Shown here: one piece after another, positions 1 through 35,014 of the stretch
How the letters are laid out: each line of letters starts with the position of its first letter
Numbering within the stretch: position 1 is the first letter of the stretch
Origin: Dehalococcoidia bacterium
GTDB taxonomy: Bacteria; Chloroflexota; Dehalococcoidia; Lucifugimonadales; Lucifugimonadaceae
NCBI GenBank assembly: GCA_002710135.1
Contig: PAOY01000019.1
Span: forward strand, 1 to 35,014
Length of the DNA stretch: 35,014 bases
Reading direction: 5' to 3'
The notes under the pieces: model-generated
Database searches by the model: none
Told to the model about the DNA's origin: nothing
Seen by the model: the letters and a program-made list of their open reading frames with translations, nothing else
Translations under genes and position numbers: made by a program

Positions 1-419
1 GAAAATATACTATTTCAGGGAAAATTGATCTTCTTATTGAATTTGAGGATGGCTCTTATGGCATTTTTGATTGTAAAAATACTTCAGGTGATTCAGATAA
101 AAGCTGGATGTATCATACTCAATTAGCAGCTTATAAATATTGTTTTGAAAAAATGGGATTAGGTGAAGTATCTCAGATTGGTTTGATCTATCAGATTATT
201 GAAGGTTTTTATAAGTCTGATGACGGTACATCAAACTTTACAACTGAACAGAAATTCGTAAGTGTGACCCCCAAAATGGAACAATTCGAAAAGTTATTGT
301 CTTCAGTAATACAATGTTTAGAATCTGAAGTTACTCCTAACTCTAGTCCTAACTGCTCATTTTGTAAATTTGCAGAAAATTATAATGAGAATCTTAATTT
401 ATACTCTGAAGATTTCTAA
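1..419 (+). CDS. PD-(D/E)XK superfamily nuclease (RecB/Cas4-like fold), C-terminal part, truncated by window edge
   Basis: The frame is open from base 3, upstream of the listed ORF: KYTISGKIDLLIEFEDGSYGIFDCKNT...YHTQLAAYKYC. This fits the GxhD...hhDxK...QhxxY pattern of the PD-(D/E)XK core, followed by a C-terminal CSFC. Confidence 0.72.
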   Translation, partial: KYTISGKIDLLIEFEDGSYGIFDCKNTSGDSDKSWMYHTQLAAYKYCFEKMGLGEVSQIGLIYQIIEGFYKSDDGTSNFTTEQKFVSVTPKMEQFEKLLSSVIQCLESEVTPNSSPNCSFCKFAENYNENLNLYSEDF

Positions 420-1629
420 CAGATTTTTTAAAAATAAGAACATATAAAATAAATACAATACAGATTACAGGTCCAAGTCCAACTCCAACTCGGATATTTA
501 TAAATTCTCCTACTCCTCCAACCCATAATCCCCCTAAAACACCAAGACTTATATGTATTGCTAAAATCCCCATCACTCTCCCTCTAATATTCTCAGGAAC
601 TAAACTTTGAATTACAGCATATGTTGAAAGCATATAAAACCCGTTAGCAAAATGCCCTATAATTGCTAATGGAAAAATTAGTAAGATATTTGTTCCGGGA
701 ATTTTTTCTGGAATTATTCCTACTCCTACCATAGAAACAAGAATAATAAAAAAACTAAAAAAGGATGCTGAAAAAAGTATTTTTTTACCAAAGTTCGTAT
801 TTATATTCACTTTCCCTGCAGTTAGTAATCCAGAAAGAGCGCCTAGGCCTGCAGAAGAAAACATGAATCCTAATTCTTTAGGTGTTCCATTAAATAAATC
901 AATAAAAGCAGGAAGTGCTTGAATATATCCGAATATAAAGAAATTAGTAAGATATGTAAGAAGTATCAAAATATAGAAAATTTCATTCTTTATTATGAAA
1001 TTAAATCCTTCAAAAAAGAATTTTAAGTTATTTGAATTTTCTTGATTGCTTTTAGCATCAGGAAGAAAAAATGTAGAACTGCACATTACTAAATAACCTA
1101 AAGCTGATAATAGGATTCCTATAAATGAACCATAATATGATATTAAGAATCCTCCTATTGTAGGTACTACAACACTAGACCCTGCCATAGTAGCTCCGTT
1201 TAAAGAAACTCCAGACCTAAGATATTTTTCTGGAATTATTTTGGGGAAGTATGAATTTCTTGCAGGAAAATCAATCCCTAATAGTATGCCCAGTGCGATA
1301 GAGCAAACATAAACGTGAATCGGTTCAACCTTATTTGTGTAATCAAGATAACTCAATAATATAAGTATTAAAGAAATTGAAAATGACAACAAAGTTAAGA
1401 TTCTTTTTACATTATATTTGTCAGAAATTACACCTCCTAAAAAATTAAAAAACATTATTGGTATGGCTGTTGAAGCCGCCACAATTCCAAGACTCAAAGC
1501 AGAGCCTGTTAGTCGATAGATTAGTAGAGATATTGCTACAATTATCAGCCTGTGTCCAAACATAGCAAATAAAGAGCCAAACCAATAAGTTCTAAAGTCC
1601 TTAATTACTAAGGCTGAAAAAGGATTCAT
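394..1629 (-). CDS. MFS transporter (EntS/MFS_3-like exporter)
   Basis: 411 aa with many hydrophobic TM segments; N-terminus FRTYWFGSLFAMFG...GGVISDKYNVKRIL resembles MFS loop 2-3; C-terminal NIRGRVMGI motif. Confidence 0.85.
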   Translation of the reverse strand: MNPFSALVIKDFRTYWFGSLFAMFGHRLIIVAISLLIYRLTGSALSLGIVAASTAIPIMFFNFLGGVISDKYNVKRILTLLSFSISLILILLSYLDYTNKVEPIHVYVCSIALGILLGIDFPARNSYFPKIIPEKYLRSGVSLNGATMAGSSVVVPTIGGFLISYYGSFIGILLSALGYLVMCSSTFFLPDAKSNQENSNNLKFFFEGFNFIIKNEIFYILILLTYLTNFFIFGYIQALPAFIDLFNGTPKELGFMFSSAGLGALSGLLTAGKVNINTNFGKKILFSASFFSFFIILVSMVGVGIIPEKIPGTNILLIFPLAIIGHFANGFYMLSTYAVIQSLVPENIRGRVMGILAIHISLGVLGGLWVGGVGEFINIRVGVGLGPVICIVFILYVLIFKKSVRNLQSIN

Positions 1630-1640
1630 ACGTGTTTTTG

Positions 1641-3293
1641 CTAAGCTACGTATCCTCGTTTAGAAACAGGTGAAGTCTTCACATCAATTAATACAGTTTT
1701 ACCAGAAATATTTAATCCTTTTGCAGTTTCAAGCGCTGGAGCTAATTCAGATAATTTATTTACCTCAATACCATGAGCTCCAAATGATCTAGCAAAATCA
1801 GCATAATTTCCTGTCATAGTTCCTACACCAGATTTTTCTCTAGCAGTTGGGAAGTCTGAAGGCCCTCCAACTGGATATGTTGCCATAACTCCATTATTAA
1901 AAATAAGTGTTGTTATTCCTATTTTATTTCTAGTGGCAGTTTCAAAATCCATTCCTGACATCCCAAAAGCACCATCACCCATAACATTGATACAAAACTT
2001 GTCAGGATGTGCCATCTTTGCTCCAATGATAAGAGGAAGACCAAATCCTAAATGAGTTGTTTTACCCCATCCAATATAGCTACGCGGAGTAGTCGCTTTT
2101 ATGAATGCAACCATTTGTTCTCGCGGAGCACCAGCATCATGTGTAATAATACTATTCTCAAGATCTAAAACATTATTCATTTCTTGAACAATTCTATATG
2201 GACTTAGAGGCTCTTCGTCACTATTTAGAAAAGGCTCAAATTCTTCAGCAAACTCTTTTTTATATTTTGCAATTTCATTCCTTATGTTTGAGTCATCCAT
2301 TCTTGATGTTCCATAAAGTTCTTTTAGGTCTTCAATAAGTAAGTTTATAGTTTCTTTTGTGTCACCTATTAATGGAATTTCAACGGCTTCGTCTTTATTA
2401 ATATCATCAGGATTATCAACATTTTGAATGATTCTTTTTCCTGGAGGAATAGATTGAGCATATGGAGTCGCAGTCAAACTAGTTCCAAGTGCTAAAATAG
2501 TATCTGCACTATGCAAAAATTCTTTAGCAGCTAATGTAGTTGTTTGGGAACCTGCACCGATAGATAAATCATGTCGTTCATCAAATGCTGATTTTCCTGG
2601 CATACTTGTGTAAACAGGAACAGACAGTAGTTCAGCTAGTTCTTTTAATTCATTAGTGGCTTCTGCCATTAGTACTCCTTGACCAGCCCAAATCATTAAG
2701 TTTTTGGAGTCATGAATTAAGTTTGCTGCATCTTGAATAGCTTCAACTGATGGTCTATATGTGTATCTTTTAGGTGATTGATAAGAATTTATAATTCCTT
2801 CTGGGACTTCATTCCCGCACACATCTTTAGTCATTTCTACAACTACTGGGCCTGGCTTTCCGTTTCTCAAGTGATGAAAAGCTCTTCTCATTATTGTAGG
2901 AATATCTTCGACCCTTAGAATTGATTCAGCATATTTTGACATAGGTTCGTACATTTTACTTGCCCAGAAATTAGGTTTAGTTTGGATACTACTTATAGGA
3001 TAACCTGCAGGCATAACTAGTACAGGTATATTGTCAGCGTATGCTTGGCTAAGTGCACCCATAGAATTTTCAGCACCAGCAGCATCTTGCATCACAAATA
3101 CTCCGAATTTCTTCCTATCATTTGTTCTAGAGTATCCATCAGCAGCCATCATAGCTCCTCTTTCATGTCTAAAAGCTACTATTCTAATATCTTCTTTAGC
3201 AGCAGCTTCAATTAAAGGGTTACTTGGGTAGCAAGCAATCCATTCTACGCCTTCAGCCTTAAGAGTTTTTGCAATTAGCTCGAATCCATTCAT
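1641..3293 (-). CDS. Thiamine pyrophosphate-dependent enzyme, acetolactate synthase large subunit-like
   Basis: 550 aa; catalytic Glu in RHERGAMMAADGYSR; TPP/Mg motif GDGAFGMSGMDFETATRNKIGITTLIFNN. Confidence 0.88.
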   Translation of the reverse strand: MNGFELIAKTLKAEGVEWIACYPSNPLIEAAAKEDIRIVAFRHERGAMMAADGYSRTNDRKKFGVFVMQDAAGAENSMGALSQAYADNIPVLVMPAGYPISSIQTKPNFWASKMYEPMSKYAESILRVEDIPTIMRRAFHHLRNGKPGPVVVEMTKDVCGNEVPEGIINSYQSPKRYTYRPSVEAIQDAANLIHDSKNLMIWAGQGVLMAEATNELKELAELLSVPVYTSMPGKSAFDERHDLSIGAGSQTTTLAAKEFLHSADTILALGTSLTATPYAQSIPPGKRIIQNVDNPDDINKDEAVEIPLIGDTKETINLLIEDLKELYGTSRMDDSNIRNEIAKYKKEFAEEFEPFLNSDEEPLSPYRIVQEMNNVLDLENSIITHDAGAPREQMVAFIKATTPRSYIGWGKTTHLGFGLPLIIGAKMAHPDKFCINVMGDGAFGMSGMDFETATRNKIGITTLIFNNGVMATYPVGGPSDFPTAREKSGVGTMTGNYADFARSFGAHGIEVNKLSELAPALETAKGLNISGKTVLIDVKTSPVSKRGYVA

Positions 3294-3343
3294 TTTTATT
3301 ACTCCAAATTAGTTTTTATTTACTATTGTTATTTTTATCACTA

Positions 3344-4993
3344 TCATAAGTTTCCATCAATCATTAATTCGATTAGTCTAGGGCTTTTTGAATTAATCGC
3401 TTTTGTGATTTCTGCATTAATTTCATTAGGATCAGTTATTCTTACTGCTTCTAATCCCATAGATTTTGCGATTTCAGTATGATTTAATACCATTGGGAAA
3501 TCCATATATGGATAATCACCAGAAGTTTCAATTTCCTCTCTTATTTTTTTTCTGTAGTAGTCTATGTTAACTTTCAAAATTCTATAAGATTGATTGTTTA
3601 AGATTATAAAAACGCAAGGGATTTTATCGTTTGCTGCTGTCCAATAGCCTTGAACAGTCATCATCGCCGAACCATCACCAATAATTCCTACAACTTTTTT
3701 TTCTGGAGAAGCACATTGAGCTCCTAATGTTGCTCCAACTCCCCATCCAATTGATCCACCTCTACCTGAAACCATTTGATCTGATCTTTCAAATTTTATG
3801 TGTTCCATTAATGCGCCTCTATGACTTATAGCATCATTCACTATGAGTGCATCTTTTGGGATAGATTTTGATAGTTCAAACATTGCTCTATCTGGTGACA
3901 TAAGATCATTATTCCAATTTTTTTCGGCAGCTTCTTTTGAAGCTTGGTCATTTTTATTCTTGATTTTTGATATTTCTTCTATTCTTTTGTCTATATTTTC
4001 TATTTTTGAATAATCTATGGATTTCAATAGTTGATTTAGAATAACCTTAAGATCCCCTAGCCCCGTTATTTTTGTAGGTTGTCTATTACCTTGTGTATTC
4101 GGTTTAGAATCAAGATGTATCAAATCAGTTTTATCTGAAATTAATATATCCCCTTCATAAAACCAGTCTGAAAAAAGATCAGCTCCTGCTGAAATAATTA
4201 AGTCCGAATCATTCAATAATGATCTCTGTTGTTCGCTTCTTATTGAATGAAATCCAACCATCTGAGGGTGATTAGTTGGAAATGGAATATTTGAACCTTC
4301 AATAAATACCATCATCCCTAATTTTTCTGCTATTTGTACAGCTTCGTCTAAAGCATTATCTTCTGCAACTCTATCTCCAACTATAAGTACAGGATAAGAA
4401 GATTTTTCAATAGACTTACTAATTTCATTGATAGAATTATCATCTAATCCACCGTAAACAGGGATTGATGAAGAATGGATTTCCATGTCTGCTTCTCCAT
4501 CCAAAGCATTTGAAGAAAATGCAACAAAAACGGGTCCCTTTGGATGAGTATTAGCTTCTGTAAATGCTTTCCTCATAACTGCAGGGACTTGATCAGGAAG
4601 AACAACTTGAGTGCTCCATTTTGTAAAAGGTTTTGCTAATTCTACTAAATCTCTATTTCTTAGATTTCTTACATCATATGTTGCTGAAGTTACGACCATA
4701 GGTGTTCCTGTTGTATATGCGTCATTCATTAGACTAAATCCATTAACTAGTCCAGAGTCAATGTGAAGACTAAGAAAAGAAGCTTTATTATTAACTCTAG
4801 CGTCAGCTTCAGCCATCCCTGTTGCAACGCCTTCTTGAAGTGTTAGCAAATATCTTAGTTCTTTATGCCTAACAATTTCTTCCATAATTGGACCTTCACT
4901 TGTGCCTGGGTTCCCATACACATTAGTGATTCCTTCAGCTTTTATACATTCCATTAATGCTTTTTTACCAGTCATCTTCATAGTTTTCACCAA
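3344..4993 (-). CDS. Thiamine pyrophosphate-dependent enzyme, benzoylformate decarboxylase/acetolactate synthase-like
   Basis: 549 aa; YGNPGTSEGPIMEEI N-terminus, catalytic Glu in LQEGVATGMAEADAR, TPP motif GDGSAMMTVQGYWTAANDKIPCVFIILNN. Confidence 0.88.
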   Translation of the reverse strand: MVKTMKMTGKKALMECIKAEGITNVYGNPGTSEGPIMEEIVRHKELRYLLTLQEGVATGMAEADARVNNKASFLSLHIDSGLVNGFSLMNDAYTTGTPMVVTSATYDVRNLRNRDLVELAKPFTKWSTQVVLPDQVPAVMRKAFTEANTHPKGPVFVAFSSNALDGEADMEIHSSSIPVYGGLDDNSINEISKSIEKSSYPVLIVGDRVAEDNALDEAVQIAEKLGMMVFIEGSNIPFPTNHPQMVGFHSIRSEQQRSLLNDSDLIISAGADLFSDWFYEGDILISDKTDLIHLDSKPNTQGNRQPTKITGLGDLKVILNQLLKSIDYSKIENIDKRIEEISKIKNKNDQASKEAAEKNWNNDLMSPDRAMFELSKSIPKDALIVNDAISHRGALMEHIKFERSDQMVSGRGGSIGWGVGATLGAQCASPEKKVVGIIGDGSAMMTVQGYWTAANDKIPCVFIILNNQSYRILKVNIDYYRKKIREEIETSGDYPYMDFPMVLNHTEIAKSMGLEAVRITDPNEINAEITKAINSKSPRLIELMIDGNL

Positions 4994-5068
4994 TTTCGAG
5001 ATTAAATATTTTTAAATTCCTACTTAGTTTACTTATATCTATTCCATAGTCCATAAATATTGAGTATA

Positions 5069-5074
5069 TATAAT
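5069..5074 (+). promoter_or_regulatory. Candidate -10 element (TATAAT) for the enolase-superfamily operon
   Basis: Exact TATAAT in the 151-bp divergent region 4994-5144. No convincing -35. Confidence 0.25.
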
Positions 5075-5144
5075 GCTATATTCAATTTAAATAATTGTTT
5101 TAATAAATTTATAGTAGAAAAATAAATCTATTTTTGGAGGGAAT

Positions 5145-6272
5145 ATGAAAATAACAGATATTAAAATAAATCTAATCGATGGTGCAAATACAAAAGATGC
5201 TAAGCAATTTGTTGGAGGGAACTCTAAGGTTATATTGAGAATTGATACTGACGAAGGTATATATGGGCTTTCAGAAGGTGGAAGAAACTATAATCTTTAC
5301 AAAGCTTACCTAGATGAAGTAATTAAGCCTCTTCTGATTGGAATTGATCCAAGAAATCCAAAGATGATTTGGGAAATGCTAACTCATGGAACAGGGGAGG
5401 GCTTAGCAACAAAAGTTATGCCTCAGGTTGTAGGAACAATAGATGTTGCCCTTTGGGATTTAGCTGGAAAAGCTGCAGGATTACCAGTTTATCAACTTCT
5501 AGGAGGAGCTGCTAGAACAGAGATACCTTTGTATTGGAGTAGAGGAAGTGGTTGGAGGAAAACTCCTGATGAAATGTTAGAAGATGTCAAATTAGGTTAC
5601 GAAAAAGGCTACAAAGCATTTAAGATAAGAATGGACTGGAGGTCTTTTAGACAAGATTCTGACCCTAAAAAAGATTTTAGTTTATTTAAGAAATGTAGGG
5701 AATTTCTTCCTGATGATATAGACCTTAGTTTTGATGCAAACTGTGGTTATTCTGTGCCTACAGCCATTGAACAGGGTAAAAGATTTCAAGATCTTGGCAT
5801 AGCCCATTTTGAAGAACCTCTTCCTGAATATGACTATCAAGGATTAAGGCAAGTTGTTGATGCTCTTGAATGCTCTGTTTCTACTGGTGAGCAAGAACCA
5901 AATCCCTATAGATTTAGAGATTTAATGGACATAGGGAACCCAGATATACTCCAACCAGATATATTAAATATTGGTGGAATAACAGGATTAGTGAAAGTTT
6001 ATGAAATGGCTATGGCTAGAAATAAAATAATCATGCCACATTGCCCTCAAGCAGGATTAAACTTAATTGGTAGTCTTCATGCATATGCAACAGTGACAAA
6101 TGCCGTTAGGCCTCATGAATTTTCAGAGGAATTTACAGGTCCTGTTGAAAACATTGCTAGGCTTTTCAAGGAACCAATTGTTCCTGAAAATGGCAGAATA
6201 GTATTGTCAGATAAGCCTGGTTTAGGTTTAGAATATGATGAAAATGAATTAAATAAAGTAATAAGAATATAG
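5145..6272 (+). CDS. Enolase superfamily, mandelate racemase/muconate lactonizing enzyme-like (probable sugar-acid dehydratase)
   Basis: 375 aa; FKIRMDW (KxR), FDANCGY, HFEEPLPEYD, STGEQE, QPDILNIGGITG and MPHC match the MR-subgroup metal-binding and catalytic positions. SD GGAGG upstream of ATG. Confidence 0.88.
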   Translation: MKITDIKINLIDGANTKDAKQFVGGNSKVILRIDTDEGIYGLSEGGRNYNLYKAYLDEVIKPLLIGIDPRNPKMIWEMLTHGTGEGLATKVMPQVVGTIDVALWDLAGKAAGLPVYQLLGGAARTEIPLYWSRGSGWRKTPDEMLEDVKLGYEKGYKAFKIRMDWRSFRQDSDPKKDFSLFKKCREFLPDDIDLSFDANCGYSVPTAIEQGKRFQDLGIAHFEEPLPEYDYQGLRQVVDALECSVSTGEQEPNPYRFRDLMDIGNPDILQPDILNIGGITGLVKVYEMAMARNKIIMPHCPQAGLNLIGSLHAYATVTNAVRPHEFSEEFTGPVENIARLFKEPIVPENGRIVLSDKPGLGLEYDENELNKVIRI

Positions 6273-6281
6273 GAGTTTATA

Positions 6282-7037
6282 ATGAAAGATCTAAAAAAAA
6301 TGATTGCATCTGGGGAACAGGTTATTGGCGGAGCAATAATGTACGGTGCTGGAAAAGAAGACATAGAAAAATTACTTGATTATTATGACTATGATTTTAT
6401 TTCAGTTGATGGTCAGCATTCTCCAACTAATGAGGATTATTTATTGAGAATATGTGAAGCGTCTCATGAATTAGGCAAACCAATTCACTACAGAATGGAT
6501 CATCGAAGAAACGCATATATGATTGGAAATCTGTTAGATCATGGTCCAACAATAATTGAAGTCCCTCAATCAGAAGAACTTCATTTAGTAAGAGAAGCAA
6601 GAGATTACTTCTACTATAGGCCTGAAGGTGTAAGAAGTTGGGGAGGACCAGGCAGACCACCAGAGGGTCTTGATGAAGTAAACCAACATACTTATCCTGC
6701 TTGGTGGAATAAAACAGGTGTTTTAATGATTCAGGTTGAAACTCTTAACGCTATAAATAACATCCCTGATTTTTCTATGGATGGAGTAGATTGTTTTTCT
6801 TGGGGACCTGCAGACTTGAGTATTGATAGAGCTGCTCATCCTGAACATCCTTTTGCAAAGACAGATGATACTGCTATTGAACACGCTGTAAAACTTTCTA
6901 AAGAAAATGGTAAACAACTTTGTATAAGATCATATGATAGAACATTGAGAAATAGATATTTCGATATGGGAGCAACAATCTTAATGGAAGTACAATCACT
7001 GGATGGGCAACTTGATAAGAATCTCCCATTTGGGTAA
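6282..7037 (+). CDS. HpcH/HpaI aldolase/citrate lyase family protein (2-keto-3-deoxy sugar acid aldolase-like)
   Basis: 251 aa; VDGQHSP (catalytic His region), MIQVET and VDCFSWGPADLS metal-ligand motifs; GVRSWGGPGRP. Confidence 0.85.
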   Translation: MKDLKKMIASGEQVIGGAIMYGAGKEDIEKLLDYYDYDFISVDGQHSPTNEDYLLRICEASHELGKPIHYRMDHRRNAYMIGNLLDHGPTIIEVPQSEELHLVREARDYFYYRPEGVRSWGGPGRPPEGLDEVNQHTYPAWWNKTGVLMIQVETLNAINNIPDFSMDGVDCFSWGPADLSIDRAAHPEHPFAKTDDTAIEHAVKLSKENGKQLCIRSYDRTLRNRYFDMGATILMEVQSLDGQLDKNLPFG

Positions 7038-8275
7038 TGACAAAACCTAAAAAATTTTTTTTTGGATGGTGGATTGTAATAAGTGCTGCTCTACAAAATG
7101 GACTTGGGGGCAGCATTCATTGGCAGGGATTTACAGTTTTATTTCTACCTATTTCACAAACATTTGGAATTTCTTCAGCTCAGACTTCATTACTTTTTGC
7201 ACTTGCTCGCGCTGAAAATGGATTGATGGGTCCATTTACAGGTTGGTTAATGGATAAATTCGGTCCTAGGCCTCTCGCGATTGGTGGTACTGCAATGGCT
7301 GGGATAGGATATATTTTGCTTGCTCGTGTAGATAACTATACACAATTCTTAATAGTATATGTCGTAATAATCTCTATTGGTGCCACAACTAGTTTTATGC
7401 AAACGGCATTCGTTGCATTGAATAATTGGTTTATAAAAAAACGAGGTTTAGTTATGAGTATTAACTCTGCTTCTTTCAGATTAGGCTCGGCAATTCTTGT
7501 ACCTACTTTTTCATATATTGTTTATGCTTGGGGTTGGCAAAATGCAGTTTTATTATTAGGTATTTTTTTATTAGTTTTTATTACTCCATTAGGAATTTTG
7601 TACAGACGAACTCCAGAATCAATGGGTTTAAGACCTGATGGTGAAGTTGATGAAATAATAGAGGATGGTTCTAAAAGTTATGATAATTCAGGTTATACAT
7701 GGAAAGAGGCCATAAGAACGTCAGCTTTCTGGTTCCTAACAATTGCAACTGCTTTACGTTTATCAATACATGGGGCAATCTTTGTGCATATGATCCCTAT
7801 TCTTGTGTGGAAAGGGATATCAGCTGAAACTGCAGCTTGGTATGTAGGTTTTTTAGCACTTGCAGGCGTACCAGTAATTTTAATAATGGGTAAGTTAAGC
7901 GATATGTTTGGAAGACCTAAAATGTTAGCATTGTGCTACTCAGCATCTGCCTTATCATTAGTCTTGGTGAATTTATCAAACAACTCTATTTACCTCTTAC
8001 TTTCTCTTTTGTTATTGGTTGGTTCTGAGGCTGGATCAGGATTAAATTGGTCATTAGTAGGTGATTTATTTGGGAGAAAAAACTATGGTGTAATTAGAGG
8101 TTTGTTGGGTCCATTTTATAACGCTGCATTAGTAGTTACTCCAGTCTCAGCAGGATATATATATGATGTTACTAATTCATATGAGATTGTTTTATATATA
8201 GGTTCAATTATTTTTTTGATTTCATCTTTTACTTTCTTATATGTTGGTATTTTAGGTAAAAAACTTAAAACATAA
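7037..8275 (+). CDS. MFS transporter (monocarboxylate/oxalate:formate antiporter-like)
   Basis: 412 aa; FFGWWIVISAALQNGLGGSIHWQGFTVLFLPISQTFGIS N-terminus, GPFTGWLMDKFGPRPL loop, about 12 TM segments. Start overlaps the preceding stop. Confidence 0.87.
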   Translation: MTKPKKFFFGWWIVISAALQNGLGGSIHWQGFTVLFLPISQTFGISSAQTSLLFALARAENGLMGPFTGWLMDKFGPRPLAIGGTAMAGIGYILLARVDNYTQFLIVYVVIISIGATTSFMQTAFVALNNWFIKKRGLVMSINSASFRLGSAILVPTFSYIVYAWGWQNAVLLLGIFLLVFITPLGILYRRTPESMGLRPDGEVDEIIEDGSKSYDNSGYTWKEAIRTSAFWFLTIATALRLSIHGAIFVHMIPILVWKGISAETAAWYVGFLALAGVPVILIMGKLSDMFGRPKMLALCYSASALSLVLVNLSNNSIYLLLSLLLLVGSEAGSGLNWSLVGDLFGRKNYGVIRGLLGPFYNAALVVTPVSAGYIYDVTNSYEIVLYIGSIIFLISSFTFLYVGILGKKLKT

Positions 8276-8358
8276 TAAATTTTGTATCATTTTTATGTCT
8301 CATTCATTGAATTTATAAACTATAATAATATTTTAGTAATTTACAAGAAAGAAAAATA

Positions 8359-8568
8359 TTGACTGCTTTACCTAAGAAGAAACATACTAGAGCTAGAAGA
8401 GGCAATAAGAGATCTCACAAAGGATTAACCAAAATTAACGGTTTTGCTTGTTCTATATGTGGAGCTCCTAGAATACCCCATGCTGCATGTAAGGCTTGTG
8501 GTGAATATAACGGAAAGAATTTTAATTCTAAATCTGAAGAGCCCGTTGAAGAAACTTCTCAATCCTAG
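8359..8568 (+). CDS. rpmF: 50S ribosomal protein L32
   Basis: 69 aa: ALPKKKHTRARRGNKRSHKGL...CSICGAPRIPHAACKACGEYNGK (zinc-ribbon L32p). Start codon is TTG at 8359. Confidence 0.95.
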   Translation: MTALPKKKHTRARRGNKRSHKGLTKINGFACSICGAPRIPHAACKACGEYNGKNFNSKSEEPVEETSQS

Positions 8569-9962
8569 TCTAACTCTCTTACCTCTTTAACCATTCCTTC
8601 TATTGAATCTTTTGCATCTCCGAAGAGCATATTTGTTTTATCTAGAAAAAATAATTCGTTTTGAACTCCTGAAAATCCTGAGGCCATTGATCTTTTAAGT
8701 ACAATAACAGATTTTGCTTTATCTACATTTAATATTGGCATACCATAAATTGGTGAGCTCTTATCTGTTCTAGCATTAGGATTGGTAACATCATTTGCTC
8801 CAACAACTACAGCAACATCTGTTCTGTCAAATTCATTGTTAATCTCTTCTAAATCTTTAAGTTCATCGTAGGGAACATTTGCTTCAGCTAACAATACATT
8901 CATGTGTCCAGGCATACGGCCAGCAACTGGATGAATAGCGAACTTAACTGATACACCTTTATCCTTAAGTAATGTTGATAATTCATTGATTTGATGTTGA
9001 GCTTGAGCTACAGCTAATCCATATCCTGGAACAAAAATCACACTCTCTGCATATCCTAAAATCATAGCAGCGTCTTCTGCGGTTAACGATGTCACTGGTC
9101 TCGTTTCCTCTTCTCCGGAAGAACTTGAACCTTCTTCTGATCCAAATCCGCCTAGCATAACATTCAAAAGAGATCTGTTCATTGCTTTAGTCATTATTCT
9201 AGTAAGAATTAATCCAGAAGCACCAACTAGAGAACCTGAAATTATTAGCACAGGGTTTCCTAAAACAAAACCTGCCCCAGCTCCTGCAATTCCAGAATAA
9301 GAATTCAATAATGCTACAACTACTGGCATATCTGCTCCACCAATTGGAATAACGATTAATATCCCTAGAATTAGAGATATCCCTACCAAGAGATATAAAT
9401 AATTAACATCTGATAATTCTGGGATTGATAATAAAATCCCTAATGCCAAAACAGCTAATATAAGTAGAACATTTAGATAATTTCTTAGAGGCAAAAGTAT
9501 AGGCTTTGTGGTTAGAATTTCTTGAAGTTTTCCAAAAGCAATAAAGGAACCTGTAAATGTAACTGACCCGACAATTGTTGCAAATGCTACTGATGCTAGT
9601 ACAAATGCAGAATGATCAGCAGAATTTCTAAATATAACTTCATACATTGCAACGATACCACTTGCAGCACCACCAAATGCATTAAAGACAGCGACAAGTT
9701 GAGGCATAGCAGTCATTTGAACATATTTAGATAAAATTACTCCAATAAATGAACCGATAATTAGTCCTATAATGATCCATTGTATATTTGTGTCAGTGTA
9801 TTTTAATGCAGTTACAATAATCGCAATAAGCATTGCTATAGATGAAAGCCTGTTTCCGTTTCTGGCAGTAGCAGGAGATGCTAATCTTTTAATACCTAAT
9901 ATGAACATAGATGCAGATATAAGATAGAGAATATTTTCTATATTTGATGATATTTCTAACAA
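8565..9962 (-). CDS. pntB: NAD(P) transhydrogenase subunit beta
   Basis: TM domain then GYGLAVAQAQHQINEL...FAIHPVAGRMPGHMNVLLAEANVPY...VGANDVTNP. The listed ORF starts at 10001, but a TTG at 9962 preceded by TAAGGAG with 6-nt spacing is the better start, giving MLEISSNIENILYLISASMF. Confidence 0.93.
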   Translation of the reverse strand: MLEISSNIENILYLISASMFILGIKRLASPATARNGNRLSSIAMLIAIIVTALKYTDTNIQWIIIGLIIGSFIGVILSKYVQMTAMPQLVAVFNAFGGAASGIVAMYEVIFRNSADHSAFVLASVAFATIVGSVTFTGSFIAFGKLQEILTTKPILLPLRNYLNVLLILAVLALGILLSIPELSDVNYLYLLVGISLILGILIVIPIGGADMPVVVALLNSYSGIAGAGAGFVLGNPVLIISGSLVGASGLILTRIMTKAMNRSLLNVMLGGFGSEEGSSSSGEEETRPVTSLTAEDAAMILGYAESVIFVPGYGLAVAQAQHQINELSTLLKDKGVSVKFAIHPVAGRMPGHMNVLLAEANVPYDELKDLEEINNEFDRTDVAVVVGANDVTNPNARTDKSSPIYGMPILNVDKAKSVIVLKRSMASGFSGVQNELFFLDKTNMLFGDAKDSIEGMVKEVRELD

Positions 9963-9972
9963 AAAAATCTCC

Positions 9973-10254
9973 TTATTTTTTACTCTTCTTAAACATAGCA
10001 AGCATTCTATCAGTTACTAAAAATCCCCCAACTACGTTAATAGTAGCTAATATAACTCCAACAACTGAAAAAATTGTAGCTATTGTGTTGTGTGTGTTTG
10101 ATGCAATTATTATAGCTCCTACAATTACTACTCCTGATATAGCATTTGAACCAGACATCAGTGGAGTATGAAGAGTGGGTGGAACTTTTGTTATTATTTC
10201 ATAACCTATAAAAAGTGCTAAAACAAAAATAATTATTAGTGAAATTAATTCCAA
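9973..10254 (-). CDS. pntA2: NAD(P) transhydrogenase subunit alpha part 2 (membrane part)
   Basis: 93 aa: GYEIITKVPPTLHTPLMSGSNAISGVVIVGAI, diagnostic for the PntAB small membrane segment. Confidence 0.94.
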   Translation of the reverse strand: MELISLIIIFVLALFIGYEIITKVPPTLHTPLMSGSNAISGVVIVGAIIIASNTHNTIATIFSVVGVILATINVVGGFLVTDRMLAMFKKSKK

Positions 10255-10255
10255 T

Positions 10256-11365
10256 TTATCCCTCTATTCTTTTCTTGCCATTTTGAAATACCAACATTGC
10301 ATCAATTATTTCATCTTCTAAGTCCATCTCTATTTTAGAGTCCTTTATTATTATTTCTAGAAGACCATAAATATTTTTTGAATATACTAAAGATGCGTCG
10401 TAAGCCATTTCAGAAGATAAATTTTTTGGTCCATGGACTATTGTTCCATTTATGTTTACAGACTCCCCAAGAATAGTAGATTCGCAGTTTCCTCCTGAAG
10501 GAGCAGAAATATCAACTATCACGCTACCTGCTTTCATCTGTTCAACAGTATTTTTTTCAATTAATATTGGAGCCTTTCTACCTGGAATAGCTGCTGTAGA
10601 TATGACTGCATCTGATTTTAGTATATATTCCTTTAGGAATTCTAGTTGGGAAGTTTGTTTATCTTTGGACTGTTCTTTTGCATACCCACCAGAAGTTTCA
10701 GAATCCTCAGGAACTTCATCAGAAATAAATTTAGCACCTAGTGATTCAATTTGCTCTCCTGCTGCTAATCTTATATCGTATCCTGTTACTTCAGCTCCTA
10801 GTCTTTTCGCCGTAGCAATTGCTTGTAATCCAGCTACTCCTGCTCCTAATACCAATATCGATGATGGAGGAATTGTTCCTGCCGCAGTCATCATGAGAGG
10901 TAAATATTTTTTTAAAGAAGTTGCTGCTAATAATCCAGCTCTGTAACCAGCAATTGATGCTTGTGATGAAAGGGCATCTAATTTTTGAGCCCTTGCTATT
11001 CTAGGCACAAATTCCATTGCTAATAAAGAGAGACTATTTTTTGTACATATCTTAGAAATATTTTGATCTGTTCTTATATCTGTAAGGCTAATTACAGAAC
11101 TGTTTTGTATAAAGTTTGATTCTTTATTGTAGAATGCATTTACTGCAGTGATAATATTAACTTCTTTTGAGAGTTTTTTTACTATTTTGGCACCAGATGA
11201 TTCATATTGGTCATCTGTATAACCTGCTTTAATCCCAGAATTTTCTTCCACTTGAACAGATACCCCTAGGTTTATAATAGATTTTATATCTTTAGGTACT
11301 ATTGAAACTCTATTTTCAGAAGGATCATCCTCTTTTTTTATACCTAAAACTATGTTGTCTGCCAA
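10256..11365 (-). CDS. pntA1: NAD(P) transhydrogenase subunit alpha part 1 (NAD-binding, alanine dehydrogenase-like)
   Basis: 369 aa: ENRVSIVPKDI..., VLGAGVAGLQAIATAKRLGAEVTGYDIR, DAVISTAAIPGRKAPILI. TTG start with GGAG upstream. Confidence 0.94.
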   Translation of the reverse strand: MADNIVLGIKKEDDPSENRVSIVPKDIKSIINLGVSVQVEENSGIKAGYTDDQYESSGAKIVKKLSKEVNIITAVNAFYNKESNFIQNSSVISLTDIRTDQNISKICTKNSLSLLAMEFVPRIARAQKLDALSSQASIAGYRAGLLAATSLKKYLPLMMTAAGTIPPSSILVLGAGVAGLQAIATAKRLGAEVTGYDIRLAAGEQIESLGAKFISDEVPEDSETSGGYAKEQSKDKQTSQLEFLKEYILKSDAVISTAAIPGRKAPILIEKNTVEQMKAGSVIVDISAPSGGNCESTILGESVNINGTIVHGPKNLSSEMAYDASLVYSKNIYGLLEIIIKDSKIEMDLEDEIIDAMLVFQNGKKRIEG

Positions 11366-11484
11366 TTTAACTCCTGAAATTTAGAAAAAAGCTTATTATT
11401 TAAAATTTATAATACATTGATATTATATCCCGAAATTAAATTGAATATACTGTTTAACTAATTGAAAATTAAAGGAGTAAAGAT

Positions 11485-11802
11485 ATGTACCTCATAAGAA
11501 GAACTTACAAGACGAAGCCTTACGAAGCAGTAAATGTTGCAAAACTTGTTAAGGCTCAAGCTGATATGTATACATCTATAGGACAAAGAAGTGAATGTAG
11601 GGTGTATTACAATAATGGAACTAATCCTGGAGAGCCGAACAGAGTTTATTTAGAGTGGACATCTGAAGTATTTGATAATCCAAGTAGAGAAGGCAATGTT
11701 ATTCCTAAAGAAGTTATGGAATTAGGAGCAAAATATAGACCTTTATTAGATACTGATAACGGTCCTTCAAACTGGATTGAATTTTGGACAATATTAGAAT
11801 AA
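11485..11802 (+). CDS. Small conserved-looking protein, possible dimeric alpha/beta-barrel (ABM/NIPSNAP-like) fold
   Basis: 105 aa with strong SD (AAAGGAG) upstream of ATG. beta-alpha-beta-like pattern MYLIRRTYKTKPYEAVNVAKLVKAQ...RVYLEWTSE; fold assignment is tentative. Confidence 0.6.
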   Translation: MYLIRRTYKTKPYEAVNVAKLVKAQADMYTSIGQRSECRVYYNNGTNPGEPNRVYLEWTSEVFDNPSREGNVIPKEVMELGAKYRPLLDTDNGPSNWIEFWTILE

Positions 11803-12015
11803 TTATCCCCCTCGTGGGTATCTTTCATCTGAATGTAGATCTCTGATAATAGATTTAACTTCGTTGAAATACCTAGTTTTTTCTTCAATAAGTTCAAATA
11901 TTTCATCGCTATCTTCTTTGTCATAAAGATCCATTATTTCTTCATGAATTTTTTCAGCCAATTTTGATAACTCAGATACTGTTAGATCATCTAGGTTTTT
12001 CGAATCTTCATTCAT
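11803..12015 (-). CDS. Small highly charged hypothetical protein
   Basis: 70 aa, helical and charged: DLTVSELSKLAEKIHEEIMDLYDKEDSDEIFELIEEKTRYFNEVKSIIRDL. Last gene of the - strand run, 2-bp gap from the upstream gene. Confidence 0.6.
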   Translation of the reverse strand: MNEDSKNLDDLTVSELSKLAEKIHEEIMDLYDKEDSDEIFELIEEKTRYFNEVKSIIRDLHSDERYPRGG

Positions 12016-12017
12016 TT

Positions 12018-12881
12018 CTAGTAAATTGTTTTTGTAAGATTACTCTTAAAAATGTTTTTTTGAACCAAATTGATTTGATTAATTATTTTTTCTATTGTTT
12101 CTTGATCACTTGCTTGCTTAGTACTCCAAGCGATCAGATGATCTATAAAAAAATCTCCGTTAAGAACAAAGTTTTCTAGATTCAAATCTGAAAGAGTGTT
12201 TATATTCTTCTCATTATGCGGATATTCTAGAATACACTTATTATTAGATTCATTTTCCAAATTTACTAATCCTATAAGAGTCTCATCGAATATTTTATCT
12301 CCACTTTTTCTTATACCCCAAAATTGAGGTTTGATGTCCTTATTTATTAGGGTCTCTATTCCAGAAATTATTATCTCTTTTTCATTATGGTTTTTATTAT
12401 TTTCAAGTTTAGATTTAAAATCAATATCGATTATTAATCCTTTGTTGTATGAGTTACAAATTTCAATTAATCCTAATAACCTATCTATCGCTAATTCTTC
12501 AGCTAATTTGCTTCTGTTTTTCTCAAAATATATTTTCACGCTAAGTAAATTTGGATCAAAAATATTAATTATTTCCAATGCATCTTTTGCGCTGGGAATA
12601 GCTAGTCCCCCTCGATTTATGTGTTCAATAGCAATAGCAGTTTGAATATTTGACTTCTTCGATTGAAATAAAATACCTTCACATAAATTAGGTTCCCCCC
12701 AAATAAAGTAATTATTGTCCTTATTTGATTGGTTTAGTGATTCATAAATTAGATTTGCAGCTTTATTTGCTTGAAGCTTTTCAAGAGCTGATTTAGGACG
12801 ATTTTGATCTAAATTACACGATAAAACATTTGTCCTGTTATCTAATCCTATAAAAAAATTATTTTGTTTATTATCAATCAT
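12018..12881 (-). CDS. Divergent TIM-barrel aldolase-like protein (DUF2090 / tagatose-bisphosphate aldolase-like)
   Basis: 287 aa. IFDPNLLSVKIYFEKN...RLLGLIEICNSYNKGLIIDIDF resembles the DUF2090 segment FDPxxxKVxVxYNP...RLxxLxxxC; C-terminal FVLNGDFFIDHLIAWSTKQASDQETIEKIINQINLVQKNIF resembles GFAxGRTxFxxPxxAWxxGxIxxxExxxxIAxxYxxxI. Based on remembered family patterns. Confidence 0.5.
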   Translation of the reverse strand: MIDNKQNNFFIGLDNRTNVLSCNLDQNRPKSALEKLQANKAANLIYESLNQSNKDNNYFIWGEPNLCEGILFQSKKSNIQTAIAIEHINRGGLAIPSAKDALEIINIFDPNLLSVKIYFEKNRSKLAEELAIDRLLGLIEICNSYNKGLIIDIDFKSKLENNKNHNEKEIIISGIETLINKDIKPQFWGIRKSGDKIFDETLIGLVNLENESNNKCILEYPHNEKNINTLSDLNLENFVLNGDFFIDHLIAWSTKQASDQETIEKIINQINLVQKNIFKSNLTKTIY

Positions 12882-14295
12882 TACTTAACTTACTTAAGTT
12901 ATTTATTAATTCTTCATAATTTGTTTCAAAATAAAGAGATTTTCTACCATTTTTGATCATTTCTAAATGATCTGAATATCCCTGTTTTTTTACAAATGTA
13001 TTTAGAGTGTACAATGATTTTGGGATATTAAGGTCCTCGTTACCGTGTAAATTTATTACTAGATTCTGTATGTTATTGAAGCTACCTTTCAATAACTGTC
13101 CCATTGAATGCAAATAATTTGGTGCAAAAAATATCAATATTCTTTTGTTTTTATTAGAAGCTTTTTCACATAAATTAATCATTTTTTCTTTTTGTTCAAT
13201 AGTTAAATTTGTTCCATGAATTAATAAAGAAATAAATCCTTTGCTTATTTGAATTTCTTCATATAATTGATTTGCTTTGTATTGTTTTTCAAAATTATTT
13301 TCTTCATTATTCATGAGTAAATTTTGGGTTGTAATTTTTGTAGATTCTACATTCGGCTGATCAAATGGTTGTATGTTTATTGAAGTACAAAATATTGCTA
13401 TAGCATAATTTAAGACTTGGAATTTGTAAAACAAAGATTCATTATATTCTGTTTTAAGATTGATATTATTTTCTGAAAATAAATCCTCAGATGATGAAAA
13501 ACTAATGCATGGGTAGTTTCCATTAATATTTTTTAAGGGCAAAATTCCTTTTTCTTCTTTACCTGTTGATTCTGAGATCAATTGTTCTATCCAATCAGTT
13601 ATATAATCATTTTTATTTTCTGATAATACTGTGAAGATATTTTTGCCTTGTTTGTAGTTGCTTAAAAGAATTCCTGCTATTAATAATGCAGGATTATTCA
13701 TTTCATTTTTTATACAATTTTCATTAGCCTTATTTATATTTGAAATTATTTTACTTAATTTAAATCCACATAAATAGAATGGCAAAATTCCTAAATGCGT
13801 TGAGATACTAAATCTTCCCCCTGTTTTTTGGGGTGTGGCTAATATTTTCGAATCATCATTGTTTCCATCTTGTATATAAAATATATTACATTTTTTTTCA
13901 CCAATAATTTGTTTTAGTATTTTAGTTTCTAATGTCTTCCTTGATTTAGAACATATGAATACGGCTGTAGATAAATTATTTATCTTTTCTTTTATTTTTT
14001 TTATATGTGATATATCAAAATTATCTATAAATAGAATTTTTGATGGATTAATAAAAGAGGCGATTCTTGCCATACTTATAGACCCTCCCATACCTATAAA
14101 AACATAGTTCTCAAATTGGTCTATTTTTCTGTAAATTTCTTGAAATTCATCAATATGTATATTTTTAGTCCATTGAACTGGGATTTCTTCATAATTTTCA
14201 AAATCTCCTAAAGGGAATGAATCTTTAGTGGGCGTTAGAATCTTATTTATTATATTTTGATCAATTATTTGATCTAAATATTGTTCAAGCCTCAT
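12874..14295 (-). CDS. pgi: Glucose-6-phosphate isomerase (SIS-domain, Tal-Pgi-type)
   Basis: 473 aa: VFIGMGGSISMARIA (SIS), GGRFSISTHLGILPFYLCG, QPFDQPNVESTK. Start overlaps the tal stop as ATGA. Confidence 0.85.
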   Translation of the reverse strand: MRLEQYLDQIIDQNIINKILTPTKDSFPLGDFENYEEIPVQWTKNIHIDEFQEIYRKIDQFENYVFIGMGGSISMARIASFINPSKILFIDNFDISHIKKIKEKINNLSTAVFICSKSRKTLETKILKQIIGEKKCNIFYIQDGNNDDSKILATPQKTGGRFSISTHLGILPFYLCGFKLSKIISNINKANENCIKNEMNNPALLIAGILLSNYKQGKNIFTVLSENKNDYITDWIEQLISESTGKEEKGILPLKNINGNYPCISFSSSEDLFSENNINLKTEYNESLFYKFQVLNYAIAIFCTSINIQPFDQPNVESTKITTQNLLMNNEENNFEKQYKANQLYEEIQISKGFISLLIHGTNLTIEQKEKMINLCEKASNKNKRILIFFAPNYLHSMGQLLKGSFNNIQNLVINLHGNEDLNIPKSLYTLNTFVKKQGYSDHLEMIKNGRKSLYFETNYEELINNLSKLSND

Positions 14296-15332
14296 TTATT
14301 TATCAGTTTTGAAATTTTTTGATCGATAGTATCAAGAAGGGAATCATAAGATTCTTGGAATAACTTTATACCATTTAGTAACAATGAGTTTGTGATTTTT
14401 TCAAAATCAAATTGATTTTTAGAACTTTCATACATATCTTTAAAATTATCATTGATTTCTAAATTATTTGAAGTTAAAATCTTTGATTTTAACAAGTAAT
14501 CTATAGTCTCAAGTGGAAGTGTATTTATTGTATTTTTTAAGGGTAGATTGTATGTATAGTACTCTTGATTCAACTCTTTTGCTTTGACACTTGTTGATGC
14601 CCATAATAATTTTTGAAAATTATTTCCCATTTTTTCTTTTTTTGATAAAAATAAATCGTAAGCTCGAAAAGCATTAATGATTGCCATTTTATGGAATAAT
14701 GGGTTTTTAGAATCAATTATATTATCAACAGCTGTATCAATCCTGCTTATAAAAAATGAAGCCACTGATTTTGAATTTTTATTTTTATTTTTTGATTCTA
14801 TAAATGCTTCTAAGGTTTTTTTATAATTTTCAAATGAAAAAAGTAAAGTTATATTTACATTTATACCATTTTCAAGCAGTTGTTTTGTTGCATAGATCCC
14901 GTCTTCTGTACCAGGGATTTTTATCATTAGATTTTTTCTGTCTACTTTTGCCCAAAGTTTTTCAGCTTCAATTATAGTTTTCTCAGAATCATTTGCTAAA
15001 TGTGGATCAACTTCTAATGAAACAAATCCATCATTTTGATAACTATTTTCATAAACATGGCTTAATAAATCTGCTGCATTTCTTATGTCATCGGTAGCTA
15101 TTATTTCAAATATTTCTTTAGATGAAGTATATGTTTCTGATAATTTTAATATTTTTTTATCGTATGAATCACTGGAACTTATAGCTTTCTCAAATATTGA
15201 AGGATTGCTTGTAATCCCACTGATTCCATTAGATATTAAGTTCTTAAGATCTCCTGATTCGATCATTTGATTACTAATTGAATCTAGCCAAATAGATTGG
15301 TCTTTGTTTATTAAGTTTTCTATATTTGTCAT
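14292..15332 (-). CDS. tal: Transaldolase
   Basis: 346 aa: SIWLDSISNQMIESGDLKNLISNGISGITSNPSIFEKAI, VSLEVDPHLA, NLMIKIPGTEDG (Schiff-base Lys). Confidence 0.95.
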   Translation of the reverse strand: MTNIENLINKDQSIWLDSISNQMIESGDLKNLISNGISGITSNPSIFEKAISSSDSYDKKILKLSETYTSSKEIFEIIATDDIRNAADLLSHVYENSYQNDGFVSLEVDPHLANDSEKTIIEAEKLWAKVDRKNLMIKIPGTEDGIYATKQLLENGINVNITLLFSFENYKKTLEAFIESKNKNKNSKSVASFFISRIDTAVDNIIDSKNPLFHKMAIINAFRAYDLFLSKKEKMGNNFQKLLWASTSVKAKELNQEYYTYNLPLKNTINTLPLETIDYLLKSKILTSNNLEINDNFKDMYESSKNQFDFEKITNSLLLNGIKLFQESYDSLLDTIDQKISKLINK

Positions 15333-15333
15333 C

Positions 15334-15789
15334 TTAGGATAAGTTTTCTTTTTCTATTTGATTTAATTTTTCTTTTCGTCTTATGAATCTTTCTTCATCA
15401 ACAAATTTAGCATTTATAAACTCTGAAATAATTTCTTTTGCCAATGCATCCCCAATAATTCTGCCTCCTAAACATACAACATTCATATCATCATGTTCAA
15501 CTCCTTGACTAGCAGAATATGTATCATGACAAATCGCAGCTCTTACATTTTTATATTTATTAGCTACTACAGATGCTCCGACTCCCGAACCACATAAAAT
15601 TATCCCTTTATCGTATGATTTTTTGCTTATAGCATCAGCTACTAACCTTGAAGTATCAGGATAATCATCATTTGGATCATAAGCGGTGTCATTTAAATCC
15701 TTGATTTCAAAACCAAGTGAGTTTATGTGTTTGATGAGTATTTTTTTTAATTCAAATCCTCCATGATCGGAGCTTATACAGATTTTCAT
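15334..15789 (-). CDS. rpiB: Ribose-5-phosphate isomerase B
   Basis: 151 aa: MKICISSDHGGFELKK...GIILCGSGVGASVVANKYKNVRAAICHD. Confidence 0.96.
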   Translation of the reverse strand: MKICISSDHGGFELKKILIKHINSLGFEIKDLNDTAYDPNDDYPDTSRLVADAISKKSYDKGIILCGSGVGASVVANKYKNVRAAICHDTYSASQGVEHDDMNVVCLGGRIIGDALAKEIISEFINAKFVDEERFIRRKEKLNQIEKENLS

Positions 15790-15793
15790 TAGA

Positions 15794-17782
15794 TTATTTT
15801 AAAATTAAATTTGTTTTTTCAATTATTCTATCACTTGAAAATCCAAAAGAATTAATTAATTCTTTACCTGGAGCAGAAGCTCCAAAAGATTCAATGGAAA
15901 TAATATTTTCATTATTTTTTGTATATTTTTGCCATCCAAGACCAACTCCAGCTTCAACTGAAATTATTTTTGAAGTCTGATCTGGAATTATTTTTTTCCT
16001 GTATTCTTCAGTTTGACTATCAAATATATCCCAGCAGGGCATAGATACAACTCTTACTTTATGATTTTTACTTAATTCTTTTGCAGCAACAATAGTCTCT
16101 GCAACTTCAGAACCTGTAGATAAGAAAACTATTTCTGGGTTGTCTTTTGTATTTTCGTAACAAATATAAGCCCCTTTGGAAAAATCTTCTTTTGTGATTT
16201 TGAAGTTGCTCAAAGATTCTAAGTCTGGCAATGCTTGTCTTGAAAGAATTAAAGCAGAAGGTTTATTTTTGGTATTAATTGCAGCTTGCCATGCAAGAAA
16301 AGTTTCTTTTTTATCAGCTGGTCTGAATACATTTAAGTTAGGAATAGATCTCAAGCTCATAAGTTGAGAAATAGGTTGATGAGTAGGGCCATCTTCTCCT
16401 AAGCCAATAGAGTCGTGTGTAAATATCCAAATGCTATTTAAGTTAGATAAAGCGCTTAATCTTACAGCACCTCTCATATAGTCTGAAAAGACTAGAAACG
16501 TTCCTCCAAATATCCTGTAATTTCCGTGTGCAGAAATTCCATTCATTATTCCACCCATCCCATGCTCTCTAACTCCAAATTTTATATTTCGACCATGAGG
16601 TTTTATTTTTGAAAAATTATCTGAACCTTTGATTTCAGTATTAGTTGAACCAGTTAAGTCGGCAGATCCTCCTATTAAATTTGGGATATAGTCTTTAATA
16701 ATATTTATAGCATTCCCGGAAGATGCTCTTGTGGCTTCAGGATCATTTGATTTACTAATAGAATCTAATAATTTATGATCCCAGTCAGCGTCTATTTCTC
16801 CATTTAATATTTTTTCTATTTCTATATATAAATCAGGGTTCTTTAATTTGAAATTTTCATATTCCGTATTCCAGCTAGATTCTAATTTTTGTCCATTTTC
16901 TACTGATTCTCTCATGTGTGAAATAACATCTTCAGGTATTTCAAATTCTGAATATTCCCAGTTAAGGTTTTTTCTTGTAAGTATCGTTTCTTCTTCACCA
17001 AGGGGTTCCCCATGAGCAGACTCTTTTCCTGATTTATTTGGAGATCCATAGCCTATTGTGGTATTAGCGATAATAAGGGTTGGTTTGTCTAAATTACTTT
17101 TTGCTTTATTTATTGTGCTTTCCAATTCTTTGGTACTTAACCCATCTACATCTTCAAAAACTTCCCATCCATAAGATCTAAATCTATCACCTACGTTTTC
17201 AGTAAATGCAAGATCATTACTTCCATCTATAGAGATATTGTTTGAATCATAAATATAAATAATTTTTCCTAACCCCAATGTACCTGCCAATGAGGCAGCT
17301 TCAGATGCGATCCCTTCTTGTAAGTCCCCATCACCTACTATTCCAAATATATAATGATCAATTATTTCTTTGTACTTAGATGACAACATTTTTTCTGAAA
17401 TAGCCATCCCTACACCATTTGCAAAACCTTGACCTAAAGGACCAGTTGTTACTTCAATTCCTAAATTTAGATCTCTTTCTGGATGACCTGGAGTTTTTGA
17501 ACCAAATTGACGAAATTTTTTGAGATCATCTAATTCAAAATCATATCCAGTCAGATATAAGACGGAATACAATAAGGCTGAGGCATGACCTATGGATAAA
17601 ATAAACCTATCTCTATTATGAAATTTTGGGTTATTTGGATTATGTCTCATTATTTTTTTAAACAACGTATAAGCTATAGGAGCTGCTCCCATCGGCGCTC
17701 CGGGGTGCCCTGAATTTGCACTATTTACTTGATCTATGGAAAGAAATCTAAGGGCGTTTATGGATTTTTCTTCTATATTCAT
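15794..17782 (-). CDS. tkt: Transketolase
   Basis: 662 aa: LSIDQVNSANSGHPGAPMGAAPIAYTLF, GDGDLQEGIASEAASLAG, FTHDSIGLGEDGPTHQPISQLMSLRSIPNLNVFRPAD. Confidence 0.97.
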   Translation of the reverse strand: MNIEEKSINALRFLSIDQVNSANSGHPGAPMGAAPIAYTLFKKIMRHNPNNPKFHNRDRFILSIGHASALLYSVLYLTGYDFELDDLKKFRQFGSKTPGHPERDLNLGIEVTTGPLGQGFANGVGMAISEKMLSSKYKEIIDHYIFGIVGDGDLQEGIASEAASLAGTLGLGKIIYIYDSNNISIDGSNDLAFTENVGDRFRSYGWEVFEDVDGLSTKELESTINKAKSNLDKPTLIIANTTIGYGSPNKSGKESAHGEPLGEEETILTRKNLNWEYSEFEIPEDVISHMRESVENGQKLESSWNTEYENFKLKNPDLYIEIEKILNGEIDADWDHKLLDSISKSNDPEATRASSGNAINIIKDYIPNLIGGSADLTGSTNTEIKGSDNFSKIKPHGRNIKFGVREHGMGGIMNGISAHGNYRIFGGTFLVFSDYMRGAVRLSALSNLNSIWIFTHDSIGLGEDGPTHQPISQLMSLRSIPNLNVFRPADKKETFLAWQAAINTKNKPSALILSRQALPDLESLSNFKITKEDFSKGAYICYENTKDNPEIVFLSTGSEVAETIVAAKELSKNHKVRVVSMPCWDIFDSQTEEYRKKIIPDQTSKIISVEAGVGLGWQKYTKNNENIISIESFGASAPGKELINSFGFSSDRIIEKTNLILK

Positions 17783-17784
17783 AA

Positions 17785-18705
17785 TTAATTTACTTTATCA
17801 CCTTTTGTTTGCATTTTTATTTTATACAATGATTTATCTGAGGCGATAAATAATTGATCAAAGCTTTCTCCACCAAAGCATAAATTAGCAGTTCTTTGCT
17901 CAGGTATATGTATTTTTGCTATCAATTTTCCTTTTGGAGAAAAAATTTGTACACCATCCCAAGCTGATGAAAAAAGATTCCCGTTCTCGTCTACTTTGAT
18001 TCCATCTGGTTTTCCCGGTCTAGGAGTTGCAAAAACTCTTTTATTTTTAATTGAATTATCTACAACATCATAAGCAAATATATTTCCTGTTGCTCCTGTA
18101 TCTGTTATGTATACAACTTTTTCATCTGGAGAAAAGGCAATTCCATTAGGGGCATCTATTTCAGAAGTAAGTAATTTTACAGATTTGTTTTTATCAACTA
18201 TGTAAACGCCGTTATATATTGTTTCAGATCTAGACTCATAACCTTCATGATTGCTCATTATTCCATACTGAGGATCTGTGAACCAAATTGTCCCGTCAGA
18301 TTTACACACAAGATCATTTGGAGAATTAAATCTTTTTCCCTCTACTTTATTGGTAATAATATCCACATTTCCTGATTGATCTGTTATGCTAACAGCTCTA
18401 CGCCCATGTTCTGCAGTTATCATAAAACCATCTAAATCAACAGCATTTCCATTTGAAAAATTCGAAGGATATCTAAAAGTGCCAGTTTTTTCATTTTTTA
18501 AGTCATAAAAAAGCATTCTATTATTTGGAATGTCTGACCATACAACTATATTTTTTTCTTTCAAGTAAACTGGACCTTCAGCCCATTCACATCCTTCAAA
18601 AATTTTTGTTATGTTTTTATCATTTGAGAATAATGAATGAGAATTTTCATCGAATATTTCTACTTCATTTTTAAGCTCTTTAGAGTCTCTAACTATTTTT
18701 ACCAT
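17785..18705 (-). CDS. SMP-30/gluconolactonase-family protein
   Basis: 306 aa beta-propeller-like: CEWAEGPVYL, RFNSPNDLVCKSDGTIWFTDPQYGI, DAPNGIAFSPDEKVVYITDTG, KPDGIKVDENGNLFSSAWDGVQIF. Confidence 0.88.
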   Translation of the reverse strand: MVKIVRDSKELKNEVEIFDENSHSLFSNDKNITKIFEGCEWAEGPVYLKEKNIVVWSDIPNNRMLFYDLKNEKTGTFRYPSNFSNGNAVDLDGFMITAEHGRRAVSITDQSGNVDIITNKVEGKRFNSPNDLVCKSDGTIWFTDPQYGIMSNHEGYESRSETIYNGVYIVDKNKSVKLLTSEIDAPNGIAFSPDEKVVYITDTGATGNIFAYDVVDNSIKNKRVFATPRPGKPDGIKVDENGNLFSSAWDGVQIFSPKGKLIAKIHIPEQRTANLCFGGESFDQLFIASDKSLYKIKMQTKGDKVN

Positions 18706-20064
18706 TTATTTTTTTTTCGTTATTCTTTTTTTTCTTATATCAGAAGAAACTAATGATATCTGCTCAACTAAGTTTTTATTAGATAGTCTTGAACATATTT
18801 TTTCTGTAAAAATTGAATCTGAAGACAATGGTTCATTATTAGAATTATAAGATTTAATTTTTTCATGACTTATGCTTGAATTAATAACGGTATATTTAAG
18901 GTTGTCTTGTCTATAAGCAATAAGGTTATAAATAATCTCATCGGACCATTTTGTGTTGTTATGTCCCCATAGATCATCTAAAAAAAGATAATCTACATCT
19001 TTACATAAATCATAAATAAATCCTTTGCCTTGATTAGATCTTACATAATCTCTTACTTTATCAATAAGTTCAGAGGATGATATATAAAATAAATTTGAAC
19101 TCTTTTTATTAATTTCGTTTGCTATTGCTGCAGTTAGATAACTTTTACCAGAACCTGTCCCACCATGAATAAATAACCATGAAGGATTTTCGCTTTCAAC
19201 AAACTCTTTTGATTTCAACAAAGCCATTTCAATCGAATCAAAAGTTATCTTTTCTTCTTGTGATAATTCTTTATTTGGTTTCCTAGCTAATTTTCTTAAT
19301 TTTGAATTTTCAAAAACTTTAGGAATTCCATTGCCTTTATGATTATTTTCTTTTGAATCTAAATGAATAGTCTGAACTAGATTTGGATCTGTAAATCTTG
19401 CTTGAGATCTGTCATCAAAATCTAAAATATTTTTATTTATAACTATTACAGTTGGTAATTTTCTTGTATATCTATAAGTGAACAGATGATCCATTTTTTC
19501 TTCAATCCATTCTGAGTATTTTTGATTTCCATAGTCATCAATAATTAAGAAAGGGTAATTAATTAATTCATTAAAAGTATTTTCACTTGAATCGGAATTT
19601 GAGTTGGTTATTATATCTATAAATTCTTGTGTTGATTTGTAAATTACAATGTTGTCATTGTTAATGCAATTAATTGCAATCCCCACTGCTAGGTGGGTTT
19701 TGCCTGTTCCAGGCTCTCCGCTTATAACTAGCCATCCCATTGGATTTTTTGAATAATCGTCAGCTTTTCTTAAGCTCTCTCTTAAGTTTTTTGGGTCAGC
19801 TTTACCAATCTTACCGTCAATTTTGAACTTTTTTAGGTCATATTCAAGTAATTGATTGACGCCTGCAAAACTTAATTTTATTTTATTTTCCAAATCATCT
19901 GATTTGCCTTTTTGGCATGAGCAAGGAACAGTTTCTTTATTAACAATTATCCATCTTGCAGAATTACAAATTTCGCATTCAATATAATCAGATTCATTTT
20001 CAAATTCTTCAAAATAATTTGAACTGAATTTTCTATTATTTAAAATTTCCTTGAGGCTTTCCAA
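18706..20064 (-). CDS. Tandem (double) DnaC/DnaI/IstB-like AAA+ ATPase, putative replicative helicase loader
   Basis: 452 aa: N-terminal Cys cluster CEICN...CSC; module 1 Walker A GEPGTGKTHLA, Walker B FLIIDDYG, Arg-finger-like QARFTDPNLV; module 2 Walker A GGTGSGKSYLT, Walker B YLFLDDLWG, SRLSNKNLV. Located 2 bp downstream of dnaB. Confidence 0.82.
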   Translation of the reverse strand: MESLKEILNNRKFSSNYFEEFENESDYIECEICNSARWIIVNKETVPCSCQKGKSDDLENKIKLSFAGVNQLLEYDLKKFKIDGKIGKADPKNLRESLRKADDYSKNPMGWLVISGEPGTGKTHLAVGIAINCINNDNIVIYKSTQEFIDIITNSNSDSSENTFNELINYPFLIIDDYGNQKYSEWIEEKMDHLFTYRYTRKLPTVIVINKNILDFDDRSQARFTDPNLVQTIHLDSKENNHKGNGIPKVFENSKLRKLARKPNKELSQEEKITFDSIEMALLKSKEFVESENPSWLFIHGGTGSGKSYLTAAIANEINKKSSNLFYISSSELIDKVRDYVRSNQGKGFIYDLCKDVDYLFLDDLWGHNNTKWSDEIIYNLIAYRQDNLKYTVINSSISHEKIKSYNSNNEPLSSDSIFTEKICSRLSNKNLVEQISLVSSDIRKKRITKKK

Positions 20065-20066
20065 AA

Positions 20067-21452
20067 TTAATTCTCTTGTGTTGATAATTGATTGTTTCTA
20101 ACTGAATCAATAGACACAAATCTACCAATAGAATCATCTACTGCCAAAGGTACAGTGTCTGTAGGCCCATTTCTATGTTTTGCAACAATTATTTCAGCTT
20201 GACCTTCTGGATATGGAATCCCAGGATTATTTTTTATCCAATCTTCTTTAGTCACAAATTTTTCTTCTCGGTGAATGAACATTACAACGTCTGCATCTTG
20301 CTCAATAGATCCTGATTCTCTTAAGTCTGATAACAAAGGTCTATGAGATTGTCTGTGCTCAATTGCTCTTGAAAGTTGAGATATAGCTAAAACAGGGACT
20401 TTTAAGTCTCTAGCCATAGCTTTTACTTGTCTAGAAATTTCTGAAACTTCTTGTGCTCTGTTAGTTTCTCTAGATCCTTTATTATTACTAAGTAGTTGCA
20501 TATAGTCTAAGATGATAAAATCTAAGCCATATTCAAGCTGCAATCTTCTAGCCTTTCCTCTCATTTCAGCAACGCTTTGTATAGGAGAATCATCTATAAA
20601 TATAGATAAGTCTGAAAGTTTACCAATTGCATCAATTAATCTATTCTCTTGAGATGTACTTAATCTCATCATTCTCAAGGAATGCATATTTATTCTAGCC
20701 TGAGTAGCCAACATTCTTGTAGCGATTTGCTCTCTTCCCATTTCCAGAGAATATATTGCAACTTTATGATCATTCATAGCTGAGTTTATTGCTAAGTTTA
20801 ATGCAAACATAGATTTACCGACTGAAGGTCTTGCTGCAAGCACTAGCATATCTGATCTTTGTAGCCCTCCTAAAAGTTCGTCAAGCATTTTGAACCCAGA
20901 TCCTATGGGTGCATTTTCTCCATCATTTATTTCACTAGAAGAGGTTTCAAGAAAGGGTGTTAATGTTTCTCTTAATGGGACAAAGTCTCTACTTGGTTGG
21001 TCATTTCTAATGCCATAAATAATATCTTCAGCCTTTGATAAAGATGTCTCTACATCAGGGTCATTTTCAAATCCAATGTCTGAAATATTTTCAGCAGCAT
21101 TGATAAGTGTTCGCATTGTAGCTGTTCTTCTGACTAGATTTGCATAATGCTTTATGTGGATAGAGGTTGGAACGACATCTACTACCTTTGCAAGATAAGC
21201 TCTACCTCCAACTTCTTCTAGCTTTTCTTGTGTTTCAAGCTCATGAGCTATAGTTATTTGATTGATAGGCTCTTGACGATTAAAAAGGTCTCTAGCAATC
21301 TCAAAAATGACTTTATTAGGCTCTAAATAAAAATGCTCAGGTTCTAAAAAAGATGCTATTTTAGTAAAAGACATCCCGTCTAGTAGTAAAGAACCAATTA
21401 CTGATTCTTCAGCAGATATATCATGTGGGAAAAGTTTGTCAGATAACACCAT
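20067..21452 (-). CDS. dnaB: Replicative DNA helicase DnaB
   Basis: 461 aa: PHDISAEESVIGSLLLD, LAARPSVGKSMFALNLA, FIILDYMQLLS, LSDLRESGSIEQDADVVMFIHREE. Confidence 0.97.
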   Translation of the reverse strand: MVLSDKLFPHDISAEESVIGSLLLDGMSFTKIASFLEPEHFYLEPNKVIFEIARDLFNRQEPINQITIAHELETQEKLEEVGGRAYLAKVVDVVPTSIHIKHYANLVRRTATMRTLINAAENISDIGFENDPDVETSLSKAEDIIYGIRNDQPSRDFVPLRETLTPFLETSSSEINDGENAPIGSGFKMLDELLGGLQRSDMLVLAARPSVGKSMFALNLAINSAMNDHKVAIYSLEMGREQIATRMLATQARINMHSLRMMRLSTSQENRLIDAIGKLSDLSIFIDDSPIQSVAEMRGKARRLQLEYGLDFIILDYMQLLSNNKGSRETNRAQEVSEISRQVKAMARDLKVPVLAISQLSRAIEHRQSHRPLLSDLRESGSIEQDADVVMFIHREEKFVTKEDWIKNNPGIPYPEGQAEIIVAKHRNGPTDTVPLAVDDSIGRFVSIDSVRNNQLSTQEN

Positions 21453-21470
21453 TAATAATCCAAAATTTTT

Positions 21471-22091
21471 CTAATTATTTGAATTATTATCTCCATTTTC
21501 TTCATTTTCAGAAGTAGTTTTTTGAGTGTTTTCTTCGTTATTAGAAATTTCTTCAGAAATTTCTTCAGAATTAGCTTCTTTTTCTTCTAATTTCTTTAGT
21601 TTAGCTTGCTCTATTTTATGCTCTTCCATCACCTTTACAGATTCTTCATCTGGAATAACATTCAGTGTTAGGTTTAATGTAACCTCTTCAACAAATTTTG
21701 CAAAAACTTTAAATTTACCTATTACTCGTATTGGCTCGGTGATATTGAAAAACCTTCTGTTCATAGCTCTTCCAGTTTTTGCTTCTAGAGCTTCAGCAAC
21801 TATTGTAGGTGTGATCGATCCGTATAATCTACCAGTAGGACCTGTTCTTACCTCAAGGTCTAATTCAACATCTTTAAGACTATCTGCAACAACTTGCCAA
21901 TCTTTTGTTTCTTGAATTCTTCTTTCTTCAGCTTCAGCTCTAAGTTTTGTAGCTCTTTGAAGAGCTTCTTCTGTAGCTAGTACAGCTACTCCTTGAGGAA
22001 TAAGAAAATTCCTAGCAAATCCAGGTTTTACGTTCTTAACATCTCCTGCTCTTGCTGTAGGCAATAAATCTTTCAAAAATAATATGTCCAT
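21471..22091 (-). CDS. rplI: 50S ribosomal protein L9 with acidic/Asn-rich C-terminal extension
   Basis: 206 aa: MDILFLKDLLPTARAGDVKNVKPGFARNFLIPQGVAVLAT (L9 signature); tail EEISEEISNNEENTQKTTSENEENGDNNSNN. Confidence 0.95.
   Translation of the reverse strand: MDILFLKDLLPTARAGDVKNVKPGFARNFLIPQGVAVLATEEALQRATKLRAEAEERRIQETKDWQVVADSLKDVELDLEVRTGPTGRLYGSITPTIVAEALEAKTGRAMNRRFFNITEPIRVIGKFKVFAKFVEEVTLNLTLNVIPDEESVKVMEEHKIEQAKLKKLEEKEANSEEISEEISNNEENTQKTTSENEENGDNNSNN
21543..21570. repeat. 12-bp in-frame tandem repeat (about 2.3 copies) within the rplI 3' extension
   Basis: AGAAATTTCTTC AGAAATTTCTTC AGAA on + strand, encoding SEEISEEIS on - strand. Confidence 0.7.
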
Positions 22092-22133
22092 TTTTTAGTT
22101 CGTGCTCCTGTAAAAATAATTCTGATTTATACA

Positions 22134-22150
22134 ATTCTAATTTATAGAAT
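22134..22150. promoter_or_regulatory. Candidate operator: 17-bp inverted repeat in the rplI / acyl-CoA synthetase divergent region
   Basis: ATTCTA-ATTTA-TAGAAT, perfect 6-bp arms with 5-nt spacer, inside the 113-bp divergent intergenic region. AT-rich, so chance occurrence is possible. Confidence 0.3.
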
Positions 22151-22173
22151 CATATTTTTTTTATGCTAGTATC

Positions 22174-22179
22174 TATAAT
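22174..22179 (+). promoter_or_regulatory. Candidate -10 element (TATAAT) for the acyl-CoA synthetase operon
   Basis: Exact TATAAT 25 bp before ATG at 22205. No convincing -35; common in AT-rich DNA. Confidence 0.3.
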
Positions 22180-22204
22180 CATAACAAAAAAGATGGAGTA
22201 AAAT

Positions 22205-23962
22205 ATGCAATTTGATGAAATTATCAAAGATACTAATTTTTCAGATGCTAATAAACCGAACCTTTTGGACTACTCTAAGCAATATAATGATTTTGATTGG
22301 AATCGTGATGCTTATTCAAAATTAGAGTGGCTTCCAGATGGAGGTTTAAATAATGCTTATGAATGTGTTGATAAACACGTGAAGAATGGCTATGGAGATA
22401 ATTTAGCTATGATTTGGTTAGGCAAAAATGGAGAAGAAGAAAAATATTCTTACACTGATTTCAAAAATGAATCTGATAAATTTGGCCAAGTTATGTTAGA
22501 TTTAGGAATGCAAAAAGGTGATAGAGTATTCATATTTATGGATAGGCTACCTGAATTATATTTTGCTGCTATGGGAATCCTTAAAGCTGGTGGAGTTATA
22601 GCTCCTTTATTTTCAGCATTTGGGCCAGATCCAGTCAAGGATCGAATGCTTGATGCTGGAGCTACATACTTAGTAACATCTCCAGATTTGAGAAAAAAAA
22701 TATCACCAATTTTGAAAGATATAAAAACTCTTAAAAATGTAATTGTAGTAAATAAAGACAATAGATTTAAAGATCCTTTGGATGATGGAGATCTTGATTA
22801 CAATGATTTAATGTCTAATATAGAACCTGAAAAATTCAAAATGGTTAATACATCGCAATATGATTTTTCTATAATGCACTATACATCAGGCTCAACAGGA
22901 AAACCTAAAGGTGTTTTACATAGACATCAAGCGGTAGTTCAACAAATGCTAACAGGTCATTGGGCTCTAGAATTAAGTCACGGAGATATTTATTTTTGTA
23001 CAGCGGATCCTGGGTGGGTAACAGGTACTTCTTATGGAATGATTGCGCCATGGACAAATGGAGTGACTCAGATAATATATGAAGGTGGATTTGGAGCTGC
23101 AAAATGGTATGAGATTATTGAAAAATATAAAGTTGATATTTGGTATACTGCTCCAACTGCAATAAGGTTATTAATGAGAGCAGGAGATGATGTAGTAAAA
23201 AAATATAATTTGACTTCTATGAGGTTTATTGGCTCCGTGGGAGAACCACTTAATCCAGAGGCAGTAGTATGGGGAGAAAGAAACTATAAACTTCCTATTC
23301 ATGATAATTGGTGGCAAACTGAAACAGGTGCTATTATGTGTGCTAATTATCCATCAGAAAATATTAAGCCTGGATCTATGGGGCAACCTTTTCCTGGGAT
23401 TACAATGGGTATTCTTGATGATGAGTATAATGAACTACCTGCAGATGAAAGTGGAATACTTGCTGTTAGACCGGGATGGCCATCTCAAATGTTTGCATAT
23501 TGGAAACAGGATGAAATGTATAATTCTAGATTTAAAAAAGGATGGTATATTACTGGAGATCAAGCTGCTAGAGATAAGGATGGTTACTTCTGGTTTCAAG
23601 GTAGGGCAGATGATGTTATAAATACAGCAGGGCATTTGGTAGGCCCATTCGAAGTAGAAAGTGCTTTGATTGAGCATCCTGCAGTAGCTGAAGCTGGAGT
23701 TATTGGAAAACCTGATCCTATTGCTATGGAAATAGTAAAAGCTTTCGTTACATTAAATCCTGGCTATGATCAAACTCCTGATCTTAGGAAAGAACTTATT
23801 AGGTTCTCTAGAGAAAAGCTCTCTGCAGGCGTTGCACCACGTGAGATTGATTTTCTTGAAACTATGCCTAAAACAAGATCTGGAAAAATAATGAGAAGAT
23901 TGCTAAAAGCCAGAGAATTAGGTGAACCTGAAGGTGACATTTCAACATTAGAAGATGATTAA
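22205..23962 (+). CDS. AMP-dependent acyl/acetyl-CoA synthetase
   Basis: 585 aa: MHYTSGSTGKPKGVLHRHQAVV (P-loop), DNWWQTETGAIM, GRADDVINTAGHLVGPFEVES, KTRSGKIMRR. Confidence 0.93.
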   Translation: MQFDEIIKDTNFSDANKPNLLDYSKQYNDFDWNRDAYSKLEWLPDGGLNNAYECVDKHVKNGYGDNLAMIWLGKNGEEEKYSYTDFKNESDKFGQVMLDLGMQKGDRVFIFMDRLPELYFAAMGILKAGGVIAPLFSAFGPDPVKDRMLDAGATYLVTSPDLRKKISPILKDIKTLKNVIVVNKDNRFKDPLDDGDLDYNDLMSNIEPEKFKMVNTSQYDFSIMHYTSGSTGKPKGVLHRHQAVVQQMLTGHWALELSHGDIYFCTADPGWVTGTSYGMIAPWTNGVTQIIYEGGFGAAKWYEIIEKYKVDIWYTAPTAIRLLMRAGDDVVKKYNLTSMRFIGSVGEPLNPEAVVWGERNYKLPIHDNWWQTETGAIMCANYPSENIKPGSMGQPFPGITMGILDDEYNELPADESGILAVRPGWPSQMFAYWKQDEMYNSRFKKGWYITGDQAARDKDGYFWFQGRADDVINTAGHLVGPFEVESALIEHPAVAEAGVIGKPDPIAMEIVKAFVTLNPGYDQTPDLRKELIRFSREKLSAGVAPREIDFLETMPKTRSGKIMRRLLKARELGEPEGDISTLEDD

Positions 23963-23982
23963 ACTTTTTGAAAGGATTACAA

Positions 23983-25140
23983 ATGAATTCTGAATGGGGC
24001 TCTATTTATAAGGACTTGGGTTTACAGCCTATAATAAATGCTACTGGTAGTGTGACTGCTTTAGGAGGGTCCGTAGTTGCTAAAGAAGTAAAAGAAGCTA
24101 TGGATATGTCTAATGATGTTTATATCCCAATGGCTGATCTTGAAAAAAAAGTAGGTGACGAAATTGCAAATATATTAGGCGTACCTGCAGCATATATTAC
24201 CTCAGGAGCAGGATCAGCATTAACACTTGCCGCAGCTGCTTTTATGGCAGGAAAAGATGACAAAAAAATACAGCAGTTACCAAATACTGAAGGAATGCCA
24301 AATAAAATTTTAATTCAAAAGAGACAAAGATATTGGTATGACAGATGTATGGAATTTTCTGGAGGACAGTTAGTAGAAATTGGAAATGAAGATGGTACAA
24401 CAAAAGATGACTTAATTAATTCAATTGATGATGAAACAGCCTGTGTTCATTATCCTGTATATGAACAAGCAGAGATTGATAAAAATATTCTTTCACTTGA
24501 AGAAGTTATAGAAATTGCTCATTCAAAAAACAAGCCAGTATCAGTAGATGCAGCAGGACAAATATATCCTTTAGAAAATTTTGGTAAATATGTCAAAATG
24601 GGAGCAGATTTTCAATGTATAGCTGCAAAATATATGGGAGCTCCTCATTCAACAGGAATAGCCTTAGGCACTAAGGACGTTATAGATAGTATTTCTAGGC
24701 ATTCTTTTGTTGGTTATGAAAGTAGGAGGATTAGAGGTATAGGAAGACCGCATAAAATTGATAGACAAGAAATAATAGGTGTTTATACTGCAGTTCAAAG
24801 ATGGATGAGTATGAATCATGAGGAAAGGTTATCTTTGGAAGAAACTAAAACATTAAATATTATTAATCAAATTCAGAGCATAGATGGAATAGAAGTTAAA
24901 ATAATTGATAATATTATAGGTCACCAACCATTTGGCTTATCTTTGAATATTGATTCAAATAAGTTCAAAACTAACAACCATGATTTTGTTGAAACTTTAA
25001 AAAATTCAAATCCTCCGATTTGGACTAGAGTTCCTGACGGTGAAGAAACTATAATTATTCATGTTTTTGGAATGAATGTTGAGCAGTCTAATATTGTAGG
25101 AAAAATTATCAAGGAAAAATTAGAAGGATTAAAAAAGTGA
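23983..25140 (+). CDS. PLP-dependent SelA-like enzyme (D-glucosaminate-6-phosphate ammonia-lyase/SelA family-like)
   Basis: INATGSVTALGGSVVAKEVKEAM, YITSGAGSALTLAAAAFM, putative PLP-Lys in FQCIAAKYMGAPHSTGIALG. ATG at 23983 with GAAAGGA SD is preferred over the listed TTG at 23968. Confidence 0.8.
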   Translation: MNSEWGSIYKDLGLQPIINATGSVTALGGSVVAKEVKEAMDMSNDVYIPMADLEKKVGDEIANILGVPAAYITSGAGSALTLAAAAFMAGKDDKKIQQLPNTEGMPNKILIQKRQRYWYDRCMEFSGGQLVEIGNEDGTTKDDLINSIDDETACVHYPVYEQAEIDKNILSLEEVIEIAHSKNKPVSVDAAGQIYPLENFGKYVKMGADFQCIAAKYMGAPHSTGIALGTKDVIDSISRHSFVGYESRRIRGIGRPHKIDRQEIIGVYTAVQRWMSMNHEERLSLEETKTLNIINQIQSIDGIEVKIIDNIIGHQPFGLSLNIDSNKFKTNNHDFVETLKNSNPPIWTRVPDGEETIIIHVFGMNVEQSNIVGKIIKEKLEGLKK

Positions 25141-25994
25141 ATAGAATTACACTTATGAGTCCAGGTGAAATGGGTTCGCCAATTGCTGAACAAATACAAA
25201 ATTCAGGCATTGATGTTATATCTCCCTTGAAAAATAGATCAAAGCAAACCCGTGACAGAGCAAAAAAATATGGAATTATTGATTCTGATAATTTAGAAAA
25301 TTCAATCTTTGAATCAGATCTTGTTATTTCTATCTTAGTTCCAGATGCTGCAAAAGATTTAGCGATACAGGTATCTAAGTTTTCAAAAAAATTGAATAAA
25401 GAAATATATTTTGCTGACTTAAATGCAGTATCACCTGAAACAGTTCAAAGTATGAAAGATATCTTGTCTGATTCAAAAGTAAAGTTTATTGATGGAGGAA
25501 TAATAGGAGCTCCTCCTAAAGGGAATAATATACCCAGAGTATATGTATCTGGAGAGCATTCTGCTTATTTCACTAAACTAGATGGTTTAGGAATGAAAGT
25601 TATGGATATGAGTGGAGATATAGGATCTGCATCTGCAATGAAAATGGCCTATGCATCTATAACAAAAGGCTATTCCTCGTTATTGATCGCAGCAATAACA
25701 CTATCTATAAGGACAAATAATTTTCATCATCTTATGGATGAACTTGAGTTTTCACAATCTAATGTATTTAAAGACTTAAATAACCTGAAAAGTATCCCAA
25801 GTAAAGCACATAGATGGATAGGTGAAATGGAAGAAATATCAAAGACATTTATAGAAAATAATATCACTGGAGATTTTCATAAAGCTTCAGGCTCAATATA
25901 TAGAAATGTATCAGATTCTAAATTAGGAAAAGATAGATTGTTTCCATCAGAAATAGAATTAGAGGGAGAAGATTTCTTTAAGTCTATTCAATAA
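25137..25994 (+). CDS. 6-phosphogluconate/3-hydroxyisobutyrate dehydrogenase-like protein with DUF1932-type C-terminus
   Basis: 285 aa: LMSPGEMGSPIAEQIQNSG (Rossmann), FIDGGIIGAPPKGNNIPRVYVSGEH, GSASAMKMAYASITKGYSSLLIAA. GTG start overlaps the preceding TGA. Confidence 0.78.
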   Translation: MNRITLMSPGEMGSPIAEQIQNSGIDVISPLKNRSKQTRDRAKKYGIIDSDNLENSIFESDLVISILVPDAAKDLAIQVSKFSKKLNKEIYFADLNAVSPETVQSMKDILSDSKVKFIDGGIIGAPPKGNNIPRVYVSGEHSAYFTKLDGLGMKVMDMSGDIGSASAMKMAYASITKGYSSLLIAAITLSIRTNNFHHLMDELEFSQSNVFKDLNNLKSIPSKAHRWIGEMEEISKTFIENNITGDFHKASGSIYRNVSDSKLGKDRLFPSEIELEGEDFFKSIQ

Positions 25995-26810
25995 TTAATT
26001 GACTTTTGATGTTATTCCCTCAAGATTGTCAACTAATTTAGAGAATTCTTCTTCGCACTGAGAGTTAGTAAATATAGCAGGTTCATTATTATCAGAATAT
26101 TCTGGCAAAAGAGAAATTTCTGTTAATGTAGGTAATCCTAATTCATCAGCCATGTCTTTGGCTCCACCAGTTCCAAATATTCCACCTGTCATGTTTTCAA
26201 CAACACCATATACCTTGAGATTAAGCTTCTTAATCATATTTATAGATCTTTTAGCATCTAAAGCTGCAAGTTCTTGAGGTGTAGAAACGACGATGAATCC
26301 ATCTATATTTAATGTCTGCATTACAGTTAGTGGTGCATCAGAAGTTCCAGGAGGAAGATCACATATTAGATAATCAATATCGCCCCAATTTGTTTTAGAT
26401 ATAAATTGATTGATCGCATTGTGAATCATTGGCCCTCGCCAAACTATTGCTTCATCTTCATTTTCCTGAAAAAATCCCATGGACATAACTGAAACACCAT
26501 ACTTTTCTGGTGGAACCATCTTTCCATCTTCATCAGCTTCAGGTCTGTTAGAAATTCTTAATACTCTTGTTACATTTGGGCAGTCAATATCACAATCTAA
26601 AATTGCAACCTTTTTACCTTTTTTTGCAAGACTTATGGCTAGGTTAGTTGTTACTGTAGTTTTTCCAACTCCACCTTTACCTGAATAAACACCTATTCTG
26701 TATTTGATTGAGTTTAGTGATTTACTGATCTCTTGTTTTTGTTTGAATTGTTCACGAACTTGAGCTAATCGTGCTTCTTCAGCTGGGGTCAGTTTTCTAG
26801 GTTCGGACAT
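25995..26810 (-). CDS. Mrp/NBP35-like P-loop ATPase (Fe-S carrier-like), lacking C-terminal CxxC
   Basis: 271 aa: GVYSGKGGVGKTTVTTNLAISLAKKG (deviant Walker A), ILDCDIDCPNVTRVL, SMGFFQE...VWRGPMI, LICDLPPGTSDAPLTVMQ. Confidence 0.9.
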   Translation of the reverse strand: MSEPRKLTPAEEARLAQVREQFKQKQEISKSLNSIKYRIGVYSGKGGVGKTTVTTNLAISLAKKGKKVAILDCDIDCPNVTRVLRISNRPEADEDGKMVPPEKYGVSVMSMGFFQENEDEAIVWRGPMIHNAINQFISKTNWGDIDYLICDLPPGTSDAPLTVMQTLNIDGFIVVSTPQELAALDAKRSINMIKKLNLKVYGVVENMTGGIFGTGGAKDMADELGLPTLTEISLLPEYSDNNEPAIFTNSQCEEEFSKLVDNLEGITSKVN

Positions 26811-27119
26811 TTAATCTATTCCCAGTAACCTTTTCCCATCCTCAGTAATTAAGTCAGGATTCCACGGTGGTTCAAATACTAAATCTACTACTACATCCTC
26901 TACATCTTCTATTTCAGCTATACGCCATTCTGCTTGTTGAGCTATGTATGGTCCCATTCCGCATCCTTGAGCAGTAAGAGTCATTTCAACATGAACTTCA
27001 TTATCTTCTACTTCTACGTTATATATTAATCCAAGATCAACAACATTGACCGGAATCTCAGGATCATATACTTCTTTTAATGCTTCTATAACTGATTCTT
27101 TATTTAATTCTTCTGACAT
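26811..27119 (-). CDS. MIP18/DUF59 family metal-sulfur cluster assembly protein (PaaD/SufT-like)
   Basis: 102 aa: EALKEVYDPEIPVNVVDLGLIYNVEV...MTLTAQGCGMGPYI...VDLVFEPPWNPDLITEDGKRLLG. Confidence 0.93.
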   Translation of the reverse strand: MSEELNKESVIEALKEVYDPEIPVNVVDLGLIYNVEVEDNEVHVEMTLTAQGCGMGPYIAQQAEWRIAEIEDVEDVVVDLVFEPPWNPDLITEDGKRLLGID

Positions 27120-27147
27120 AGTAGTTTTTTTCTATTGTTTGTTTAAT

Positions 27148-27187
27148 TATATATTATGTTGAGAATAAAAATAATATATATTTTTTT
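27148..27187 (+). terminator. AT-only hairpin followed by T7 (terminator-like on + strand)
   Basis: TATATATTAT (27148-27157), 13-nt loop, ATAATATATA (27171-27180), then TTTTTTT. 10-bp perfect arms but no GC pairs, so a weak stem. Confidence 0.25.
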
Positions 27188-27200
27188 ACAATTATATTAA

Positions 27201-27497
27201 TTATTTAATATTCTGAAGAGTGATTATCTCTCTGTGAGCTAAATGACTTCTTACCATATCAACATTTTCTTTCCACCATTCAGTTCCATAGAAAATTGCC
27301 TCTTTTTCTTCTATATCTCCTATATCATTTCCATAAGATCTAATCCAAATAAATTGAGATTTTTCCTCATTTAACCAAGATGATTCTACATTTATTCCAG
27401 ACTGATTAAGCAAAGGTATTAATTTATCATTAAATAATTTCAGCCAATCATCCATCATGCCTTTATTAACTGTGTAAATCCTTAAGTGTGCGTACAT
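27201..27497 (-). CDS. NIPSNAP-like / dimeric alpha-beta barrel protein
   Basis: 98 aa: MYAHLRIYTVNKGMMDDWLKLFNDKLIPLL...SSWLNEEKSQFIWIRSY. Confidence 0.68.
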   Translation of the reverse strand: MYAHLRIYTVNKGMMDDWLKLFNDKLIPLLNQSGINVESSWLNEEKSQFIWIRSYGNDIGDIEEKEAIFYGTEWWKENVDMVRSHLAHREIITLQNIK

Positions 27498-27508
27498 AAT
27501 TATTTCCT

Positions 27509-29500
27509 CTAATTTCTTTTATCTATTAAATTTTTTCTTAATTCAGTTATTTGATCTCTCAATAACGCTGCTTTTTCAAATTCTAGAATCTTTGCAGCAT
27601 TTTTCATCTCTTTTTCTAAGTCTTTTATAAGTTTATTTATATTTTTATCAGAAATATTTTCAATTTTATAATTATCAGATTTGTCTAAATTGTTTTCTTT
27701 GATTTTTTCTGTAATATCCCTAACTTCTTTTACTATACTTGTAGGTTTTATATTATTTTTTATATTGTATTCTTCTTGTATTTTTCTTCTTCTATTTGTT
27801 TCATCAATTGCAAACTGCATAGATTTAGTAATTTTGTCTGCGTACATGATTACCCTACCTTCTTCATGTCTTGCAGCTCTACCAATAGTTTGAATCAAAG
27901 ATGTTGAAGACCTTAAGTAGCCTTCTTTATCTGCATCTAAAATTGCAACCATTGACACTTCAGGTAAGTCTAAGCCCTCTCTCAATAAGTTAATTCCAAC
28001 GACAACATCATAAGTCCCAAGACGTAAATCTCTTAATATCTCTATCCTTTCAATTGTGTCTATTTCTGAATGTAGGTAATGTACTTTTATCCCTATTTCT
28101 CTTAGGTATTCAGATAATTCTTCAGACATTTTTTTTGTTAATGTTGTAACTAAAGTTCTTTGGTTTTTTTCAATATTTTTTTGAATATTTTCTATAAGAT
28201 TGTCGACTTGATTTTTTGTGGGTTCAATGATTATTTCAGGGTCTAATAATCCTGTAGGTCTTATTATTTGTTCTACAAAATCTTCTTGTTTTTCATCTTC
28301 ATACTTCCCTGGAGTTGCGGATACAAAAATAGTTTGAGGAATTCTATCTTCAAATTCTTGAAATGAAAGAGGCCTATTATCTTTTGCAGATGGAAGTCTG
28401 AAACCATGTTCGACTAATGTTTCTTTTCTTGACTGATCACCTTTATACATTGCACTTATTTGTGGGACTGTGATATGAGATTCATCTATAAATATCAAGT
28501 ATTCATTATTAAAATAATCAAGTAGTGTCCAAGGAGGACTTCCTGGGCTTCGCCTACCCAAGTGCATCGAATAATTTTCCACACCTGGGCAAGAACCTGT
28601 TTCTCTCAAGAGTTCAATGTCATAATTTGTTCTTTCTTTAATTCTTTGAGCTTCCAAAAACTTATTGTTTTTATCAAAATAAACTAATCTGCTTTCAAGC
28701 TCATTCTCTATATCTACAAGTGCCTCTGAAAGGCTATCTTCAGGAGTTACAAAATGTTTACTAGGATAAATTGCAACCTTATCTAAAGATCTGATTTTAT
28801 TCTTTGTCAAAATATCAACTTCAGTAATTCGATCTACTAAATCTCCAAAAAAATCTATTTTTATTGAAAATTCTTCATATGAAGGGATTATTTCTATAGT
28901 ATCCCCTTTAATAGAAAATGAACCTCTATTACTTTGATAATCATCTCTAGTGAAATACATAGAAATTAATTTCCTAGATAATTCAGAAGAATTTATTTTA
29001 TCGCCAATATTTATTGTTTGGGATATTGATTCATACTCTTTAGGAGACCCCAATCCATATATACAAGAAACTGAAGCAACAATTATAGTATCTTTTCTAG
29101 TTAATATTGAACGTGTTGATGCATGTCTCAATCTATCTATTTCATCATTAATATCTGATTCTTTCTCAATGTATGTATCAGTCCTTGGAACATATGCTTC
29201 AGGTTGATAATAATCATAGTATGAAACAAAATATTGAACTGAATTATTAGGGAAAAATTCTTGTAGTTCACTGGCCAACTGAGCTGCTAAAGTTTTATTA
29301 TGTGCAATAACTAGTGTTGGTTTTTGTAATTTTTCTATTATTCCTGCCATTGTGAAAGTTTTTCCAGATCCTGTTACCCCCAAAAGTGTTTGAAATCTCA
29401 AGCCGTCATTTATACCTTGGACTAACTTATTAATAGCATTAGGTTGATCTCCTCTGTGAGAGAATGGTGATTCAATATTAAAGTTTATGCTATTGTCCAT
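27509..29500 (-). CDS. uvrB: Excinuclease ABC subunit B
   Basis: 663 aa: SHRGDQPNAINKLVQGINDGLRFQTLLGVTGSGKTFTMA, YYDYYQPEAYVPRTDTYIEKE, INLLREGLDLPEVSMVAILDADKEGYLRS, C-terminal UVR motif. Confidence 0.98.
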   Translation of the reverse strand: MDNSINFNIESPFSHRGDQPNAINKLVQGINDGLRFQTLLGVTGSGKTFTMAGIIEKLQKPTLVIAHNKTLAAQLASELQEFFPNNSVQYFVSYYDYYQPEAYVPRTDTYIEKESDINDEIDRLRHASTRSILTRKDTIIVASVSCIYGLGSPKEYESISQTINIGDKINSSELSRKLISMYFTRDDYQSNRGSFSIKGDTIEIIPSYEEFSIKIDFFGDLVDRITEVDILTKNKIRSLDKVAIYPSKHFVTPEDSLSEALVDIENELESRLVYFDKNNKFLEAQRIKERTNYDIELLRETGSCPGVENYSMHLGRRSPGSPPWTLLDYFNNEYLIFIDESHITVPQISAMYKGDQSRKETLVEHGFRLPSAKDNRPLSFQEFEDRIPQTIFVSATPGKYEDEKQEDFVEQIIRPTGLLDPEIIIEPTKNQVDNLIENIQKNIEKNQRTLVTTLTKKMSEELSEYLREIGIKVHYLHSEIDTIERIEILRDLRLGTYDVVVGINLLREGLDLPEVSMVAILDADKEGYLRSSTSLIQTIGRAARHEEGRVIMYADKITKSMQFAIDETNRRRKIQEEYNIKNNIKPTSIVKEVRDITEKIKENNLDKSDNYKIENISDKNINKLIKDLEKEMKNAAKILEFEKAALLRDQITELRKNLIDKRN

Positions 29501-30266
29501 TTTGATTTTTACATATGAATATCATTTCTTCAGAAAATTCATTAAATGGATCTAAATTGTAACTTCCATATAAATTTATTATTTCAAAATTCAATTCATC
29601 ACTTATTCGTATAACATCTTCCAAGTATAAAAAATATTCATGAGATTTAAGTTTTATTTTATTTTTATTTTTTTCTAATATTTGATAATTACTATGTAAT
29701 TTTTTTTCAAAATCTAGATCACTTTTGCTAAATAAACTGTAATTATCATTTTGGATCTTTTTTGTTCCAAGAAGATCATAATTATCACTAATTAAGTAGT
29801 TATTAGGATTATGTAAATCAAAAATCAATATCCCATCATCTGATAGGTGCTTTAATCCTGAACATAGAGCCTTTATTTGCATTTTTTCATCACCTACACT
29901 CATCAACGAATGAGAAGGATATATAATTAGATCAAATTTTTTATTAGAAATTGAGTCTCTTTCTTTTATATCTAATCTAGTCATATCTTCTTGTATCAAA
30001 AATACATTTTCTTTTAGTGGTTGAAGTGGTTCGATTTTTTCTTTACATTTTTCAATCATGCCTTCAAATTTATCTACACCAGTCCATTTAACTTGATAAT
30101 TTATGAATTCTAGTAATATTCTTCCGGTTCCTATACCCATCTCTAAAATATTGCTTGATTCTTTAACAAATTTTTTATAAATTTTGAAATCTTCTGGAGG
30201 AATTATTTTATATATGACATCATAATATTCTGCCCATTCATTGTAATCTGTTTTGTAATCTAACAT
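29490..30266 (-). CDS. SAM-dependent class I methyltransferase
   Basis: 258 aa: WAEYYDVIYK, ILEMGIGTGRILLEF (motif I), FDLIIYPSHSLMSV, LSDDGILIFDLHNP. Overlaps the uvrB start by 11 nt. Confidence 0.85.
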   Translation of the reverse strand: MLDYKTDYNEWAEYYDVIYKIIPPEDFKIYKKFVKESSNILEMGIGTGRILLEFINYQVKWTGVDKFEGMIEKCKEKIEPLQPLKENVFLIQEDMTRLDIKERDSISNKKFDLIIYPSHSLMSVGDEKMQIKALCSGLKHLSDDGILIFDLHNPNNYLISDNYDLLGTKKIQNDNYSLFSKSDLDFEKKLHSNYQILEKNKNKIKLKSHEYFLYLEDVIRISDELNFEIINLYGSYNLDPFNEFSEEMIFICKNQNGQ

Positions 30267-30346
30267 TTTCTTATAAATTATTATTTACTTATTTAAAAAT
30301 TTTAATATAGTTACATAATATATAAATATCAAGAAATATATTTTTC

Positions 30347-31513
30347 ATGAAACTATCAGATAGACAACAAAGATTAGGTACAGAAACAGCATTTGAAACT
30401 CTTGCTAAAGCAAAAAAACTTGAATCTATGGGAAAGCATATTGTTCACCTAGAGATAGGGGAGCCTGATTTTGATAGCCCAGACCATGTTATTCAAGCAG
30501 CAAAAAATGCTTTAGATGACGGTTTTACACATTATGGACCTTCAGCAGGGCAACCCGAATTAAGAAATGCAATTGCTGTTCATCAGGGTGAATTTAATGG
30601 ATATACAATATCACCTGAAAATGTGATTGTTACACCAGGTGGAAAACCTGTTATGTTTTTCTCAATCCTTGCTTTAGTACAAGAAGGAGATGAAGTGATT
30701 TATCCTAATCCTGGATTTCCTATTTATGAATCTATGATTAATTATTCTGGTGCAAAAGCAGTTCCAATGAAACTTGAAGAATCTAAAGATTTCAATGCAA
30801 TAATTGATGATCTTGAAAAATTGATTACAAGTAGAACTAAACTAATGATCTTAAATTATCCTAATAATCCTTGTGGATCAGTCATGGAGAAAGAGGACTT
30901 AAGAAGAATAGCAGACCTTGCTATAAAAAATGATATAGTTGTTCTTTCTGATGAAATTTACAAGGATATGTACTATGAAGGTGAACATTACTCTATCTCT
31001 AACTTTGAAGGAATGAAAGAGAGGACTATTATATTAGATGGTTTCTCTAAAAGTTATGCAATGACAGGTTGGAGATTAGGTTACGGAATATTCCCTGATT
31101 TTATGATAGAAGATGTTACAAAACTGATGACAAATTCTGTATCCTGTACATCTGTATTTAGTCAAATGGCTGCTATTGCAGCACTAGAGGGCCCTAGAGA
31201 CTTTACGAAAAATATGATGGAAAAATTTAGAATAAGAAGAAAAATTGTTCATGATGGACTTAATTCTATAGATGGCATAAATTGTAGATTGCCATTAGGA
31301 GCATTCTATGCTTTCCCAAATATATCAGGAACTGGTCTTACCAGTTCAGAATTTGCTGATAAAGCACTTAATGACTATGGAGTAGCTCTATTGTCGGGGA
31401 CTGCATTTGGAGACTTTGGAGATAATTATATTAGGATTTCTTTTGCTAACTCTGAAGATAATCTTTCAAAAGCAATTGATAGGTTATCTAAAATGGTAAG
31501 AGATTTATCTTAG
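30347..31513 (+). CDS. Class I/II pyridoxal-phosphate aminotransferase (aspartate aminotransferase-like)
   Basis: 388 aa: LEIGEPDFDSPDHV, HYGPSAGQPELRNAIA, NYPNNPCGSVM, LSDEIYKDMYY, LDGFSKSYAMTGWRLGY (PLP-Lys). Confidence 0.93.
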   Translation: MKLSDRQQRLGTETAFETLAKAKKLESMGKHIVHLEIGEPDFDSPDHVIQAAKNALDDGFTHYGPSAGQPELRNAIAVHQGEFNGYTISPENVIVTPGGKPVMFFSILALVQEGDEVIYPNPGFPIYESMINYSGAKAVPMKLEESKDFNAIIDDLEKLITSRTKLMILNYPNNPCGSVMEKEDLRRIADLAIKNDIVVLSDEIYKDMYYEGEHYSISNFEGMKERTIILDGFSKSYAMTGWRLGYGIFPDFMIEDVTKLMTNSVSCTSVFSQMAAIAALEGPRDFTKNMMEKFRIRRKIVHDGLNSIDGINCRLPLGAFYAFPNISGTGLTSSEFADKALNDYGVALLSGTAFGDFGDNYIRISFANSEDNLSKAIDRLSKMVRDLS

Positions 31514-32475
31514 CTTATATCTAAAAATATACCTTTGCCTCTAACTGTCTTAATCATGTTTTGATTTTCAGACACGCTGTTTGATTTATCTCTCAATCTA
31601 TGAATATGTAATCTCATTGCAGATTTATTTATTCCTATCCTACTAGGCCATAATAGGTTTTCTATCTCTTCATACGGTAGAACTTCACCATTTTTATCCA
31701 CCAACTTTTTCATTATTAAATACTCAGAGTTAGATAATGATATTTCTTTATTGTTGAATCTTAATAGCTCTAGGTTCTCATCTAATGCAAGTCCACTAAT
31801 TTGATCATTATTTTCAATATTTGAATTTTCTACAAACTCTTTCATCTCAAAATTATTTATGGAAGTTTCATTTTTAGTTTTTATAAATAAGTTAGTTATA
31901 ATCCAAATATTTTTAAGTATTTCATCAATATTTTTTTCTGTATTATTTTCCATGAAGATATAAACGCATCCAATAGTTTCAAAGCCACCTATGATAGGAA
32001 CAGAAATTACAGTTTCAAATTCAATTTTTTCGAACCATTTTGGGAAAATATCACTTTCTTCATTATTTAGAATTTTTGCAGTTCCTTCAATTCCTGTTAT
32101 GACTGCTAATGATTTATTATCAACATACTCTGTTTCAAAGTTTTCAATAATAATTTCATTTGAAGAGGATTTTGCTTTTGGCTTAAATGATCCATCTGAT
32201 TTATTCATTTCAGAATAAATAACACTTTTTGCATTAGCAACTAATCTTAGTGAGTCGCATAACCTAATATCTGAGTTTTCATCTTTTGAAGATAAAAACA
32301 TTTCTATGGAATCAATTACTCTATTTGAAGCAGAGTATTTTGAGAGCATATTTTCTAATATGTTTTTTCCCTTAGTAATCTTTTTATTATTCTTGCTAGT
32401 CATTATTAGCGCAATTAAAAGAAACAGAGTTGAACTCAATAAGAATAAAATTAATATAAAAATTTCTAAATTCAT
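31510..32475 (-). CDS. Membrane-anchored transcriptional regulator: N-terminal TM, GAF-like middle, C-terminal OmpR/PhoB-type winged helix
   Basis: 321 aa: MNLEIFILILFLLSSTLFLLIALIM (single TM); SLAVITGIEGTAKILNN...ETVISVPIIGGFETIGCVYIFMEN (GAF-like); ISLSNSEYLIMKKLVDKNGEVLPYEEIENLLWPSRIGINKSAMRLHIHRLRDKS...IKTVRGKGIFLDIS (winged HTH). Confidence 0.75.
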   Translation of the reverse strand: MNLEIFILILFLLSSTLFLLIALIMTSKNNKKITKGKNILENMLSKYSASNRVIDSIEMFLSSKDENSDIRLCDSLRLVANAKSVIYSEMNKSDGSFKPKAKSSSNEIIIENFETEYVDNKSLAVITGIEGTAKILNNEESDIFPKWFEKIEFETVISVPIIGGFETIGCVYIFMENNTEKNIDEILKNIWIITNLFIKTKNETSINNFEMKEFVENSNIENNDQISGLALDENLELLRFNNKEISLSNSEYLIMKKLVDKNGEVLPYEEIENLLWPSRIGINKSAMRLHIHRLRDKSNSVSENQNMIKTVRGKGIFLDIS

Positions 32476-32532
32476 AATTTAATAATTAGATATATATTAT
32501 TTATTGTATGGAATCTTATTAAATTATTCCCA

Positions 32533-33315
32533 TTATGACTTTATGTCTCTTTTGTTGAAAATAAGTAATCCAATTATAAAAGATAAAATAATAATCATTG
32601 TTAAGACTAAAAAATGCCTTATATCAAATCCATTCACTATTACCCCATTATTGTTGTAGTAGTAATGTAATGAAGCATATTTTACAAAGCTTAGTGAATT
32701 TACAGTTTTATAAACAGAGTCTAGTACATATCCCAAAATAGCAATTCCGGACCCAATAATTGCTGCTGAGGAACTTTTTGCAAAAATAGCTCCAAATAAA
32801 AAAGATATGGAGCCACAAGTTATTCCAAAAATGAATAAGCCTAATGATCCATAGAAAATATTAATAAGATCTAAGTTTATTTCATAAATAATCACACCTA
32901 ATTGAAGTGTTAGCCCGATTACAGAGCACAAAAGCAATATAAGTACAATCAAACTTGAGTACTTTTCAATGTAGTATCTGTTTCTAGATATAGATAATGC
33001 TAAAAATTGATCTATAGTTTTATTTTCTTCTTCTGACGCTATTATTGATGATCCTAACGTAATTCCAAATGCACCAACTATTATTGGTCCAATAAGATGC
33101 ATGAACTCCCCGTTTAGAAATCCTGCAGTTGATAAGTCATCTCCAAATCCTGCGATTATTTGTAGTTGTTTTGGGAATAAATTCAAAATATCTCCAAATG
33201 TGTCAGAAAATAAAGTCCAAACATAAAGCAAGAAAAGTGTATAAAATATTGAAGCCGCACTAAAGGTTATTATTTTCTTACGATTTTGTTTTAGAGAATT
33301 AATCAATATATTCAT
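32533..33315 (-). CDS. ABC-2 type transporter permease
   Basis: 260 aa, about 6 TM segments; IIVGAFGITLGSSIIASEEENKTIDQFLALSISRNRYYIEKY is typical of ABC-2 permeases; adjacent to an ATPase gene. Confidence 0.82.
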   Translation of the reverse strand: MNILINSLKQNRKKIITFSAASIFYTLFLLYVWTLFSDTFGDILNLFPKQLQIIAGFGDDLSTAGFLNGEFMHLIGPIIVGAFGITLGSSIIASEEENKTIDQFLALSISRNRYYIEKYSSLIVLILLLCSVIGLTLQLGVIIYEINLDLINIFYGSLGLFIFGITCGSISFLFGAIFAKSSSAAIIGSGIAILGYVLDSVYKTVNSLSFVKYASLHYYYNNNGVIVNGFDIRHFLVLTMIIILSFIIGLLIFNKRDIKS

Positions 33316-33316
33316 G

Positions 33317-34183
33317 CTAAAAATATTCCATCAATGTGTCACTCAAGTTTGAAGACTCAGTTTCAATATCTAGCACTTTATAATTAGATATGAATTTAAC
33401 AAAATCGTCCATTTCTCCGGAAATCATAAAAGAAATTTGATTATTATTAATTGAGAAATTCTTGATAAACTTATTTTTTTCTAAATCTTTTATTTCAGGT
33501 AATTTACTAAATCTGACTTTTATTAATCTGAGAGATTTTTTTTCAATATCATTTTTACTTTGAGATGCTATTACATTACCTTCTTTCATGATTGTTACAA
33601 AATCACAGCAATTTGAAATTTCTAATAAATCATGTGAAGATAATAAAATAGTTTTTCCTTTAGCCTTTTCTTCAAAAATCAACTCTCTAAATTCTCTTTG
33701 GTAGTTAGGATCAAGCCCGCTGGTAGGCTCGTCTAAAATAAGCAAATTAGAATCTTTCATGAATGCTTGTATTATTCCTACTTTTTGCTTATTCCCTTTT
33801 GACAACTCTTTTATTTTTTTATTTATGTCTAACTTAAATCTTTTCGATAGATCTTTGTATAAAGTTGAATTATTTTTTTCTAAACTCAAAACATAATTAA
33901 AATATTGCAAAGGTGTAAAGTTTTCATATGGTCTAAAGTCTCCTGCTAAATAAGAAACATCTTTTCTGATTTTAAAGTTTTTTTTTGTTACTCTTTGGCT
34001 TGAAATCCACATGCTCCCTGAATCAGGATAGGTAAGATTTAGTAGGCATCTCATAGTAGTTGTTTTGCCTGCGCCATTTTCTCCTAAAAGACCGTGGATT
34101 GTACCTTCTGAAACCTCAAAGCTTATTTTATTTAAGGCAGTAAAATCTCCGTATTTTTTTTCTAGATTCTCTACTTTTATCAT
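33317..34183 (-). CDS. ABC transporter ATP-binding protein
   Basis: 288 aa: Walker A GLLGENGAGKTTTMR, signature KELSKGNKQKVGI, Walker B LLILDEPTSGLDP, H-loop LLSSHDL. Confidence 0.95.
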   Translation of the reverse strand: MIKVENLEKKYGDFTALNKISFEVSEGTIHGLLGENGAGKTTTMRCLLNLTYPDSGSMWISSQRVTKKNFKIRKDVSYLAGDFRPYENFTPLQYFNYVLSLEKNNSTLYKDLSKRFKLDINKKIKELSKGNKQKVGIIQAFMKDSNLLILDEPTSGLDPNYQREFRELIFEEKAKGKTILLSSHDLLEISNCCDFVTIMKEGNVIASQSKNDIEKKSLRLIKVRFSKLPEIKDLEKNKFIKNFSINNNQISFMISGEMDDFVKFISNYKVLDIETESSNLSDTLMEYF

Positions 34184-34938
34184 TATTCAGCATATGAGTT
34201 TAATGCTTCTTCATCGAATTCTGCGTTACTGAAAACTTTTTGCACATCGTCTAATTCTTCTAGATCATCTAGTAGTCTTAATGTTTTAGTTGATTGATCT
34301 TTATCCAAAGAAACAGTTGAATTTGGCAGTAGTGCAATTTCAGCCTTTTCAAGAGTTACAAATTCTTTTCCTGAAACTTTTTTTTGAATTGAAGAAAGGT
34401 CAGAATATTGACATGTGATTTCTACAGTATTATCGAAAACATCAAAGTCTTCGGCTCCATCATCGATACTTTCAAGAGCAATCATTTCAGGATCACCATC
34501 TGTCACATTTATAACAATTTGCCCTTTTTGTTCAAAGTTCCATGAAACAGCACCTGTTGAAGCAAATGTTCCTCCGGCTCTTGTAATAGTCGACCTTACG
34601 GTAGCAGCTGATCTGTTTTTATTATCCGTTAATGTTTGAATTATTAAACCAACTCCACCAGGACCAATACCTTCGTATGTTATTTCTTCAAAAGAATCTC
34701 CGCCAGCTCCAGTGCCCGATCCTTTAGCAATAGCTCTTTCAATATTATCCTTAGGCATATTTTGTGATTTTGCATTATCAATTGCTAATCTTAATCTAAA
34801 ATTTAACTCAGGGTCAGAATCTCCCGACTTAGCTGCAACAGTTATTTCTCTTGATAGTTTAGTAAATAAAACACCTTTTTTAGCATCTAGTATGCCTTTC
34901 TTATGCTTTATCGTACTCCACTTTGAATGACCTGACAT
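34183..34938 (-). CDS. yebC: YebC/PmpR family (TACO1-like) protein
   Basis: 251 aa: MSGHSKWSTIKHKKGILDAKKGVLFTKLSREITVAAKSG, NMPKDNIERAIAKGSG, ITYEGIGPGGVGLIIQTLTDNKNR. Confidence 0.97.
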   Translation of the reverse strand: MSGHSKWSTIKHKKGILDAKKGVLFTKLSREITVAAKSGDSDPELNFRLRLAIDNAKSQNMPKDNIERAIAKGSGTGAGGDSFEEITYEGIGPGGVGLIIQTLTDNKNRSAATVRSTITRAGGTFASTGAVSWNFEQKGQIVINVTDGDPEMIALESIDDGAEDFDVFDNTVEITCQYSDLSSIQKKVSGKEFVTLEKAEIALLPNSTVSLDKDQSTKTLRLLDDLEELDDVQKVFSNAEFDEEALNSYAE

Positions 34939-35013
34939 TTAAATTATCTCTAAAATATATCTACTTTTATCTTTTGTAGATGCTAGTTTTAAAACATTCC
35001 TTATTGATTTGGC
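34939..35013 (-). CDS. C-terminal fragment of an unidentified protein, truncated by window edge
   Basis: Frame open from the edge: AKSIRNVLKLASTKDKSRYILEII*, with its TAA (34941-34939) directly followed by the yebC ATG at 34938. Too short to identify. Confidence 0.35.
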   Translation of the reverse strand, partial: AKSIRNVLKLASTKDKSRYILEII

Positions 35014-35014
35014 A

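Follow-up and report, generated by a model that had tools for sequence, protein, structure and literature searches.

A two-module AAA+ protein encoded beside dnaB, the probable replicative helicase loader of much of the Chloroflexota

Known loaders of the bacterial replicative helicase, such as DnaC and DnaI, carry one AAA+ module per chain, and a locus in a Dehalococcoidia bacterium (Lucifugimonadaceae; GenBank assembly GCA_002710135.1) raises the question of what a protein with two such modules is doing directly downstream of dnaB. The window, i.e. the whole stretch of 35,014 nucleotides analysed here (contig PAOY01000019.1, positions 1 to 35,014), encodes this 452-aa protein on the minus strand, and the source genome (G000, 940 kb, 65% complete) has one copy of it.

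Layout and profile matches of the protein

The preliminary description of this DNA had placed two DnaC/DnaI/IstB-type ATPase modules in a single chain, encoded 2 bp from dnaB. Both statements hold: all of the quoted motifs were found, profiles and the AlphaFold model agree on two modules, and the coordinates put the start of the gene 2 bp past the dnaB stop codon, on the same strand. The features are as follows.

18706..20064, minus strand: probable double AAA+ helicase loader, 452 aa, TTG start, with tandem relatives
20065..20066, no strand: 2-bp junction, where other Chloroflexota have a dnaD-like gene that is absent in the window's genus
20067..21452, minus strand: dnaB, replicative helicase, 461 aa (PF03796, 2.7e-93; PF00772, 1.4e-30)
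21471..22091, minus strand: rplI, ribosomal protein L9, upstream of dnaB (Pfam)
19915..19977, minus strand: Cys knuckle C-x2-C-x14-C-x-C, residues 30-50, presumed zinc site
19336..19875, minus strand: AAA+ module 1, about residues 64-243 (profiles, AlphaFold)
19693..19719, minus strand: module 1 Walker A, GEPGTGKTH, residues 116-124, K122 invariant
19534..19551, minus strand: module 1 Walker B, FLIIDD, residues 172-177 (alignment)
19396..19410, minus strand: module 1 arginine coupler R219 and arginine finger R223, no sensor-II arginine following
18727..19320, minus strand: AAA+ module 2, about residues 249-446 (profiles, AlphaFold)
19138..19164, minus strand: module 2 Walker A, GGTGSGKSY, residues 301-309, K307 invariant
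18973..18990, minus strand: module 2 Walker B, YLFLDD, residues 359-364 (alignment)
18733..18792, minus strand: module 2 arginine finger R426 to sensor-II R444

The longer motifs begin at residues 116 (GEPGTGKTHLA), 172 (FLIIDDYG) and 221 (QARFTDPNLV) in module 1, and at 301 (GGTGSGKSYLT), 359 (YLFLDDLWG) and 425 (SRLSNKNLV) in module 2. Elsewhere in the window, the L9 protein has 206 aa, about 60 of which lie outside the Pfam-matched part, and a transaldolase gene is accompanied by a 473-aa ORF (12874-14295) that matches glucose-6-phosphate isomerase only weakly (E 0.0021) and by a 287-aa ORF (12018-12881) without a Pfam match at 1e-5.

PF01695, the IstB/DnaC-type profile, matched two stretches of the protein (4.8e-19; 69.2 bits against a cut-off of 24.1), as did PF00308, likewise with two significant stretches. 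Searched separately, as the preliminary description had proposed, each half matches DnaC/DnaI/IstB-type AAA+ profiles: PRK08116 (7.2e-21), PRK06835 (5.2e-20) and the IS21 helper (2.8e-14) for the N half, and PRK06835 (1.3e-19), DnaI PRK08939 (9.7e-15) and the IS21 helper (1.1e-11) for the C half. The two halves are 25% identical over 153 aa (E 4e-9). The closest profile match of the whole protein is phrog_50, the 'DnaC-like helicase loader' (5.9e-57); its scores against the more specific families stay well under their cut-offs, at 90.4 bits for DnaI PRK08939 (228), 73.5 for the DnaC equivalog PRK07952 (357), 95.6 for IstB NF038214 (200) and 85.4 for DnaA (343.9). The AlphaFold model contains two complete AAA+ cores (mean pLDDT 79.7), with an arrangement between modules that is not confidently predicted, either for the window protein (pTM 0.50) or for an Anaerolineae-type relative (pTM 0.58). 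In Foldseek, single modules align with DnaC and DnaI structures at a TM by target of about 0.6-0.8. The top Foldseek matches, which span both modules, are p97/Cdc48-like, but with a TM of about 0.2-0.35 and an rmsd of 13-21 A we rejected kinship to these proteins. A coronavirus profile matching the N-terminal 75 residues at E 0.0014, below cut-off, was dismissed as chance.

Ahead of the modules, the AlphaFold model predicts a short N-terminal helix (residues 4-12) followed by the Cys knuckle, whose cysteines 30, 33, 48 and 50 are invariant in the 32 aligned tandem relatives. The Cys motif of the preliminary description is thus present, with CEICN beginning at residue 30 and CSC at residue 48, although the two are separated by 13 residues and not by 15. 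Its suggested likeness to the DnaI zinc region stands as far as the cysteines go; however, the DnaI zinc-fold profile (DnaI_N) was unmatched by four loader N-termini up to E 10, and for this reason the assignment of a helicase-binding part is a guess.

Residue conservation in the two modules

Residue conservation was counted in an alignment of 32 tandem relatives and P-loop conservation in 140 tandem proteins. The Walker A lysines of both modules are conserved in all 140, and the Walker B aspartates are nearly invariant. Module 1 has an asparagine at sensor I (N210), the coupler R219 (32/32) and the finger R223 (28/32, with Lys in three), and is missing the sensor-II arginine. Module 2 has the finger R426 (32/32) and the sensor-II R444 (30/32), with a serine at sensor I (S397) and a lysine at the coupler position. 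The sensor-II arginine of the N module is missing in most Dehalococcoidia and present in 30 of 31 Anaerolineae-type proteins. At the position of the ssDNA contact, all nine members of the window's genus keep a Lys/Arg in module 2, and seven of the nine have lost it in module 1. The earlier view that both ATPase sites are apparently intact therefore applies to Walker A, Walker B and the arginine finger, but neither to sensor II of module 1 nor, in this genus, to its ssDNA-contact Lys/Arg.

In E. coli DnaC the corresponding roles are held by K112 (Walker A), N203 (sensor I), R216 (coupler), R220 (finger) and R237 (sensor II), and ssDNA is contacted by K143, F146, S177 and Y179 (PMC8213410). Without sensor II, DnaC loses its ATPase activity and retains loading in vitro, and K143 is essential for both ATPase and loading (PMC8213410). 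Read against these mutant phenotypes, the unequal residues suggest module 2 as the probable main, DNA-responsive motor and module 1 as its probable partner, which would hold nucleotide and serve a structural role or act in trans.

Distribution, gene order and relation to DciA

Matches to the protein were found in 59 of 60 relatives, typically as a two-module ORF of about 450-520 aa. The double form persists down to 23-30% identity, a degree of conservation that puts it beyond chance. Named contigs carrying the family belong to Dehalococcoidia, Dehalococcoidales, Anaerolineae, Ardenticatenales, Caldilineales and Thermoflexia, all Chloroflexota, and a protein from the window's class is up to 77% identical to contigs named Dehalococcoidia, in keeping with that class. 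Almost every sampled Dehalococcoidia genome has a tandem homologue, as do many Anaerolineae-type Chloroflexota, and other members of the phylum have one-module relatives in the same operon position. Of 197 genomes sampled from the class, 196 match the loader profile, 163 of them at E < 1e-100, a level that we took to require both modules. At five Dehalococcoidia loci (L256, L257, L258, L259 and L261) the loader next to dnaB has one module and 253-283 aa; the double form is thus dispensable within the class. A dnaD-like gene is missing from four of the five. Four other one-module loaders (L271-L274) reach 541-560 aa, with about 350 low-complexity residues preceding the Cys knuckle. Two tandem loaders (L102 and L136) lie on contigs labelled Proteobacteria and Deltaproteobacteria, which are probably mislabelled MAGs.

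The survey of relatives proposed in the preliminary description bore out the linkage to dnaB: 128 of 141 tandem loci have this gene upstream, in the same orientation. In 115 of the 141 a dnaD-like gene is also present upstream on the same strand, and in 13 dnaB occurs without it; ten further loci have the dnaD-like gene upstream with dnaB unseen by the search, and three end at a contig edge. The intervening gene matches PF07261 (DnaB_2, the DnaD domain; 4.5e-10, 3e-9, 7.2e-10 and 2.5e-6) as well as the PHROG 'DnaD-like helicase loader'. The order dnaB - dnaD-like - loader would thus appear ancestral, for one- and two-module loaders alike. Searches with Pfam and with a phylum-specific profile, which matched its positive controls, found no dnaD-like gene in any of the nine genomes of the window's genus, one of them 97% complete. 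Since this genus has lost the gene, the direct abutment of loader and dnaB is a derived state. Nor was the dnaD-like gene found in genus g5 or in genomes G053, G065, G097, G106 and G203. Among distant Chloroflexota, L034, L035, L048 and L102 have a tandem loader right after dnaB without a dnaD-like gene, seemingly through independent losses parallel to that in the window's genus.

DciA (PF05258), the loader most bacteria share, was absent from all 60 relatives in a search that was positive in 7 of 14 control genomes. Across 151 Chloroflexota genomes, with loader presence set at E < 1e-20, 93 had the loader only, 45 DciA only, none had both and 13 had neither; the Fisher p of 5e-27 overstates the evidence, since these genomes share ancestry. 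In the class sample of 197 genomes two matched DciA, one weakly (G225, 64% complete) and one strongly (G245). The strong match lies on a 3.7-kb contig (C84, L287) with dnaA and a dnaN-like frame, and there is another dnaA elsewhere in the MAG; as the contig brings in a second full dnaA, we rejected coexistence of loader and DciA in this genome as probable contamination. Five nearly complete genomes of one family of the phylum sample, f39 (G067, G080, G099, G157 and G165), had no strong loader match, DciA or dnaD-like gene; another f39 genome, G142, has a weak DciA match, so DciA has perhaps diverged in f39.

Mutual exclusion of Dna[CI] and DciA was described in 1,426 genomes by Brezellec et al. 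(2016, PMC5109545), who also reported one dna[CI] domestication in Chloroflexi. As far as that paper was accessible, our counts agree with it, and they further divide the phylum itself into genomes with DciA and genomes with the loader. The domesticated gene is very probably the one studied here; the accessible part of the paper makes no mention of two modules, of a dnaD-like neighbour or of a phylum split between loader and DciA. The exclusivity with DciA points to the window protein as a replicative helicase loader, an identity that we regard as very likely. We would likewise be surprised if helicase loading in much of the Chloroflexota did not normally fall to the double version, which appears to replace DciA there.

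The protein has the PF01695 domain and sits in a genome without DciA, as expected of Dna[CI] loaders, but it does not have the single module per chain; it is therefore a variant of this group and not an ordinary member. With E. coli DnaC (NP_418781.1; PDB 6QEL/6QEM) it shares the AAA+ fold, the order of motifs, the ssDNA-contact positions and a coupler and finger four residues apart, and, being linked to dnaB, it would share the partner, as DnaC works with DnaB. However, DnaC has one module per chain and the window protein two, plus the Cys knuckle, and dnaC sits in dnaT-dnaC, outside the dnaB operon, whereas the gene described here adjoins dnaB. B. subtilis DnaI (PDB 4M4W) is similar in its AAA+ module, in a metal-binding N-terminus comparable to the Cys knuckle and in the company of a DnaD-type protein, which is found with the loader in most Chloroflexota; it differs in having one module per chain and in the zinc-fold Pfam profile, which is unmatched here. 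The phage DnaC-like loaders (phrog_50 and phrog_3277) give the closest profile match, yet they are single-module proteins, and IstB, the IS21 helper ATPase of the same AAA+ branch, has a single module, its target being a transposase. In the open-licence literature we found no description of a double-module loader, and hence no characterised family of this architecture, or of DnaD in Chloroflexi. The loader type and its acquisition in Chloroflexi are thus already known, judging from the accessible part of PMC5109545; we found no description of the two-module form through much of the phylum, of the asymmetry in residues or of the DnaD-like loss.

Origin of the double form and proposed mode of action

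The preliminary description had put forward a phylogeny of the halves as a way to tell intragenic duplication from fusion. The halves are indeed homologous, but one and several origins could not be separated. A careful tree of 98 modules and 183 columns, from which the C module of the window protein was left out, had an unresolved backbone; a first-pass FastTree placement of that C module among phage proteins was judged a long-branch artefact. We give about even weight to the double form having arisen several times, by independent tandem duplications or fusions, and not once early with later losses. A separate clade of Anaerolineae N and C modules only, i.e. a separate duplication, is not rejected (p-AU 0.43), and grouping all N modules in one clade is borderline (p-AU 0.084), both in favour of several origins, yet one C clade likewise escapes rejection if it includes two derived single-module loaders (p-AU 0.25; without these two, p 0.002), and the 183 columns leave the backbone unresolved. 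Several origins are also suggested by the viral contig L141 (IMGVR_UViG_3300044658_000141), where two adjacent one-module loader genes (4476-6146), the first with a Cys-rich N-terminus, could represent a fusion precursor. This contig came from a wide viral scan, of which the inspected subset otherwise held single-module proteins; querying viral contigs with the window protein for close relatives yielded none, and in an annotated phage collection, whose phages carry one module only, none of 396 matching records covered at least 80% of the double protein. Loaders with one module from genus g5 and from G050 cluster with C modules, and so do those of L256 and L259, which look as though module 1 had dropped out; a return from two modules to one has probably taken place within Dehalococcoidia.

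On sequence grounds, we consider it quite likely that the window protein is the resident Dna[CI]-type replicative helicase loader, in a double form with unequal modules, and that it works in the following manner. By analogy with DnaC and DnaI, the N-terminal helix and Cys knuckle would dock on DnaB. Both AAA+ modules, judging from their P-loops, would bind ATP and align with those of other chains on the motor face of DnaB, most likely as a trimer of covalent dimers with six modules. As in DnaC, the DnaB ring would then open for ssDNA at oriC, and ssDNA contact with ATP turnover would release the loader.

Within this scheme the number of chains is the less certain part. The covalently dimerised loader of the preliminary description is plausible, since in Bacillus one helicase hexamer carries three DnaI dimers, each with two non-equivalent monomers (PMC3791466), and three chains per DnaB hexamer is a stoichiometry that we hold to be possible, at somewhat under even weight. 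A more specific version, in which three covalent dimers provide three docking regions and six modules per hexamer, the chain dictates an alternation of unequal ATP sites, the ring therefore opens in a programmed instead of stochastic order and a DnaD-type partner is dispensed with in the window's genus, is in our view rather unlikely as a whole. Alternatively, six chains per hexamer could be bound, each contributing one module to the loader ring and keeping the other as an accessory for DnaA contact at the origin or for control of ATP turnover. We lean against this arrangement, although a single N-terminal docking region per chain would suit one chain per DnaB subunit, and relatives that share this N-terminal region make do with a single module at the same locus. 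Module 1 without sensor II and, in the window's genus, without the ssDNA-contact residue would also fit an accessory role, and with the DnaD-like factor lost in this genus another part may be recruiting. On the other hand, strict conservation extends to both P-loops and to the module 2 finger, and module 1 keeps its coupler and mostly its finger, as would be expected of modules at shared interfaces; the Anaerolineae N modules keep sensor II.

Far less probable, to the point of being hard to entertain, is that the protein is not a helicase loader but an IstB-type transposition helper or a DnaA/Hda-type regulator. It is true that IS21 helper and DnaA profiles pick up parts of each module, but the bit scores lie far below the IstB and DnaA cut-offs. 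The gene is single-copy, with dnaB, rplI and metabolic genes as neighbours; an adjacent transposase or other IS21 context was not seen, and the dnaB operon is conserved phylum-wide. Nor was DnaA domain IV found in the protein, and the genome has a separate dnaA (contig C1, 20658-21917). The exclusivity with DciA likewise argues for the helicase loader.

The question of how a single AAA+ loader opens a ring of six parts asymmetrically has yet to be answered. The single sites of DnaC and DnaI cannot be mutated separately because their subunits are identical; in the double loader two unlike sites are fixed in cis, and each could therefore be mutated alone. Relatives with one module in the corresponding place of the operon, some accompanied by a DnaD-like partner and some not, would serve as ready-made comparisons. 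Finally, a phylum divided between DciA and a dnaB-dnaD-loader system resembling that of Firmicutes bears on how frequently loaders are exchanged.
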